From the NCBI GenBank assembly GCA_902793405.1, contig CADBDH010000011.1, positions 62,001 through 126,000 on the forward strand: DNA of 64,000 nucleotides. Direction: 5' to 3'. This document shows positions 1 to 64,000 of this stretch, piece by piece. Every line of letters begins with the position of its first letter. Positions within the stretch are counted from its first letter, which is position 1. Origin of the DNA: an uncultured Bacteroidales bacterium (lineage in GTDB: Bacteria > Bacteroidota > Bacteroidia > Bacteroidales > Muribaculaceae). Under the pieces are notes generated by a model that saw only the letters and a list, made by a program, of their open reading frames with translations, did no database searches and was not told the origin of the DNA. The position numbers and the translations under genes are program-made.

Positions 1-252
1 ATTGAGGAGCATCTCCTTCTTGATTTCCTCCATTACCTCGGCCTCGTTGTTGGGATCCTTGGCCTGCTGCTTAGCATAGTTGTGGATGTCGGTAAACGAA
101 GCGGAGTCAATGTTCAGAGTCTGTACATCGATCAGGATCTCGTTGTCGTAGATCTCGTCCATGTTGTTGTCCAGCTTGTTGGCGGGCTGAGGAAGAATGC
201 CCTTGGGCTCGATTACTCGGTGGGTACCGAATCTATTTCCGTGTTTCTGCAT
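1..252 (-). CDS. kdd: L-erythro-3,5-diaminohexanoate dehydrogenase, N-terminal part (cut by left edge)
   Basis: The first 84 codons are present, starting at the ATG complementary to 250-252; the rest lies left of the window. The N-terminus (MQKHGNRFGTHRVIEPKG, then DNEILIDVQTLNIDSASF) matches the start of Kdd as I know it. Kdd oxidatively deaminates 3,5-diaminohexanoate to 5-amino-3-oxohexanoate with NAD+, in the cytoplasm, in the lysine fermentation pathway. It is the last visible gene of a minus-strand run atoD-kal-kce-kdd, so the context agrees. A heptamer repeat array separates it from kce. The catalytic domain is not visible, so integrity of the gene cannot be judged. Confidence 0.9.
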   Translation of the reverse strand, partial: MQKHGNRFGTHRVIEPKGILPQPANKLDNNMDEIYDNEILIDVQTLNIDSASFTDIHNYAKQQAKDPNNEAEVMEEIKKEMLLN

Positions 253-300
253 TGTTTAATAGGTTTTAATTGTTAAACGATTATTTTAGTTTTTGGTTTT

Positions 301-370
301 TAGTTCTTAGTTTCCAGTCCCTAGTTTCTAGTTCTTAGTTTCTAGTCCCTAGTCCTTAGTTTCTAGTTTT
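301..370 (-). repeat. Heptamer tandem array A (10 units, kce-kdd gap)
   Basis: Ten consecutive in-phase 7-mers on the plus strand: TAGTTCT, TAGTTTC, CAGTCCC, TAGTTTC, TAGTTCT, TAGTTTC, TAGTCCC, TAGTCCT, TAGTTTC, TAGTTTT. In the transcribed (minus) sense the unit reads CTARRRA. The array abuts the kce stop codon; degenerate copies continue to about 285. It belongs to a family of seven arrays in this window. Confidence 0.85.
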
Positions 371-1203
371 TAGTTGCGCTTGGGGAGACCGAGGATCTCG
401 CGTGCCTCGTCGCTGGTGGCGATAGGACGGCCGAGCTCGTTGGCGATGCGAACCACTTTCTCGACGAGTTCGCCATTGCTCTTGGCAAGCACACCCTTTG
501 ACAGGTAGAGGTTGTCCTCAAAGCCTACGCGCACGTTACCGCCCATAGCGATGGCAGCTGCGGCCATGGGGAAAGCGTGACGGCCAACACCGGTCACTGT
601 CCAGGTCGAACCGGCGGGAATGCCGTTAACTAGCCAGCACAGGTTGGCTACGGTGGCGGGGGTGCAACCGGGAACGCCCAGCACGAAGTTGAACTGCATG
701 GGGTTGCCGGGAACCTCACCCTTGCGGGCCATAGTCAGGATGGTGTCGAGGTGACCCATCTCAAAGCACTCATACTCGGGCTTGATGCCGCGCTCGATCA
801 TGCGCTTACCGAAGGCGCGCATGGTGGGCATCGTGTTGTCGAAAATCTCGTCGCCAAAGTTGCAGGTACCGCAGTCGAGCGTTGCCATCTCGGGCAGCGG
901 GGTCGTGTCGGTTGACTGCAGGCGCTCGTCGGGGGTCATGCCCACGGCACCGCCGGTCGACGGGATAAGGATGACATTGGGGCACACCTTGAGGATGGCC
1001 TCTTCACACTCCTGGAAGCGGGCACGGTCCTGGGTGGGGGTGCCGTCGTCCCAGCGCACGTGCAGGTGAACGATAGCAGCACCGGCATCAACAGCCGACT
1101 TGGCCTCACGAACGATTTCTTCTACGGTATAGGGCACGTTGGGGTTCTGCTCCTTGGTGACCTCGGCGCCGCAGATGGCGGCAGTGATAATCAGTTTATC
1201 CAT
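370..1203 (-). CDS. kce: 3-keto-5-aminohexanoate cleavage enzyme (BKACE/DUF849 family)
   Basis: Kce condenses 5-amino-3-oxohexanoate with acetyl-CoA to give acetoacetate and 3-aminobutyryl-CoA, the central step of lysine fermentation. The 277-residue protein is full length for this zinc-dependent TIM-barrel family. Visible features are the N-terminal AAICGAEVTKEQNP segment, the zinc-ligand HLH motif near residues 46-48, and the strand segment STGGAVGMTPDER. Flanking kal upstream and kdd downstream on the same strand make this activity much more likely than another BKACE specificity. The start at 1203 is the only sensible ATG. Confidence 0.93.
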   Translation of the reverse strand: MDKLIITAAICGAEVTKEQNPNVPYTVEEIVREAKSAVDAGAAIVHLHVRWDDGTPTQDRARFQECEEAILKVCPNVILIPSTGGAVGMTPDERLQSTDTTPLPEMATLDCGTCNFGDEIFDNTMPTMRAFGKRMIERGIKPEYECFEMGHLDTILTMARKGEVPGNPMQFNFVLGVPGCTPATVANLCWLVNGIPAGSTWTVTGVGRHAFPMAAAAIAMGGNVRVGFEDNLYLSKGVLAKSNGELVEKVVRIANELGRPIATSDEAREILGLPKRN

Positions 1204-1213
1204 TTTTCTGTTG

Positions 1214-1241
1214 TAAGTTTTTAGTCTTAAGTTGTAAGTAT
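1214..1241 (-). repeat. Heptamer tandem array B (4 units, kal-kce gap)
   Basis: Four in-phase 7-mers on the plus strand: TAAGTTT, TTAGTCT, TAAGTTG, TAAGTAT. In the transcribed sense they read as CTTARRA-like units. They lie between the kal stop and the kce start in the same operon as arrays A and C. Confidence 0.65.
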
Positions 1242-1261
1242 GATTACTATCGCCTAAAACC

Positions 1262-1651
1262 TTATTTCTTGCGTTGGCAGTCTTTGGGGGTTACACAGGT
1301 TCCAGACGCGCGGCAAACGACCACGGGCTCGTCGAGGATGTCGGCTGCAGATGCCGAGATGTCGGGGCGTGCCTGAGCCACCTTGCGTGCCTCAAACATC
1401 ATGTGACGTGAGGTGTTGCCCTCGCGGTCAATCCAACCTTCGGCCTCGATAAAGTCGCCGGCATAAACGGGAGCCAGGAACTCGATGTTGTCATAGGCAC
1501 AGAAGAGGCCCTCGTCGCCGTCGCGCATAATCAACAGCTCGGTAGCCACGTCACCAAACAGGTGAACCATGTGTGCACCGTCAACCAAGTTGCCACCGTA
1601 GTGTGCGTCCTTTGCGCTCATGCGCAGTCTGATCATTGTCTTGTATTCCAT
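1262..1651 (-). CDS. kal: 3-aminobutyryl-CoA ammonia-lyase
   Basis: Kal removes ammonia from L-3-aminobutyryl-CoA to give crotonyl-CoA, the step after Kce. The 129-residue protein has the family's usual size and a small hotdog-type fold. Segments recognised from Kal proteins are [48 protein letters not shown], and a C-terminal [16 protein letters not shown]. It sits directly between atoD and kce in a pathway operon. The start at 1651 gives the expected N-terminus [12 protein letters not shown]. Confidence 0.93.
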
Positions 1652-1653
1652 TT

Positions 1654-1695
1654 CAGTCCTTAGTTTTAAGTTTCTAGTCCTCAGTCCTTAGTTTC
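1654..1695 (-). repeat. Heptamer tandem array C (6 units, atoD-kal gap)
   Basis: Six in-phase 7-mers on the plus strand: CAGTCCT, TAGTTTT, AAGTTTC, TAGTCCT, CAGTCCT, TAGTTTC. In the transcribed sense the units read CTARRRA (CTAAGGA, CTGAGGA, CTAGAAA). The array fills almost the whole 50-bp gap between two co-transcribed genes. Confidence 0.82.
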
Positions 1696-1701
1696 CGGTT
1701 A

Positions 1702-2352
1702 TTACTTCTCCACGTAGATGCCGTCAACATAGATACCTGATGCATGAACGTGCTCAGGAGCGATTTCGCCAACGGGAACCAGTTTCTCGGCCTCAACGAC
1801 TACATAGTCGGCTGCGGTGGCCATCAGGGGGTTGAAGTTGTTGGTGGTGCCCAGGAAGACCATGTTGCCAAATTCGTCAACGATATTGGCACGCAGGAAG
1901 GCGATGTCGGCACGCAGGGGCTTCTCCAGCAAGAAGTCCTGACCGTCAACCTTGATAATCTCCTTGCCATCGGCCATGATGGTGCCCAGACCTGTGGGAG
2001 TCAGCACGCCACCCAGACCAGCACCTGCTGCACGGATGCGCTCGGCCAGAGTACCCTGGGGAACATATTCCACGATGAGGGTGCCCTCATTCTTCTGCAA
2101 AGCAGTCTGCTTGTTGGTACCCGTGTGGGAAACGATGGCTTTCTTAACCTGGTGATTGCTGACCAACTTGCCGTGAGCCACCTCGTCGTAGGCGGTGTCG
2201 TTAGCGATGATGGTAAGACCCTTTACACCTTTTTCAACAATGGCGTCGATGATCTGGGTGGCACTGCCGTTACCCAAGAAACCGCCAAACATGATTGTCA
2301 TACCGTCCTGTACTTTCTCGACGGCTTGTTCCAATGTGATTTGTTTGTTCAT
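1702..2352 (-). CDS. atoD: Acetate/butyrate:acetoacetate CoA-transferase, alpha subunit
   Basis: The alpha subunit of a two-subunit CoA-transferase that moves CoA between butyryl-CoA (or acetyl-CoA) and acetoacetate. In lysine fermentation it activates the acetoacetate made by Kce and releases butyrate. The 216-residue length, the N-terminal GMTIMFGGFLGNGSATQIID loop and the GAGLGGVLTPTGLGT segment are typical of the AtoD/ScoA family. It is the first gene of the minus-strand operon. The beta subunit (atoA) is not next to it, which is unusual. It may lie further along the operon beyond the left edge or elsewhere. Confidence 0.88.
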   Translation of the reverse strand: MNKQITLEQAVEKVQDGMTIMFGGFLGNGSATQIIDAIVEKGVKGLTIIANDTAYDEVAHGKLVSNHQVKKAIVSHTGTNKQTALQKNEGTLIVEYVPQGTLAERIRAAGAGLGGVLTPTGLGTIMADGKEIIKVDGQDFLLEKPLRADIAFLRANIVDEFGNMVFLGTTNNFNPLMATAADYVVVEAEKLVPVGEIAPEHVHASGIYVDGIYVEK

Positions 2353-2398
2353 AATGATTATGTTTTGTAATATATCGGTTTATGTCTAATATTGGGTG

Positions 2399-2406
2399 CA
2401 AATATA
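2399..2406 (-). promoter_or_regulatory. Bacteroidota -7 box for the lysine fermentation operon
   Basis: On the minus strand the sequence is TATATTTG, matching TAnnTTTG, 46 bp upstream of the atoD ATG. A TTG lies on the correct side but only 12 bp away rather than about 20, so the -33 element is uncertain. Confidence 0.5.
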
Positions 2407-2532
2407 GAAAAATTTCCTCAAAGAATAAACCCTTTGTCTTCTTTTTTTTATTAATGTATATATAATCTCTACAATGACAGGGATTTGCAAGTTATTGACA
2501 AAATGAAAAAAAATGACAAAAGGACGTAAAAA

Positions 2533-2569
2533 TGCCCGTCCTCACGCAGTTTGCGCGTGAAAACGGGCA
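2533..2569 (-). terminator. Rho-independent terminator of alaS
   Basis: On the minus strand TGCCCGT and TCACGC pair with GCGTGA and ACGGGCA, and the stem is followed by a run of five T and then T-rich sequence. It lies 26 bp beyond the alaS stop codon. The rest of the 243-bp gap holds only the atoD promoter and AT-rich sequence. Confidence 0.8.
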
Positions 2570-2595
2570 CGATTCGGTCGGTCCCTAACGTGGGA

Positions 2596-5214
2596 TTACA
2601 GGCCTAATGCCTGGCGCATGGCGACCATGGCATCGTCAAGGCCTTGAGGATTGCGTCCTCCAGCCTGAGCAAAGTGGGGCTGGCCTCCACCGCCGCCCTG
2701 GATGCACTTGGCAGCACCACGCACGATATCGCCAGCCTTCTTGCCACTCTTGACAATGTCCTCGCTGAGCATAACGGTCAGCATGGGCTTGCCCTCGAAT
2801 TGGGTGGCAGCCAGGAATGCGGTCTGGGTGGGACAGTCGGCCTTAACGGTGAGAGCAACGCCCTTGACGACGTCGGGAATGCGTTCACCGGTCAAGGTGA
2901 CGATGGTCATGCCATTCTCTTGTTTAGCCTCGTTCACGACTTGTTTCGACAGGATAGCGATGCGCTGTTTCATGAAGTCGTCCACCTGTTTCTTGAGGTC
3001 GGCATTCTCTGTGAGTGACTTCTGCAATGCGGCAATGGCATCAGGAGCATTGTTGAGCAGTTCCTTGACCTTGCCTAAAGTATCCTGGACCTGGTCCAGC
3101 ATCTCCTCGACGCGCTCGCCAGTAACGGCCTCGATGCGTCGGATACCAGCGGCGATGCTGCTCTCGCTGACGATGCGCACCATGCCGATGTTGCCCGTGT
3201 TGCACACGTGTGTACCACCGCACAACTCAACCGAGTCACCATACTTGATGACACGAACGCGGTCGCCGTACTTCTCTCCGAAGAGTGCCATTGCGCCCAT
3301 CTGACGGGCCTCATCGATTGGCATTTCGCGGTGTTCCTCGCGCTGGATCGCCGAACGGATCATCTTATTGGCCAAATGCTCCACCTGACGGATTTCCTCA
3401 GGGGTCACCTTGCGGAAATGCGAGAAGTCGAAACGCAATGAAACCGGATCCACATAGGAGCCCTTCTGCTCCACATGTGTGCCCAAAACCTGACGCAGTG
3501 CGGCATGCAGCAAGTGGGTTGCCGTGTGGTTGCACTCGGTAGCATGACGTGCATCCAAGTCGATAGTTGCATGCAGGGTAGCATTCACGTCACTGGGCAG
3601 TTTGGCCGTGATGTGAACCGGCAGATTGTTCTCGCGTTTGGTATCGGTTACCTCGATGACCTCGTTGCCCAGGGCCAAGGTGCCGCGGTCGCCTACCTGG
3701 CCACCCATCTCGGCATAGAACGGCGTGCGGTCCAGCACAATCTGGTAGAAGGACTTGTTCTTCTGTGTCACCTTGCGGTAGCGCAGGATGTTCACGTCGC
3801 ACTCGTTGAGGTCATAGCCCACAAATTCGGTCACGCCATCCTTGAGTTCCACCCAGTCGGTAGCCTCGACAGCGGCGGCGTTGCGTGCGCGCTGTTTCTG
3901 CTTCTGCATCTCGACGTTGAATTCCTCCTCGTTGACGGTCATGCCGTTCTCGCGCAGGATGAGCTCGGTCAAGTCCAAGGGGAAACCGAAGGTGTCATAG
4001 AGGGTGAACGCCTCCTTGCCGTCGACAACGGTCTTGCCGGCAGCCTTGGTGTCGGCCATGACTTTATCAATCAGCTTCATGCCCGTTTCCAGGGTGCGCA
4101 GGAATGCATCTTCCTCCTCTTTGGTCACGTGCTTGATGAGGTCGGCCTGGGCTTTGATCTCGGGATAGGCCTCGCCCATACTCTCGATGAGCGTGTCGAT
4201 GAGGCGATACATGAAGGCCTCGCGGAATCCCAAGAAGGTGTAGCCGTAACGCACGGCACGGCGCAGGATGCGGCGAATGACGTAGCCGGCCTTGGCATTG
4301 CTGGGCAACTGACCGTCGGCTACCGAGAACGCTATGGTGCGCACATGGTCGGCCACCACGCGCATGGCGATGTCCACGTCCTTGTTCTCGCCATATTTCT
4401 TGCCGCACATCTCACCCAATTTGCCGATGAGGGGCTGGAACACGTCGGTATCATAGTTGGATTTCTTGCCCTGCAGAGCCATACACAGGCGCTCCAGGCC
4501 CATACCGGTGTCGATTACCTTGTTGGGCAGCGGCTCGAGCGAGCCGTCCACCTTGCGGTTATACTGCATGAACACTAGGTTCCAAATCTCGATGACCAGA
4601 GGATTGTCCTTGTTGACGAGGGATGCGCCGGGAACAGCGGCTTTCTCCTCCTCGCTACGCAGGTCGATGTGAATCTCGCTACAGGGGCCGCAGGGACCGG
4701 TGTCACCCATCTCCCAGAAGTTGTCGTGGGCATTGCCGTTCAGGATGTGGTCCTGGGGCAGATGAGCCTCCCAGAATTTGGCGGCCTCATCGTCACGGCT
4801 CACGCCGATGCTCTCGTCGCCCTCAAAGACGGTGGCATAAAGGTTCTTGGGGTCCAATTTATACACATTAACCAGCAGGTCCCATGCCCAATCGATGGCC
4901 TCGTGCTTGAAATAGTCACCAAATGACCAGTTGCCCAACATCTCGAACATCGTGTGATGGTAGGTGTCGTGTCCCACTTCTTCAAGGTCGTTGTGCTTGC
5001 CGCTCACGCGCAGGCACTTCTGTGAGTCGGCCACACGGCGCCATTGGGCTTCCTTGTTGCCCAGGATGATGTCTTTAAACTGGTTCATGCCAGCATTGGT
5101 AAACATGAGTGTAGGATCGTCCTTGATTACCATAGGGGCCGAAGGCACAATGTGGTGCCCGTGCTCCTCGAAGTAACGTTTGAAGGTCTCTCGGATTTCT
5201 TTTGCAGTAAGCAT
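2596..5214 (-). CDS. alaS: Alanine--tRNA ligase
   Basis: Charges tRNA-Ala with alanine and edits mischarged Ser/Gly. The chosen start (5214) gives [20 protein letters not shown], the canonical AlaRS N-terminus. An ATG 15 codons upstream would add an unrelated leader. The 872-residue protein carries the class II aminoacylation domain, the editing domain with the zinc motif [13 protein letters not shown], the partner cysteine motif ELCGGTHV, and the C-Ala domain ending [14 protein letters not shown]. It has its own terminator and a promoter that overlaps that of the divergent MerR-type gene. Confidence 0.97.
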
Positions 5215-5253
5215 AATATTTTGTCTTAATATGTTATAAATGTTCGATTTTTG

Positions 5254-5284
5254 TTGCAAAGTCTAAACTATTTGTTTACCTTTG
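5254..5284 (+). promoter_or_regulatory. Promoter of the MerR-family gene
   Basis: TTG at 5254-5256 and TACCTTTG at 5277-5284 are separated by 20 bp, a near-ideal Bacteroidota sigma-ABfr promoter. The box ends 54 bp before the MerR-family ATG. Confidence 0.72.
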
Positions 5285-5303
5285 CCGTGTTGTTATCAAA
5301 CCG

Positions 5304-5334
5304 CAAAGATACTCAATTCTATCAATTTGTGCAA
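5304..5334 (-). promoter_or_regulatory. Promoter of alaS
   Basis: On the minus strand TTG (complement of 5332-5334) and TATCTTTG (complement of 5304-5311) are separated by 20 bp. This promoter fires leftward toward alaS. It sits just inside the start of the rightward transcript, so the two promoters face each other. Confidence 0.6.
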
Positions 5335-5338
5335 GACC

Positions 5339-5695
5339 ATGCAAGAACTGGATAAAAAATTCTACAGAATCGGTGATGTTTCGGAGATTTTGGGAATCCC
5401 CGAGTCCACCTTGCGCTACTGGGAGTCGCAATTCACCATCATCAAGCCCAAACGCAACAAAAAGAACATCCGCTACTACACTCCGCACGACATTGAGATG
5501 ATTAGCCGTGTTTACTATCTGGTGAAAGAAAAAGGCCTGAAGCTGGATGCAGCCCAGGCCCAAATCAGGCACAACCGCGATGGCGTTGACAAGCGTTTTG
5601 ATGCTATCGTCCAGCTCAAGTCCATCAGGGACCAACTGGTCATCTTCCAGAATACCCTTGACGAGCTGTTCCCCGACGTTCCCGCCCAACGTTAA
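5339..5695 (+). CDS. MerR-family DNA-binding regulator
   Basis: A 118-residue protein with an N-terminal winged-helix MerR domain (YRIGDVSEILGIPESTLRYW, residues 8-27; KRNKKNIRYYTPHDIEMI follows) and a short helical tail. It lacks the cysteine-rich or large effector-binding domain of classical metal or drug sensors. Bacteroidota commonly carry such short MerR proteins, and their ligand is unknown to me. I start at the ATG at 5339 because the upstream in-frame ATG at 5282 lies on the promoter -7 box. It is divergent from alaS. Confidence 0.88.
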   Translation: MQELDKKFYRIGDVSEILGIPESTLRYWESQFTIIKPKRNKKNIRYYTPHDIEMISRVYYLVKEKGLKLDAAQAQIRHNRDGVDKRFDAIVQLKSIRDQLVIFQNTLDELFPDVPAQR

Positions 5696-5755
5696 GAGCA
5701 GAAACATTTATCAGCAGCCTTACAGATTCTTTTATAAGAACTGACGACAAAAAAA

Positions 5756-5791
5756 GTCTGGCAACTTGCGGTATTCCGCTTGTTGCCAGAC
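5756..5791 (-). terminator. Terminator of the FadL-like gene
   Basis: GTCTGGCAAC pairs with GTTGCCAGAC around a short inner stem (GCGG/CCGC). On the minus strand the hairpin runs into seven T. It lies about 50 bp past the stop codon at 5843. There is no T-tract on the plus side, so it serves the minus-strand gene. Confidence 0.82.
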
Positions 5792-5842
5792 TCTCTAATG
5801 ATACTTATTAAAAACGTAATCTCTGGGTTTCGGGATTTTGTG

Positions 5843-7531
5843 TTAGAACCTCATTCCCAGTGTAAGGGAGATGCGGTTGTTGTGGTCAGTGACTTTGGCA
5901 CTCACGTTGGGAATGTAAAGCATGACGTCGTTGACGGGAGAGAAAGCGTTGTAAACGCTGTTGCGGATCTTGTGCACGTAGGCCAAGTCACCATAGAATG
6001 AGCGGTAATGATAACCCAAGCCGCAAGTGATGTGGTGTACAGTATTGTCATACTGGTAGGCGGGATTGGTGCCCACAGTGATGATATTGTAATCGTACTC
6101 GTCAACACCCTTCTCGACCTGTGAGGTCTTGACGCTGTAACCTGCACGCAGGCTCCAGTTGGGGTTCACACGGTACTCGCCACCAACGCGAATGATGTGA
6201 GAGGGCTTGAAGTAGCGCTTCACATTGTCGGTCACATCGGGATAGTTGTTCCCGCGAGTGTCACCAATGCGCATGGTCTCGTTAGCCACATACTCATAAT
6301 CCATGCTGAGGATGCCCTTGGTGCCGATGACTCCTGCAACGCTGCCCATGAAACGCCAAGGTGTGGACATGGTGTAGCTGCTCGAGTAGTCATAGCCTTC
6401 GTTGCTGCCCTTATCGGCGCGATAAAGCTGTACGCCATCCTGGTATGCCTTGAGACTGGCACTTACATAATAGGTATCGCGCATATCATAGTAGGTGGGC
6501 GTGTGGAATGCGGCACCAATGCGCAGCGCCTGAGTGGGACGCCAGATAAGGCCGAACTTGAAGTTCACACCAGTACCCTCGCTGTGCAGATAATTGAACA
6601 GGCCCCATTCGGCACGCGTGTTGCCCAGGTTATTGATGACGGGATACAAAACGTCATCGGTTCCTTTCTTGATATAGGCATCATCCAGGTTTTCCTCATA
6701 GGACTGGAAACTCCTGTAATCCATGTCAAGGATGCCAAAATCGAGACCCCAGTACAACTTGTTGGCGATGTTGCCACCGAAGGCGATATTGTACTCATCG
6801 GCATGGCCACGCTCGTCTACCTCATAGTAAGCATTACCGGTAGTGCCTTTACCATAGAGACCTTGAACTAATGATCCGTACTTTGAGTAGCCATCCTCGT
6901 CAAAATCATAGTCACCTTCGTCGTTGGGCAGTGCGAAATGATTGATGATTCCGGCATAGCCTCCATCGACAGTGGGCATATCATAGAGGGTTACAGCTGC
7001 CCAGGGAGCATAGCCATCGAAGTAGGGATTGAAGTCCTCGGTCCAGTACAAATCGTCATGGGTGAAGCCAGGCACGTTGACAAACTCGTCGGCAATGAAA
7101 TTGCTCATCGATTCCTGGATGTTGGCCACACCACCCATGTAGTGGCGGTTAAATGACTTCAGGCGATTGTAGGTGAAACCGAAGTTGAGGTTGGGCACGG
7201 TTTCGCTGTTGAGGCGAATGGCGCCGATGTAACCCACATTGTTCACATTGAACTTGGTGCTGTTGATCTTGTCAACACCTGACGAGGTGCTGTTGATATC
7301 TACACCGAGGGTGATTCCCAGGTCAGAGTTGCGATAGACACCGATACCACCAGGATTCTGGGTGAGCACCGAGAGATCGCCGCCCAGGGCTCCGAAGGCC
7401 CCCGCCATAGATTGGAAGCGCGAGGTGCCTCGGAGTTCGTCTTGGGACAATTGCAGGACATCAAAAGCGTCCTGAGCGTTTATCAGTAAAGGAAGTCCGC
7501 ACAACAGGAGGGCAAAAACTTTCTTCTTCAT
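5843..7531 (-). CDS. OmpP1/FadL-type outer-membrane transport protein
   Basis: A 562-residue protein with a Sec signal peptide (MKKKVFALLLCGLPLLINAQ) followed by the family signature region DELRGTSRFQSMAGAFGALG and TQNPGGIGVYRNSDLG. Alternating hydrophobic strands run to a C-terminal aromatic residue (LTLGMRF) typical of beta-barrel insertion. FadL-type barrels pass hydrophobic molecules across the outer membrane. In Bacteroidota, members are often annotated as hemin receptors without proof. The true substrate is not visible here. It lies 61 bp downstream of the Trp/Tyr-rich secreted protein on the same strand and may share its transcript. Confidence 0.85.
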   Translation of the reverse strand: MKKKVFALLLCGLPLLINAQDAFDVLQLSQDELRGTSRFQSMAGAFGALGGDLSVLTQNPGGIGVYRNSDLGITLGVDINSTSSGVDKINSTKFNVNNVGYIGAIRLNSETVPNLNFGFTYNRLKSFNRHYMGGVANIQESMSNFIADEFVNVPGFTHDDLYWTEDFNPYFDGYAPWAAVTLYDMPTVDGGYAGIINHFALPNDEGDYDFDEDGYSKYGSLVQGLYGKGTTGNAYYEVDERGHADEYNIAFGGNIANKLYWGLDFGILDMDYRSFQSYEENLDDAYIKKGTDDVLYPVINNLGNTRAEWGLFNYLHSEGTGVNFKFGLIWRPTQALRIGAAFHTPTYYDMRDTYYVSASLKAYQDGVQLYRADKGSNEGYDYSSSYTMSTPWRFMGSVAGVIGTKGILSMDYEYVANETMRIGDTRGNNYPDVTDNVKRYFKPSHIIRVGGEYRVNPNWSLRAGYSVKTSQVEKGVDEYDYNIITVGTNPAYQYDNTVHHITCGLGYHYRSFYGDLAYVHKIRNSVYNAFSPVNDVMLYIPNVSAKVTDHNNRISLTLGMRF

Positions 7532-7592
7532 AGCGTCAAATTGTTTGGTTTAGTTCAACTTTTAGTTATAGTGTGTGTCAGAAAGGATTGGC

Positions 7593-8813
7593 TCAGCGAC
7601 GACGTCCACCGCCTCCTGACGAACCGCCATGGCTGCCACCGCCACTGGAGCGGCTGCCAGACGAACCGCTACTGAACGAACCACTGCTGCCGTGTGAGCC
7701 ACTGCTGCCATGTGAATAGGATCCACTGCTGCGTGAGCTGCCACTGTTGTAGGAGTTGGTGCTGCGTGGGCCGCTGCTGCGCGAACTGCTGCCACCACTG
7801 TAGGAACCAGTGCTGCGCGATACTGCACCGCTGCGCGAGGTCACGCCGCTACTATTGCGCGAGCCCATATTGCCGCCATGTGAAGTGGCATATCCGCTGC
7901 GGTTGCGGTTGCCAGACATGCCTACACTCGAACGGTTGCCATCGGTACCGCGAGGCGCGATGCTATTGCGGTTGCTGCTTGTTCCGTCAACACGTCCGCG
8001 GGTATTGCGGTTGGCTGCCAGACCGGCACGTTGTCCTGCTGTGTATCCGTTGTTGTGATGGTAATTGTGAGTGGGTCTTCCCGTGTGTGAATAGTTGTGT
8101 CCGGACCAGCCCCAGTCAGCATAGTGGTGTCCCCAGCCCCAGTGGTTGAAGCCCCACCAGCCGTAATACGGACTGCCCCAATAGCTATACCAGCCGTATC
8201 TCCAAGGGGAGTAACTATAGTACCAAGGGCTGTAGTACCATGCTCTGTACCAAGGTGTATACCATCCAGTGTACCAGGGCTCATACCATCCCGTGTACCA
8301 GGGATAATAAGAGGCACCCCAGCCATAAGAATAATTATAGCCCCAATCGCTTCCCACAATCAGGTTGATGGTGGGTGACTCGTCGTAATAGAGTTCTACC
8401 AGGTCATCGTCATCGCTCAGGATCACAATGTCCGGGTTGTAGAAACGCTCGATGCGACGGGTGTTGGCAAAGGCGTCCTCTTCATAGACAGAGTCAACAT
8501 CGAAATAGATGGTATCACCATTGATGTCAATCTCATAGTTGGTCTGAGCGGTGGGCTCATAGGCACCACGGCGGTTGTACTCGTCAACATCGCGCTCGGT
8601 GCGATAATTGCTGTTAGCAACAACCTGGTACTTCTCAGGAACCTCACCATAGACGGCAACAGTCTTCACAGGCGTTTCGGCCTTGACCTTCTTGGTCTTG
8701 GTCGTCGTCTGGGCCTTGGATGCATCGTAATAGATGTCATCGTAGTCCTGTGCCTGTAGCGATCCGGCAGTCAACGCCATCACGCCCAATAATCCTAAAA
8801 TACGGTACTTCAT
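7593..8813 (-). CDS. Secreted low-complexity protein with Trp/Tyr repeats and Ser/Gly-rich tail
   Basis: Function not recognised. The 406-residue protein starts at 8813 with a signal peptide ending LTAGSLQAQ; upstream in-frame ATGs only add AT-rich leader. Roughly residues 20-160 are acidic with ordinary composition (TNYEIDINGDTIYFDVDSVY). Residues 170-240 hold tandem aromatic repeats: PWYTGWYE, PWYTGWYT, PWYRAWYY, SPWYYSY. A His-rich stretch follows (NHWGWGHHYADWG, THNYHHNN). The last 140 residues are almost entirely Ser, Gly, Arg and Asn, ending GGGGRRR. Such composition suggests a surface or matrix protein, which is inference. Low-complexity DNA here produces several spurious frames. Confidence 0.8.
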   Translation of the reverse strand: MKYRILGLLGVMALTAGSLQAQDYDDIYYDASKAQTTTKTKKVKAETPVKTVAVYGEVPEKYQVVANSNYRTERDVDEYNRRGAYEPTAQTNYEIDINGDTIYFDVDSVYEEDAFANTRRIERFYNPDIVILSDDDDLVELYYDESPTINLIVGSDWGYNYSYGWGASYYPWYTGWYEPWYTGWYTPWYRAWYYSPWYYSYSPWRYGWYSYWGSPYYGWWGFNHWGWGHHYADWGWSGHNYSHTGRPTHNYHHNNGYTAGQRAGLAANRNTRGRVDGTSSNRNSIAPRGTDGNRSSVGMSGNRNRSGYATSHGGNMGSRNSSGVTSRSGAVSRSTGSYSGGSSSRSSGPRSTNSYNSGSSRSSGSYSHGSSGSHGSSGSFSSGSSGSRSSGGGSHGGSSGGGGRRR

Positions 8814-9106
8814 AATCCAATTACGTTTTAAAAAGTTCATTAATATTGTATAGTCGTTTTGTCTTTTAGACCTTTTTAAATTAAAAAAGTTTAAGTTGTC
8901 TGAAAAAAACAATTTTTAAAAGCGTTGCAAGATATAAAGTAAAAAGACACTGGCGTCACTTTTTTCAGTGAAAAAATGCTAAATGCGTGTATTTTTTACT
9001 TTTAATCCACTGGCATATAGCAAAAATCGTGCCATTCGGTCGCGTTAAATGCCTTGACAGAGGCACTTGACAGTTTTTGCTGGAGAGTGAATTGCGAAAA
9101 AATATT

Positions 9107-9114
9107 TACCTTTG
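9107..9114 (+). promoter_or_regulatory. -7 box directly ahead of trmN
   Basis: TACCTTTG ends 10 bp before the trmN ATG. No TTG sits at the expected 19-20 bp. If used, the transcript would have a leader of only a few nucleotides. Confidence 0.5.
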
Positions 9115-9124
9115 CAGTACGATT

Positions 9125-9838
9125 ATGGGACGAGAAAAAGTATTCCGATTCAAGCAGTTTGCCGTGGTCAATGACCGCTCGGCGATGAAGGTGGGTACCG
9201 ATGGCGTGCTGCTGGGAGCCTGGTGCCCCGTGGCAGGCGCTCATCGCGTGCTTGATGTGGGCACGGGTTGCGGTGTCATTGCCCTGATGATAGCCCAACG
9301 CAACAGTCATGCCGTTATCGATGCCATTGATATCGACCACGATGCTATCATCGAAGCTGCCTTCAACTTTGAGTCATCACCCTGGCCCCAGCGGCTCACA
9401 GCTATCGAGTGTGACTTCAACGGCATGGAAGTGAATGCCCGCTATGACCTTATCGTCTCTAACCCACCCTATTTCACTAACGGCATCTTGCCAACTGGCG
9501 ATGCCCGCACAGTAGCCCGTCACACAGCCTCACTCACTTATGGCCAACTCATCAGGGGCGCGTCACAGCACCTGACCGACGATGGTGCACTGGCACTCAT
9601 CTCACCAACCGATGCCGAAAGCGACATCATTGAGGCAGCCACGTTTGCATCACTTCCTGTCAAGGCCATGACACGAGTCCTGCCTGTCGAGGGCGCGAAT
9701 CCCAAGCGCACTCTATGGCTGCTGTCACGGAATGATGCATTTCCTTATCATGAAAATACACTCACGATAGCCCGACACGACGGCTCGTCCACCCGCGAGT
9801 ATATAGAACTCACCGGTGACTTCTACCTGAAAATGTAG
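9125..9838 (+). CDS. trmN: tRNA1(Val) (adenine(37)-N6)-methyltransferase
   Basis: A 237-residue Rossmann-fold SAM-dependent methyltransferase. Visible are FRFKQFAVVNDRSAMKVGTDGVLLGAW at the N-terminus (the YfiC/TrmN6 signature), the SAM-binding VLDVGTGCGVIALMIAQ, and the catalytic motif IVSNPPYF of N6-adenine methyltransferases. It is expected to methylate A37 of tRNA-Val. The start at 9125 reproduces the usual N-terminus; an upstream ATG at 9077 would include the promoter box. Confidence 0.9.
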   Translation: MGREKVFRFKQFAVVNDRSAMKVGTDGVLLGAWCPVAGAHRVLDVGTGCGVIALMIAQRNSHAVIDAIDIDHDAIIEAAFNFESSPWPQRLTAIECDFNGMEVNARYDLIVSNPPYFTNGILPTGDARTVARHTASLTYGQLIRGASQHLTDDGALALISPTDAESDIIEAATFASLPVKAMTRVLPVEGANPKRTLWLLSRNDAFPYHENTLTIARHDGSSTREYIELTGDFYLKM

Positions 9839-9897
9839 TATTATATAAGGTGTTTTGTCTTGATGGGTGATGGTAGGTACCAACAAAAAAAACAAAA

Positions 9898-9926
9898 GTC
9901 CCGTGACATTGGATGTCGATCGGGAC
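9898..9926 (-). terminator. Orphan hairpin with minus-strand T-tract
   Basis: GTCCCG pairs with CGGGAC and GACAT with ATGTC. On the minus strand the stem is followed by TTTTGTTTTTTTTG. No minus-strand gene lies immediately to the right, so its transcript is unexplained. It could alternatively end trmN on the plus strand, where there is no T-tract. Confidence 0.6.
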
Positions 9927-10129
9927 CTATATGTTCTGTGTCTCGTGATGCTTCGTCAGCAGTTTGACACAAAGTTGAAGTGTTTTATTATTAAGAAAAA
10001 GTCAGTTTTATTCGTTTGAAGCTTGAAAACTTCATTGAAGTCAATTTATAGACTATCGAATTATCTAAAAGTTTAATCCCATTCTCACATTTAACATTTG
10101 TTAAGACTTTGGCTTTAAAATGACTGTTC
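9927..10129. other. Gene-free AT-rich stretch between two terminators
   Basis: About 200 bp with no credible coding region. It lies between a minus-oriented hairpin at 9898-9926 and a plus-oriented terminator at 10130-10157. I found no TAnnTTTG box on either strand and no riboswitch I recognise. A small RNA is possible but unsupported beyond the terminators. Confidence 0.4.
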
Positions 10130-10157
10130 ATATCCCCATTTATGGGGATATTTTTTA
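10130..10157 (+). terminator. Rho-independent terminator upstream of feoAB
   Basis: ATATCCCC and GGGGATAT form a perfect 8-bp stem with a 6-nt loop followed by T5. It ends 24 bp before the feoAB -33 element and would insulate feoAB from upstream transcription. It is 290 bp beyond trmN. Confidence 0.8.
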
Positions 10158-10181
10158 TGCCAAAAACCTTAATAAATGGTA

Positions 10182-10212
10182 TTGTGTATGATGATTGTCT
10201 CCAGTAATTTTG
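10182..10212 (+). promoter_or_regulatory. Promoter of feoAB
   Basis: TTG at 10182-10184 and TAATTTTG at 10205-10212 are separated by 20 bp, an ideal Bacteroidota promoter. The box ends 27 bp before the ATG at 10240. I do not see a convincing Fur box, but one could be hidden in this AT-rich sequence. Confidence 0.78.
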
Positions 10213-10239
10213 CAAATTGAATAAATCTATCAAATTGAC

Positions 10240-12618
10240 ATGATAAACAAACAAGATAAAATCAACAACACTCACACGCGCCTGCTGGATAACGAACCAG
10301 TGGGCATGACAGTACAAGTCGTAAGAGTCATGGGCGACGGGGCATTCAGGCAGCGATTGCTTGAAATGGGCTTTGTGCGTGGTGCACAGGTGACCGTCCT
10401 CAAGAACGCCCCACTCAAGGATCCCGTTGAATATATGATATTGGGCTCGCACATCTCGTTGCGCCACAGCGAGGCGGCCCAGGTCGAAGTCACCGATAAA
10501 GACGCTGAATTCTGTGATATGGAAGATGCCTATAACGGCATCGTCGAGACCACTGTGGCCGGTGTTGACCCCATGGAGGACAACGTGCTGCGCATTGCCT
10601 TGATTGGCAACCCCAACTGCGGCAAAACATCGCTCTTCAACTGTGTGACCGGTGCAAAGGAAAAAGTGGGCAATTATGGCGGCGTGACCGTTGACAGCAA
10701 GGAAGGCTGGTTCAACATCGATGGCCGCAAGGTGCAGTTGGTCGATCTGCCCGGCACTTACTCGCTGACCGAGTATTCGCCCGAGGAGATGTATGTGCGC
10801 ACCTATATCCGTGACAACCATCCTGACGCTATCCTCAATATTGTCGATGCCGGCAATCTGGAACGCAACCTGTACCTGACCACCCAAATCATGGACATGA
10901 ACATCCCCATGGTCGTTGCCCTGAACATGTGGGACGAGATGGAAAAGAGCGGTGACCACCTCGACATCGAGATGATGAGCCGCTTGCTGGGTGCAAGGAT
11001 GGTGCCGTTGACCGCTTATAATGGCCACGGCGTGAAAGAGGTGCTGAAAGCAGCGATGGAGGCTATCGATGAGAGCGAACAGGAAACCCGGCACCACAAT
11101 GTGAATTACGGTGCTCTTATCGAGGATTGTCTGAAGGAGTTGGGAGAAATGTGCCCTACTCTGGACCGCTACACGGTATTGAAAATCATAGAGAACGACC
11201 AGCACGCCCTGGAGTTGATAAAAGGACAGGACAATGCCGACCTGGTCAGGAAAACCGCTGCCGAGATGCGGCAGCGTATCGAGCGCGATTATAACGATGA
11301 CATCGTGAGCATCGTGACCGACCTGAAATACGGTTTTGTGCGCGGCGCTCTGGCCGAAGCACTCACAGCAAATCCCGATAGAGCCATCGGCGAGACCAAA
11401 CCAGGTTACTCCATGGACCGCTTGCTCACCAACCGCTGGTTGGCCCTGCCCATCCTGCTGGTGCTGATGTGGCTGATGTTTGAAGCCACCTTCACCTTGG
11501 GCGCTTATCCCCAAGAATGGATCGAGAGCGGCATCGGTTGGATTGGTGAGTGGATCGGCAAAGCCATGCCCGACGGTATCCTCAAGGACCTGATTGTTGA
11601 CGGTATCATTGGCGGCGTGGGCGGCGTGCTCGTGTTCCTGCCCCAGATTCTGATATTGTTCTTTTTTATCTCATTGCTTGAGGATAGCGGATACATGGCC
11701 CGTGCGGCCTTTATCGTGGACCGAATCATGCACCGTGTGGGGCTGCACGGCAAGTCCTTCATCCCCTACCTCATCGGCTTTGGATGTGGCGTACCTGCCA
11801 TCATGGCAACCCGCACACTCGAGAACCGCCGTGACCGCATTGTCACCATCCTCACCATTCCGTTCATGTCTTGCTCGGCACGTCTGCCGGCCTATCTGCT
11901 GCTTGTAGCCGCATTCTTTACCGCCAAGCAGGGATTGATTTTGATGAGTATCTATCTGATTGGTATTCTGGTCGCTGCAATTACTGCCATTGTCTTGAGC
12001 AAGACAATTCTGAAGCATGACAAGACGCAGTTTGTAATGGAGTTGCCGCCTTACCGCAAGCCCACTGCCCGCAATGCCACCATTCACATGTGGAGCAAGG
12101 GCAAGCAGTACCTGCAGAAGATGGCCACCATCATCCTGGCAGCCTCGATTATCGTGTGGGCATTAGGCTACTTCCCCCGTCACGAGGGACAAACCCCGCA
12201 GGAACAGATCGAGAACTCTTACATGGGTATGATGGGTAAAGCCATTGAGCCTGTTGTCGCTCCGTTGGGCTTCAACTGGCAGATGGGCGTGAGCGTGCTC
12301 ACGGGAGCTGCCGCTAAGGAGATTGTGGTTTCGACAATGGGTGTGCTTTATACCGGCGAGTCTGATGCTACCGAAGAGAGCACGTCGCTCAAAGAGAAAC
12401 TGCAAACGGCCACAAAGGCTAACGGTGAACACGTGTTTGACCCGATTGTCGCCTATTCCTTCATGCTGTTCATCCTGCTTTATTTCCCTTGCATTGCCGC
12501 CCTTGCCGCTATCAGGCGTGAGGCTGGCACCAAGTGGATGGTGTTTGAGATATTCTACACCACCGGTGTGGCATGGCTTGTATCGTTCATCTTCTATCAA
12601 GTAGCAAGATTATTATGA
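10240..12618 (+). CDS. feoB: Fused FeoA-FeoB ferrous iron transporter
   Basis: Imports Fe2+ across the inner membrane. The 792-residue protein begins with an SH3-like FeoA domain (residues 15-90: VGMTVQVVRVMG, LEMGFVRGAQVTVLKNAPL). The FeoB G-domain follows with P-loop GNPNCGKT (residues 123-130), the GNYGGVTVD switch, DLPGTYSL and NMWDE. From about residue 385 come the transmembrane gate repeats, including GYMARAAFIVDR, GFGCGVPAIMATRTL and PFMSCSARLPAYLL. The FeoA-FeoB fusion is characteristic of Bacteroidota. It overlaps the next gene by ATGA. Confidence 0.97.
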   Translation: MINKQDKINNTHTRLLDNEPVGMTVQVVRVMGDGAFRQRLLEMGFVRGAQVTVLKNAPLKDPVEYMILGSHISLRHSEAAQVEVTDKDAEFCDMEDAYNGIVETTVAGVDPMEDNVLRIALIGNPNCGKTSLFNCVTGAKEKVGNYGGVTVDSKEGWFNIDGRKVQLVDLPGTYSLTEYSPEEMYVRTYIRDNHPDAILNIVDAGNLERNLYLTTQIMDMNIPMVVALNMWDEMEKSGDHLDIEMMSRLLGARMVPLTAYNGHGVKEVLKAAMEAIDESEQETRHHNVNYGALIEDCLKELGEMCPTLDRYTVLKIIENDQHALELIKGQDNADLVRKTAAEMRQRIERDYNDDIVSIVTDLKYGFVRGALAEALTANPDRAIGETKPGYSMDRLLTNRWLALPILLVLMWLMFEATFTLGAYPQEWIESGIGWIGEWIGKAMPDGILKDLIVDGIIGGVGGVLVFLPQILILFFFISLLEDSGYMARAAFIVDRIMHRVGLHGKSFIPYLIGFGCGVPAIMATRTLENRRDRIVTILTIPFMSCSARLPAYLLLVAAFFTAKQGLILMSIYLIGILVAAITAIVLSKTILKHDKTQFVMELPPYRKPTARNATIHMWSKGKQYLQKMATIILAASIIVWALGYFPRHEGQTPQEQIENSYMGMMGKAIEPVVAPLGFNWQMGVSVLTGAAAKEIVVSTMGVLYTGESDATEESTSLKEKLQTATKANGEHVFDPIVAYSFMLFILLYFPCIAALAAIRREAGTKWMVFEIFYTTGVAWLVSFIFYQVARLL

Positions 12619-12764
12619 CCACTTCGACAATAATACAAACGATTGTAGTGCTCGGCATTGTAGCCGTAGCACTGGTGTATGTGCTGCGCCGCGTGATTAA
12701 GACAACACGCGGCAACGACTGCGATTGCGGTTGCGGTAAAAACTGCAGGAGCAAAAAACACTAG
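12615..12764 (+). CDS. FeoB-associated Cys-rich membrane protein
   Basis: A 49-residue protein: one transmembrane helix (TIIQTIVVLGIVAVALVYVL) then a basic linker and a short cysteine cluster (CDCGCGKNC) at the C-terminus. Small Cys-rich membrane proteins of this design regularly follow feoB and are thought to assist or regulate it. The ATG overlaps the feoB stop by 4 bp (ATGA), implying translational coupling. Its stop is only 2 bp from the stop of convergent radA, leaving no room for a terminator between them. Confidence 0.88.
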   Translation: MTTSTIIQTIVVLGIVAVALVYVLRRVIKTTRGNDCDCGCGKNCRSKKH

Positions 12765-12766
12765 AT

Positions 12767-14152
12767 TCAACCGAAGAGATAGCGGAACGCGTCTTCGACT
12801 CGGGCAACCTCAACAACCTTGATGGTCCATGCATCGCGCTTGGCACCCTTGAGGTTGTTTTTGGGAATAATAATCGTGTCGAAACCCAGTTTTTGGGCCT
12901 CGGTCACCCGCTGTTCGCATCGCGTGACTTGGCGAATCTCGCCCGAAAGGCCCACCTCGCCGGCGAAGCATACGCCCGTATTGATTGCCATATCGACATT
13001 GGATGACAAAATGGCGCTGATGACTGCCAGGTCAAGTGCGGGATCGTTGACCTTGATGCCCCCCACGATATTCAGGAAAACGTCTTTCTGCGCCAGTTTG
13101 AAGCCCAAGCGTTTCTCGAGCACGGCCAGCAGCATGTTCATGCGTCGTTGGTCAAATCCCGTTACCGAGCGCTGGGCGGTACCATAGGCCGCTGTGCTTG
13201 CCAGCGCCTGCACCTCGATGAGGAAAGGACGCATGCCGTCGATGGTAACGCCGATGGCTGTTCCCGACAAATCGCCCTCGCGGTCGCTGAGCAGCAGTTC
13301 GCTGGGATTGGTCACCTCGCGCAATCCGTCCTCTTTCATCTCGTAGATGCCAATCTCGCTGGTGTTGCCGAATCGGTTTTTGATGGGGCGCAGGATGCGG
13401 TACAGGTAGTTGCGGTCGCCCTCGAACTGGATGACGGCATCCACGATGTGCTCCAGCACCTTGGGGCCGGCAATGCTGCCTTCCTTGTTGATGTGCCCGA
13501 TGAGGATAACGGGCGTGTAGGTCTCCTTGGCATAACGCTGGAAAGCAGCAGCACATTCCCTCACCTGGGTCACACTGCCGGGAGCGCTCTCGAGTTGGTC
13601 GCTGGCAATGGTCTGGATAGAGTCCACAATGATCAGTCCGGGTTGGAAGGCGCGTATGCTGGCGAAGATATTGTCCAACGAAGTCTCACACAGCAAATAG
13701 CACTCGCAATCCATTCGCCCGCCAGCGATGCGGTCAGCACGCATGCGCAACTGTTGGGGGCTCTCCTCGCCCGAGACATAGAGCACTCGACGCGAACGAA
13801 TGCGCAGGACATTCTGCAAAACCAGTGTCGATTTGCCGATTCCGGGTTCACCGCCCAGCAAGACGATGCTGCCCGGCACAAGTCCACCGCCCAGCACACG
13901 GTTGAGCTCATTGCTGGGCAAGTTGATGCGAGGCTGGTCTTCGGCATGAATTTCCGAGATTTTGACAGGCTCGGCAGCTTTGCGGCTACTCTCCCCTGCC
14001 CCGGCGTAGCGCACCTGGGCGGTCTTGGGCGCTTTGGGTTCCTCGATATAGGTGTTCCACTCGCCACAGGCGGGACACTTGCCGAGCCACTTGGGCGACT
14101 CGTTGCCGCAATTTTTGCAGAAAAAAGTGGTCTTGACTTGCTGCTTTGCCAT
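12767..14152 (-). CDS. radA: DNA repair protein RadA/Sms
   Basis: A branch-migration ATPase acting in recombination. The 461-residue protein has the N-terminal zinc finger (C12, C15, C26, C29), Walker A GGEPGIGKST at residues 100-109, Walker B LIIVDSIQT, the RadA-specific KNRFGNTSEIG motif, and a C-terminal Lon-protease-like domain (GGIKVNDPALDLAVISAILSS). It is the last gene of a minus-strand unit after the RNA methyltransferase, with a 44-bp gap. Confidence 0.97.
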   Translation of the reverse strand: MAKQQVKTTFFCKNCGNESPKWLGKCPACGEWNTYIEEPKAPKTAQVRYAGAGESSRKAAEPVKISEIHAEDQPRINLPSNELNRVLGGGLVPGSIVLLGGEPGIGKSTLVLQNVLRIRSRRVLYVSGEESPQQLRMRADRIAGGRMDCECYLLCETSLDNIFASIRAFQPGLIIVDSIQTIASDQLESAPGSVTQVRECAAAFQRYAKETYTPVILIGHINKEGSIAGPKVLEHIVDAVIQFEGDRNYLYRILRPIKNRFGNTSEIGIYEMKEDGLREVTNPSELLLSDREGDLSGTAIGVTIDGMRPFLIEVQALASTAAYGTAQRSVTGFDQRRMNMLLAVLEKRLGFKLAQKDVFLNIVGGIKVNDPALDLAVISAILSSNVDMAINTGVCFAGEVGLSGEIRQVTRCEQRVTEAQKLGFDTIIIPKNNLKGAKRDAWTIKVVEVARVEDAFRYLFG

Positions 14153-14196
14153 AGCTGGACAGACTGGATTTAATAGGACTTGCTGGATTGAATGGA

Positions 14197-14946
14197 TTAT
14201 CTCCTGAAAAATTCGCTGATGGTGATGGCTGCGGCAACACCCACATTGAGTGACTCGCTGCCGGCGGTCTTGGCCTTGGGGATGAGCAGGCGGCTGTCTA
14301 CATGCTTGGCGACCTTGGCGCCGATGCCTTGGCCTTCGTTGCCAAACACGACAAAGCCCTGCTTGCCCAGCTCGCTAGTGTAGATGTCTTTGCCGTCAAG
14401 GAAGGTGCCGTAGACGGGCAGGTCGGGATATTGCTCAAATAGCTGCTCCAGGTCACCATAGTGCACCTTCACACGAGCGATTGCTCCCATCGTGGCCTGT
14501 ACCACCTTATGATTATATACATCTACTGTGGTCTTGCTGGCAAAGATGTCACGGATGCCGAACCAGTCGGCAAGCCTGATGATGGTGCCCAGATTGCCCG
14601 GGTCCTGGATGTTGTCCAGCACGATATTCAGGCTCGTGGCCACGCGCTTCTCGTCGATTGTATCCACCGGTTTCTCATAGACGGCGATGACATCGCTGGG
14701 CGTGTCGAACTGCGAGATGCGCGCCATCTGCTGCCCGTTGGCAAACACGATTTTATCATAGTGCTCGGCGGTGCCGCACAGGTCATACCACGTGCGCTTG
14801 GCAATGAGCCAGCGGCAGTTGAAGTGCTGCCATGTGTCGCGCACACACTTGGTACCCTCGGCGACAAACAGTCCCTCGTCGTCACGATATTTCTTGGCAG
14901 CCAGGCTTTTTACCACCTTGAGGATGCCATTGTTCATGTCCATCAT
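14197..14946 (-). CDS. SpoU/TrmH-family RNA 2'-O-methyltransferase
   Basis: The 249-residue protein has an N-terminal substrate-binding domain (VVKSLAAKKYRDDEGLFVAEG) and a C-terminal SPOUT knot with the three family motifs: LDNIQDPGNLGTIIR, VVFGNEGQGI and IPKAKTAGSESLNVGVAAAI. It should methylate the ribose 2'-OH of an rRNA or tRNA; the target nucleotide cannot be read from the sequence. I start at the ATG complementary to 14944-14946 because it forms an ATGA overlap with the stop of the upstream ADP-ribosylglycohydrolase. An ATG 19 codons upstream would run deep into that gene. Confidence 0.92.
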   Translation of the reverse strand: MMDMNNGILKVVKSLAAKKYRDDEGLFVAEGTKCVRDTWQHFNCRWLIAKRTWYDLCGTAEHYDKIVFANGQQMARISQFDTPSDVIAVYEKPVDTIDEKRVATSLNIVLDNIQDPGNLGTIIRLADWFGIRDIFASKTTVDVYNHKVVQATMGAIARVKVHYGDLEQLFEQYPDLPVYGTFLDGKDIYTSELGKQGFVVFGNEGQGIGAKVAKHVDSRLLIPKAKTAGSESLNVGVAAAITISEFFRR

Positions 14947-15752
14947 GTCGTTTCTTGCTCTCTTTTGGCCACCAGTTCGTTGAACCGCAGCAGGGTTGTA
15001 CAAAATTCTTCGCTCAGCAGGGCAATGACGGGCTGAGTAATCTCGGCAGGAACCTCATCGACTGCCGAAGAGATTGATCCGGCAATGGCGGCAATCGTGT
15101 CGGCATCGCCAGCCAGGGCAACCGAGAGGCGCACCACGTCCTCATAGTCCTTACCCTCCATGAAGCATGTGATGGCTTCGGGCACCGTGCGCTGGCAGGT
15201 TTCATCAAAGGAGAATGTCGGGCGGATTTCGTCCAAAGTGCGTGACAGGTCATAGTTGAAAGTTCGGGTCACATAGTCGCGGATTTCCTCTTTGGACTTT
15301 CCCTGACGGGCGAGGAAGATGGCGGCGGCAGTGGCCTGGGCGCCCTTGATGCCCTCGGGGTGGTTGTGGGTCACCTCGGCCGATATCTTGGCCAGGTCCA
15401 GTGCCTCGTCAAGCGTCCTGGCATAATAGCCTATAGGGCTGACACGCATTGCCGACCCGTTGCCAAAGGAGTTGTAGGGCTGCGGATCATCGTCGTTTAT
15501 CCAGTTGGCGAAACGGCCTCCATAACCACGTCCAGGATATTTCCAGCACATGTCCAACATGATCCTGACCAGGCTTTCATGAGTGTGCTGTTCATCTTCG
15601 AGCAGCCACAGTGCATTGGCCATAGTGAGCACTGTGTCGTCGGTAAACGTGCTCTTTGGCGTGAATAACTCAAAATTGTGGTCACGCGTCGGGTTAAACT
15701 CATATGCCGACCCTATCACGTCGCCGGCAATGGCTCCAATAATTCCTTTCAT
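14943..15752 (-). CDS. ADP-ribosylglycohydrolase family protein
   Basis: A 269-residue DraG/ARH-type hydrolase that removes ADP-ribose from a macromolecule using two Mg2+ ions. Metal-binding motifs are visible: STFTDDTVLT near residue 35, and ALAGDADTIAAIAG near residue 215. The N-terminus IIGAIAGDVIGSAYE is typical. The substrate is unknown. It heads an operon with the RNA methyltransferase (4-bp overlap) and radA. This partnering is compatible with a role in nucleic-acid or repair-protein ADP-ribosylation, which is inference. Confidence 0.92.
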   Translation of the reverse strand: MKGIIGAIAGDVIGSAYEFNPTRDHNFELFTPKSTFTDDTVLTMANALWLLEDEQHTHESLVRIMLDMCWKYPGRGYGGRFANWINDDDPQPYNSFGNGSAMRVSPIGYYARTLDEALDLAKISAEVTHNHPEGIKGAQATAAAIFLARQGKSKEEIRDYVTRTFNYDLSRTLDEIRPTFSFDETCQRTVPEAITCFMEGKDYEDVVRLSVALAGDADTIAAIAGSISSAVDEVPAEITQPVIALLSEEFCTTLLRFNELVAKREQETT

Positions 15753-15779
15753 AATTAAATAATGTGTTTTTTGAGTTTA

Positions 15780-15787
15780 CAAATATA
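15780..15787 (-). promoter_or_regulatory. -7 box ahead of the ADP-ribosylglycohydrolase operon
   Basis: TATATTTG on the minus strand, 27 bp upstream of the ATG at 15752. No well-placed TTG was found. Confidence 0.45.
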
Positions 15788-15832
15788 CTGCTTTTTTACC
15801 ATATAGGGCACACTTCAGTGCACAATTTTATA

Positions 15833-16141
15833 TCAAGATGCCCATGGAATCAGGTACTGATGGCCGATTCGGGGCTGTGAGATAACGGCAGGCTGCATAG
15901 CGGCAGCGGGACGGCGCATGGTAGCCAATGCTGTCACGTCACGCCAGCCTTGAGTACAATTGCGCACAGTGAGCACTGCCACACCGGCAAAACGGCCTGT
16001 CAATTCCAGCAAGGCTCTCTTTACATCGTCCAAACTTGTGAAATTCACGCCAGTGATACTTGCCAGGCGGTTGCCGTTGCACTCGAGCGTGGCGCAGATG
16101 CTGTCACCATAATTCACGATGTTGTTCACGTTCTTGTTCAT
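15833..16141 (-). CDS. Small conserved-looking protein of unknown function
   Basis: I recall similar small Bacteroidales hypotheticals but no function. The 102-residue protein has no signal peptide or membrane segment. Its core reads like a small alpha/beta domain: IVNYGDSICATLECNG, LASITGVNFTSLDDVKRAL, then VAVLTVRNCTQGW. The tail after residue 75 is Ala/Pro/Arg-rich and probably flexible. An unusually good Shine-Dalgarno (AAGGAGGA on the minus strand, 16148-16155) precedes the ATG, rare in this phylum, suggesting strong translation. It is monocistronic and divergent from the TonB-receptor operon. Confidence 0.75.
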   Translation of the reverse strand: MNKNVNNIVNYGDSICATLECNGNRLASITGVNFTSLDDVKRALLELTGRFAGVAVLTVRNCTQGWRDVTALATMRRPAAAMQPAVISQPRIGHQYLIPWAS

Positions 16142-16172
16142 AGTCGTTCCTCCTTATTTTGTTTTTACACTG

Positions 16173-16180
16173 CAAAGGTA
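16173..16180 (-). promoter_or_regulatory. -7 box of the small orphan gene
   Basis: TACCTTTG on the minus strand, 32 bp upstream of the ATG at 16141. The spacing to the nearest TTG is poor, so the -33 element is not assigned. Confidence 0.5.
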
Positions 16181-16341
16181 AAGAGGACGAGTGCCAATTT
16201 TTTGCACTGCAAATACAAAAAACGATAAATCGACAATTTGGTGTTTGACTATCCCTAGAAAATGTTGACAGATTTGACCTCATTTTTAGGTATTGCGCAT
16301 GCCTTTGATTGCGAGTAATTTTATACTCCAAAATCAATGAG

Positions 16342-19071
16342 ATGCAAATTATTAGAAATATCATACTATTCCTATCGGTTCTGACCGTACAATTGGCTGA
16401 TGCTCAAGTGTTCATCAGCGGCACTGTGCTGGATGCCGAGACACTGGAGCCCATTATCGGTGCTACCATCGCCAACGCGAAATCGGGTAAAGCCCTCACC
16501 GTCACTCAAGCCGACGGTACATTCAGCATACCTAAAAATAGTGAGGTCCAATTGAAAATCTCCTCCATCGGCTATAAGACGCTAGTTACCGTCCCCACTC
16601 CAGACGGCCGTTACCTGTTGCATGCCGAGGTGAGTCAGCTGGGTGAAGTAGTCGTGACAGCCCAGGAAAACCGTGGACTGACCACATCTTCCAAAATCGA
16701 GAAGCATGCGATGGAGCATCTGCAACCGTCGAGTTTTGCCGACCTGTTGGAGCTGATACCCGGTGGCCGCAGCATCGATCCGTCGCTGAGCACGCCCAAC
16801 AATATCCACATCCGTGAAATCTCCACAGGCAACAGCAACTATGCCACCTCGTCGTTGGGCACCAGCTTCATCATCGACGGTGCCCCCGTCTCGACCAATG
16901 CCAACATGCAATACCTTGCCGGTGCATGGGACGATATGGCCACCAGCCGCGACAATACCAACGCCGGTGTGGATATGCGTGGAATCTCGACCGATGATAT
17001 CGAGAGTGTCGAGATTGTGCGTGGTATCCCCTCGGTAGAGTATGGCGACCTGACCAGCGGATTGGTCAAAATCGAACGCCGTCGTGGCGGACACGATATG
17101 AAATTCCGCCTGAAGGCCGATATGGGTTCCAAACTGCTGTATGCCGCCAAGGATTTTGAATGGGAAAAACGGCACTTGACCCTTAATGTGAGCGCCGACT
17201 ATCTGGATGCTAAGGCCGACCCCCGCAACAAGTTAGAGAACTACAAACGAGTGACTTTTTCCACCCGATTGCACAAGCGCTGGGAAAAAGAGGATTATCA
17301 ACTGGCCTTTACTTCCAATCTTGATTTCTCCAGGTCGCTTGACAATGACAAAGAAGATGTCGACCAGACCTACAGTGCCGAAGATTCCTATAAGTCGAGT
17401 TACAACCGCTATGCCTTGCTGACTGCGTTACAGTTCAAGATGAAACGTCCATCATGGCTCAAGTCGGTTGACCTGACCTTCTCGTCATCGATCGAAAAAG
17501 ACCTGATAGAGCGCACTAGGCTGGTGCAACTGTCGCGTATGACCGTCGCTCCCTTGTCGAAGGAAGAAGGTGAGAACGATGCCTATATCCTGCCCTTCAG
17601 ATATCTCGGCCACCACAAGGTCGAAGGAAAGCCTGTGAATGCCTATGTCAAGGTGAATGCCCGCCTGCAGATTCCCAATAACACCGTGTCGAACACACTG
17701 CTGCTGGGTGTCGACTGGAACTTGGATAAAAACCTGGGCCGCGGACAAGTGTTCGACCCTCACACCCCTGTCTATACCGGTATCTCGTCGCGCGCACGTT
17801 CCCTTAAGGAGATTCCTGCCAACCATCGCCTGTCGGCCTATGCCGAGGAAAACATCAAGTGGCCCACCCCTGCAGGCACCTTCGAAGTGTCGGCCGGCAT
17901 CCGTGCCACCAATATGCTGAACATTGATAAGGCTTATACCATGAACGGCAAAATCTATCTGGATCCGCGTGCCAATGTGGGCTATTCCCTGCCACGGTTG
18001 TCGGTGCTGGGCAAACCCCTGTTCGTTCGCATCGCTGCAGGTATCGGCCAGCATACCAAGATGCCCACCATGGAGCAGCTATTCCCTGACCTGCTGTATA
18101 TCGACTTTATCCAGTTGAACTACTATCACGACAATCCTGATTATCGTCGCATCAACCTGATGACCTATATCGTGAACCCGCGCAATCTGGCATTGGAGCC
18201 GGCCCGTAATCTCAAAAAAGAGTTGTCGCTCGATGTCAATATCGAGGGTAACAGGCTGTCCATTAACGCCTTCCGCGAGAAGATGACATCCGGATTCCGC
18301 ATGCAGTCATATTACCAGAGCTACCAATACAAGCAATATGACGCCAGTGGCATCGATGCTGCCACGTTGACCTCACAGCCAGCGTTAGAGTCCCTACCCT
18401 ACACGGTCATCAACGAACTGGCTGGCTACGGCAATTACACCAACGGCAGCATGACATTGAAGGAAGGCGTCGAATACACCATCGAGACCAAGCGCTTTCC
18501 CGTCGTGCTGACCCGCCTGACCATCAACGGAGCTTACTTCCGCACGACCTATAACAACTCGATTGTTGAATCCTACCGCCCCAGCCAGGTCATTGACAAT
18601 CGCCAAATCCAGTATGTGGGCCTGTATGCCGACGATGACGGTTCGGTGAGGGAGTCGTTCAACACCAATTTCACCCTTGATACCGACATTCCCCGGCTGA
18701 AGCTAGGCTTCTCGCTGTCGGCGCAATGTCTGTGGTTTACCACTTCGCAGCGTAAAGAGGTGAGCAACTATCCCGTCCAGTACATTGCCCCTGATGGCAC
18801 TGTGCACGATTGGCAGGCCAGCGATGCCGACGACATGTATTTGCGCTGGCTCGTCAGGGACTACTCGGCCTCGTTGTTTGAGAAAAACCGCGTACCCTTT
18901 GCCATGAACGTGAACATGAAGGTGACCAAGAAACTCTTTGATGACCGCATGAACGTTGCCATGTTCTGCAACAAATTGTGGGACTACACACCCGACTATG
19001 ACAGCCGCGGAACCACCATCCGCCGTCATGTGACCCCGTATTTCGGATTAGAAATGAACATCAAGATATGA
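16342..19071 (+). CDS. TonB-dependent outer-membrane receptor
   Basis: A 909-residue receptor for energised import across the outer membrane. After the signal peptide (ending LADAQ) comes a carboxypeptidase-regulatory-like domain (residues 25-100: ISGTVLDAETLEPIIGATI). The plug domain follows (LGEVVVTAQENRG; IREISTG; SVEIVRGIPSVEYGDLTSG), then a 22-stranded type barrel to the end. It is not accompanied by a SusD partner, so it is not a classical glycan SusCD pair. It heads a five-gene operon ending in a secreted M16 protease, pointing toward a peptide or protein ligand. The start at 16342 places the ATG directly before the signal peptide. Its stop overlaps the next ATG. Confidence 0.93.
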   Translation: MQIIRNIILFLSVLTVQLADAQVFISGTVLDAETLEPIIGATIANAKSGKALTVTQADGTFSIPKNSEVQLKISSIGYKTLVTVPTPDGRYLLHAEVSQLGEVVVTAQENRGLTTSSKIEKHAMEHLQPSSFADLLELIPGGRSIDPSLSTPNNIHIREISTGNSNYATSSLGTSFIIDGAPVSTNANMQYLAGAWDDMATSRDNTNAGVDMRGISTDDIESVEIVRGIPSVEYGDLTSGLVKIERRRGGHDMKFRLKADMGSKLLYAAKDFEWEKRHLTLNVSADYLDAKADPRNKLENYKRVTFSTRLHKRWEKEDYQLAFTSNLDFSRSLDNDKEDVDQTYSAEDSYKSSYNRYALLTALQFKMKRPSWLKSVDLTFSSSIEKDLIERTRLVQLSRMTVAPLSKEEGENDAYILPFRYLGHHKVEGKPVNAYVKVNARLQIPNNTVSNTLLLGVDWNLDKNLGRGQVFDPHTPVYTGISSRARSLKEIPANHRLSAYAEENIKWPTPAGTFEVSAGIRATNMLNIDKAYTMNGKIYLDPRANVGYSLPRLSVLGKPLFVRIAAGIGQHTKMPTMEQLFPDLLYIDFIQLNYYHDNPDYRRINLMTYIVNPRNLALEPARNLKKELSLDVNIEGNRLSINAFREKMTSGFRMQSYYQSYQYKQYDASGIDAATLTSQPALESLPYTVINELAGYGNYTNGSMTLKEGVEYTIETKRFPVVLTRLTINGAYFRTTYNNSIVESYRPSQVIDNRQIQYVGLYADDDGSVRESFNTNFTLDTDIPRLKLGFSLSAQCLWFTTSQRKEVSNYPVQYIAPDGTVHDWQASDADDMYLRWLVRDYSASLFEKNRVPFAMNVNMKVTKKLFDDRMNVAMFCNKLWDYTPDYDSRGTTIRRHVTPYFGLEMNIKI

Positions 19072-19451
19072 AACACCACATTCTATATTTCACCCTAATT
19101 GTGCTGGTACTGACAGCGGCCGCTTGTGCTCCGGTAGAAGATGACATCTTCACTACCGCGCGAGTCACCGTCGCAGCCGGCGATGAAACCGTTATCACGC
19201 GCGTTCAGGCACAGGCCAAACTGACCAACGTGAACACGCGCCAGGTGCTGTCGAGTGCCGATTTTGAGGGACCCAGTGTGACCGTCGAACTGCTGCGTGG
19301 GGCCTATCAGATCAACATCGAGGGTGTCGTGACCTGCCAGCAGGCAGATGGCCAGACACGCATGCGCCAATTCCGTTGCCAAAGCGATTATGCCGAGTTT
19401 GTCCGCGATGGCGTCAATGACATCACGCTCAACATCATATTCCTCGACTGA
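19068..19451 (+). CDS. Small lipoprotein of the receptor/M16 operon
   Basis: A 127-residue lipoprotein: signal peptide and lipobox TAAAC place the acylated cysteine at residue 20. The mature part looks like a single beta-sandwich domain (AQAKLTNVNTRQVL; VTVELLRGAYQINIEG). It resembles the N-terminal domain of the DUF4876 lipoprotein two genes downstream, which has ATLTNVQTKQA and LEAGTYNVTVNG in the same order. Function unknown. It starts inside the receptor stop codon (ATGA), so the two are translationally coupled and probably act together at the outer membrane. Confidence 0.85.
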   Translation: MKHHILYFTLIVLVLTAAACAPVEDDIFTTARVTVAAGDETVITRVQAQAKLTNVNTRQVLSSADFEGPSVTVELLRGAYQINIEGVVTCQQADGQTRMRQFRCQSDYAEFVRDGVNDITLNIIFLD

Positions 19452-19452
19452 C

Positions 19453-20955
19453 ATGAAACGCCTATACTTATTCATCATCATCTTCATGACCTTCAAGATT
19501 GGGGCGACGGCCTCCAATGCCGATTCGGCACTGGTTGAGCACACGTCAATAGACCAGTTGACCATGCTTGAAGCGATGCGCAATCCCGCCTTGCATGGCT
19601 CGGGTTACCGCACTCCTTTCTCGCAACTGTCGTTGGGCATCGACCTACTGCGCCAGTCTCAGGCTTTCGTGTTGGAAAAAGGAACCGGTTATACCCTGCC
19701 CTACATCAAGGTAGATACCTATCATCACTTGAATGACCGTTCTGCCGTTTGGGGCAGCGCTTCCTATATGACGGGCAAGCAGCACAACGTCAAGTGGAAC
19801 TCCACGAGCGACTATGACCTGCTGGAGCCGTATGTGCTTGCTGACACGGCCGGCGGAGACACGCACCGTGAGCGATATGCCATTTCGGGCGGATATGCCA
19901 CGCACATCGCCCGATGGCAGCTCGGTGCCGAGATGCTGGTGCGAGCCGAACAGGAATACCGTGACCGTGACCCGCGCATGAGGGGCATCGTCACTGACTT
20001 GACGATGCGACTGGGAGGTGGCTACGACTGCGGCAACTACCGCCTTGGTGCTGCTGTCGAAGCGAACATCTACAAGCAGACCAACAGCGTAGCCTTTTAC
20101 CGTGAAGAAGGCGTCATTCCCGAATACCAGATGACCGGATTGGGCACGGAGTACAGCCGTTTCTCGGGCGACAAACGCAGCCTCTATTACGATGGTGGCG
20201 GCCTGGCATTGCTGCTCCACCTGTCCCCCGCCGACCATAACGGCATCTATGGCGACATCTCGCTTGACGAGCACCGCTATCACCGGAAACTCGCCGAGTT
20301 CAACTCCATGCCGCTTACCGACCTGTATGATGAGCATGTGGGCGGCACTATTGGCTGGAAACGTCAGACTGCCAGCAATCGCAAGATGGCTAGCTGGGCC
20401 CACGTTGACTACACTCGCCGCACGGGCAATGAGCACGTGGGCGGCACCTCCGATGCCCGCTATTTTCCCGTGATTGCCTGCTTGACGATGTACAAGCAGC
20501 ACTTGTTCGATGCCCACACGGGCTTCCTGTACGGCAAGGGCAAATGGTCGGCCATGTTGAAGGCCGGTTACAGATCAAGCAACGAAAAGTATGTCTATCC
20601 CCGTAGGCAAATGGACTTCAGTCATGTCTATGGCGGGCTCCTGGGGCAGTGTTTCCTGCGACCGTCCGGCAAACTGCTGTTGACGATGGATGCCCACGCA
20701 TCACTATATTTCAAGACGGATGACAAACTCTCTTTGCCTGTTGCCAACATGAGCACCCCGTTCATCCAGTTGATGCAGCACAAGCACGAATATGCTTCGG
20801 CCAATTACACTGACCTCGGGGCTAAAGTGCGTGCTGATCTGGCTTGGAAACAATCCCGTTATGGCCTGTTTGCCGAAGCGGGATGCTCCGTGACCCTCTG
20901 CTCCACACGAGAGCATGCGACACTGATACACGGTTCTGTCGGAATCACATTTTAA
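19453..20955 (+). CDS. DUF6850-like outer-membrane beta-barrel protein
   Basis: A 500-residue protein with an N-terminal signal sequence (MKRLYLFIIIFMTFKIGATA). Many amphipathic strands with aromatic ends follow (KGTGYTLPYIKVDTYHHL; AMLKAGYRSSNEKYVYP), and the last residues are HGSVGITF, a typical barrel terminus. I connect it from memory with the DUF6850 family that sits beside DUF4876 lipoproteins in Bacteroidales. No function is established that I know of. The start at 19453 comes 1 bp after the preceding stop; upstream in-frame codons belong to the previous gene read in another frame. Confidence 0.8.
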   Translation: MKRLYLFIIIFMTFKIGATASNADSALVEHTSIDQLTMLEAMRNPALHGSGYRTPFSQLSLGIDLLRQSQAFVLEKGTGYTLPYIKVDTYHHLNDRSAVWGSASYMTGKQHNVKWNSTSDYDLLEPYVLADTAGGDTHRERYAISGGYATHIARWQLGAEMLVRAEQEYRDRDPRMRGIVTDLTMRLGGGYDCGNYRLGAAVEANIYKQTNSVAFYREEGVIPEYQMTGLGTEYSRFSGDKRSLYYDGGGLALLLHLSPADHNGIYGDISLDEHRYHRKLAEFNSMPLTDLYDEHVGGTIGWKRQTASNRKMASWAHVDYTRRTGNEHVGGTSDARYFPVIACLTMYKQHLFDAHTGFLYGKGKWSAMLKAGYRSSNEKYVYPRRQMDFSHVYGGLLGQCFLRPSGKLLLTMDAHASLYFKTDDKLSLPVANMSTPFIQLMQHKHEYASANYTDLGAKVRADLAWKQSRYGLFAEAGCSVTLCSTREHATLIHGSVGITF

Positions 20956-20992
20956 CAAACATATTCATTAAATTATTTAAAGTAAAAACGAA

Positions 20993-22231
20993 ATGAAAAA
21001 GTTATTCTTGAAAAGCATCGTCATGATGCTCACTGCAACTTTGTTTTTAACCTCTTGCTCGGGCGATGACCCCATTCCCGTAATCCCCACCGCAACGGTT
21101 ACCCTTGAAATTCCCGCCAATCTGGAGAACGCCGTTCTCTCGGGTGCCGTGGCCACATTGACCAACGTCCAGACCAAACAAGCCACTAAAGTCGAGGGCA
21201 GCAAATTTGTCAAAGAAGGCAACAACTATAAGGTGATGCTCAATAACCTTGAGGCCGGCACCTATAATGTCACGGTCAACGGCCATCTCGATTTCACCCT
21301 GAAGGGTGTTGCAGGACAAAAGGATTTTGAGGTCAGCTCAGAGAATGTGGTACTCAACGAGACAACCACTGCCCTGAAGATGACCGTTTCGACCTTCACA
21401 GCACAGGGCGGCTTCGTCATCAGCGAGATCTTCTTCACCGGTTCATCGACGGCCGACGGCAAGTCATACAGCGGCGACCAGTACATCATCATCACCAACA
21501 ACTCGGATGTCACCCTGTATGCCGACAGCATTGCTGTGCTGGAATCGGCATTCCTGACCACGACCAAGGAGGATTACACCCCCGACATCATGTCCACCCA
21601 CTTCTCGGTACAGGCTTGCTATATGATTCCCGGCACCGGCAGGAGTGTTCCTGTTGAGCCTGGTGAGAGCCTCACGCTGGCAGTCAACGCTATCGATCAC
21701 ACGGCCGAGCAACCGGGTTCCATCAACTTGACCGATGCCGACTATGAGTTCTTTGATGAGACCTCCAACCCCAACTTTACCGACCCCGACGGTACTGCGC
21801 CCAATCTGGACAAGTGGTACTGCTACACTGCTACCATCTACCAGTTCCACAGCCGCGGTTTCAACTCGATGGCCATTGCCAAGATGCAGACCAGCAAGGA
21901 GGATTGGCTGGAGAACTATGTGTATGACGCCACCTATCTGTTCGTGTTCGGCGATTTCTCGAGGGAGATGACCAAGAGTGGCATCTACAAGGTGCCCAAC
22001 GCGTGGATTCTTGACGGTGTAAACCTGAGTGTGGAGTCGGTACGCGAGTGGAACGTGCTTGATGCCTCGATTGACGCCGGTTGGACCTATTGCGGCAAGG
22101 TGGATCGCGACGAGACCCGCTTCAACAAGTCGGTTATCCGCAAGCAGGATGCCAGTGGCAAGTATATCGACACCAACAACTCGACCAATGACTTCACTCC
22201 CGAAGCACCCGCTTCGCTGTTCAACAAGTAA
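20993..22231 (+). CDS. DUF4876-type lipoprotein
   Basis: A 412-residue lipoprotein (lipobox LTSC, Cys near residue 21). After an acidic linker comes a transthyretin- or carboxypeptidase-regulatory-like beta domain (residues 35-125). A larger domain follows, beginning GGFVISEIFFTGSS and continuing DQYIIITNNSDVTLYADSI, reminiscent of lamin-tail-like surface domains. I assign DUF4876 from memory of such proteins beside receptors and M16 proteases in Bacteroides. Likely exposed on the outer membrane as an accessory to the receptor encoded upstream; that is inference. Confidence 0.8.
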   Translation: MKKLFLKSIVMMLTATLFLTSCSGDDPIPVIPTATVTLEIPANLENAVLSGAVATLTNVQTKQATKVEGSKFVKEGNNYKVMLNNLEAGTYNVTVNGHLDFTLKGVAGQKDFEVSSENVVLNETTTALKMTVSTFTAQGGFVISEIFFTGSSTADGKSYSGDQYIIITNNSDVTLYADSIAVLESAFLTTTKEDYTPDIMSTHFSVQACYMIPGTGRSVPVEPGESLTLAVNAIDHTAEQPGSINLTDADYEFFDETSNPNFTDPDGTAPNLDKWYCYTATIYQFHSRGFNSMAIAKMQTSKEDWLENYVYDATYLFVFGDFSREMTKSGIYKVPNAWILDGVNLSVESVREWNVLDASIDAGWTYCGKVDRDETRFNKSVIRKQDASGKYIDTNNSTNDFTPEAPASLFNK

Positions 22232-22236
22232 GATTG

Positions 22237-25044
22237 ATGAAACGTAACATTTTATCACTTATTATACTGGTGCTGCTGCCCTTGTGGGTGGCAGCCCAGT
22301 TGCCTCAGGATCCAAGTGTGCGCAAGGGTACCCTGAAGAACGGAATGACCTACTACATCCGTCACAATGCCAAAGAAGCAGGTCTCGCCGATTTCTACAT
22401 CGCCCAGCGTGTAGGCTCAATCCTTGAGGAGCCCCGCCAGCGCGGTCTGGCACATTTCCTGGAGCACATGGCCTTTAACGGCACCAAGAACTTCGCTGGC
22501 AAGAACGGCAAGCCGGGCATCGTGCCCTGGTGCGAGAGCATCGGTGTGAAATTCGGCGCCAACCTCAATGCCTATACCTCGGTTGACCAGACCGTTTATC
22601 ACATCGGTTCGGCTCCCCTCGTCCGTGAGGGAATCATCGACTCCTGCCTGCTCGTGCTGCATGACTGGAGCCACTACCTGTTGCTTGAAGACGAGGAAAT
22701 CGACAAGGAGCGCGGCGTCATCCATGAGGAATGGCGCACTCGCCGTGCCGGAATGGCCGTGCAACGCATGCAAGAGGACGTGTTGCCCATTATCTACAAG
22801 GGTACAAAATATGAGGACTGCATGCCCATCGGCTCGATGGACATCGTTGACAACTTCCCCTATCAGGACCTGCGCGACTATTACCAGAAGTGGTATCGCC
22901 CCGACCTGCAAGCCATCGTAGTGGTGGGTGACATCGACGTTGACAAGATGGAAAAGAAAATCAAGAAGATTTTCTCGCCCATTCCCATGCCCAAGAAAGC
23001 GGCCGAGCGCATCTATTATCCCGTTGATGACAACGACAAGATGATTGTCGCCATCGAGAAGGACGCCGAGCAGCCCATCGTGCTCTGCCACCTGTACCAG
23101 AAACGGGATGCTACGCCCGACAACGAGAAGGACAGTGAGGCCTACCTGCGCGGCAGCTATATCGACGACCTCATCAGCACCATGCTCAATGACCGTTACG
23201 CCGAACTGCGCCAGCAACCCGGCTCGCCCATCCAGAGCGCCACGGGGCGCGCGTCCACATTCTTCATCAGCCGCACCAAGGAAGCCTTTGCCTTGAGCAT
23301 CAGCTGCAAGCAGGACAACATCCTGGGCGGCATTATCGCTGCCGTAGGCGTGGCCGAGCAGGCCCGCCAGCACGGCTTTACCCAGAGCGAACTGGACCGT
23401 GCCAAGAAACTTTTCCTCAATGCCGCCGAGCGCCGCTACAACATGCGCGACGATTACCGCAATTCCCACTACGTCAACTCATGCGTGAGCCACTTCCTGG
23501 CCGGTGAACCGCTGGTGTCGGTGGAATATGAGTTGGAAAACACCCGCAAACTTGACCATGAGGTTACGATTGAAGAAGTCAACAACGCCGTCAAGGAACT
23601 GATTACCGACCAGAATCAGGTTGTGGTCATGTATGCTCCCGACAAGGACGAGGTCATTCTTCCCGACGAGGGTCAGATTGAGCAGGTTATCGTGGCTGCC
23701 CAGCGCCTCTCTTATGCACCCTATACCGAGCAGGTGCTGAGCGACCAGCTGATTGGCCAACTCCCTCAGCCCGGCACCATCGTCAGCGAGCAGCCCTATC
23801 GCCACGGCTTCACCGAGTACACGCTGTCCAACGGCATGAAGGTGTATGCCCGCAAGACCGATTTCAGCGCCGACGCCGTTTCACTGGAGATCAAGGGAGA
23901 AGGCGGCACTTCGCTCTATGGCGACGAAGACATTCCCAATTTCAACATCCTTTCCAGCAGTGTGACCGAGGCTGGTGTGGGCGACTATGACGTCCTCACC
24001 CTGCGCAAGATGCTCACCGGCAAATCGGTGCGCGTGAGCCCGTCGGTGGGCTCCGAGGGTCAGAGCATCAACGGCGGTTCGTCGGTCAAGGACATGAAGA
24101 CCATGTTTGAATTGGCTTACCTGTACTTTACCTCGCCACGGCGTGATACCACGGCATTCAACGAGTTCATCAGCCGCAACCGCGCTTTCCTGACCAACCG
24201 CAATGCGTCGCCCAAGGTGGATTACAACGACTCAATCCGGGCCATCCTGTACAACCACCATCCGCGCACCGAACCGATGGTGCAGTCCACACTCGACCGC
24301 GTGAACTATGACCGCATCCTGGACATCTATCGGGAGAGCTTCAGCGACGCTTCCAATTTCAAGACGGTCATTATAGGCAACTATGACGTGAAGGAGTTGC
24401 GCGCTTTGTTATGCCAGTACCTGGCTACCTTGCCTTCGACCGGCAAGCATGCACAGACCGACTATGGCAAACTTCCGCAAATCACGGGTGGCCAGTCGGT
24501 GCACAAGTTCAGCAAGAAGATGGCGACACCGCTGGCCAACGTGAGCATCTTCTATACAGCCGACGTGCCATTTACTGCACAGAGCGACCTGGAACTGGAC
24601 TTCCTGAAGCGTTGCCTCTCTATCGCCTATACCGACTCGGTGCGTGAGGAGAAAGGCGGCACCTACGGCGTGAGCGTGGACTTTGAGCTGGCCAAGGAAG
24701 ACCGGCCCAATGCCACCTTCAAGATCTCGTACAATGCCGACCCCGACCGCTACGAGGAACTCAACCCGATTATCTACCAGCAGTTGCAGAACATTGCTGA
24801 TAACGGGCCTCTTGAATCCAGCATGTCGAAGGTCAAGCAATACTTGACCAAGCAGTATGCCCAGATGGCTATCACCAACGACTATTGGAGCTACATCATC
24901 TGGCACGAACTGGACGATGAGGTCGATTTTGATCGTGACTATTGCAAAATGGTTACTGAGATGACGGCAGGAGATGTGCAACGCATGGCACAGCGCCTGC
25001 TTGCCGCTAAACGCTGCATCGAGGTCACCATGCTCTCGGAGTAA
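22237..25044 (+). CDS. Secreted M16 (pitrilysin/insulinase) zinc protease
   Basis: The 935-residue protein has a signal peptide (ending LWVAAQ) and two M16 halves. The first carries the inverted zinc motif HFLEH (H73, E76, H77) and downstream glutamates in KERGVIHEEW. The second half (from about residue 520, YTLSNGMKVYARKTDFSADAV) is the inactive partner with the family's R/Y substrate-binding segment near EEKGGTYGVSVDF. M16 enzymes enclose and cut peptides or small unfolded proteins. It closes the operon and is probably periplasmic. The ATG at 22237 is preferred to an in-frame TTG 3 bp earlier. Confidence 0.94.
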   Translation: MKRNILSLIILVLLPLWVAAQLPQDPSVRKGTLKNGMTYYIRHNAKEAGLADFYIAQRVGSILEEPRQRGLAHFLEHMAFNGTKNFAGKNGKPGIVPWCESIGVKFGANLNAYTSVDQTVYHIGSAPLVREGIIDSCLLVLHDWSHYLLLEDEEIDKERGVIHEEWRTRRAGMAVQRMQEDVLPIIYKGTKYEDCMPIGSMDIVDNFPYQDLRDYYQKWYRPDLQAIVVVGDIDVDKMEKKIKKIFSPIPMPKKAAERIYYPVDDNDKMIVAIEKDAEQPIVLCHLYQKRDATPDNEKDSEAYLRGSYIDDLISTMLNDRYAELRQQPGSPIQSATGRASTFFISRTKEAFALSISCKQDNILGGIIAAVGVAEQARQHGFTQSELDRAKKLFLNAAERRYNMRDDYRNSHYVNSCVSHFLAGEPLVSVEYELENTRKLDHEVTIEEVNNAVKELITDQNQVVVMYAPDKDEVILPDEGQIEQVIVAAQRLSYAPYTEQVLSDQLIGQLPQPGTIVSEQPYRHGFTEYTLSNGMKVYARKTDFSADAVSLEIKGEGGTSLYGDEDIPNFNILSSSVTEAGVGDYDVLTLRKMLTGKSVRVSPSVGSEGQSINGGSSVKDMKTMFELAYLYFTSPRRDTTAFNEFISRNRAFLTNRNASPKVDYNDSIRAILYNHHPRTEPMVQSTLDRVNYDRILDIYRESFSDASNFKTVIIGNYDVKELRALLCQYLATLPSTGKHAQTDYGKLPQITGGQSVHKFSKKMATPLANVSIFYTADVPFTAQSDLELDFLKRCLSIAYTDSVREEKGGTYGVSVDFELAKEDRPNATFKISYNADPDRYEELNPIIYQQLQNIADNGPLESSMSKVKQYLTKQYAQMAITNDYWSYIIWHELDDEVDFDRDYCKMVTEMTAGDVQRMAQRLLAAKRCIEVTMLSE

Positions 25045-25068
25045 TCTCCAAATTCCCTTTATAGCCCT

Positions 25069-25103
25069 TGCCCCCAAGTGTTTTCACCTAACATTTGGGG
25101 GCA
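25069..25103 (+). terminator. Terminator of the receptor/M16 operon
   Basis: TGCCCCCAA pairs with TTGGGGGCA around a 17-nt loop, 25 bp after the M16 stop. It is followed by a short TTTG only, so it is a moderate terminator. Confidence 0.7.
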
Positions 25104-25133
25104 TTTGTCGTGATAAATACCTAAAAATGATGA

Positions 25134-25164
25134 TTGCCGGTTTGGATAGGGACTACTAATTTTG
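25134..25164 (+). promoter_or_regulatory. Promoter of the hemerythrin-LuxR regulator
   Basis: TTG at 25134-25136 and TAATTTTG at 25157-25164 with a 20-bp spacer. The ATG follows 20 bp after the box. Confidence 0.75.
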
Positions 25165-25184
25165 CTGCAACAACACGCAACACG

Positions 25185-26144
25185 ATGAAGAGCCAAAAGA
25201 TATATGAAGCAACCGACCAGATGATTTCCCTCATCGGCGACAATTATAATCTGCTGCAGGCTCTGGGTGCTTTTGGCATCAGCCTGGGCTTTGGCGATAA
25301 GACGGTGAAGGAAACCTGCGAGAGCAACGGCGTGGACACCCACACCTTTCTCACCGTGGTCAATTATGCCATCAACGGCATTGGCGTAGCCGAGGACGAT
25401 GAACTCATCTCAGTATCTACCCTGTTGCATTATCTGGAAGCCAGCCACGCTTATTTCATCGATTTCCAGTTGCCGTACATCCGCCGCGAGCTGGAGGAGT
25501 CGCTCAACGAGGAGAATTCGCTGGCCCAGCTCATCATGAAACTCTATGACGAGTATGCCCATGAAATCAAGCGCCACATGAACTATGAGCAGCAGACGCT
25601 GTTCCCCTATGTGGAAAAGCTGCTTGAGGGGCAGCCCGCCAGCGACTACAATGTGGAAACATTCTCCAAGCATCATGGTGCCGCCGACCAGCAGTTGAGG
25701 GAATTGAAAATCCTCATCATCAAGTATCTGCCACAAGACGGGTTGCACAACAACCAGCTGACGGCCACACTTCACGATATCTACGAGAACGAGGAATGGC
25801 TAACCCAACATGCCAAGGTCGAGGACCACATCTTCGTTCCCGCCATCCGGCGCCTGGAACGGCTCGTCAAGCATGGTGACGTGACACGCAACATCACCAA
25901 CATGGTATTTAAGGATGGTGCGCAAAGTACCGAGACGCTCTCACAGCGCGAAAAAGAAGTTATCGTCGCCGTCGTCCAGGGCATGGCCAACAAGGAAATT
26001 GCCAACCATCTTGACATCTCGGTCAATACCGTCATCACACACCGACGCAACATCGCCCGCAAACTTCAGATCCACAGCCCTGCAGGACTGACCATCTATG
26101 CCATAGTTAACGGCCTGGTGGATATCAACGCCGTGAAACTGTAG
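25185..26144 (+). CDS. ScdA/hemerythrin-LuxR fusion transcriptional regulator
   Basis: A 319-residue three-part protein. Residues 18-60 (LLQALGAFGISLGFGDKTVK, then ETCESNGVD) resemble the N-terminal ScdA/DUF542 domain of RIC iron-centre repair proteins, but the usual CC pair is absent. Residues 80-225 form a hemerythrin-like four-helix bundle with candidate di-iron ligands H88, H126, H131, E135, H163 or H164, H209 and H215. Residues 250-312 are a LuxR-type helix-turn-helix (TLSQREKEVIVAVVQGMANK, then EIANHLDISVNTVITHRRNI). It should be a DNA-binding sensor of oxygen, NO or iron through the di-iron site; that role is inferred. It is monocistronic with its own promoter and terminator. Confidence 0.88.
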   Translation: MKSQKIYEATDQMISLIGDNYNLLQALGAFGISLGFGDKTVKETCESNGVDTHTFLTVVNYAINGIGVAEDDELISVSTLLHYLEASHAYFIDFQLPYIRRELEESLNEENSLAQLIMKLYDEYAHEIKRHMNYEQQTLFPYVEKLLEGQPASDYNVETFSKHHGAADQQLRELKILIIKYLPQDGLHNNQLTATLHDIYENEEWLTQHAKVEDHIFVPAIRRLERLVKHGDVTRNITNMVFKDGAQSTETLSQREKEVIVAVVQGMANKEIANHLDISVNTVITHRRNIARKLQIHSPAGLTIYAIVNGLVDINAVKL

Positions 26145-26165
26145 GAGGGCTGCTATTCTATTGCC

Positions 26166-26193
26166 CTTCACCATTCTTGCAGAATGAGTGAAG
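26166..26193 (+). terminator. Terminator of the hemerythrin-LuxR gene
   Basis: CTTCAC and ATTCT pair with AGAAT and GTGAAG around TGC; TATCGTTTTTT follows. It lies 21 bp after the stop. The remainder of the gap to 26426 is AT-rich and holds a TATATTTG box at 26305-26312 but nothing else I recognise. Confidence 0.65.
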
Positions 26194-26425
26194 TATCGTT
26201 TTTTCAATGATACGCGGTAATCGAGGATGAATAAAAACAGGTCGCGACATTACACCCGTTGAATGAAAACTACCCGTAAAGTAGATGTTCTTGAGAAAAA
26301 TGCCTATATTTGCGGTGATATTCAGTAAAATGGTATCTCATTATTCATGCTGTCGTCAGGTCGAAGCATATAGGAGATTAGAATTGATGAATCAACAACT
26401 GTAAAATTTTATCATTGTGACTGTT

Positions 26426-26956
26426 ATGGAAACTAAAGAATTAGATGATCTGAACCGAGAAGAGTTGTTCGAGATGCTGAAGGGCAAGTACAAATCAGGG
26501 GTAAAACGCAGCATGTACATGGGACTGATATTCTTGATTATTGCAATAGCGTTCTTGATTTTCCTTGGGCAAAGAATTGATTTTAAGGATATTAGTCTCT
26601 TGCTGTGGGTTGTTATTGGTTGCGGGTGTGTATGGTTAATACTGTATCAATATCGCTCTCAAAAGATTATAGACAGCATTGTCACTCCCGAACGGTTACT
26701 GCACGAATTTGATAAGAATAATCGAATCACCAAGATAAGCCGTATTGTCATGTGGGTTGCGCTAGTTGTTACTTGCTTTATTATTGCTATTTTCAAAGGT
26801 GATATGGGCTCCTGGGCATTGGCAATCGCGTTTGCGCTCTCGGGGTTAATGGTTTACATAACGGATTGTGGCAATATCGGTGGCCAGACTCGCCGAGCAA
26901 GGGAGAGAGAGGAGGAATTCAGAGAGCAACTGCAAGAGCTTGTTGACAAGAAATGA
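26426..26956 (+). CDS. AT-rich four-helix membrane protein of unknown function
   Basis: A 176-residue protein not recognised by family. An acidic N-terminal segment (METKELDDLNREELFEMLKG) is followed by transmembrane helices near residues 32-50 (YMGLIFLIIAIAFLIFLG), 60-78, 110-125 and 130-148. It ends in a charged, probably coiled C-terminus (RRAREREEEFREQLQELVDKK). The base composition is visibly more AT-rich than the neighbours, hinting at acquisition or relaxed selection. I prefer the ATG at 26426 over an in-frame GTG at 26417. Confidence 0.72.
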   Translation: METKELDDLNREELFEMLKGKYKSGVKRSMYMGLIFLIIAIAFLIFLGQRIDFKDISLLLWVVIGCGCVWLILYQYRSQKIIDSIVTPERLLHEFDKNNRITKISRIVMWVALVVTCFIIAIFKGDMGSWALAIAFALSGLMVYITDCGNIGGQTRRAREREEEFREQLQELVDKK

Positions 26957-27081
26957 AGTGTTGGGCGGTGTGCCATAAATCAAGCTTGTATTAATAAATT
27001 TGTTTAATATCTCGGCCGATGTGCCGATTGAAAATCCTAAGGCGAATTATTACACAGTCACCTATTCTTTTGATGTTAAAG

Positions 27082-27128
27082 AAAAGCGTTGAAAATCAAG
27101 GAAATAAAACTTGATTTTCAACGCTTTT
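27082..27128. terminator. Long bidirectional hairpin between a plus gene and tRNA-Gly
   Basis: A perfect 19-bp inverted repeat (arms 27082-27100 and 27110-27128) with a 9-nt A-rich loop. It starts 126 bp after the membrane-protein stop and 8 bp past the tRNA 3' end. Both outer sides end in TTTT in the respective direction, so it can end either transcript. Confidence 0.8.
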
Positions 27129-27135
27129 AATGTTG

Positions 27136-27208
27136 AGCGGTAAACGGGACTCGAACCCGCGGCCCTCAGCTTGGGAAGCTGATGCTCTACCAACTGAGCT
27201 ACTACCGC
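27136..27208 (-). tRNA. tRNA-Gly (anticodon CCC)
   Basis: On the minus strand the 73-nt gene starts GCGGTAGTAGCTCAGTTGG. It has acceptor pairing GCGGTAG with TTTACCGC (one G-T wobble), a D-arm, an anticodon loop TTCCCAA with CCC at positions 34-36, and the T-loop TTCGAGT. The discriminator is T. The 3' CCA is not encoded, so it must be added enzymatically. Confidence 0.95.
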
Positions 27209-27250
27209 AATAGACAGCCACTAGTGGGCTGGTGTACTTATATCTTCTCT

Positions 27251-27586
27251 TTAGGCATCGGCCTTGTTGATGACGTCGGTGACGCTGTCGCCATCTGCGG
27301 TCTCGAAGTAACGCACTGTCAGGGTGTCGTTGATGGCCCAGGAGTCGCGATGGTCACTGTCGAGGTCGGGATAAGTGAACTCGATGGTGTCTTCACCCAC
27401 CTTGAGATATACACTGTTCATGGCACCGTCAACGGCAACGCCCGTAACTTCGATGGGCGTGTCGGCTTCAACTGCCTGAATCGTGTCGGCAAATTCCTCT
27501 TGGCTTGTGTCTTGCTGACCCTCGCCTGTACAGGACCAGAACGAGATGGCAAACAGTGCCAAGAAGGCAAAAGCTAAATTCTTCAT
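27251..27586 (-). CDS. Small lipoprotein of unknown function
   Basis: A 111-residue lipoprotein with lipobox SFWSC (Cys at residue 19). A Gln/Glu/Asp-rich linker follows, then a compact beta-rich domain (PIEVTGVAVDGAMNSVYLKV; DTIEFTYPDLD; NDTLTVRYFETADGDSV). The fold cannot be named from the sequence. A clear promoter precedes it. It sits just upstream of the tRNA on the same strand. Confidence 0.82.
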   Translation of the reverse strand: MKNLAFAFLALFAISFWSCTGEGQQDTSQEEFADTIQAVEADTPIEVTGVAVDGAMNSVYLKVGEDTIEFTYPDLDSDHRDSWAINDTLTVRYFETADGDSVTDVINKADA

Positions 27587-27618
27587 AATGCTCTGATATG
27601 TGTTTGTTTTACAAAATG

Positions 27619-27648
27619 CAAAGGTAGTGTTTTTTACCGATTGGACAA
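27619..27648 (-). promoter_or_regulatory. Promoter of the small lipoprotein gene
   Basis: On the minus strand TTG (27646-27648) and TACCTTTG (27619-27626) are separated by 19 bp. The ATG at 27586 is 32 bp downstream. Confidence 0.75.
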
Positions 27649-27684
27649 AAAACAGCCCTGAATTTTACGTCTTGACGCGATCAA

Positions 27685-28248
27685 TCAGAACTTGTAATTG
27701 TCGCTGTCAAGGTTGTCCATTTCCTCGAAATCGGAAATCTCGTCCTCGTCATATTCCTCGTCGCCATAGAACTCGCTCTTGTCGATAGCATCGATATTGT
27801 TGGCATCGGGAATCTTGGGGATGGTGATGAACTCGGTGATGTCGACATCCTCGGCAGGAGGATTGCCCACCTTGCTCTCGCACAGGGGGTCATGGAGTGA
27901 CTTGCCGGGAACGACCTCTTTGAGTTTCACCTTGAAGAATCGCTCGGTCATGTAGTCAAAGACGAACTTCATGCGTTGCCCCTCGTCCTCGAGCAGTTCA
28001 TCAAGCTGGGTGTCGTCCATGATCCAGATATCTTCGTCGCTGTCACTGCCCATGTCCATACATGTGACTTCTTTCTCCTTGTTCCATTCGTCGTCACAGA
28101 TGTAGAAAGAGTCCATCTGCTCCTTGTTGTAACCGGCAGAATCAAGAATGATGTTGCGCAACTGCATGAAGGTTGCAGTTGAGTCGATAGCTATCTGAAG
28201 CTTGAAGTTATCGGCGTCGTCCGAGACAATGACAAATCTGTAAATCAT
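27685..28248 (-). CDS. Plasmid pRiA4b ORF-3-like protein
   Basis: A 187-residue protein matching the general pattern of the pRiA4b ORF-3 family: an N-terminal beta-grasp-like half (MIYRFVIVSDDADNFKLQIA, then FMQLRNIILDSAGYNKEQMD) with FYICDDEW, and a central FVFDYMTERFFKVKLKEVV segment. The C-terminus is very acidic. Biochemical role unknown. The start at 28248 is used because the upstream in-frame ATG at 28305 lies in AT-rich untranslated sequence. No transposon surrounds it, although the family was first seen on mobile DNA. Confidence 0.8.
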   Translation of the reverse strand: MIYRFVIVSDDADNFKLQIAIDSTATFMQLRNIILDSAGYNKEQMDSFYICDDEWNKEKEVTCMDMGSDSDEDIWIMDDTQLDELLEDEGQRMKFVFDYMTERFFKVKLKEVVPGKSLHDPLCESKVGNPPAEDVDITEFITIPKIPDANNIDAIDKSEFYGDEEYDEDEISDFEEMDNLDSDNYKF

Positions 28249-28368
28249 ATCAGTATTATATTCGGTTTGATGTTGCGAAATTACTAATACATTTTTATCA
28301 AACAAGAGTTTTTGGGATTTTTTTTCGTGAAAGGCCCGAAAAAGTGGCTGTTAGTGCCCTTGTAAAGA

Positions 28369-28396
28369 TGAAACCACGCCTGCTGGCATGGTTTCA
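28369..28396 (-). terminator. Hairpin after the serine palmitoyltransferase gene
   Basis: TGAAACCA and GCC pair with GGC and TGGTTTCA around TGCT. It lies about 40 bp past the stop at 28436 and is followed on the minus strand by only a short CTTT, so it is a modest terminator. The rest of the gap up to 28248 is AT-rich with nothing else recognised. Confidence 0.6.
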
Positions 28397-28435
28397 CATT
28401 ATATAATATGTATTATTTAAGGGTCTCGATCAGGC

Positions 28436-29623
28436 TCAAGGCACGAGTCCGTAGCTGCGGAATACCTTCTGAATCTTCTCCAAGGCGAAGGATACCTGCT
28501 CATGGGTGTGGGTGGCCATGAGGCTGAAACGGATGAGCGTGTCGTTGGGTGCTACGGCAGGCGAAACCACCGGGTTGACAAAGATGCCCTCGTTCAAGAG
28601 GTCGCGGGTGATGGCAAACGTCTTGTTGTTGTCCCTGATGAAGAGCGGGATGATGGGCGTCTCGGTATGGCCGATTTCACATCCCATGTCACGGAATCCC
28701 TGCAAGGCCTCGTGGGTGATTTTCCAGAGGTGCTCCTGTCGCTCGGGCTCGGCAATCATGATGTCGATAGCCTTCATTGCTGCAGCTGTCGAAGCGGGAG
28801 TGATGCTTGCGGTGAAGATGTAGCTGCGTGAATGGTGGCGCAGGTAGTTGGTGATGACCTTGCTTGTCGCGATGAAGCCACCCAGCGATGCGATAGACTT
28901 GGAGAAGGTTCCCATAATCAAGTCAACCTCGTCCCTGAGGCCAAAGTGGTCACACACGCCGCGGCCACCCTCGCCGAAGACGCCGATGCCGTGGGCCTCG
29001 TCCACCATGATGCTGGCATTATACTTGTGAGCCAGATCAACGATGTCGGGGAGCTTGCAGACGTCGCCCTCCATCGAGAAGACGCCATCGGTGACGATGA
29101 GTTTCACGCGGTCGGGCTCACACTTCTTGAGCTGAGCCTCGAGCGAAGCCATATCGTTGTGCTTGTACTTCAAGGAGTTGGAGAACGAGAGACGGCGTCC
29201 CTCGATGATGGAGGCGTGATCCTGCTCATCCCAGAGGATGTAGTCATCCCTGCCGGTGAGCGTGGAAATAACACCCAAATTAACACCAAACCCCGTGCTG
29301 TAGATCATCGCATCCTCCTTGCCCTCATACTCGGCAAGCTTGCGCTCGAGCTGCTTGTGCAGGTCAAGCGTGCCGTTGAGGAAGGGAGAACCAGCACATC
29401 CGGTACCATATTTCTCGGTGGCCTCGATAGCGGCTTGCTTGATACGCTCATCGTTTACCAGGCCTGAGTAGCAGTTGGAGCCGAACATGAGCACCTTTTT
29501 GCCATTCATGATGACCTCGGTGTCCTGTTCGCTGGAAATAGCACGAAAATAAGGATAGATGCCGGCAGCTTTAGCTTTCTGCGGCTCATCATATCGTGCT
29601 AACTTATTCTCTAATAAGTTCAT
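28436..29623 (-). CDS. spt: Serine palmitoyltransferase (alpha-oxoamine synthase)
   Basis: PLP enzyme condensing serine with a fatty acyl-CoA to 3-ketosphinganine, the first step of Bacteroides sphingolipid synthesis. The 395-residue protein starts MNLLENKLARYDEPQKAKAA. It shows MFGSNCYSGLVNDERI, GTGCAGSPFLNGTLDLH, the aspartate segment MVDEAHGIGVFGEGGRGVCD and the PLP-lysine motif GTFSKSIASLGGF. These segments match the characterised B. thetaiotaomicron enzyme more closely than Kbl or BioF. I start at 29623; an upstream ATG at 29680 would add a leader with no homology. Confidence 0.92.
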   Translation of the reverse strand: MNLLENKLARYDEPQKAKAAGIYPYFRAISSEQDTEVIMNGKKVLMFGSNCYSGLVNDERIKQAAIEATEKYGTGCAGSPFLNGTLDLHKQLERKLAEYEGKEDAMIYSTGFGVNLGVISTLTGRDDYILWDEQDHASIIEGRRLSFSNSLKYKHNDMASLEAQLKKCEPDRVKLIVTDGVFSMEGDVCKLPDIVDLAHKYNASIMVDEAHGIGVFGEGGRGVCDHFGLRDEVDLIMGTFSKSIASLGGFIATSKVITNYLRHHSRSYIFTASITPASTAAAMKAIDIMIAEPERQEHLWKITHEALQGFRDMGCEIGHTETPIIPLFIRDNNKTFAITRDLLNEGIFVNPVVSPAVAPNDTLIRFSLMATHTHEQVSFALEKIQKVFRSYGLVP

Positions 29624-29645
29624 ATACACATGTTTAATTTCTGAG

Positions 29646-29677
29646 TTCGACACCAGTGAGCATTTACACTGGACGAA
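29646..29677 (-). promoter_or_regulatory. Hairpin in the putative 5' leader of spt
   Basis: CCAGTG (29653-29658) pairs with CACTGG (29667-29672), flanked by TTCG and CGAA. It lies between the TATATTTG -7 box (complement of 29697-29704) and the ATG at 29623, so it would be in the transcript leader. It matches no riboswitch I know. Confidence 0.4.
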
Positions 29678-29696
29678 CATATATTATAATTGGCTG

Positions 29697-29704
29697 CAAA
29701 TATA
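29697..29704 (-). promoter_or_regulatory. -7 box of spt
   Basis: TATATTTG on the minus strand, 73 bp upstream of the spt ATG. No -33 TTG stands at the usual distance. Confidence 0.45.
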
Positions 29705-29863
29705 TAAAAATAATCTTTAACGAAATGTTAAAAAGAGTTCATAAAGCAACGGCCCGACTCGAAAAAGATAACTTAATCTATTGTTGAACAGCATGTAAGA
29801 CCCTGTTCTCCTTCAAGAAAAAGAATAATCCTGCGCGCCTGCTTGTTGAGGTGGGTTTCAGGG

Positions 29864-30049
29864 TCAATCGCGGTCCACGTCATCTTGGTCGATCTCGGCA
29901 TTGTGCATGAGGTCGTAATCCGAGAACTCAATGCCATCGAACTCCCCGTCTTCAAACATCAGATAGTCCTGTCTGAGACAGCTCGCAGTGGTGACCATGA
30001 ACAGGGCCGCCAAAGCGAGAATCACAACAATCTTATAAAACCGTTTCAT
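29864..30049 (-). CDS. Very small lipoprotein
   Basis: A 61-residue product with a textbook lipoprotein signal (MKRFYKIVVILALAALFMVT then TASC, Cys near residue 24). A short acidic tail of about 37 residues follows (FEDGEFDGIEFSDYD). No family recognised. It lies upstream of spt on the same strand, divergent from ligA. The region from 29705 to 29863 between it and the spt promoter shows nothing further. Confidence 0.65.
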   Translation of the reverse strand: MKRFYKIVVILALAALFMVTTASCLRQDYLMFEDGEFDGIEFSDYDLMHNAEIDQDDVDRD

Positions 30050-30155
30050 ATATACTCGTAATCTCTAAAAAACATGTGCAAATATAACAAAAAATCAAAC
30101 TAGAGGGGTGTTTTTCCAAAAAAAATCGTAATTTAGCGCATTAAAACAATAATAA

Positions 30156-32171
<2,016 letters not shown>

Positions 32172-32180
32172 GTGCAAGAG

Positions 32181-32792
32181 ATGAAAAAACTGTTAACATT
32201 ATTGGTCGTGATGACTTACTGCCTGATGATTCAAGGTCAAGAGGTTGAGAAATTTGTTGCCGGGCAACTGGAGCAGTACCCCAAGGCACGCCTACTGGAC
32301 ATCTACAAGTCTTGTTTCCAGGATTATATGGGTGCCGAGCACCTCGTGGGCGACACAGCCAGCGCCCGAAGATATCTGGAACAGGAACTGGCCGAAACCC
32401 AAGGCATTCAACTGGCCGACTGGTACTACGAGCCATGCGGAGTCGAAGGCCGGCATGTGAGGGTGAGCCTGCGTGCTGTGCATGACGGGCATCTCACGGC
32501 CGACAAGCTGCTGGAAGCATTCATCGGCAGCGCAAATGCCGATCGTCCCACCGTCGAACAATGGGCGGCATTGTGGCACGAGATGATAGGACGGATTGAC
32601 CGGATGGGACTCAACCTGCCCGACTACGAGCAAGACCGTAAATTCATCGAGCAGGTGCTGGCCAGGGGCAAGTATGCCATAAGCCACTCACCCGATTACC
32701 GCGAAGCCTATGCTCCGCATTACCGCATCGTTGCCCGCGACATTTTCGAGCGGGAAATACTACCCCTACTCCCCTGCCCTTGCTGTCACTGA
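32181..32792 (+). CDS. Secreted conserved protein of unknown function
   Basis: A 203-residue protein with a signal peptide (MKKLLTLLVVMTYCLMIQGQ) and a well-structured alpha-rich body: YPKARLLDIYKSCFQDYMGA, EHLVGDTASARRYLEQEL, WYYEPCGVEGRHVRVSL, and HSPDYREAYAPHYRIVARDIF near the end. I remember similar Bacteroides hypotheticals with conserved YEP-G-EG and PHYR motifs but no function. The ATG at 32181 is chosen over an in-frame GTG at 32172. It starts 9 bp after ligA and is probably co-transcribed. Confidence 0.82.
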   Translation: MKKLLTLLVVMTYCLMIQGQEVEKFVAGQLEQYPKARLLDIYKSCFQDYMGAEHLVGDTASARRYLEQELAETQGIQLADWYYEPCGVEGRHVRVSLRAVHDGHLTADKLLEAFIGSANADRPTVEQWAALWHEMIGRIDRMGLNLPDYEQDRKFIEQVLARGKYAISHSPDYREAYAPHYRIVARDIFEREILPLLPCPCCH

Positions 32793-32819
32793 ACTGACAG
32801 GGGTTTAAAAACACAAAAC

Positions 32820-32856
32820 GCGCCCCGCAAAGTCGCCGGTTGGACTTGCGGGGCGC
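32820..32856 (-). terminator. Terminator of the DUF4251 gene
   Basis: A GC-rich stem of 14 pairs with one bulged base (GCGCCCCGCAAAGTC with GACTTGCGGGGCGC). It is followed on the minus strand by GTTTTGTGTTTTT. It lies between convergent genes; the plus gene has only a weak CTGTCA/TGACAG hairpin at 32783-32800. Confidence 0.8.
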
Positions 32857-32923
32857 TCGGCATGTGATGCACTTGTTGAGTTATCATCTATTACCGGCTT
32901 TTTTCCATATATTACAATAGTTA

Positions 32924-33529
32924 TTACCTGTGTTTCTTGTCGCGATAAGGAAGAATCTCGCCATACAAGGTGATGGGAGCACCTCCCGTGATGGTCGCTA
33001 CAGCGCGCTTGCTGTTATGGAACAGGGTGATGTGCACGTCGGCATTGACGCCGCTGCTGATGAGCTGATACTGCAAATAGACGTCACCGTTCTTGTCGTA
33101 GGTGATGCGCTTGTTGCGCACTTTGCCATGGCCGGTCCATCCTCCCAGGCCGTTTGCTCCTGAGAGTCCTGTGTTGAGTGCGTACTGGATGATGCCATCC
33201 TCGTCTTGAACGAGGATAAAGTTGGAGTTGCGATTGATGTCGTAGTGGCGATATCCCATATTGCCAATCTGGACATTGTCGGCCACCAGGACGAAATAGC
33301 CTCGGCGCATCGAGTTGGATGCCTTGGCATAGGCCACATCGTCATATAACTCACGCAGTTTCTTCTCGCGTTCCTTGATTTCCTGTTCGGTTTCCTGTAC
33401 GGGTTGGGCAGGAGTAATCATTTCGAGCTGCACATCGCTGGTCTCGATATCCACCTCGCCAGCATTTTGTGCAGCAGCAGTAAATCCCATTGCCATCATT
33501 GCGCTTAGCGCCAGTATTGTTCTTTTCAT
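32924..33529 (-). CDS. DUF4251 family secreted protein
   Basis: A 201-residue protein with a signal peptide (MKRTILALSAMMAMGFTAAA) and an acidic linker. The domain includes MRRGYFVLVADNVQIGNMGY, NRNSNFILVQDEDGIIQYAL and VHITLFHNSKRAVATITGG, matching DUF4251 as I recall it (a beta-rich envelope family of Bacteroidota). The function is not established. The start is the ATG complementary to 33527-33529, two codons after an in-frame TTG. Confidence 0.85.
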   Translation of the reverse strand: MKRTILALSAMMAMGFTAAAQNAGEVDIETSDVQLEMITPAQPVQETEQEIKEREKKLRELYDDVAYAKASNSMRRGYFVLVADNVQIGNMGYRHYDINRNSNFILVQDEDGIIQYALNTGLSGANGLGGWTGHGKVRNKRITYDKNGDVYLQYQLISSGVNADVHITLFHNSKRAVATITGGAPITLYGEILPYRDKKHR

Positions 33530-33590
33530 ATTCAATAGAGGTTTTATTGATTATTGTATGTCTCTTAGACCTCTTTTGATCAATTTTGTT

Positions 33591-33598
33591 TAATTTTG
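33591..33598 (+). promoter_or_regulatory. -7 box of the CPBP protease gene
   Basis: TAATTTTG, 23 bp upstream of the ATG at 33622; the -33 element is unclear. Confidence 0.45.
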
Positions 33599-33621
33599 CA
33601 AGTCAAAAAAATGAGGAAACC

Positions 33622-34479
33622 ATGCAGAAAAGAACTAAAATGAAAACGAGTTCACGGCTCTTGATACTGCTGTGCCTGATGTTTGCGGGACTCATGGCGT
33701 CTACCGTCCTGTTTGCCGTGACCCAGGATATTGACCTGCTGGCCATGTTGACTGTTCAAGACGTGTTTGTGTTCATCTTGCCCGCTCTGATCGCCATGGC
33801 CATTTTCTATCGCCGCCCCATGCAAGTCATGGGCATGAACCGTGCACCTTCGTGGACATCGCTGGGCGTGATAGTCTTGTTTTGTATCGTGTCGTTGCCT
33901 GCCATGAACTGGCTGGTAGACATTAACGAGTCGATGAAGCTGCCCGCTTGGATGAGCGGCATCGAGCACATGATGCGTGCCATGGAGGATGACGCTGCCG
34001 ACACTACCCGTCAGCTGCTCGATATCCATAGCTTGGGCCAGTTCCTGTATACCCTGCTGGTTGTGGGTTTCATGGCCGGCCTGAGCGAGGAGATTTTGTT
34101 CAGGGGAGCCATGTTGCGCACCATGCAGGACAGCCGTTTGGGCAAGCATGCCGTGGTATGGATTACAGCCATCATATTCAGCGCCTTGCATGTGCAGTTC
34201 TACGGTTTCCTGCCGCGCATGTTACTGGGCGTGTGGCTGGGTTACCTGTTGGTGTGGACTGGAAGTCTGTGGGTGCCCATCATTGCCCACACGTTGAACA
34301 ACAGCATAGTGGTATTTTTCAGTTATCTGACCAATAAAGGACTGGTCCCTGAGGGCTTTGGCGACCATCTGGGTCTTCCTGTTCATGGCGGTTTCCCCTG
34401 GTTTGCCGTCATCAGCCTCATTGCCAGTATCGCCCTCGTCATCTGGGCAAACAATTTTTATCGCAAAAAAGGAAAATAA
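33622..34479 (+). CDS. CPBP-family intramembrane metalloprotease
   Basis: A 285-residue polytopic membrane protein of the CAAX-protease/bacteriocin-processing (Abi) family. The catalytic motif EEILFRG lies in the hydrophobic stretch MAGLSEEILFRGAMLRTM (about residues 150-170). The later His motifs are SALHVQFYGFLPRMLLG and WVPIIAHTLNNS. Substrate unknown; bacterial members cleave membrane peptides or act in immunity and secretion. It is preceded by a promoter box and followed by the separate sppA promoter. The start could also be the ATG at 33640. Confidence 0.9.
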   Translation: MQKRTKMKTSSRLLILLCLMFAGLMASTVLFAVTQDIDLLAMLTVQDVFVFILPALIAMAIFYRRPMQVMGMNRAPSWTSLGVIVLFCIVSLPAMNWLVDINESMKLPAWMSGIEHMMRAMEDDAADTTRQLLDIHSLGQFLYTLLVVGFMAGLSEEILFRGAMLRTMQDSRLGKHAVVWITAIIFSALHVQFYGFLPRMLLGVWLGYLLVWTGSLWVPIIAHTLNNSIVVFFSYLTNKGLVPEGFGDHLGLPVHGGFPWFAVISLIASIALVIWANNFYRKKGK

Positions 34480-34480
34480 A

Positions 34481-34513
34481 TTGAAATTTTCTCACAAATA
34501 ATATTTACCTTTG
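34481..34513 (+). promoter_or_regulatory. Promoter of the sppA-lpxK operon
   Basis: TTG at 34481-34483 and TACCTTTG at 34506-34513 with a 22-bp spacer, about 100 bp upstream of the sppA ATG. The long leader (34520-34614) shows no structure I can name. Confidence 0.6.
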
Positions 34514-34614
34514 TAGGTTAGAGCAATGTGTATTGGCGCGCATCTGTTTGTCAGAGCGCAGCAATGGTTTGATTATAAACCTTTTAGATTATTAATACAT
34601 AATATTATACTGTT

Positions 34615-36411
34615 ATGATGAAGAAATTTATCCTTATCGTTTGCGGCTCATTTGTTGGCGCATTCCTGGCTTTCCTGTTCTTTATGTTTGCCGCCATGAT
34701 GATGAGCATCGGCATTATGGGTTCCATGTCCATGGGCAGCAATAACAGCGTCAGTGTTTCCAAGCACTCCATCCTCAAACTCGATTTGGGTACCAGCATC
34801 GAAGAGCGAGGCGGCGAAGGGGCTATTGACATGATGTCACTGATGCAGGGCCAAGGTTTGCCTTCATCTTTGGGACTGAATACCCTGTTGTCGGCCATCG
34901 AAAATGCTGCTAAGGACGACAAGGTGGATGGTATCTATATCGAGTGCAATGGCGTGAGCGCTGCTCCCGCCACCCTCGAGAAGGCGCGCAAAGCCCTCAA
35001 GGAATTCAAAAAGAGCGGCAAGTGGATTGTCGCCTACGGCCATGAGGGCATTAACCAGGCCGACTATTACCTGGCCAGCGTTGCCGACAGCATCTTCTTG
35101 AACCCCGTCGGGTCGGTTGACCTGCACGGATTGGGAGGCATGACTCCTTACATGAAAAAACTGCTTGACAAGGTGGGCGTCGAGATGCAGATTGTGCGTG
35201 TGGGCACGTTCAAGAGCGCCGTTGAACCCTATATGCTCGATGACATGAGCGAGGCCAACCGCCTGCAGACTGAGCACTACCTGGGCATCATCTGGAACGA
35301 GATGCGCGACAGCATCGCCAAGGACCGCAAGTTGCCATCGGCTGCACTGAACACGCTGTGCGACAGCGTTGTGATGACATTCAAGTCAGACCGCTTGCTG
35401 AAAGAGAAGCTGGTGGATAAGCTGGTTTACCGCAACCAGATGGAAGACATCCTGCGCGCCCGCACCGAGGTGGACAAGAAAGACGACCTGAACTACGTGA
35501 GTCCCGATGACCTGGCCGACGATCTGGAGGCCAGTGCCAGCGGTGACCACATCGCAGTGGTTTATGCCGTCGGTGAGATCGACGGCTCCCCGAGCATGGG
35601 TTCGACCGAAGAAGGCATCATCAGCGACAAACTGTGCGAGACCATTCTTAAGCTCAAGGACGATGACAATGTCAAGGGTATGGTCTTCAGGGTGAACTCG
35701 CCTGGCGGAAGCGCCTTTGGCAGTGAGCAGATCTGGAAAGCCGTCATGGACTTCAAGGCCGCCGGCAAACCCGTTGCCGTGTCGATGGGCGACTATGCCG
35801 CATCGGGCGGTTACTATATCTCATGCTGTGCCGACCGCATCTTTGCCGAGCGCACGACCATTACGGGCTCTATCGGCATCTTTGGCATGATTCCTTGTGC
35901 CAGCGAACTCATCGAGAACAAGCTGGGCGTACACATGGCCACGGTCAAGACCAACGAAAACGCTGACTTGTCTCCCTTGTTTAAGAAACTCACCCCTGCT
36001 CAGAAGGGTGCCTTGCAGAACATGATCAACGAGGGCTATGAGCTGTTTACCAAGCGCTGTGCTGACGGTCGCCACGTGACGCAAGACTCCATCAAGCAGA
36101 TTGCCGAGGGTCGCGTGTGGGACGGCATCACCGCCAAGCAGATTGGTCTGGTGGATGAGTTCGGCGGCATCGCCGAAGCCGTTGCATGGGTAGCCAACAA
36201 GGCCAAGCTGGGCAAGGAGCCCAAGACCCAGAACTATCCTGCCCTCGAGGATCCCTTCATGTCGCTGCTCGACAAGTATATGGTTACGCGCTACGAGTCA
36301 CGTCTGCAGGGCGAAATGGGCCTGTTGTATGACTGGCACAAGCAGCTGCAGCGCATCCTGGGCCGCGACCATGTGCTGTGCCTGATGCCCGAGGGAGAAA
36401 TCCGTTTGTAA
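34615..36411 (+). CDS. sppA: Signal peptide peptidase SppA, 67-kDa type
   Basis: A membrane-anchored serine protease that degrades cleaved signal peptides. The 598-residue protein has an N-terminal transmembrane anchor and two tandem ClpP-like domains. The general-base lysine is K200 (GTFKSAVEPYML) in the first and the nucleophile S397 (YAASGGYYISCCADRIFAE) in the second, the arrangement of E. coli SppA. It is followed 49 bp later by lpxK on the same strand. Confidence 0.95.
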   Translation: MMKKFILIVCGSFVGAFLAFLFFMFAAMMMSIGIMGSMSMGSNNSVSVSKHSILKLDLGTSIEERGGEGAIDMMSLMQGQGLPSSLGLNTLLSAIENAAKDDKVDGIYIECNGVSAAPATLEKARKALKEFKKSGKWIVAYGHEGINQADYYLASVADSIFLNPVGSVDLHGLGGMTPYMKKLLDKVGVEMQIVRVGTFKSAVEPYMLDDMSEANRLQTEHYLGIIWNEMRDSIAKDRKLPSAALNTLCDSVVMTFKSDRLLKEKLVDKLVYRNQMEDILRARTEVDKKDDLNYVSPDDLADDLEASASGDHIAVVYAVGEIDGSPSMGSTEEGIISDKLCETILKLKDDDNVKGMVFRVNSPGGSAFGSEQIWKAVMDFKAAGKPVAVSMGDYAASGGYYISCCADRIFAERTTITGSIGIFGMIPCASELIENKLGVHMATVKTNENADLSPLFKKLTPAQKGALQNMINEGYELFTKRCADGRHVTQDSIKQIAEGRVWDGITAKQIGLVDEFGGIAEAVAWVANKAKLGKEPKTQNYPALEDPFMSLLDKYMVTRYESRLQGEMGLLYDWHKQLQRILGRDHVLCLMPEGEIRL

Positions 36412-36460
36412 AATAAGTTTATTCACACTCACGTCAACACAATAAAGGTCTCACATCTCA

Positions 36461-37585
36461 ATGAGTATTGACCTGTCCAAAATATTGAACAAGGACCAAC
36501 GCAAGTCCATCATTGATGCCCTGCTGACACCATTCTCTTGGGGATTCGGTGCCGCCGTGTGGCTGCGCAATGCGGCTTTCAATGTGGGATTGCTGCCGCA
36601 GGAGGAGTTTGACGTGCCTGTCGTGTCGGTGGGAAACATCACCGTGGGAGGCACGGGCAAGACGCCCCATGTGGAATACATTATCGAAGCCCTGTACCGC
36701 CGCTATCATGTGGGGGTGCTGAGCCGTGGTTACAAACGCAAGACCAAGGGCTTCATTCTGGCCAGCAACAACATGACGCCCCGCGACATCGGTGACGAGC
36801 CCTATCAGATCTTCAATAAGTTCACAGGGCTGATTACCCTTGCCGTGTGCGAGAACCGCCGCAAGGGAATTCGCGAACTGCTGCGCATCGATCCTGACAT
36901 CAACCTTATCCTATTGGACGATGCTTTCCAGCACCGTTATGTCGTCCCCAAGGTGAACATCGTGCTGGTGGACTATAACCGCCCGCCCTATGAGGACAAG
37001 CTGATGCCGCTGGGCAGCCTGCGTGAGCCGGCCCGTAACGTGTTGCGTGGCGATATGGTGGTAGTGACCAAGTGCCCGAGCGACATCACGGCGATGGACA
37101 TCAGGATGGTGAAGAAGAATTTGGGCCTGTTCCCCTATCAGGGCCTGTTCTTCAGCAACATCCGCTATGCCGACCCCGTCCCGGTATTCCCTGTGCAGTC
37201 ACCCCAGATTACCTCGCTGCAATGGCTGCGCGAGGATGATGCCCTGCTGTGCCTGACGGGTATTGCCACGCCCAAGCCGCTGGTGCGCTACCTGCGCCAA
37301 TATTCCACCAATATCAAAGTGATGCACTTCGATGACCACCACTTCTTTACCCGCCGTGATTTCAGCGACATCTTCAAGGTGTACAACAGTCTGGAGGGCA
37401 AGCGCAAGTTCATCATCACCACCGAGAAGGATGCGGTGCGCATCATGAATAATCCCTATTTCCCGCCCACCCGCCGTCATTGCATCTACTACATTCCCAT
37501 GAAGGTGGGATTCCTGGAAATGGAAGGCGCCAGCTTCATCGAGGAGCTTGTCAAGCGAATTGACGAGCAAGGAACCAATTCATAA
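36461..37585 (+). CDS. lpxK: Tetraacyldisaccharide 4'-kinase
   Basis: Phosphorylates the lipid A disaccharide at the 4' position at the inner membrane. The 374-residue protein shows the Walker A VGNITVGGTGKTPHVEYI, SRGYKRKTKGF, the LDDAFQHRYV motif and the RGDMVVVTKCP segment. Standard length. It forms a tight co-directional string with sppA, punA and thiL. Confidence 0.96.
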   Translation: MSIDLSKILNKDQRKSIIDALLTPFSWGFGAAVWLRNAAFNVGLLPQEEFDVPVVSVGNITVGGTGKTPHVEYIIEALYRRYHVGVLSRGYKRKTKGFILASNNMTPRDIGDEPYQIFNKFTGLITLAVCENRRKGIRELLRIDPDINLILLDDAFQHRYVVPKVNIVLVDYNRPPYEDKLMPLGSLREPARNVLRGDMVVVTKCPSDITAMDIRMVKKNLGLFPYQGLFFSNIRYADPVPVFPVQSPQITSLQWLREDDALLCLTGIATPKPLVRYLRQYSTNIKVMHFDDHHFFTRRDFSDIFKVYNSLEGKRKFIITTEKDAVRIMNNPYFPPTRRHCIYYIPMKVGFLEMEGASFIEELVKRIDEQGTNS

Positions 37586-37644
37586 AAATCTAATTGACAA
37601 AAAACAAAAGTCAATAACCAACAATTAAAGAAAGGATTGTTATT

Positions 37645-38487
37645 ATGGCACAACAAATCAACTGGCTGGACAAGATCCAAGAGACCAGCGACTTCATCAG
37701 GAAACGCGTGAACAACAAGTTGCCCAAGACCGCCATCATTCTGGGTACCGGCCTGGGCGCCGTTGTGGATTACATTAATATCGAGATTGAAATTCCTTAT
37801 GGCGAAGTGCCCAACTTCCCCGTATCGACCGTTCAGGGCCACAAGGGCCGCCTGATCTTCGGCACACTGGGCAATAAGTATATCATGGCTATGCAGGGCC
37901 GTTTCCACTACTATGAGGGCTACTCGATGCAGGAGGTTACCTTCCCCATCCGCGTGATGAAGGCTTTGGACATCAAGACGCTGTTCGTGTCGAACGCATC
38001 GGGCGGTATGAACCCGGAATTCAAGGTGGGCGATCTGATGATCATCACCGACCATATCAACGTATTCCCCGAGCATCCGCTGCACGGCAAGAACATCGAC
38101 GAACTGGGTCCCCGCTTCCCGGCTATGGTTGACGCCTACAGTCCCCGCCTGATCCAGATGGCCCGTGACATTGCCAAGGAGAAAGGCATCCGCCTGATGG
38201 AAGGCGTGTATGTGGGCACTCAGGGCCCGACATTTGAGACTCCGGCCGAGTACCGCTACTTCTGGCGCATTGGCGGCGATGCCGTGGGCATGAGCACTGT
38301 TCCCGAGGTGATTGTGGCCCGCCATGGCGATATCGAGGTGTTCGGCATCTCGATCATCACCGACCTGGGCGTTGAGGGCGCTGTCGAAAAGGCTTCGCAC
38401 GAAGAGGTGCAGAAAGCTGCTGCCGCTGCCCAGCCCATCATGGCCATGCTCGTTAGAGAGATGATTAACCGCTTTGATGAGCTTTAG
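37645..38487 (+). CDS. punA: Purine nucleoside phosphorylase (trimeric type)
   Basis: Phosphorolysis of (deoxy)inosine and guanosine to base and sugar phosphate. The 280-residue protein shows LGTGLGAVVDYI, GRFHYYEGYSMQEVTFPIRV, LFVSNASGGMNPEFKVGDLM, YVGTQGPTFETPAEYRYF and the substrate-specifying EVIVARHGDIEVFGISIITD. The stop codon TAG is itself the first unit of heptamer array D. Confidence 0.95.
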   Translation: MAQQINWLDKIQETSDFIRKRVNNKLPKTAIILGTGLGAVVDYINIEIEIPYGEVPNFPVSTVQGHKGRLIFGTLGNKYIMAMQGRFHYYEGYSMQEVTFPIRVMKALDIKTLFVSNASGGMNPEFKVGDLMIITDHINVFPEHPLHGKNIDELGPRFPAMVDAYSPRLIQMARDIAKEKGIRLMEGVYVGTQGPTFETPAEYRYFWRIGGDAVGMSTVPEVIVARHGDIEVFGISIITDLGVEGAVEKASHEEVQKAAAAAQPIMAMLVREMINRFDEL

Positions 38488-38519
38488 GCTTTAGGTGTTA
38501 GACTTTAGAATTTAGGATT
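38485..38519 (+). repeat. Heptamer tandem array D (5 units, punA-thiL gap)
   Basis: Five in-phase units: TAGGCTT, TAGGTGT, TAGACTT, TAGAATT, TAGGATT. The first TAG is the punA stop codon. Together they fill most of the 47-bp gap to thiL. Confidence 0.82.
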
Positions 38520-38534
38520 ACTGCAGACATATTC

Positions 38535-39602
38535 ATGAAAGAGACCGAGATTTCCACACTGGGCGAATTCGGATTGATTGATCACCTGACGCGTTCATTT
38601 CCCGTGCGCAACCCATCGACACATCGTGGTGTGGGTGACGACTGTGCCGTCATCAACTACGGCAATGACCGCGAGACACTAGTCACTACCGACCTGCTGC
38701 TCGAGGGCATCCACTTCGATTTGACCTATGTGCCCCTGATGCACCTGGGTTACAAAGCCATTGTGGTGAACCTGAGCGATGTGTATGCGATGAACGGCAC
38801 GCCCCGACAGGTGACCGTGTCGCTGGGCATCAGCAAGCGGTTCACGCTGGAGCACATCGAGCAGTTGTATGAGGGTATGCGCATTGCCTGTGAGCATTAC
38901 GGCGTGGACCTTGTTGGCGGTGATACCAGCGCGTCGGTCACGGGACTCATCATCAGCGTGACCTGCCTAGGTGATGCAGCCAAGGATGACATCGTGTATC
39001 GCACGGGTGCCAAGGACACCGATCTGATTTGCGTGAGCGGCAATCTGGGAGCTGCCTACATGGGCCTGCAACTGCTGGAGCGTGAGCGCCGCGTGAGTGC
39101 CGGCATGAAAGCGGAGGATTTTGAGCCCGATTTTGCCGGCAAGGAATACATCATCGAGCGCCAACTCAAGCCCGAAGCACGTCGTGACGTCATCGAGGAA
39201 CTGCGGGAATTGGGTATCCGTCCCACGGCGATGATGGATGTGAGCGACGGCCTGTCGAGCGAACTGCTGCACATCTGCAAGGATTCGGGCGTGGGCTGCC
39301 GCGTGTATGAAGAACGCATCCCCATCGATTACCAGACGGCACTCATGGCCGAGGAGCTGAATATGAACCTCGTGACTGCTGCGATGAATGGCGGTGAGGA
39401 CTACGAACTGCTGTTCACGGTACCCCTCGCCGACCACGACAAGGTGGCGCGCATGAAGACCGCACGGCTCATAGGTCACATCACCAAGCCGGACCTGGGC
39501 GCCTACATGGTCACCCGTGACAGCCAGGAACTGGAAATCCGTGCCCAAGGTTGGAACGCATTCACTCAGGAGCCCTCAACTAAGGACGAAAACGACGAAT
39601 AA
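38535..39602 (+). CDS. thiL: Thiamine-monophosphate kinase
   Basis: Phosphorylates thiamine monophosphate to the active diphosphate. The 355-residue protein carries GVGDDCAVI, DLLLEGIHFDL, NLSDVYAMNGTPRQVTVSLG, GGDTSAS and MMDVSDGLSSELLHI, all ThiL/PurM-like metal- and ATP-binding motifs. It ends the sppA-lpxK-punA-thiL string and is followed by a strong terminator. No TPP riboswitch is visible upstream. Confidence 0.95.
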   Translation: MKETEISTLGEFGLIDHLTRSFPVRNPSTHRGVGDDCAVINYGNDRETLVTTDLLLEGIHFDLTYVPLMHLGYKAIVVNLSDVYAMNGTPRQVTVSLGISKRFTLEHIEQLYEGMRIACEHYGVDLVGGDTSASVTGLIISVTCLGDAAKDDIVYRTGAKDTDLICVSGNLGAAYMGLQLLERERRVSAGMKAEDFEPDFAGKEYIIERQLKPEARRDVIEELRELGIRPTAMMDVSDGLSSELLHICKDSGVGCRVYEERIPIDYQTALMAEELNMNLVTAAMNGGEDYELLFTVPLADHDKVARMKTARLIGHITKPDLGAYMVTRDSQELEIRAQGWNAFTQEPSTKDENDE

Positions 39603-39635
39603 CTGATACGGCATAACGTTGCCGCCACATCATCA

Positions 39636-39669
39636 GCCACCTGCACCATAATGGTACGGGTGGCTTTTT
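39636..39669 (+). terminator. Rho-independent terminator after thiL
   Basis: GCCACC pairs with GGTGGC, with an inner ACCAT/ATGGT stem, and T5 follows directly. It lies 33 bp after thiL. Confidence 0.85.
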
Positions 39670-39766
39670 GCAATGGCAATACCCCGTTGAAAACACCATG
39701 GAAAAAGTAAAATCAGGATTTAATAATAATTTAGACGTAATATTTTACAATGTGGGGAATTTAGCT

Positions 39767-39774
39767 TACTTTTG
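39767..39774 (+). promoter_or_regulatory. -7 box of the lipoate ligase/glycine cleavage operon
   Basis: TACTTTTG ends 18 bp before the ATG at 39793. No TTG at the usual spacing. No glycine riboswitch is visible between the thiL terminator and this gene. Confidence 0.45.
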
Positions 39775-39792
39775 TGGTGCAGTTAGAACAAC

Positions 39793-40773
39793 ATGATGAA
39801 ATACCTGAGTCTGCCTGACCCTCATGCGACGCGCATCCTCCCTTTCTATCTTGCGATGGAGGAGTTTGCTGCGCGTATCCTTGGAGAAGACGACATCTTC
39901 TTCATGTGGCAGGTGGAGCCCACGGTCATTTTCGGCCGCAACCAGTTGATTGAGAACGAGGTGAACGTGGATTATTGCCGTGAGCACGGCATCGCATTCT
40001 ATCGCCGTCGCAGCGGTGGCGGCTGTGTGTATGCCGACAGGGACAACATCATGTTCAGCTACATCACCCGCAGCGACGAGGTGCAAACGACGTTTACCCG
40101 CTACACCAGCGCCGTTGCTGCCATGTTGAGGGAACTTGGGCTTAACGCCAGTGCCAGCGACCGCAACGATGTGCTCATCGACGGCCGCAAGGTGAGCGGC
40201 AATGCGTTCTACCACATTCCGGGACGCAGCATCGTCCACGGTACCATGCTCTTTGACACCGACATGGAACACATGTTGCATGCCATCACGCCCTCGCGTG
40301 AGAAGTTGACGAGCAAGGGTGTACAGTCGGTGCGCAGCCGCATCACCACGCTGAGTGAGCACCTGACGATGGACATCGAGGCCTTCAAGCGCCATGTGCG
40401 TGAGGCATTGTGTGACGGCGAGATCTGCCTGAATGACGATGATGTGGCCGAGATCGAGCGCCTTACCCTGCCCTATCTCGAAACTTCGTTCCTGTGGGGC
40501 AACAACCCCAGCTGTGAGGTGAAACGAGGTGGCCGCATCGATGGCGTGGGCAGCATCCATGTGAACTTGGAGCTCAAGCATGATGCCATCCATGACCTGC
40601 ACCTGACGGGTGATTTCCTGCCGCTGTGCGATGCCCGTGAAGCATTGCTTGACCGGCTGCGTGGCGTGTCGTTGACTGCACTGGCTCTGCAACAGGCCCT
40701 CAACGGCCACGATGCGGGCAAATGGATTATGAATTTAACCAACGAACAATTAATAACACTATTAACCAATTAA
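39793..40773 (+). CDS. lplA: Lipoate--protein ligase A family protein
   Basis: Attaches scavenged lipoate to apo-proteins through lipoyl-AMP. The 326-residue protein has the family fold: FYLAMEEFAARIL, MWQVEPTVIFGRNQ, the RRRSGGGCVYADRDN loop, the lysine motif DVLIDGRKVSGNAFYHIPGR and HGTMLFDTDMEHML. It stands 14 bp ahead of gcvT, so the most likely client is GcvH (lipoyl-lysine K64). Whether octanoate can also be used is not readable here. Confidence 0.92.
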   Translation: MMKYLSLPDPHATRILPFYLAMEEFAARILGEDDIFFMWQVEPTVIFGRNQLIENEVNVDYCREHGIAFYRRRSGGGCVYADRDNIMFSYITRSDEVQTTFTRYTSAVAAMLRELGLNASASDRNDVLIDGRKVSGNAFYHIPGRSIVHGTMLFDTDMEHMLHAITPSREKLTSKGVQSVRSRITTLSEHLTMDIEAFKRHVREALCDGEICLNDDDVAEIERLTLPYLETSFLWGNNPSCEVKRGGRIDGVGSIHVNLELKHDAIHDLHLTGDFLPLCDAREALLDRLRGVSLTALALQQALNGHDAGKWIMNLTNEQLITLLTN

Positions 40774-40787
40774 AAACCATTAAAACC

Positions 40788-41885
40788 GTGACTGAAGAAA
40801 TCAAAGTTACCTGTCTGCATGACAGGCACGTGGCGCAAGGCGCTCTCATGTCCCCCTTTGCTGGTTACGACATGCCCATCCAGTATGTAGATATCACCAC
40901 CGAGCACAACGCTGTTCGCAACAAGGTGGGTGTTTTTGACGTGTCGCACATGGGTGAGGTGGAAATCACCGGTCCCGATGCCGCCAAGTTCACCAACTAC
41001 ATCTTCACCAATGACATCAACGCCATCAAGGCCGGTCAAATCCTGTACGGCATGATGCTGTACCCCGACGGTGGCACCGTTGACGACCTGCTGGTTTACC
41101 GTGTTGACGATAACGACTATTTCCTCGTGATCAACGCTGCCAACATCGACAAGGATGTGGCATGGATCATGGAACAGGCCAAGAACTTTGACGTGAAGGT
41201 TGACCACCAGAGCGAACTCTACGGCCAGATTGCCGTTCAGGGTCCCGAGGCCGAAAAGACCATGGGTGACGTGCTGGGCATTGACACCACCGACCTGACG
41301 TTCTACACGTTCAAGAAGATGGAATATGACGGCAAGACCATCATCGTTAGCCGCACCGGTTATACGGGAGAGGACGGCTTTGAGGTATATGCCGACCCCG
41401 CCATCATCTGCAAGATGTGGGACATGCTCATGAAAGCCGGCGTACAGGCCTGCGGTCTGGGTTGCCGCGACACCCTGCGCTTTGAGGCTGGTCTGCCCCT
41501 GTACGGTGATGAGCTCACTCCCGAGATTTCGCCCATCGCTGCCACCTTCGGCATGTTTGTGAAACTCGATAAGGAAGGCGGCTTCATCGGTCGTGATGCC
41601 TGCGCCCAGCAGAAGGCCGAAGGCACACCCAAGAAACTCGTGGGCCTGGAACTCGAAGGCAAGGCAATTCCCCGCCACGGCTACGAAGTGCTCGATGGCG
41701 AGAACGTGGTTGGTTACATCACCACTGGCTACCACAGCATCACGCTGGACAAGAGTGTGGCATTTGCACTGGTTGACCGCGCCGTTGGCGCCCTGGGCAA
41801 CACGTTGAACGTGCGCATCCGCAAGAAAGTGTTCCCCGCAACCGTGGTTAAGAAACGCTTCTACACTCCCAATTATAAGAAGTAA
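40788..41885 (+). CDS. gcvT: Glycine cleavage T protein (aminomethyltransferase)
   Basis: Transfers the methylene group from the H-protein to tetrahydrofolate and releases ammonia. I place the start at GTG 40788 (MTEEIKVTCLHDRHVAQGAL). An in-frame ATG at 40722 would overlap lplA by 50 bp. The 365-residue protein shows FAGYDMPIQYVDITTEHNAVR, VGVFDVSHMGEVEITG, SRTGYTGEDGFEVYA and CRDTLRFEAGLPLYGDELT. Second gene of the lplA-gcvT-gcvH-gcvPA-gcvPB-lpdA cluster. Confidence 0.95.
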   Translation: MTEEIKVTCLHDRHVAQGALMSPFAGYDMPIQYVDITTEHNAVRNKVGVFDVSHMGEVEITGPDAAKFTNYIFTNDINAIKAGQILYGMMLYPDGGTVDDLLVYRVDDNDYFLVINAANIDKDVAWIMEQAKNFDVKVDHQSELYGQIAVQGPEAEKTMGDVLGIDTTDLTFYTFKKMEYDGKTIIVSRTGYTGEDGFEVYADPAIICKMWDMLMKAGVQACGLGCRDTLRFEAGLPLYGDELTPEISPIAATFGMFVKLDKEGGFIGRDACAQQKAEGTPKKLVGLELEGKAIPRHGYEVLDGENVVGYITTGYHSITLDKSVAFALVDRAVGALGNTLNVRIRKKVFPATVVKKRFYTPNYKK

Positions 41886-41886
41886 T

Positions 41887-41910
41887 CGATTTTTTGCTAG
41901 CAAAAAATCG
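41887..41910 (+). repeat. Perfect 24-bp palindrome after gcvT
   Basis: Arms CGATTTTTTG and CAAAAAATCG around the self-complementary CTAG, starting one base after the gcvT stop. It could fold as a hairpin or bind a dimeric protein. It lacks a GC-rich stem and sits directly before heptamer array E. Confidence 0.7.
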
Positions 41911-41914
41911 GGTC

Positions 41915-41984
41915 TAGGGTCTAGAGTTTAGGGTCTAGAGCTTAGGGCTTAGAGCTTAGGGCTTAGAGCTTAGAGTTTAGGGGC
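41915..41984 (+). repeat. Heptamer tandem array E (10 units, gcvT-gcvH gap)
   Basis: Ten in-phase units: TAGGGTC, TAGAGTT, TAGGGTC, TAGAGCT, TAGGGCT, TAGAGCT, TAGGGCT, TAGAGCT, TAGAGTT, TAGGGGC. It is followed by a small GGGGC/GCCCC hairpin (41980-41992) and AT-rich sequence to gcvH. This is the longest and most regular array in the window. Confidence 0.9.
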
Positions 41985-42046
41985 TCTGCCCCAAGAATAA
42001 GATTCAAATTCAACAACAAAATATTAACTAATTATTAATAACAACA

Positions 42047-42427
42047 ATGAGTAAGATTATCGACGGACTCTATTACAGCGAGTCACATGAGTATGTAAAG
42101 GTAGAAGGCGACTTCGGTTTTATCGGTATCACCGACTATGCACAGCACGAGCTGGGCAACGTGGTTTATGTTGACATGCCCGAGGTTGACGACGAGGTAA
42201 CCGCAGGTGAGGAGTTTGGTGCTGTTGAGAGCGTTAAGGCTGCCAGCGACCTGATGTGCCCCGTTAGCGGTACTGTTGTCGAGGTAAATGAGGCCCTCGA
42301 GGACGAGCCTGGCCTGATCAACAAGGACGCCTTCGAGAACTGGATCATCAAGGTTGAACTCAGCGACAAGAGCGAGCTCGACAACCTGATGGATGCAGCT
42401 GCCTACAAAGCCATGATTGGCGAGTAA
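42047..42427 (+). CDS. gcvH: Glycine cleavage H protein
   Basis: The 126-residue lipoyl carrier shuttling the aminomethyl group between P, T and L proteins. The lipoylated lysine is K64 in AVESVKAASDL. FGFIGITDYAQHELGNVVYV and the SGTVVEVNEALEDEP segment are standard. It is separated from gcvT by a 160-bp gap holding a palindrome and heptamer array E. Confidence 0.97.
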   Translation: MSKIIDGLYYSESHEYVKVEGDFGFIGITDYAQHELGNVVYVDMPEVDDEVTAGEEFGAVESVKAASDLMCPVSGTVVEVNEALEDEPGLINKDAFENWIIKVELSDKSELDNLMDAAAYKAMIGE

Positions 42428-42433
42428 TTTGAG

Positions 42434-42457
42434 TTAGAAGTTAGAAGTTAAAAATTA
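42434..42457 (+). repeat. Heptamer tandem array F (3-4 units, gcvH-gcvPA gap)
   Basis: TTAGAAG, TTAGAAG, TTAAAAA and then TTAACC, preceded by GAGTTAG. A short array lying 7 bp after the gcvH stop. Confidence 0.65.
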
Positions 42458-42482
42458 ACCGACAACTGAAAACGAATAAACG

Positions 42483-43829
<1,347 letters not shown>

Positions 43830-43832
43830 GTT

Positions 43833-45317
43833 ATGAATAACACTTTTTACGGTAAACTCATATTTGAGTTGTCACAGAATGGCCGTCAGGGTTATTCCCT
43901 GCCCGAGAACAGGTGCGCTGAGTACAAGATGAGCGACCTGCCCAAGGGTCTGATGCGTGAGAATGCTCCCCTGTTGCCCGAGGTTGACGAGTTGAGCGTT
44001 GTTCGCCACTACACCAACATGAGCAACAACAACTTCGGTGTGGACACGGGCTTCTATCCCCTGGGTTCCTGCACGATGAAGTACAATCCCAAAATCAACG
44101 AGGAAATCGCTGCCCACCGCGAGTTCACGGGTCTGCACCCGCTGCAGAATACCGAGACCACCCAGGGCGCCCTCGCTGTTTACTACTTCCTGCAGACCAG
44201 CCTGGCTGAAATCTCTGGCCTGAGCGAGTTCACCTTGAACCCCTATGCTGGTGCTCACGGTGAGTTGACCGGCCTGATGATCATGCGCGGCTACCATATG
44301 GAGCGCGGCGACGTGAAGCGCACCAAGGTGATTATCCCCGACAGCGCCCACGGCACCAACCCCGCCAGCTCGGCCGTTTGCGGTCTTGACGTGGTGGTTG
44401 TAAAGAGCCGTCCCGACGGCACCGTCGATGTGGACGACCTGCGTCCCCTGCTCGACGACACCATCGCCGGCATGATGATGACCAACCCCAACACGCTCGG
44501 TATCTTTGAGCACAACATTGGCGAGATTGCCAAGGCTGTTCATGACTGTGGCGGCCTGATGTACTACGACGGCGCCAACCTCAACCCCATGCTGGGTAAG
44601 GTTCGCCCCGGTGACATCGGTTTCGACATCATGCACATCAACCTGCACAAGACCTTCTCGACACCTCACGGTGGCGGTGGCCCCGGTAGCGGTCCCGTCG
44701 GCGTCCGCGCCGGTCTGGAGCACCTGCTCCCCAACCCCCGTGTCGTGAAAGTGGAAGAAGAGGACTACGACTACTTCAAGCTCGAGTGCAGCGACAAGTC
44801 CATCGGCAGCATCAGCGGTCACCTAGGCAACTTCGGCGTGATGATGCGCGCCCTGGCCTATATCCTGACCCTGGGCCGCGACCAGCTCAAGTGGGTCGGC
44901 CCGCTGGCTACCCTCAATGCCAACTACATCAAGGAGTCGTTGAAGGACGTTTATGAGCTGCCCATCGGCGGTGTGTGCAAGCACGAGTTCGTCTATGACG
45001 GCCTGAAGGACAAGTCCACCGGTGTGACCACGCTCGACGTGGCCAAGCGCCTGCTGGACTATGGCTTCCATGCTCCCACCATCTACTTCCCCTTGCTGTT
45101 CCACGAGGCCCTCATGGTAGAGCCCACCGAGAACGAGAGCAAGCAGACCCTCGACGAGTTCATCCGCATCATGCGCGTGATTGCCCAAGAGGCTAAGGAT
45201 GACCCCGAGATGGTGAAGACCGCTCCGCACAACACGCCCGTGCGTCGTCTCGACGACACCCAGGCCGCCCTGCATCCCATTGTGACCTGGCGCGAGCTTG
45301 TGGCTGAGGCCGAGTAA
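43833..45317 (+). CDS. gcvPB: Glycine dehydrogenase (decarboxylating) subunit 2
   Basis: Beta half of the P-protein carrying the cofactor. PLP is bound by K273 in HINLHKTFSTPHGGGGPG. Other family segments are NNNFGVDTGFYPLGSCTMKYNPK, HGTNPASSAVCG and the C-terminal LLFHEALMVEPTENESKQTL. 494 residues, full length. Confidence 0.96.
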   Translation: MNNTFYGKLIFELSQNGRQGYSLPENRCAEYKMSDLPKGLMRENAPLLPEVDELSVVRHYTNMSNNNFGVDTGFYPLGSCTMKYNPKINEEIAAHREFTGLHPLQNTETTQGALAVYYFLQTSLAEISGLSEFTLNPYAGAHGELTGLMIMRGYHMERGDVKRTKVIIPDSAHGTNPASSAVCGLDVVVVKSRPDGTVDVDDLRPLLDDTIAGMMMTNPNTLGIFEHNIGEIAKAVHDCGGLMYYDGANLNPMLGKVRPGDIGFDIMHINLHKTFSTPHGGGGPGSGPVGVRAGLEHLLPNPRVVKVEEEDYDYFKLECSDKSIGSISGHLGNFGVMMRALAYILTLGRDQLKWVGPLATLNANYIKESLKDVYELPIGGVCKHEFVYDGLKDKSTGVTTLDVAKRLLDYGFHAPTIYFPLLFHEALMVEPTENESKQTLDEFIRIMRVIAQEAKDDPEMVKTAPHNTPVRRLDDTQAALHPIVTWRELVAEAE

Positions 45318-45338
45318 ATCAGTTTAGAAGACAAGAAG

Positions 45339-45387
45339 GACAAGAAAGACAATTCCTTTATAATTTTGTCTTATTGTCTTTCTTGTC
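45339..45387 (+). repeat. Perfect 15-bp inverted repeat between gcvPB and lpdA
   Basis: GACAAGAAAGACAAT (45339-45353) is exactly complementary to ATTGTCTTTCTTGTC (45373-45387) across a 19-nt AT-rich spacer. A further direct copy of GACAAGAAGG lies just upstream. The right arm continues into TTTAGTTTT, so the hairpin might act as an intra-operonic attenuator or RNA-processing site. Confidence 0.7.
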
Positions 45388-45424
45388 TTTAGTTTTACCC
45401 TTTCTAATCATTTGAACAGACACT

Positions 45425-46762
45425 ATGTTTGACATTATTATCATTGGTGCTGGTCCTGGCGGTTATGAGACCGCTGCCGATGCTGCTGCACACGGCTTGA
45501 CCGTTGCCATCGTCGAGCGTGACCAGATGGGCGGTACCTGCCTGAACCGCGGTTGCATCCCCACCAAGGCCCTGTGCCGCAATGCCGAGGTCATCAACCT
45601 GATGCGCGAAGCCGAAGTGTGGGGCGTGAAGACCGGTGAAATGGCTTTTGACTATGCTCCCGTGTTTGAGCGCAAAGAGGCTGTCGTGAAACAGCTGCGC
45701 GAAGGCGTGGAAATGCTCATGGGTGCTCCCGGCATCACTGCCATCAAGGGCGAGGCTGTTCTCAAGGACGCCAACACCGTTGTTGTCAACGGCGAGGAAT
45801 ACCAGGCCAAGAACATCATCATCGCTACCGGTTCGGCTCCCCGTGGCCTTCCCATCGAGGGTGCGGACCTGGCCATGACCAGCGACGACATCCTGGCAAT
45901 GGAAACGCTGCCCAAGAGCCTGTGCATCGTGGGCGGCGGCGTCATCGGCATGGAGTTTGCCGCTGTGTTCAGCACGTTTGGTGTCGAAGTGACCGTCATC
46001 GAGTACTGCAAGGAGATCCTGCCTCCGTTCGACAAGGACGTGGCCAAGCGCCTGAAGACCGTCCTGAGCAAGCGCGGCATCAAGATCATTACCAGCGCTG
46101 CCGTCAACGGCATCACCCAGGGCGAGGACGGCTGTACCGTTTCCTATGAGCTCAAGGGCAAGCCCCAGAGCGTGACCTGCGAGAAGGTGCTCATGTCGGT
46201 AGGACGTCAGCCCGTGCTGCCCCAGGGACTGGACACTGTAGGCGTTACCGTGGGCCGTCGTGGCATCGAGGTGGACGACAACATGATGACCAACGTTCCC
46301 GGTGTTTATGCCATCGGTGACGTGAACGGTCGCATGATGCTTGCCCATGCTGCCAGCGCACAGGGACAGCGCGCCCTGCACGCCATCCTGGGCAAGGCCG
46401 ACGACATCAAGCTCGACATCGTTCCCAGTGCAGTGTTCACCGTGCCCGAACTGGCCATGGTTGGCTTGACCGAGGAACAATGCGCCGAGCGCGGCATGGA
46501 TGTGACGGTGAAGAAGTCGTTCTTCCGCAGCAACGGCAAGGCTGTCGCCATGAACGAGACCGACGGTCTGCTGAAGATGATTGTCGATAACGCTACCCGT
46601 CAGATTGTGGGTTGCCACATCTGTGGTGCTCACGCAGCCGACTTGATCCAGGAAGTGGTTACCGCCATGAATGCCGGTGCCACCGTTGACCTGCTGGCAC
46701 GCAGCATCCACGGCCATCCCACCTTGAGCGAGGTGATGCTGACCGCTGCACGCCAGTTCTGA
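45425..46762 (+). CDS. lpdA: Dihydrolipoyl dehydrogenase (L protein)
   Basis: Reoxidises the dihydrolipoyl arm of GcvH with NAD+. The 445-residue flavoprotein has the FAD motif IIGAGPGGYETAADAA, the redox disulfide GGTCLNRGCIPTK, a second NAD-binding GGGVIGMEFAAVF, and the C-terminal His-Glu dyad region HICGAHAADLIQE ... IHGHPTLSEVM. Last gene of the glycine cleavage cluster. Confidence 0.96.
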   Translation: MFDIIIIGAGPGGYETAADAAAHGLTVAIVERDQMGGTCLNRGCIPTKALCRNAEVINLMREAEVWGVKTGEMAFDYAPVFERKEAVVKQLREGVEMLMGAPGITAIKGEAVLKDANTVVVNGEEYQAKNIIIATGSAPRGLPIEGADLAMTSDDILAMETLPKSLCIVGGGVIGMEFAAVFSTFGVEVTVIEYCKEILPPFDKDVAKRLKTVLSKRGIKIITSAAVNGITQGEDGCTVSYELKGKPQSVTCEKVLMSVGRQPVLPQGLDTVGVTVGRRGIEVDDNMMTNVPGVYAIGDVNGRMMLAHAASAQGQRALHAILGKADDIKLDIVPSAVFTVPELAMVGLTEEQCAERGMDVTVKKSFFRSNGKAVAMNETDGLLKMIVDNATRQIVGCHICGAHAADLIQEVVTAMNAGATVDLLARSIHGHPTLSEVMLTAARQF

Positions 46763-46767
46763 TGCTT

Positions 46768-46793
46768 GTATTGCAAGCAACAGCTTGCAATAC
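46768..46793. repeat. REP-like palindrome, copy 1
   Basis: GTATTGCAAGC and GCTTGCAATAC form a perfect 11-bp stem around AACA, 5 bp after lpdA. The right arm GCTTGCAATACCT recurs at 55265-55277. Confidence 0.65.
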
Positions 46794-46823
46794 CTTAACA
46801 GTACTGCTACTACTCACAACAAC

Positions 46824-46868
46824 ACGCCACCCAAAGCCATGCTGCTCGTGGGTGGCGTACTGTTTTTA
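46824..46868 (+). terminator. Terminator of the glycine cleavage operon
   Basis: ACGCCACCC pairs with GGGTGGCGT around a 17-nt loop; ACTGTTTTTATTT follows. It lies between convergent lpdA and rsgA. Confidence 0.85.
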
Positions 46869-46880
46869 TTTCACCTTTCT

Positions 46881-47816
46881 CTAGAAGGGCTTGCGGTACT
46901 TGTTGTTGGGGTCCTCGTCGAGGATGCTCAGGTAACTGGTGAAGCGTGACGGGGCTATTGTGCCCTGCTCGACAGCTTCAAGCACGGCGCAACCCGGCTC
47001 GTGGGTGTGGGTGCAGTTGTTGAAACGGCAGTCGTCCGAAATCTTGAAAATCTCGGGGAAATAGTGGGCCACCTCAGCACGTTCAAAGTCGATGGTGCCA
47101 AAAGCTTTTACGCCCGGGGTGTCGATGATGGCTCCACCATCAGGCAGGTCGAGCAACTCGCTGAAGGTGGTCGTGTGCATGCCCTTGTGATGGGTGTGGC
47201 TCACGTCACCCACCCTGACATGGGCATCGGGGACAAGAAGATTGATGATGGATGACTTGCCCACTCCACTGTTGCCCGACAGCAGCGACATCTTGCCTGC
47301 AAGCTGTGCGCGCAAGGCATCGGCGCCCTCGCCTGTAGCCGCCGACATGGCCACCACCGGGTAGCCGATGCTCTCGTAGAGTGCTTTTAACTCCTCGAGC
47401 TTGTTTCGCCACTCATCGGTGTCCAAGAGGTCAATTTTATTGAAAACCAGCACTGCCGGAACCTGGTAGGCCTCGGCAGTCGCCAGGAAGCGGTCGATAA
47501 ATGTGGTGCTGGTCTCAGGATTGGTCAATGTGGCTACGAGGACCGCCTGATCGAGGTTTGCCGCGATAATCTGGAATTCCTTGGAGAGGTTGCTGGCACG
47601 GCGGATGATGTAGTTGCGGCGGGGCTCGATGTCGCCCACCACGGGAGCGTCACCGCCCTTGTCCTCGACCTGTACCCTATCGCCCACAGCGACAGGATTG
47701 GTGCAGCGCAGCCCCTTGAGGCGCAGCACGCCACGCATCTTGCAATTCACAGTGTTACCGTCGTCAAGACGAACGGTCACCCAGCTGCCGGTATTTTTAA
47801 TTACTAGTCCTTTCAA
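46881..47816 (-). CDS. rsgA: Ribosome small subunit biogenesis GTPase RsgA
   Basis: A circularly permuted GTPase acting in late 30S maturation. The 311-residue protein has an N-terminal OB fold ([20 protein letters not shown]). The permuted motifs come in the order G4 FNKIDLLD, G1 [16 protein letters not shown]2/G3 [10 protein letters not shown] and [11 protein letters not shown]-terminal zinc knuckle follows ([14 protein letters not shown]). It follows the AGCS transporter gene on the same strand across heptamer array G. Confidence 0.96.
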
Positions 47817-47854
47817 TTCAAATAACTCAATTCTGTTAACCGATTATAGTTGAA

Positions 47855-47889
47855 TTTCTAACTTCTAACTCCTAACTCCTAACTCCTTA
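47855..47889 (-). repeat. Heptamer tandem array G (4 units, AGCS-rsgA gap)
   Basis: On the transcribed minus strand: TTAGGAG, TTAGGAG, TTAGAAG, TTAGAAA, directly following TTAAGGAG that includes the transporter stop TAA. The unit matches array F (TTAGAAG). Confidence 0.8.
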
Positions 47890-49305
47890 ATCCCATGCCT
47901 CTAGGTCGTCGGCCACTTCGGGAAGGTCGCTGCGGTGGAAGACAGGATTCTCGATGCCACGGCGACGCTGGTCACGATAGTTTTTCAACAACTTGAAAGC
48001 GTATTTGCTCAGGAACGCCAGGGCTATCAGGTTGCACAGGGTAACCAAAGCCATGAACAGGTCACCCATATTCCACACGAACTCGAAGCTGGCTACAGCG
48101 CCAAGGAAGACGAAGCCTCCACCCGAGAGAATGCGGAATACGGTAAGCACCCACTTCTTGTCGGTCAAAAAGCGGATGTTGGCCTCGCCATAGTAATAAT
48201 TGCCGATGATGCTGCTGAAGGCGAACAGGAAAAGGGCGATGGCCACGAATATCGTTCCCCAACTTCCCACCTGTGATTCCAGCGAGGCTTGTGTGAGTTG
48301 GATACCCTCAAGACCTTTGTTAGTGTACAGGCCACTGACGAGCACCATGAAGGCGGTGCAACTGCACACGACCAGCGTGTCGGTAAACACGCCCAAAGCC
48401 TGGATGAGGCCTTGCTTGACGGGATGGGAGATGTCGGCAGTGGCTGCCACATTGGGGGCACTACCCTCGCCCGCCTCGTTACTGAACAGACCTCGCTTGA
48501 CGCCTACCATAATGGTCATGCCCAAGCCACCGCCAGCGACTTGCTCAAAACCGAAAGCGCTCTCGATGATGAGTTTGAACACATGAGGCACCATGTTGAT
48601 GTTCATGATGATGACAACCAGGGCTAGGATGAAATAGCCGATGGCCATGATGGGCACCATGATGCTGCTCACACGGGCAATGCGCTGAATGCCACCAAAG
48701 GCGATGAACAGGGCAATCGCAGTGATGATGCAACCCACCACCAGTGGGTCGAAACCGAAGGCCTTGTTCAAGGCGCCGCAGATGGCGTTGCTCTGGATGG
48801 AATTATAGGAGAGGCCAAAGGTCAGTGTGATGAGTACGGCGAACAATCCCGCCATCCACTTGCTGTGCAAACCACGGCTGATGTAGTAGGCTGGGCCGCC
48901 GATGAACGACTCACTGGACGGACGTTTGAACAACTGTGCCAGCGTGGCCTCGACAAAGGCCGTTGCCGAGCCGAACAGCGCAATCAACCACATCCAGAAG
49001 ATGGCACCCGGACCACCCACAGCAATGGCGGTCGCCACACCAGCCAGGTTGCCCGTTCCTACACGAGTAGCCATCGAGACGGCGAAGGCCTGGAACGAAG
49101 AAATATGTTTTTTCTTGCCGCTATGGGTCGATGACGAGTCAACGAGTTGGCAGAACATGTCACCAATCATCGTGAACTGCACAAAGCGGCTGCGTATCGT
49201 GAAATACAGGCCGCACAGTATCAATGCACCTATCAGCAGATAGGCCCACAGGGCGTCGTTAATCGATGTAATTATATTATTGAGGGCGTCAAGGTTAAGC
49301 GTCAT
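47887..49305 (-). CDS. Sodium:alanine/glycine symporter (AGCS family)
   Basis: A 472-residue polytopic membrane protein. Family segments: YFTIRSRFVQFTMIGDMFCQL, ATRVGTGNLAGVATAIAVGGPGAIFWMW, FIGGPAYYISRGLHSKW, GVKRGLFSNEAGEGSAPN and the late helix FAFSSIIGNYYYGEANIRFL. These proteins co-import Na+ with alanine or glycine. It lies just beyond the glycine cleavage operon on the opposite strand, so glycine supply is a plausible role. Confidence 0.93.
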   Translation of the reverse strand: MTLNLDALNNIITSINDALWAYLLIGALILCGLYFTIRSRFVQFTMIGDMFCQLVDSSSTHSGKKKHISSFQAFAVSMATRVGTGNLAGVATAIAVGGPGAIFWMWLIALFGSATAFVEATLAQLFKRPSSESFIGGPAYYISRGLHSKWMAGLFAVLITLTFGLSYNSIQSNAICGALNKAFGFDPLVVGCIITAIALFIAFGGIQRIARVSSIMVPIMAIGYFILALVVIIMNINMVPHVFKLIIESAFGFEQVAGGGLGMTIMVGVKRGLFSNEAGEGSAPNVAATADISHPVKQGLIQALGVFTDTLVVCSCTAFMVLVSGLYTNKGLEGIQLTQASLESQVGSWGTIFVAIALFLFAFSSIIGNYYYGEANIRFLTDKKWVLTVFRILSGGGFVFLGAVASFEFVWNMGDLFMALVTLCNLIALAFLSKYAFKLLKNYRDQRRRGIENPVFHRSDLPEVADDLEAWD

Positions 49306-49381
49306 TTCTTGCCAAGTCTATTGATTGATGCAAAATTAGGAAATAATCAGTGATTTTAGGTCTTCTTTGCGGAATAATTTT

Positions 49382-49389
49382 TAAATTTG
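49382..49389 (+). promoter_or_regulatory. -7 box of the GH2-GH3 operon
   Basis: TAAATTTG, 22 bp upstream of the ATG at 49412. TTG at 49367-49369 is only 12 bp away, so the -33 element is doubtful. Confidence 0.45.
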
Positions 49390-49411
49390 CTGAATAAAAC
49401 AAAGAGTAATT

Positions 49412-52400
49412 ATGAAAAATCCAATCACATTATTATTGATAGCCATGCTGTGCATTACCGTTAGCGCCCAGCAGTTGAACCGCCCCATCGGGCAATATCC
49501 GGGCAATCCAAGCGAGTATTATGGACCCAAACTGGTTCAAAACACCTCAAACCGAGATCTGGCATTACACCGCATGGTGTACCAGTCCTCGTCATGGGAT
49601 TCTAACCTCACGTCACAACTATTGACCGATGGCATCATTGATAAGGAACTGCCCGCATGGCTCAACGTCACCACCCCCGACGGGCCGCTACCGCCTCACA
49701 AGCGCGAGGCCTGCATTGACGGCAACGAGTGGACGAGCAACATAGTGATGGGTAGCAACACCTGGCTGCAATATGACTGGGAGAATATGGCCATCGACAT
49801 CGATGAAGTGGAGATGGTGTGCAGTATGGCCTACCGAGAGGAGGCACCACGAGGATTCAAGATCAGGCTGATCACCTCCAAAGACGGCAAGAAATGGAAA
49901 GTCGCCGATGAGTGGAAAGGCGACTCACTGCCTGGCGAACCGTCATGGAACCGCGTCCATAGTGATCCCAACAAAAACTCGGGAGATGACCTGTTGCCCA
50001 CTCGCAAAATCGTCCATACATTCAAACTGAATGGCAAACCATTCTCACACATGAAGCTGGAGATGGTCACCCCCAGCGCGGTTCACTGGACCTTTACCGA
50101 ACTGAAAATGAGGAAAAATGGCCAGCGCGCCAAGGGTATTTTGCCAGCAGAGCATTTTGTGAGCGCATGGCGCAGTCTGGGCAACCATGACGAATGGATA
50201 ACCGTTGATTTGGGAGCCATAGCTGATTTCTACAGAATACATTTGTATTGGGTAAACAGTCCCAAGAGTGGTAATATCCAAGTCTGCGATGACAATGTCA
50301 ACTGGCGCACTGTTGGGCAACTGCCACCGAAATCCTTGCCATTTAAAAAAGGTCTTCAACTCATCACATTACCCGAAGAGGCACGCGGAAGATACGTCCG
50401 TATCAATATGATTGAGCCCAACAAGAACGGACTGCCTTTTTGCCTGAAAGAAATAAGCATCGATGGACAGCCTGGCGGACTTATCGCTGTTCCACATGAG
50501 GCTGGAGGCTGGCAAGACGGCAAGTGGCTGCTCAATGGCGGAAACTGGCAATTACAACGCGCTTCACACCTTGTCCAACCCAAGAGGAGTGTTCCTCCCC
50601 TTGTGGCGACTGTTCCCGCCACTGTGTTGTCGAGTTATGTCAATGCAGGAGCTTTGCCCGACATGAACCATGACGATAACCTGATGCTGGCATCGGAGTC
50701 GTTTTTTAATGGAGATTTCCTCTACAAGCGCACGTTTGATTTGCCTAAAGAAATGCAGGGCAAACGTGTATTCTTGAACTTTGACGGTATCAACTGGAAA
50801 GCCGAGATAACACTAAACGGCACGAATTTAGGACGTATTGAGGGCGCCTTCAAGCGAGGAAAGTTTGACATTACGCCTTACCTCAAGAAGTTTGATAATG
50901 AATTGCAGGTGCTCATTATTGCCAATGCCAATCCCGGCGGTGTGAAGGTCAAGACCGAAAAGAATACCGACTTCAACGGCGGTATCCTCGGGTCAGACAA
51001 CCCCACGTTCCATGCCACGATTGGTTGGGACTGGATATCGACCATCCGCGGTCGGGATATCGGTATTTGGGACGACGTTTACTTGACGGCATCCAGCGAC
51101 GTGACCGTGAGCGATCCCGTGGTGACTACCACGCTGGCCGAGGGCGACACCCTGGCTAGCATGACCCCAGCCGTAATGTTGACGAACCATAGTGACATGG
51201 CTGTAACCGGCATGCTGCATGGCCATATCGGGGAGATCTGCTTTGAGAAGCAAGTCACTCTTGCCGCTGGTGAAACGATTGAGTCGACCTTTAGTCCCAA
51301 TGAATTCCCGCAGCTTAAAGACCAACGGATGCGCTTGTGGTGGCCAAACGGCTATGGCGAGCCTTACTTGTATGATGCAGGCTTTGAGTTTATCGTCGAT
51401 GGGCAGCAGAGCGATGCCGTGGAGTACAAAGCTGGAATCCGTGAGGTCAAGACTGTGGACAAGGACACAAAACTGAAGATTTACATCAATAACCGGCGAC
51501 TGGTGCCGCTGGGCGGCAATTGGGCATTCAGTGAGAACAACCTGAACTACCGCGGTAGGGAGTTTGATGCTGCCGTGCGCAATCACAAGGAGATGAACTA
51601 CAACATGATCCGCAACTGGGTGGGCATGACCGGTGACAAGGAATTCTTTGAGGCTTGTGACCGCTACGGTATCATGGTATGGCAGGACTTCTGGCTGGCC
51701 AACCCGGCAGACGGTCCCGACCCCGACGATGAGGCGATGTTTATGGATAATGCACGCGACTTTGTACTCAAGATCCGTAACCATCCCTGCATCGGCATCT
51801 ATTGCGGACGCAACGAGGGCTATCCTCCCAAAACGCTTGATGACGGGTTGCGTAACGCTGTGGCATCGCTGCATCCTGGACTGGATTACATCTCCAGTTC
51901 GGCCGACGATGGCGTGAGCGGCCATGGACCCTATTGGGCGATAAGCGCCAAGGAATATTTCGAGAAGCAGACCGGCAAACTGCACACCGAGCGTGGTATG
52001 CCCAATGTGATGACCTATGAAGGCTTAAGCCGAATGCTGGATTCTGACCACCAGTGGCCGCAGAACATCTATTGGGGCCGCCATGACTATACCATGGAGG
52101 GCGCTCAACGTGGGGCTTCTTTCAACAAGCTGATTGCCGACAACTTTGGTGAGCCGACATCGGCTCAGGAATTCTGTGACTGGGCACAGTGGATCAACTA
52201 TGAGGGTTACCGGGCTATGTACGAGAGCGGCAGCCAAGACCGCATGGGATTGCTCATCTGGATGAGTCACCCGTGCTGGCCGTCGATGGTGTGGCAGACC
52301 TATGACTACTACCTGGAGCCCACGGCTGCCTACTATGGTGTGAAACATGCCTGTGAACCGTTGCATGTGCAATGGAACCCCGTGAGCAACTGTGTTGAAA

Positions 52401-52936
52401 TCGTCAACCGCTCGGCTGGACATCAAGAGGGAACCGTCAAGGCCAGCATCATCAACCTGAACGGGGAAACCGTTTGGGAACAGGTGCAAGGCTACGTCTG
52501 CGACGAAGACATGACGCTGGACATGATGAAGGTAGAAGTGCCCAAAGAGATTGCCGGAGCCTATTTCCTGCGCTTGACACTGAAGGATGACAAGGGCGTT
52601 GTCAAATCGATGAATGACTATGTGAACTCGACCATCGAGAATGACCGTACATCATTGCATGACATTCGACAGGCCCAGGTGACGGCTGTAGCCAACGGCA
52701 AGAGCATTACCATCACCAATTACGGCAATGTGCCAGCTGTGATGCTGCGGCTTAACCTCAAGGGCGATGACGGCGAACAGATTTTGCCGGTTATCTACAG
52801 TGACAATTACCTGCACCTGATGCCCGGTGAAGCCCGCACTATCGAGATCGAGTGGAAGGCTGAGGATGCGCGTGGCTGCAAGCCCATTGTTGAGATTACA
52901 GGAATGAATGTAACAAAACTGACTGTACAATTATGA
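49412..52936 (+). CDS. Secreted GH2-family glycosidase with discoidin-like modules
   Basis: A 1174-residue enzyme with signal peptide (ending ITVSAQ). Residues 45-340 look like two F5/8 type C (discoidin) modules (NTWLQYDWENMAIDIDEVEM; DEWITVDLGAIADFYRIHLYW). A GH2 jelly-roll sugar-binding domain follows (FLYKRTFDLPKEMQGKRVFL; NFDGINWKAEITLNG), then an immunoglobulin-like domain and the TIM barrel. The likely acid/base is E802 (YCGRNEGYPPK) and the nucleophile E860 (HTERGMPNVMTYEG). This resembles beta-mannosidase or exo-glucosaminidase-like GH2 rather than beta-galactosidase. It overlaps the GH3 gene by ATGA. No SusCD pair is present. Confidence 0.9.
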   Translation: MKNPITLLLIAMLCITVSAQQLNRPIGQYPGNPSEYYGPKLVQNTSNRDLALHRMVYQSSSWDSNLTSQLLTDGIIDKELPAWLNVTTPDGPLPPHKREACIDGNEWTSNIVMGSNTWLQYDWENMAIDIDEVEMVCSMAYREEAPRGFKIRLITSKDGKKWKVADEWKGDSLPGEPSWNRVHSDPNKNSGDDLLPTRKIVHTFKLNGKPFSHMKLEMVTPSAVHWTFTELKMRKNGQRAKGILPAEHFVSAWRSLGNHDEWITVDLGAIADFYRIHLYWVNSPKSGNIQVCDDNVNWRTVGQLPPKSLPFKKGLQLITLPEEARGRYVRINMIEPNKNGLPFCLKEISIDGQPGGLIAVPHEAGGWQDGKWLLNGGNWQLQRASHLVQPKRSVPPLVATVPATVLSSYVNAGALPDMNHDDNLMLASESFFNGDFLYKRTFDLPKEMQGKRVFLNFDGINWKAEITLNGTNLGRIEGAFKRGKFDITPYLKKFDNELQVLIIANANPGGVKVKTEKNTDFNGGILGSDNPTFHATIGWDWISTIRGRDIGIWDDVYLTASSDVTVSDPVVTTTLAEGDTLASMTPAVMLTNHSDMAVTGMLHGHIGEICFEKQVTLAAGETIESTFSPNEFPQLKDQRMRLWWPNGYGEPYLYDAGFEFIVDGQQSDAVEYKAGIREVKTVDKDTKLKIYINNRRLVPLGGNWAFSENNLNYRGREFDAAVRNHKEMNYNMIRNWVGMTGDKEFFEACDRYGIMVWQDFWLANPADGPDPDDEAMFMDNARDFVLKIRNHPCIGIYCGRNEGYPPKTLDDGLRNAVASLHPGLDYISSSADDGVSGHGPYWAISAKEYFEKQTGKLHTERGMPNVMTYEGLSRMLDSDHQWPQNIYWGRHDYTMEGAQRGASFNKLIADNFGEPTSAQEFCDWAQWINYEGYRAMYESGSQDRMGLLIWMSHPCWPSMVWQTYDYYLEPTAAYYGVKHACEPLHVQWNPVSNCVEIVNRSAGHQEGTVKASIINLNGETVWEQVQGYVCDEDMTLDMMKVEVPKEIAGAYFLRLTLKDDKGVVKSMNDYVNSTIENDRTSLHDIRQAQVTAVANGKSITITNYGNVPAVMLRLNLKGDDGEQILPVIYSDNYLHLMPGEARTIEIEWKAEDARGCKPIVEITGMNVTKLTVQL

Positions 52937-55251
52937 TAAAACGCTCGCTTGTCACAATTATAGCATTGGCACTCATGTCTATTAGCATGAATGCCAAGGA
53001 CAAGTACCCTTATCAGAACGCTAATCTACCTGTGGACCAGCGTGTGGAGGACCTGCTCTCTCGCATGACCCTTGAGGAGAAAGCTGGGCAGATCGTGTGC
53101 CTGATGGGCTGGGATTCCTATCAGATTAACGGCAAAAAAGTGGCCGTTAGCGACAAGTTCAAGCATGAGGTGGATAGCCTGCATGTGGGCATGTACTGGG
53201 CGGTGTTCCGTGCCGACCCATGGACGCGAAAAGCCATCGCCAACGGACTCAATCCCACTCAGGCTGCTCAGGCGGCCAATGCTATGCAACGCTATGCCGT
53301 CGAGAAGACCCGTCTGGGCATTCCCATCTTTCTTGCCGAGGAGGCGCCTCACGGCCACATGGCCATCGGGGCCACTGTATTCCCGACTGGACTTGGCATG
53401 GCCGCGACCTGGTCACGTGACATAATGCAAAAGACAGGAGCAATCATCGGCAAAGAGGTGCGCTCGCAAGGCGGACACATCAGTTACGGGCCGGTGCTGG
53501 ATTTGGCCCGAGAGCCTCGCTGGTCGCGAGTCGAAGAAACGCTGGGCGAGGACCCGTACTTGAGTGGCAAGATGGGCGAAGCAATGATACTGGGCCAGGG
53601 AGGAGGTGACTTGAGTCTTCCCTACTCGACCATCGCGACGCTGAAGCATTTTATCGCTTATGGTGCCAGTGAGGGCGGGCAAAACGGTGACCGCAGTATC
53701 GTGGGTCCAAGAGAGCTGAAGCAAGTGTTCCTGCCACCATTCAGGCGCGTGCTCGATGCAGGGGCCTTGTCGGTAATGACATCTTATAACTCGCTTGACG
53801 GTGTACCCTGCACAGCTAACCAAGAACTGCTGACTGGCGTATTACGGAACAATTGGGCGCTTAACCGAGGTATCGTTGTGAGCGACCTGTTCAGCATCGA
53901 CGGGCTTAGAGGGACACACCGCACTGCAGTATCGTTACAGGATGCAGCCATCCAGGCGCTGCTGGCGGGTGTTGACGTTGATCTGGGCGGTAACTGCTAT
54001 GTCCAACTTGCTGATGCCGTGAGGCAGGGCAAGGTCAGTGAGGATGCGCTCAACCAAGCCGTCAGGCGCGTGTTGCGATTGAAATTTGAGATGGGGCTGT
54101 TTGAACACCCTTACGTTGACGATAAGACCGCAGGCAAACTTGTGAATAATGCTGAGGCCGTGGCTACAGCAAGGCAAGCGGCAAAGGAATCCATCACCCT
54201 GCTTAAAAACGACGGCATCCTGCCATTGAGCAAGGGTCTAAAGGTAGCTGTCGTCGGGCCCAATGCCGACAACGTCTATAACATGCTGGGCGACTACACC
54301 GCGCCACAACCCGATGGCAAAGTGATTACGGTATATAACGGCATTAAGGCCATGATTGGTGAGGCCAACTGTGTTTATGCCAAGGGCTGTGCTATTCGTG
54401 ACACCGTTGATTTCGATATCGCCGCAGCAGTAGAGGCTGCCCAAAGCGCTGATGTAGTTGTTGCCGTAGTGGGCGGTTCGTCGGCCAGGGATTTCAAGAC
54501 TTCATACGAGGACACAGGTGCTGCCAGTGCAGAGCAAAACACCATCAGTGATATGGAATGTGGCGAAGGCTTTGACCGTGCCACACTTGACCTGCTGGGA
54601 AGGCAGAATGAGTTGCTGACAGCATTGAAAAAGACCGGCAAGCCGCTAGTTGTTGTCTATATCGAGGGGCGCCCGTTGAACAAGAATTGGGCCGATGAGA
54701 ATGCCAACGCCCTGCTTACCGCCTACTATCCAGGTGAACAAGGCGGCAATGCCGTTGCCGACGTGCTCTTTGGGGACTATAATCCTGCCGGACGATTGCC
54801 TGTGAGCGTGCCACGTCATGTTGGCCAGTTGCCCGTGTATTACAACCAGTCCCGACCTGTGGCACACGATTATGTGGAAATGACAGCCAAGCCGCTGTAT
54901 CCGTTCGGCTACGGGTTGAGTTACACGTCGTTTGAGTACAGTGAGTTGAGCATTGCCGGAGATCAAGTTTCCTTCAAAATCACTAACACGGGCTCGCGAA
55001 CGGGTGACGAAGTGGTGCAGCTCTATGTGAGCAACACGGGAGCCACAGTAGTGCAGCCAGAGCGGCAACTGATCGGGTTCGAGCGAGTGACCTTGGATGC
55101 TGGGGAAAGCCGCGTCATCACTTTCACTGTCCTGCCCGTTGATTTGGCTATCGTGAACGACAAGATGCAGTGGGCTGTCGAGGGGGAACATCTGTTGCTC
55201 ATCGGGAGCTCGAGTGAGGATATCCGGTTAACCGGGAGGCTGGCGTTTTGA
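52933..55251 (+). CDS. GH3-family beta-glycosidase
   Basis: A 772-residue secreted enzyme (signal peptide MIKRSLVTIIALALMSISMNA). Domains are the N-terminal TIM barrel (RVEDLLSRMTLEEKAGQIVC; KHFIAYGASEGGQNGDRS) with nucleophile D318 in GIVVSDLFSIDGL, the alpha/beta sandwich (VAVVGPNADNVYNMLGDYTA) and a C-terminal fibronectin-III-like domain (YPFGYGLSYTSFEYSEL; PERQLIGFERVTLDAGES). It releases terminal beta-linked glucose or xylose; specificity is not readable. It starts within the GH2 stop codon, so the two act on the same glycan in sequence. Confidence 0.93.
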   Translation: MIKRSLVTIIALALMSISMNAKDKYPYQNANLPVDQRVEDLLSRMTLEEKAGQIVCLMGWDSYQINGKKVAVSDKFKHEVDSLHVGMYWAVFRADPWTRKAIANGLNPTQAAQAANAMQRYAVEKTRLGIPIFLAEEAPHGHMAIGATVFPTGLGMAATWSRDIMQKTGAIIGKEVRSQGGHISYGPVLDLAREPRWSRVEETLGEDPYLSGKMGEAMILGQGGGDLSLPYSTIATLKHFIAYGASEGGQNGDRSIVGPRELKQVFLPPFRRVLDAGALSVMTSYNSLDGVPCTANQELLTGVLRNNWALNRGIVVSDLFSIDGLRGTHRTAVSLQDAAIQALLAGVDVDLGGNCYVQLADAVRQGKVSEDALNQAVRRVLRLKFEMGLFEHPYVDDKTAGKLVNNAEAVATARQAAKESITLLKNDGILPLSKGLKVAVVGPNADNVYNMLGDYTAPQPDGKVITVYNGIKAMIGEANCVYAKGCAIRDTVDFDIAAAVEAAQSADVVVAVVGGSSARDFKTSYEDTGAASAEQNTISDMECGEGFDRATLDLLGRQNELLTALKKTGKPLVVVYIEGRPLNKNWADENANALLTAYYPGEQGGNAVADVLFGDYNPAGRLPVSVPRHVGQLPVYYNQSRPVAHDYVEMTAKPLYPFGYGLSYTSFEYSELSIAGDQVSFKITNTGSRTGDEVVQLYVSNTGATVVQPERQLIGFERVTLDAGESRVITFTVLPVDLAIVNDKMQWAVEGEHLLLIGSSSEDIRLTGRLAF

Positions 55252-55252
55252 G

Positions 55253-55276
55253 TGCAAGCCGGAGGCTTGCAATACC
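55253..55276. repeat. REP-like palindrome, copy 2
   Basis: TGCAAGCC and GGCTTGCA form an 8-bp stem around GGA, one base after the GH3 stop. GCTTGCAATACCT is shared with copy 1 at 46768-46793. Confidence 0.65.
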
Positions 55277-55311
55277 TCGACAAACTACCGACTGGCCTAT
55301 AGCAATAATAG

Positions 55312-55344
55312 AGGGGAGCGCTTTCACTTGGATAGCGCTCCCCT
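55312..55344. terminator. Bidirectional terminator between GH3 and nrdJ
   Basis: A perfect 11-bp stem, AGGGGAGCGCT with AGCGCTCCCCT, around an 11-nt loop, between convergent genes. T-tracts on both sides are short. Confidence 0.72.
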
Positions 55345-55383
55345 TTCAACGATTTTGCCATTCACATATTTGAATTCTCGATA

Positions 55384-57957
55384 TTAACCGCAGCGTGACG
55401 TGCCGCAGTTGGTGCAGATGAGGCAGCCCTCCTGATAGACCAAGGTGTTCTGGCCGCAGTTGGGGCATTTCTCGGCTGCGATTTCGCCATTGTTGATATA
55501 GCGTTTGAGGGCACGTTCAACACCCATCTTCCATGTGTTGATGGACTGGCTGTCGAGCTCCAGGCTGCTCACGAGCTTGAGCACCTGCGGGATGGGCATG
55601 CCGTAGCGCAGTACACCCGAAATGAGCTTGGCATAGTTCCAGAACTCGGGATTGAACTTCTCGCTCAAGCCCTCGATGGTGGTCTTGAAGCCGCGCTTGT
55701 TGATGAACTGGAAGTCATAGCGTTTCACGCCATCCTCGCCCACGGCCTTGATGATCTTGCCCTTGGTCACCGACTTGGGACAGAAGATGCCCTCGTCGTC
55801 ATCGGCAATACCGGTAAAGATCTCATAGGGACGACCGTCAATCAAGCCGATAAACGCAATCCATTTCTCCTTCTTGTTCTGGAAACGTACAACGTCGGCC
55901 TCCAGTTCAACGGGGCGCTTGAGGATGTGTTCCTCCTCGGCGATATAGCGGGCGGGTCCTTCCTCCTTGGCGGCTTTTTCTTTCTCTTCCTCTTTCTTCT
56001 TGTCATTGTCGCTCAAGGCCACGAGCACGCCGGTGCGCGAGCCGTCGCGATAGACGGTACATCCCTTGCAACCGCTGCGCCAAGCTTCCACATAGAGCCT
56101 GCCGACCATTTCCTCGCTGATGTCGTTGGGCAGGTTGATGGTCACGCTGATGCTGTGGTCCACCCACTTCTGCACCTCGCCTTGCATGCGCACCTTGTTC
56201 ACCCAGTCCACGTCGTTGGCAGTAGCCTTGTAATAGGGCGATTTCTCGACGATGGCATTGAGTTCCTCTTGAGTGTAGTCGCGGCGAACGGGGATGTTGT
56301 TGATGTTCATCCAGGTCACCAGTTTGTGGTGATAGACGATGAACTCCTCGAACGAATCGCCATTCTCGTCCACGAGGTCTACATGCACGTCCTTGTCGCT
56401 GGGATTCACCTTGCGGCGACGCTTGTAAACAGGCATGAAGACCGGCTCGATGCCCGATGTGGTCTGCGTCAACAGGCTGGTGGTTCCCGTGGGAGCGATG
56501 GTCAGGCAAGCGATGTTGCGGCGGCCATACTTCACCATCTCCTCGTACAACTCAGGCTTAGCCTCACGGATGCGGTTGATGTAAGGATTGTTCTCCTCAC
56601 GCTTGGCATCATAAATCTCGAAGGCGCCACGCTCCTTGGCCATCTGTACCGATGAGCCATAGGCAGCCAGTGCCAGTGCCTTGTGAACGCTAACCGAGAA
56701 CTCGGTAGCCTCGGGCGTGCCATAGCGCAGGCCCATGGCGGCGATCATGTCGCCCTCGCCAGTGGTGCCCACACCCGTGCGACGACCCTTGAGCGTCTTG
56801 GTGCGGATTTTGTTCCACAGGTTCATCTCGGTAGTCTTGACCTCGGCAGTCTCGGGGTCTGACTTGATCTTGTCGAGAATCTTCTCGATTTTCTCCATTT
56901 CCAGGTCGATAATGTCGTCCATCATGCGCTGGGCGCAGGCAACATGCTCGGCAAACTGGTCATAGTCGAAATAGGCCTGAGGCGTGAAGGGATTCTTCAC
57001 GTAGCTGTACAGGTTGACGGCGATGAGGCGGCAACTATCGTAGGGGCACAAGGGAATCTCACCACAGGGATTGGTCGAGATGGTCTTGAAACCGAGGTCG
57101 GCATAGCAGTCGGGCACGCTTTCACGGGTGATGGTGTCCCAGAACAGGATACCGGGCTCAGCACTCTTCCAAGCGTTGTGGACAATCTTGGCCCACAGTT
57201 TAGCGGCATCAATATCCTGCTCATAGACAGGATGGTCGCTGTCGATGGGATACTGCTGGTGATAGGGCTTGTCCTCGACAGCAGCCTTCATGAAGGCATC
57301 ATCGATGCGTACCGACACGTTGGCGCCGGTCACCTTGCCCTCTACCATCTTGGCGTCAATAAATGACTCGGCATCGGGGTGCTTGATGCTCACGGTGAGC
57401 ATGAGGGCTCCACGACGGCCGTCCTGTGCCACCTCGCGGGTGCTGTTGCTGTAACGCACCATGAAGGGCACCAGACCCGTCGATGTCAAAGCGCTGTTCT
57501 TGACGGGAGAGCCTTTGGGACGGATGTGCGACAAGTCATGGCCCACGCCGCCACGGCGTTTCATGAGCTGCACCTGCTCCTCGTCAATCTTGAGGATGCC
57601 ACCGTAGCTGTCGGGCTCGCCATCGAGGCCGATAACAAAGCAGTTGCTCAGTGAGCCCACCTGGAAATTGTTGCCGATGCCAGCCATGGGGCTGCCCTGC
57701 GGCACAATGTAGCGGAAGTGGCTCATCAGCTCGAACAGAAGGTCCTCACTCAGAGGGTTAGGATATTTGTTTTCGATTCGGGCAATCTCACGTGCTATGC
57801 GACGGTGCATGTCGTCGGGCGTCAACTCATAGAGATGGCCAAAAGAATCTTTCAAGGCATATTTCGTTGCCCATACCCTGGCGGCAAGTTCATCGCCGTC
57901 AAAGTACTTCAACGAGGCTTCATAAGCCTGCTGATAAGTGTAGGTTTTTTGTTCCAT
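55384..57957 (-). CDS. nrdJ: Adenosylcobalamin-dependent (class II) ribonucleotide reductase
   Basis: Reduces ribonucleotides to deoxyribonucleotides with a B12-generated thiyl radical, independent of oxygen. The 857-residue single-chain enzyme has the first active-site cysteine in VGSLSNCFVIG, KRRGGVGHDLSHIRPKGSPV, the NPCGEIPLCPYDSCRLIAVNL motif with the radical cysteine, and LTIAPTGTTSLLTQTTSGIEP. The C-terminal cysteine-rich tail has CPNCG and CTNCGTSRCG. It has its own promoter. No cobalamin riboswitch is visible in the upstream gap. Confidence 0.94.
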   Translation of the reverse strand: MEQKTYTYQQAYEASLKYFDGDELAARVWATKYALKDSFGHLYELTPDDMHRRIAREIARIENKYPNPLSEDLLFELMSHFRYIVPQGSPMAGIGNNFQVGSLSNCFVIGLDGEPDSYGGILKIDEEQVQLMKRRGGVGHDLSHIRPKGSPVKNSALTSTGLVPFMVRYSNSTREVAQDGRRGALMLTVSIKHPDAESFIDAKMVEGKVTGANVSVRIDDAFMKAAVEDKPYHQQYPIDSDHPVYEQDIDAAKLWAKIVHNAWKSAEPGILFWDTITRESVPDCYADLGFKTISTNPCGEIPLCPYDSCRLIAVNLYSYVKNPFTPQAYFDYDQFAEHVACAQRMMDDIIDLEMEKIEKILDKIKSDPETAEVKTTEMNLWNKIRTKTLKGRRTGVGTTGEGDMIAAMGLRYGTPEATEFSVSVHKALALAAYGSSVQMAKERGAFEIYDAKREENNPYINRIREAKPELYEEMVKYGRRNIACLTIAPTGTTSLLTQTTSGIEPVFMPVYKRRRKVNPSDKDVHVDLVDENGDSFEEFIVYHHKLVTWMNINNIPVRRDYTQEELNAIVEKSPYYKATANDVDWVNKVRMQGEVQKWVDHSISVTINLPNDISEEMVGRLYVEAWRSGCKGCTVYRDGSRTGVLVALSDNDKKKEEEKEKAAKEEGPARYIAEEEHILKRPVELEADVVRFQNKKEKWIAFIGLIDGRPYEIFTGIADDDEGIFCPKSVTKGKIIKAVGEDGVKRYDFQFINKRGFKTTIEGLSEKFNPEFWNYAKLISGVLRYGMPIPQVLKLVSSLELDSQSINTWKMGVERALKRYINNGEIAAEKCPNCGQNTLVYQEGCLICTNCGTSRCG

Positions 57958-58030
57958 TGCTATCGTGTTGAAAATCTGTTAGTTTCTAAGGTGGGATTAG
58001 CCGCCATTGTGATTTGCGGCAAAATCCTCG

Positions 58031-58060
58031 CAAAGGTAATACGAATATTTTGAACAACAA
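58031..58060 (-). promoter_or_regulatory. Promoter of nrdJ
   Basis: On the minus strand TTG (58058-58060) and TACCTTTG (58031-58038) are separated by 19 bp, 73 bp upstream of the ATG. The stretch 58061-58211 beyond it is AT-rich and holds nothing I recognise. Confidence 0.72.
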
Positions 58061-58211
58061 AATTTATCCCGAATTTTCTAAAGTTTTTCAAAAAATTTTT
58101 CAAATATCTAATTTTCAGGTATTTAGATTTTTGATGGCCGAGAAATGTTTTCCAAAAGTCAAACGAAGGTGATTTAAAAGTCTCTCAAAACAAACAACTT
58201 GCATAAATCAA

Positions 58212-58242
58212 GCGGGCGACTCCCACTAGGGGAATCGCCCGC
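58212..58242 (-). terminator. Terminator of the OmpA-family lipoprotein
   Basis: GCGGGCGA and TCCC pair with GGGGA and TCGCCCGC around ACTA, 24 bp past the stop at 58266. Only a weak T-rich tail follows on the minus strand. Confidence 0.7.
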
Positions 58243-58265
58243 AAATCTTTTACCGAAAAGGATGA

Positions 58266-58955
58266 TTAGTCGAGCTTGCCTTCCTGGGCAGCCTTAATCA
58301 TGTCCTCGTTAGCGGTGATGTAGATCTCAACGCGACGGTTCTGTGCACGACCGGCCTCGGTGTCATTGCTGGCAACAGGATAGTCAAATGCCAGACCCTT
58401 GCTCGTGAGACGGGCAGCAGGAACACCTGCATTGGTCAGGTAGTTGCGAACCTCGGTAGCGCGAGCGTTGGAAACCTTCTCGTTGGCAGCACGGGTGCCC
58501 ACGTTGTCGGTGTGACCGTAGATCTGTACATCGGTCTGGGGGTTGTTCAGCAGCGAGGTGGCGAACTTGTCAAGCGAAGCCTTGGCATCGTTACCCAGCT
58601 TGGAGCTGTTGAAGCCAAAGAGGATACCGTTGTCGAAGGTCACCTTGATGCCCTCAAAACCGTTAACGTCGGTAACGGTGTCGACCTGAGCGCCAGCGAT
58701 CTGAGCCAGCTCACGAGCCTGCTTGTCCATCTTCTTGCCAATGAGCGTACCAGCTACACCACCAGCAACAGCGCCAATAGCACCACCGATGGCAGCACCC
58801 TTGCCCTTGCCGATGAGCGCACCGATACCAGCGCCGATAGCAGCACCGCCGCCACCGCCGATGAGACCGCCCTTAGAGGCATTGTTCATGGAACCACAGC
58901 CCGAGATACCGAGCATCAACATAGCACTCAATAAAACACATAAAGTCTTCTTCAT
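58266..58955 (-). CDS. OmpA-family lipoprotein with glycine zipper
   Basis: A 229-residue lipoprotein (lipobox GISGC, Cys at residue 20). Residues 28-75 are a long glycine-zipper membrane segment (repeats like GAAIGAGIGALIGKGKGAAI). The C-terminal OmpA domain binds peptidoglycan (VQIYGHTDNVGTRAANEKVS; NARATEVRNYL; AGRAQNRRVEIYI). It probably ties the outer membrane to the cell wall. Standalone gene. Confidence 0.94.
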   Translation of the reverse strand: MKKTLCVLLSAMLMLGISGCGSMNNASKGGLIGGGGGAAIGAGIGALIGKGKGAAIGGAIGAVAGGVAGTLIGKKMDKQARELAQIAGAQVDTVTDVNGFEGIKVTFDNGILFGFNSSKLGNDAKASLDKFATSLLNNPQTDVQIYGHTDNVGTRAANEKVSNARATEVRNYLTNAGVPAARLTSKGLAFDYPVASNDTEAGRAQNRRVEIYITANEDMIKAAQEGKLD

Positions 58956-59005
58956 AGTTCTATAGTATTACAATTAATAATGTATGATTTATCGTTTACA
59001 AAATG

Positions 59006-59013
59006 CAAATATA
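59006..59013 (-). promoter_or_regulatory. -7 box of the OmpA-family gene
   Basis: TATATTTG on the minus strand, 50 bp upstream of the ATG at 58955; no clear -33 element. Confidence 0.45.
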
Positions 59014-59096
59014 GTAATTTATTTATTACAGACGCATAATTTGACGAAAAAATCACTGTGCGGTTTAAAAGACTATTGTTTTTTAGCCGAAATGCA

Positions 59097-59131
59097 ATCG
59101 CGCGGCAGCCTGCAAAAGACTGTCACGCGAT
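59097..59131 (-). terminator. Hairpin after fbp
   Basis: A 12-bp stem with one mismatch and one wobble (ATCGCGCGGCAG with CTGTCACGCGAT), 27 bp past the fbp stop. The T-run is weak. Confidence 0.55.
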
Positions 59132-59158
59132 GTTATGAGAACCTGTTGACACCAGCGA

Positions 59159-61168
59159 TCAACGCTTGTTGGTGATAGGTCGCAGGTTGCGCTCCTTGAG
59201 GTCGCCCGAGCGGTAAGCGTCGAGCAATTCATTGAGGTCTTCGATTTGCGACTGCAACTCGACGCCTATGTCGGTGTCCTTGACGTGCATGCGGTGGTTG
59301 GTCAGTTCGACCAGGCTGCGGCGGGACTTGATGTCCTGTCCCAGGCGAACGGCCTCGTCGATTGACGAGAACGGCTCGTGCTGCACGAGTTCAAAGCCGC
59401 GTGAGTGATATACCAACGTGTAGCCGGCGATACCCGTTTCGGGCTGGTAGGCCTTGGAGAAGCCACCGTCAATCACCATGAGTTTGCCGTCGGCCTTGAT
59501 GGGGTTCTCGCCCTTGATGGTCTTGACGGGCACATGGCCGTTGATAATGTGGCGATGCTCGCCCTCAACGCCGAACTCGTCGAGAATCATATCTACCACC
59601 TGGGCATTGTCGCGCATAGTGTAGTAGAAGCCCTTGACCTCCTTGTGGGTGTCCTTGTCGGCAATGAAGTAGCGCTCAAAGGTTGCCATCTTGCTCTTGT
59701 CGAATGCGGGTGAATCGGGACCGCACCACAGGTACCACAGGTAGTCGAGTGCAAATTCACGTTCCTCGGGATCGTCACAGCCGAAGTAGGCGTTGCGGAT
59801 CAGCGTACCTGCACGCTTGAGCAGGGCCTTGCCATGGAACTTCTCGCCACGAATCTTGACATCCTTGAGGGTGCCGTCCTCGTTCAGGGGGATTGAGGCG
59901 TGATAGAGCAGATTACCATTGGCAATGGTGTAGAGGCAGCCGTTACGGAAGAGGCACAGCATGTGCTTGCGCAGTTTTTCACTCTCGGTGAACGACTGGT
60001 GGAGCTTGTTGACGATGGACTCTTCCTCGGGGGTCAGCTTGTAAGGATGCTTGGGATCAACCGTCGGGAAGTTGGTGTCGAGCAGTTCATATTCTTTGCC
60101 CTGGATTTTGATAATGCCTTTCTTCAAGTCCATTTTGTCCATGAGCAGGCGGTCCTTCATGTCGAAGTCGGGGCGGCGCTTGATGGCGGCAGCCTCCAGT
60201 TTGAACTGGATAATGCTGATTGCCTTGTGCATCTGTGCCACGAGCTGGGCCGTGCGAGCACGTTCAGGATCCTTGGCACTGCCGTCCTTGGGCAGGAAGC
60301 GTTCACAGGGGTCGTTGGCATAAGTGTCCATAGCAAAGGTAGCCAGCGGCAGCAGGTTGATGCCGTATCCGTCCTCGAGAACGCCATGGTTGCCATAGCG
60401 CAGGGCGATACGCAGCACGTTGGCGATGCTGCAGTCATTGCCCGAGGCAGCACCCATCCACAGGATGTCGTGGTTACCCCACTGAATGTCGAAATTGTGG
60501 AAGTTGCCCAGGACGTCCATGATTTTGTCGGGGCTGGGGCCACGGTCATAGACGTCGCCCAGGATATGCAGCATGTCGATGGTCAACTGCTGAATGAGGT
60601 TACACATGGCAATGATGAAATCATCAACGCGGTGTGTCGAAATGATGGTCTTGATGATCACGTCCACATAAGCCTGCTTGTTGGGGTCACTGCTGTGTTC
60701 ATGCAAGAGCTCCTGGATGATGTAGGAGAAGTCCTCGGGGAGGGCCTTGTGCACCTTGGAGCGGCTGTACTTGGAGGAAACGTTGCGGCATACCTTCACC
60801 AGGCGGTTGATGGTGATGAAATACCAGTCGTTGAGTTCTACAGGATCGGTAATCTCGTCCTTGATGAGCTCAAGTTTCTCGGCAGGATAGTAGATGAGCG
60901 TGCACAGGTCCTTCTGTTCACGCGTACTCAACGAGTCGTTGAAGATTTCACCCACTTTACGCTTAATGGTACCGCTGGCATTGCGCAGCACATGCTGGAA
61001 GGCCAGGTATTCACCGTGGAGGTCGGCCAGGAAATGCTCTGTGCCCTTGGGCAGGTTCAGGATGGCCTCCAGGTTGATGATCTCGGTGCTGGCGGTTGCC
61101 ACATTTGGGAAACTGCGGGAGAGCAGCTTCAAGAAATAAAGGTCACGTTTTCTTTTTTTAGGTTTCAT
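59159..61168 (-). CDS. fbp: Fructose-1,6-bisphosphatase, class III
   Basis: Gluconeogenic hydrolysis of fructose-1,6-bisphosphate. The 669-residue length and metallophosphatase motifs are those of the Firmicutes/Bacteroidota class III enzyme: TEHFLADLHGEYLAFQHVLRN, LGDVYDRGPSPDKIMD, WGNHDILWMGAASGN and INGHVPVKTIKGENP with the later DGGFSKAYQ. It lies 70 bp downstream of the helicase gene on the same strand and may be co-transcribed. Confidence 0.96.
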   Translation of the reverse strand: MKPKKRKRDLYFLKLLSRSFPNVATASTEIINLEAILNLPKGTEHFLADLHGEYLAFQHVLRNASGTIKRKVGEIFNDSLSTREQKDLCTLIYYPAEKLELIKDEITDPVELNDWYFITINRLVKVCRNVSSKYSRSKVHKALPEDFSYIIQELLHEHSSDPNKQAYVDVIIKTIISTHRVDDFIIAMCNLIQQLTIDMLHILGDVYDRGPSPDKIMDVLGNFHNFDIQWGNHDILWMGAASGNDCSIANVLRIALRYGNHGVLEDGYGINLLPLATFAMDTYANDPCERFLPKDGSAKDPERARTAQLVAQMHKAISIIQFKLEAAAIKRRPDFDMKDRLLMDKMDLKKGIIKIQGKEYELLDTNFPTVDPKHPYKLTPEEESIVNKLHQSFTESEKLRKHMLCLFRNGCLYTIANGNLLYHASIPLNEDGTLKDVKIRGEKFHGKALLKRAGTLIRNAYFGCDDPEEREFALDYLWYLWCGPDSPAFDKSKMATFERYFIADKDTHKEVKGFYYTMRDNAQVVDMILDEFGVEGEHRHIINGHVPVKTIKGENPIKADGKLMVIDGGFSKAYQPETGIAGYTLVYHSRGFELVQHEPFSSIDEAVRLGQDIKSRRSLVELTNHRMHVKDTDIGVELQSQIEDLNELLDAYRSGDLKERNLRPITNKR

Positions 61169-61238
61169 GTCTTGCTATAGCTTGATAAAGTTTAAGGTAT
61201 GTATCTATATAAGAAATAACGTATAGAGTTAAACAATA

Positions 61239-62561
61239 TTATCTGATTAGGGAAATTCTCACCTTCTTGCCCTTGATTTTGGCCTGCTGCAGGAGCGACA
61301 GCACCTGTTGGGCCTGACGGCGAGGCACAGCGGCAAGAGCATAGTGGTCGCGTACATCGATGCGGCCGATGTCGGCAGCGGCTATGCCGCCATTGTTGGC
61401 GATAAAGCCCATGATGTCGCCACGCGAGAGTTTCTCCTTCTTTCCCGCCTGGAAATACAAGGTCGCCATCGGTGACTTTGCCGGTTTGCCCGACGGATGC
61501 AAAGCAAAGGACTCGTCGATGATAATCCATTCGGGCAGAGCCTCGCCAACGGCAGTGATGACATAGGCGTTGCCATCGGCATCGACGCGTGCTGTGCGTC
61601 CGTTACGGTGGATATAGGTCTGCTCATTGATGGGCAGGTGGTAATGGACGATGTGCTCCACCGTGTCGATGTCCAGGCCGCGCGAGGCCAGGTCGGTCGA
61701 GACCAGAATGTTGATGCTGCCGTTGTTCAGCATGGCCACAGCCGTCTCGCGCTGCTGCTGTTCCAGGGCACCGTGGTAGATGCCAACCGAGAAGCCCCAC
61801 TTGCTCAATGCCTGATGGATGCGTTCCACGCTCTCGCGGAAGTTGGCAAACACAATCGTCTTGTCCCCGTCGAGCGAGAGCAGCAGCTGCCGCAGCGTTT
61901 CGAGTTTGTCTTTGTCGTTAGATACCACTTGCCACACCCTGATGCGCTCGGCGGGTTGTTCTGCCTGCTCCAGCACATTCAGGACCGTCGGATTGTGCAG
62001 GCGCACATAGTCAGGCACCAAGTCAAGCACCGTGGCCGAGGCCATGATGCGGCGGTTGATGTGCGGCATCACCTTGATCAGGCGGCGCATCTCGTCTTCG
62101 AAACCCAGTTCAAGGGCCTTGTCCATCTCGTCCAGCACGAGCAGACGCGTGCCGCTCAAGTCGATGTGGCCCCGCTTGTGGTGGTCGAGCAAGCGGCCAG
62201 GCGTGGCGACGATGATGTCGGGGGTTACCGCCAGCGATGCCTTCTCGTCGGCAACGGCATGACCGCCATAGCAGGCAGTCACTTTATAGTCCACGGCCAA
62301 TTGGCGCAGAATCTCGGCCGTCTGCATCACCAGTTCCCGCGAGGGCGCCATCACTACCGCCTGCAGCCGTTGCATGGGCTGCTTGAGGGCCTGGAGCAGG
62401 CACAGGGCAAAGGCCAGAGTCTTGCCCGTTCCCGTGGGCGAATACAGCACCAGGTCTCCCCCACCCGTTTTCCAGGCGTTGAGGGCCGACTGCTGCATCT
62501 CGTTGAGTTCGGCAATCGCCAAGCGCTCCTTTACCAGTTTTATGATCTCGGTTTCTTTCAT
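61239..62561 (-). CDS. DbpA-like DEAD-box family RNA helicase
   Basis: A 440-residue helicase. Motif I is SPTGTGKTLAF, Ia PSRELVMQT, Ib TPGRLLDH, motif II DEMD instead of DEAD, motif III SAT, motif V STDLASRGLDI, motif VI HRNGRTARVD. The last 75 residues (KEKLSRGDIMGFIANNGGI; DIGRIDVRDHYALAAVPR) form a DbpA-type RNA-binding domain, suggesting a role on 23S rRNA in 50S assembly. I use the ATG at 62561; the preceding in-frame codon is TTG. The start lies 7 bp from its promoter box. Confidence 0.9.
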   Translation of the reverse strand: MKETEIIKLVKERLAIAELNEMQQSALNAWKTGGGDLVLYSPTGTGKTLAFALCLLQALKQPMQRLQAVVMAPSRELVMQTAEILRQLAVDYKVTACYGGHAVADEKASLAVTPDIIVATPGRLLDHHKRGHIDLSGTRLLVLDEMDKALELGFEDEMRRLIKVMPHINRRIMASATVLDLVPDYVRLHNPTVLNVLEQAEQPAERIRVWQVVSNDKDKLETLRQLLLSLDGDKTIVFANFRESVERIHQALSKWGFSVGIYHGALEQQQRETAVAMLNNGSINILVSTDLASRGLDIDTVEHIVHYHLPINEQTYIHRNGRTARVDADGNAYVITAVGEALPEWIIIDESFALHPSGKPAKSPMATLYFQAGKKEKLSRGDIMGFIANNGGIAAADIGRIDVRDHYALAAVPRRQAQQVLSLLQQAKIKGKKVRISLIR

Positions 62562-62568
62562 CAATCCG

Positions 62569-62600
62569 CAAAATTATCTAAAAAATGTTAGACTATTCAA
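62569..62600 (-). promoter_or_regulatory. Promoter of the RNA helicase gene
   Basis: On the minus strand TTG (62598-62600) and TAATTTTG (62569-62576) with a 21-bp spacer. The box ends 7 bp before the ATG, implying an almost leaderless mRNA. Confidence 0.62.
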
Positions 62601-62606
62601 TAATTT

Positions 62607-62637
62607 TTGACGGGAACGAGTTATTTAACTAATTTTG
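62607..62637 (+). promoter_or_regulatory. Promoter of the WG-repeat lipoprotein gene
   Basis: TTG at 62607-62609 and TAATTTTG at 62630-62637 with a 20-bp spacer, 31 bp upstream of the ATG. It is back to back with the helicase promoter. Confidence 0.72.
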
Positions 62638-62668
62638 CACGCTTAGAATTCAATATCTGACTATAAGA

Positions 62669-64000
62669 ATGAAGTTTTTATCGAGATTTGCCTTTGCCGC
62701 AGTCGTGGCATTGCTGATGACCGCCTGTGGCGGAACCGACACTACCTACCAGTACAAAACCCAATATCTGCCCGTTCAGCTCGTGGGGAGCGAGAAATGG
62801 TCCATTCTGGACGTGAACAATGGTGAAGTGGTTGCCAAGGATGCCTTTGTCAACGCCCCGTCGCCCATTGTGGCCGGAATGTTCTATGTCATGAACGATG
62901 AAGGCAGCTTTGACTACTACGACGTGAGCGCCCCGACAACTCCCGTTGCCGGCCACTTTGGCAGCGTGACCTCGTTCAGCGACGATGGCGTTGCCGTTTG
63001 CAGCCGTGTGGGTGGCCCGTTGTGCGTCATTGACCGCAAGGGACAGGTCGTTAAGGAATTGCCCAAGGACGTGTCGCAATGCTCCATGTTCTCGCGTGGC
63101 ATGGCCGCCATCCAGAACGATAACGGCCAGTGGGGATATATCAATGCCAGCGGCGATACGATCATCCCTGCCAACTTCAGCACCGCCAACCTCTTCCTCT
63201 ATAGTGACTATGCGCTTGTCGTTGACGAGAAACAGCCTAGCGACAGTGTCATCAACTTCAGCGTCATCGACAAGAGCGGCAAGGTGATGTTCAATGCCAA
63301 CAGCAGCGAGTACCAGCCTGTCCAGCCCTATTACATCAACGGCGTACTGCCCGTGATCAAAGGCGACTCGCTCGTGTGTCTTAACGAGAATGGTAAAGAG
63401 GTAGCCAATCCTATCGATGACGGCGACAAGGTTGAAAAAGGAGGTTATGCCGACTTCTCGCGCACACCCTCGGGTGACTATATCGTCATCAAGGACAAGA
63501 AGACCGGCATGGTCGACAAGAACAACAAGCCGCTGATTCCCATCGAGCATGATAACCTGATTGACATCAACGGCGAACGCCTGATTGCTGTGGATGGCGA
63601 TACCTACCACATCATCGACCGCAACGGCAATGCCGTGGGCAACGTCAAGTTCAGCAACGCCCATGTGAGCGAGGACAACCCCTTTGCAACGCGCGGCTTT
63701 ATCGACGCCAGCCTGGCAGCCGCCTCGCTGATGATGATGTTTGACGAGACCTCGGCCTGTGGCGCCAATGCCAACACCACCCTGATGGACATGAACGGCA
63801 TGCTCAGCACCGACGCCCGCATGTACGTCGGCAGCAATACGCTGGTGATGCCCCAGGGCCCCTACATCATCCAATATGCGTTTGACCGTGACGTGGCCAG
63901 TGCCAATGCCGACAGCACAGCGGCCAGCTTCAACTATGACGCCAAGGTGAACCGCGTCATCATCTCGGTGGACCTGAACCATTGCCCCACAACGACCGAG
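62669..64000 (+). CDS. WG-repeat lipoprotein (cut by right edge)
   Basis: 444 codons are visible, open to the window end. A lipoprotein signal (MKFLSRFAFAAVVALLMTAC, Cys at residue 20) leads into a beta-propeller-like series of weak repeats: KWSILDVNNGEVV, GPLCVIDRKGQVV, QWGYINASGDTIIPANF (a clear WG repeat), FSVIDKSGKVMF, KTGMVDKNNKPLIPIEHDN. Function of such Bacteroidota surface proteins is unknown. A 434-codon open frame on the opposite strand is a composition artefact. Confidence 0.88.
   Translation, partial: MKFLSRFAFAAVVALLMTACGGTDTTYQYKTQYLPVQLVGSEKWSILDVNNGEVVAKDAFVNAPSPIVAGMFYVMNDEGSFDYYDVSAPTTPVAGHFGSVTSFSDDGVAVCSRVGGPLCVIDRKGQVVKELPKDVSQCSMFSRGMAAIQNDNGQWGYINASGDTIIPANFSTANLFLYSDYALVVDEKQPSDSVINFSVIDKSGKVMFNANSSEYQPVQPYYINGVLPVIKGDSLVCLNENGKEVANPIDDGDKVEKGGYADFSRTPSGDYIVIKDKKTGMVDKNNKPLIPIEHDNLIDINGERLIAVDGDTYHIIDRNGNAVGNVKFSNAHVSEDNPFATRGFIDASLAAASLMMMFDETSACGANANTTLMDMNGMLSTDARMYVGSNTLVMPQGPYIIQYAFDRDVASANADSTAASFNYDAKVNRVIISVDLNHCPTTTE

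Follow-up and report, generated by a model that had tools for sequence, protein, structure and literature searches.

A Bacteroidales operon that joins a TonB-dependent receptor, DUF4876 and DUF6850 proteins and an M16 protease: a candidate import system for iron-bearing proteins or peptides

Does an operon that places a TonB-dependent receptor beside a secreted M16 protease provide a route by which a protein or long peptide could be drawn across the outer membrane and cut in the periplasm? The question arises at positions 16342-25044 of a 64,000-nt stretch (hereafter the window) of contig CADBDH010000011.1 (GCA_902793405.1), which comes from an uncultured Bacteroidales bacterium of the Muribaculaceae. 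A sequence-only reading of the window had proposed that five genes form a tight operon here, and that their products capture a host or dietary protein, pull it through the receptor and cleave it. The five ORFs are open and co-directional, and their order is receptor, small lipoprotein, DUF6850 barrel, DUF4876 lipoprotein and M16 protease:

16342..19071, + strand: TonB-dependent receptor, 909 aa, CarbopepD_reg_2 and Plug domains (ORF, Pfam)
19068..19451, + strand: small lipoprotein, 127 aa, stand-alone relative of the N-domain of the DUF4876 protein (ORF, hhalign)
19453..20955, + strand: DUF6850 (PF21012) outer-membrane barrel, 500 aa (Pfam, AF2 model)
20993..22231, + strand: DUF4876 (PF16215) lipoprotein, 412 aa (Pfam)
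22237..25044, + strand: M16 metalloprotease, PqqL/FusC subfamily, 935 aa (Pfam, structure-database comparison)
25069..25103, + strand: terminator-like hairpin, 14 pairs, T-rich tail (hairpin scan)

The five-gene operon is confirmed. Consecutive genes are spaced, stop to start, by -4, 1, 37 and 5 bases, and the 14-pair stem that follows the M16 gene is the longest of five terminator-like sites on both strands, a count that is in itself no evidence, the mean in shuffled sequence being 7.9. Because the same gene order is found again in divergent genera, chance does not account for it, and the proposed operon stands together with the conservation of its order in Bacteroidales. No Rfam family matched between 15700 and 25400, and among the five proteins Pfam listed no metal- or haem-binding domain apart from that of the zinc protease.

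The receptor begins with a CarbopepD_reg_2 extension, which is followed by a Plug domain (Pfam). It had been described as lacking a SusD partner, and indeed no SusD/RagB family was listed for any of the five operon proteins at E values up to 0.1; a SusCD/PUL reading of the locus was ruled out by this absence. With RagAB and SusCD the operon shares a Bacteroidota TonB-dependent receptor that has an N-terminal extension, a lipoprotein partner and a match to TIGR04056, albeit a weak one (77.5 bits against a cut-off of 368), but it has an extra barrel and an M16 protease and no SusD/RagB lipoprotein. The receptor, the lipoproteins and the secreted protease could nonetheless serve nutrition in the manner of RagAB, importing oligopeptides of any kind as a source of nitrogen and carbon and trimming them with the M16; the sharing of one operon by these proteins would fit such a role, as would the rumen metagenomes from which several of the nearest named records derive. 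We consider nutritional peptide import quite unlikely, given the absence of SusD/RagB, the iron-dependent expression of relatives and the occurrence of the same core with peroxidase or ABC genes in the protease's stead (both described below).

By sequence comparison the receptor is also not YddB-like. BLASTP against YddB gave an E value of 0.17, and a profile built from 13 receptors of trio loci (that is, loci with the receptor, DUF4876 and DUF6850 core) scored BtuB of E. coli at 46 bits, CirA at 43, FepA at 33, FhuA at 11, FecA at 2 and YddB at -2. YddB was thus the lowest-scoring of the six by HMMER and by hhalign alike. (Note that E. coli YddB, a distant FusA homologue with 24% identity according to an excerpt of PMC6793856, stood for the FusA/YddB family in this test, FusA itself being left out.) Filing the operon as a member of Fus was ruled out on the strength of the BLASTP and profile results.

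The product of the fourth gene contains a DUF4876 domain (Pfam, E 7.4e-56), and it has a solved relative in 4q1z, which is BT_1938. The small lipoprotein aligned with the N-domain of the DUF4876 protein at an hhalign probability of 98.2% (E 3.2e-14). This match ruled out the small lipoprotein as a new family, and the operon thus holds two DUF4876-type lipoproteins, one full-length and one that consists of the N-domain only. The two lipoproteins of the sequence-only reading are therefore both present and the larger was correctly assigned to DUF4876, whereas the smaller needs correcting to a stand-alone relative of the DUF4876 N-domain. In the small lipoprotein the lipobox Cys is followed by APVEDD, and in the DUF4876 lipoprotein by SGDD; we take both to be reminiscent of the surface-export signal known in Bacteroidota lipoproteins. 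A crude finder that picks the first fitting Cys, and so misplaces some, detected at least two acidic residues after the lipobox Cys in 57 of 132 DUF4876 proteins and in 23 of 38 small lipoproteins, as against 0 of 12 copies of a neighbouring OB-fold lipoprotein. It found no acidic residues there in 49 DUF4876 proteins and 9 small lipoproteins, some of them through a wrongly chosen Cys. The DUF4876 lipoproteins may be located at the cell surface.

The third gene product matches DUF6850 (Pfam, E 1.1e-93), a family for which our literature search found no paper. The AF2 model of this barrel has about 18 long strands and is porin-like (pLDDT 88.2, pTM 0.85). Since porin, CymA, Occ and FadL-like barrels all score similarly in a fold comparison, the fold gives no function for DUF6850.

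The protease has Peptidase_M16 and M16_C domains (Pfam) and an N-terminus that, judged by eye, resembles a signal peptide. Its nearest solved structure is 9ldy, entitled 'Peptidase, M16 family' (693 bits), behind which we found no paper; E. coli PqqL follows at 221.9 bits, FusC (6b03/6brs/6b05) at 95-98 bits and pitrilysin (1q2l) at 34.7 bits, the identities of 6B05 and 1Q2L being those given in excerpts of PMC12731061. The zinc motif comprises HFLEH at residues 73-77 together with E165, which shares an EEW context with E167 of PqqL (active site as given in PMC12731061). A loose HxxEH...E pattern occurs in 65 of the 66 linked M16 proteins longer than 800 aa, and the sole miss, L056, has its N-terminus split off. 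These comparisons assign the protease to the PqqL/FusC subfamily. Because PqqL-like M16 proteins are common without the trio, with at least four others in the window's own genome, membership of the subfamily argues only weakly for import.

We placed the linked M16 proteins, defined as those longer than 700 aa within a fetched trio locus, in a tree with background M16 proteins from eight genomes and E. coli. From 99 collected rows, 73 were used after the removal of 13 fragments shorter than 600 aa and 13 others (records nearly identical to one another, duplicate copies of a gene, broken genes and one distant M16). Three rows labelled unlinked lie near a trio: L251 near a second DUF6850 match in genome G323 and, past the trio of G031, L241 at a distance of about 8 kb and L247 at about 14 kb. 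The 51 trio-linked M16 proteins need 4 label changes on this tree, against a mean of 19.3 when labels are shuffled. They form two large clades divided by unlinked paralogues, plus L076 and L136. Constraining the two large clades together was rejected marginally (p-AU 0.038) in a subset of 51 of the 73 rows, from which 6 long-branch rows (linked L076 included) and 16 near-copies had been removed. The tree thus hints that the trio may have recruited an M16 more than once.

Among 61 genomes of relatives, 31 have a DUF6850 match above the cut-off, as do 37 of 395 genomes of a phylum-wide draw (the window's genome being in both), and DUF4876 was present in 31 of the 61 relatives; the core of receptor, DUF4876 and DUF6850 is patchy across Bacteroidota. 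We fetched 170 neighbourhoods in four sets: 35 from relatives (all 34 DUF4876 loci and one barrel contig); 35 phylum-wide (the 47 DUF6850 matches above the cut-off less that of the window itself and 11 more, most of them weak); 80 from named records (the top 80 among at least 535 DUF4876 matches); and 20 from the genus to which Prevotella disiens belongs (hand-picked from the stronger part of 54 matches above the cut-off). Seven loci in which no barrel was found and 32 that were too short were set aside, leaving 131 to be scored (26, 28, 58 and 19 in that set order, which is kept below). The sets overlap and are selected, and in the two picked by DUF4876 the presence of that family is a given. 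Gene calling followed a simple longest-ORF rule, and partners were counted within 6.5 kb using HMMs built from the scored loci themselves.

The trio proved constant and its partners variable. Receptor and DUF4876 genes share the strand of the barrel in 28 of 28 phylum-wide loci and 19 of 19 from the P. disiens genus, the two sets picked by DUF6850 alone, and, among loci with a barrel found in the sets picked by DUF4876, in 25 of 26 from relatives and 58 of 58 from named records. An M16 is present in 55 of the 131 loci (15, 2, 30 and 8), a CCP_MauG di-haem cytochrome c peroxidase in 13 (0, 8, 5 and 0) and an ABC ATPase, which was counted on either strand and does not always mark a full PepSY module, in 22 (2, 5, 15 and 0); 24 loci (2, 9, 6 and 7) have none of the five partner kinds scored. 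Pfam assigned the partner representatives to CCP_MauG (E 4.7e-51), HEAT_2, DUF4857, PepSY_TM_like_2 and ABC_tran, and all 13 peroxidases contain two CxxCH motifs. M16 and peroxidase occur together in none of the 131 loci, an exclusivity that largely tracks taxonomy, the named peroxidase loci being from Flavobacterium and Tenacibaculum and the M16 loci largely from Bacteroidales. One locus combines M16 with an ABC ATPase (L154) and one combines M16 with HEAT (L136); a looser scoring of the named set, made earlier, had found M16 in 33 of 62 loci and in none of them together with ABC, where the later count gives 30 of 58 and one (L154). A secreted protein of about 600 aa was also seen beside trios of the M16 and ABC types alike, with marginal, below-cut-off matches to a beta-propeller family (SBBP) in two of the five tested.

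Where a separate small lipoprotein is present, M16 is found in 7 of 10, 1 of 1, 17 of 21 and 6 of 6 loci; among loci without one the figures are 8 of 16, 1 of 27, 13 of 37 and 2 of 13. M16 is therefore usual for the window's type of locus, that with a separate small lipoprotein, and not for the core overall. One finding that the sequence-only reading had named as refuting it, an M16 gene usually unlinked from the receptor, is accordingly seen across the core as a whole and not among loci of the window's own type. As a rough guide to chance, about 9 M16 genes among an assumed 2,700 or so would put an M16 within six neighbouring genes about 2% of the time, which is far under 55 of 131, a count that kinship and selection inflate and to which the phylum-wide set alone contributes 2 of 28.

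The partners invite comparison with Fus. According to excerpts of PMC6793856, Proteobacteria have Fus-like clusters, and 12 of 24 receptor clusters contain FusC; its section 6 places cytochrome c peroxidases in multiple Fus clusters without FusC, suggesting that the peroxidase may reduce the imported protein so that the iron cofactor is released. As in Fus and YddB-PqqL, a TonB-dependent receptor and an M16 of the same subfamily share one cluster in the window, and as in Fus, some clusters without a protease have a peroxidase. Unlike those systems, the window has a receptor that bears an N-terminal CarbopepD_reg extension and is not YddB-like, and it adds DUF4876 lipoproteins and a DUF6850 barrel; nor, unlike Fus, did Pfam identify a TonB-like (FusB) or ABC-type gene among the five. 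Since the receptor is not YddB-like, the likeness to Fus is functional and not familial. The parallel drawn by the sequence-only reading with FusA/FusC and YddB/PqqL thus extends to the protease subfamily and to the pattern of M16 or peroxidase, and fails at the receptor. A literature search on TonB receptors, M16, Bacteroidetes and Fus returned, among the matches listed, no title or abstract opening that describes such an operon.

Alternatively, the M16 might have nothing to do in function with the trio, serving instead in quality control or maturation of the operon's surface proteins or in defence against antimicrobial peptides. The 76 of 131 scored trio loci that lack an M16 would be expected on that account, and so would the unlinked PqqL-like M16 proteins of the same genome. 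The linked M16 proteins cluster on the tree, however, and redox enzymes take the same place in other loci, as has been published for Fus clusters, and we regard such a role as very unlikely.

What the cargo might be is suggested by published work on relatives. According to excerpts of PMC10434189, low iron raised expression of PG1019-22 of P. gingivalis 20.8-214.5-fold, of BT3625-33 and BT1933-39 of B. thetaiotaomicron 36.7-128-fold and 3.5-7.4-fold, respectively, and of PIOMA14_I_0804-08, the five locus tags of a P. intermedia OMA14 'TonB-dependent transport system', 5.2-33.2-fold. PG1019-21 and BT_1938-9 share the legend of Fig. 1C of that paper with a P. intermedia 17 locus, and the operon in that figure is said to rise in all three species. 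Like the window, the PG1019-22, BT3625-33 and BT1933-39 operons have a receptor and DUF4876; PMC10434189 gives ABC, PepSY and DUF4857 genes for BT3625-33, as in the ABC-type trio loci here, and a HEAT gene for BT1933-39. Unlike them, the window has an M16 where they have ABC/PepSY or HEAT, and also a separate N-domain lipoprotein. A DUF4876 gene of P. gingivalis changes with hemin with the same sign as hmuY (excerpt of PMC10470040), and PG_1019 and PG_1020 are listed among changed genes beside hmuY (excerpt of PMC10101095). Across 398 genomes, the best match to 8b61, which is HmuY-Bf-3 (PMC12106395), is 72% identical. A paper on BfpR/HfpR of F. psychrophilum (PMC9331221) contains none of the terms cytochrome c peroxidase, PepSY, lipoprotein and M16, and no trio is described in excerpts of it. 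Iron is a better-supported theme than the 'host or dietary protein' first proposed, judging by published expression of relatives that are not known to include an M16-type operon.

Induction of these relatives by low iron would also suit uptake of a small iron chelate or haem, with the trio as a siderophore or haem receptor complex and the M16 cutting a peptide siderophore, a small haem-binding peptide or a co-imported peptide. The PepSY_TM, ABC ATPase, DUF4857 and di-haem peroxidase neighbours of the trio, and the 4Fe-4S polyferredoxin (Pfam) that adjoins the M16-type trio of L076, fit a metal complex just as well, and the receptor profile scores BtuB, CirA and FepA well over YddB. Against a small ligand, M16 chambers take polypeptides as substrates, and the two lipoproteins and the extra barrel suggest a bulky one. 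We know of no siderophore system that requires an M16 protease, and we judge chelate or haem uptake unlikely.

The reading that we favour, with slightly more doubt than confidence, is that the operon encodes a protease-associated import system of Bacteroidota that is Fus-like in action, has a receptor of a non-homologous family, and imports an iron-bearing protein or peptide that is cut in the periplasm. In particular, an iron-bearing protein or long peptide would be captured by DUF4876 lipoproteins on the cell surface and drawn across the outer membrane by the TonB-dependent receptor, and the PqqL-like M16 would cleave it in the periplasm, freeing the metal or cofactor together with peptides. 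The DUF6850 barrel would be a constant outer-membrane partner of receptor and lipoproteins, and is a candidate for a scaffold or a second channel. The import proposed by the sequence-only reading is, in sum, partly supported. Were it correct, whole-protein import across the outer membrane would be a recurring solution, reached beyond some Proteobacteria by way of an unrelated receptor and in a dominant gut and oral phylum. DUF4876 and DUF6850 would gain a function, the iron-induced, uncharacterised DUF4876/receptor operons of Porphyromonas and Bacteroides would gain a suggested role, and the question could be put to the test in B. thetaiotaomicron.

Three further features adjoin the operon and bear on how it might be controlled:

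16283..16329, + strand: promoter block, TTTTTAGGTATTG and then CGAGTAATTTTATACTCC (inverted repeat), conserved in the window's clade
25116..25127, - strand: second TTTTTAGGTATT copy, lying past the operon terminator and ahead of the hemerythrin-LuxR gene
25185..26144, + strand: hemerythrin-LuxR protein, candidate local regulator, adjacent to the operon (Pfam)

The promoter block begins 59 bases upstream of the receptor ATG. TTTTTAGGTATT is present at three places in the 3.19-Mb genome and its reversed pattern at one, and the operon has two of the three TTTTTAGGTATT sites at its flanks (16283-16294 and 25116-25127); the motif is almost operon-specific in this genome. Around 146 trio receptor starts there are 23 exact and 17 one-mismatch copies, against means of 0.03 and 2.0 for 30 permuted patterns, many of the motif-bearing loci being close relatives or duplicate genome records, with Prevotella, Segatella and another family (L112) among them. 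No clear excess is seen for copies with two mismatches (22 against 20.9). With one mismatch allowed, the motif matched 10 sites genome-wide and its reversed pattern 5, and no wider regulon was found. Seven hmuY loci reach a matrix score of at most 13.2, as compared with at least 19.9 for 32 of 33 trio sites.

Of the neighbourhoods searched, 19 contain a hemerythrin-LuxR gene, and every one of these belongs to the M16 type. Eighteen of these genes lie downstream of the M16 and belong to the window's clade (duplicate records included), and the remaining one (L166) lies upstream of the receptor on the opposite strand. This arrangement raises the possibility that the hemerythrin-LuxR protein binds the promoter element. 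A bolder reading, which we hold to be doubtful, is that the trio represents an independent form of iron piracy in Bacteroidota, in which whole iron proteins would be imported by a surface complex of receptor, DUF4876 and DUF6850 and opened by either a PqqL-type protease or a di-haem peroxidase, both of which also occur in Fus clusters, and that the window's version would be switched by the hemerythrin-LuxR protein through TTTTTAGGTATTG. Elsewhere in the window, the site matrix gives a score of 18.0 at 16524 on the minus strand, within the receptor gene, and one of 16.7 at 58101.

The operon is flanked by sites of a motif that, within the genome, is nearly confined to it, and in the window's clade it adjoins a gene encoding a hemerythrin-LuxR protein:

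16283-16329, promoter block TTTTTAGGTATTG with the inverted repeat GAGTA...TACTC
25116-25127, second motif site
25185-26144, hemerythrin-LuxR protein

A TACCT...AGGTA dyad is present in several relatives. The third copy of TTTTTAGGTATT in the genome (G000:C26:81978; 9979 in neighborhood L297) lies 19 bases before a gene that we named OstA/LptD-like by eye, and may be a chance occurrence. The hemerythrin-LuxR protein is a candidate sensor of iron, oxygen or NO; in locus L166 its gene lies upstream of the receptor gene, in divergent orientation.

Some contigs carry more than one trio of receptor, DUF4876 and DUF6850 genes (G323:C49, with loci L136 and L251; L138; L178), and in genome G323 a second M16 gene is located some 15–20 kb away from the first set, as is a second DUF6850 match, which is weaker. 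The trio of genome G031 is without an adjacent M16 gene; two PqqL-like M16 genes (G031:C34:104959 and 110026; L241 and L247) lie about 8 and 14 kb past it. The M16 gene is split into two or three pieces in L271, L158, L198, L216 and L056, reflecting either a broken gene or an assembly error. Elsewhere in the same genus, at loci L057 (9738-11972), L066, L067, L071, L074 and L075, a secreted protein of about 404–418 aa replaces M16 after the trio; the one tested, from L074, had no Pfam match. In L057–L059 this protein is accompanied by a dockerin/FGE-sulfatase protein.
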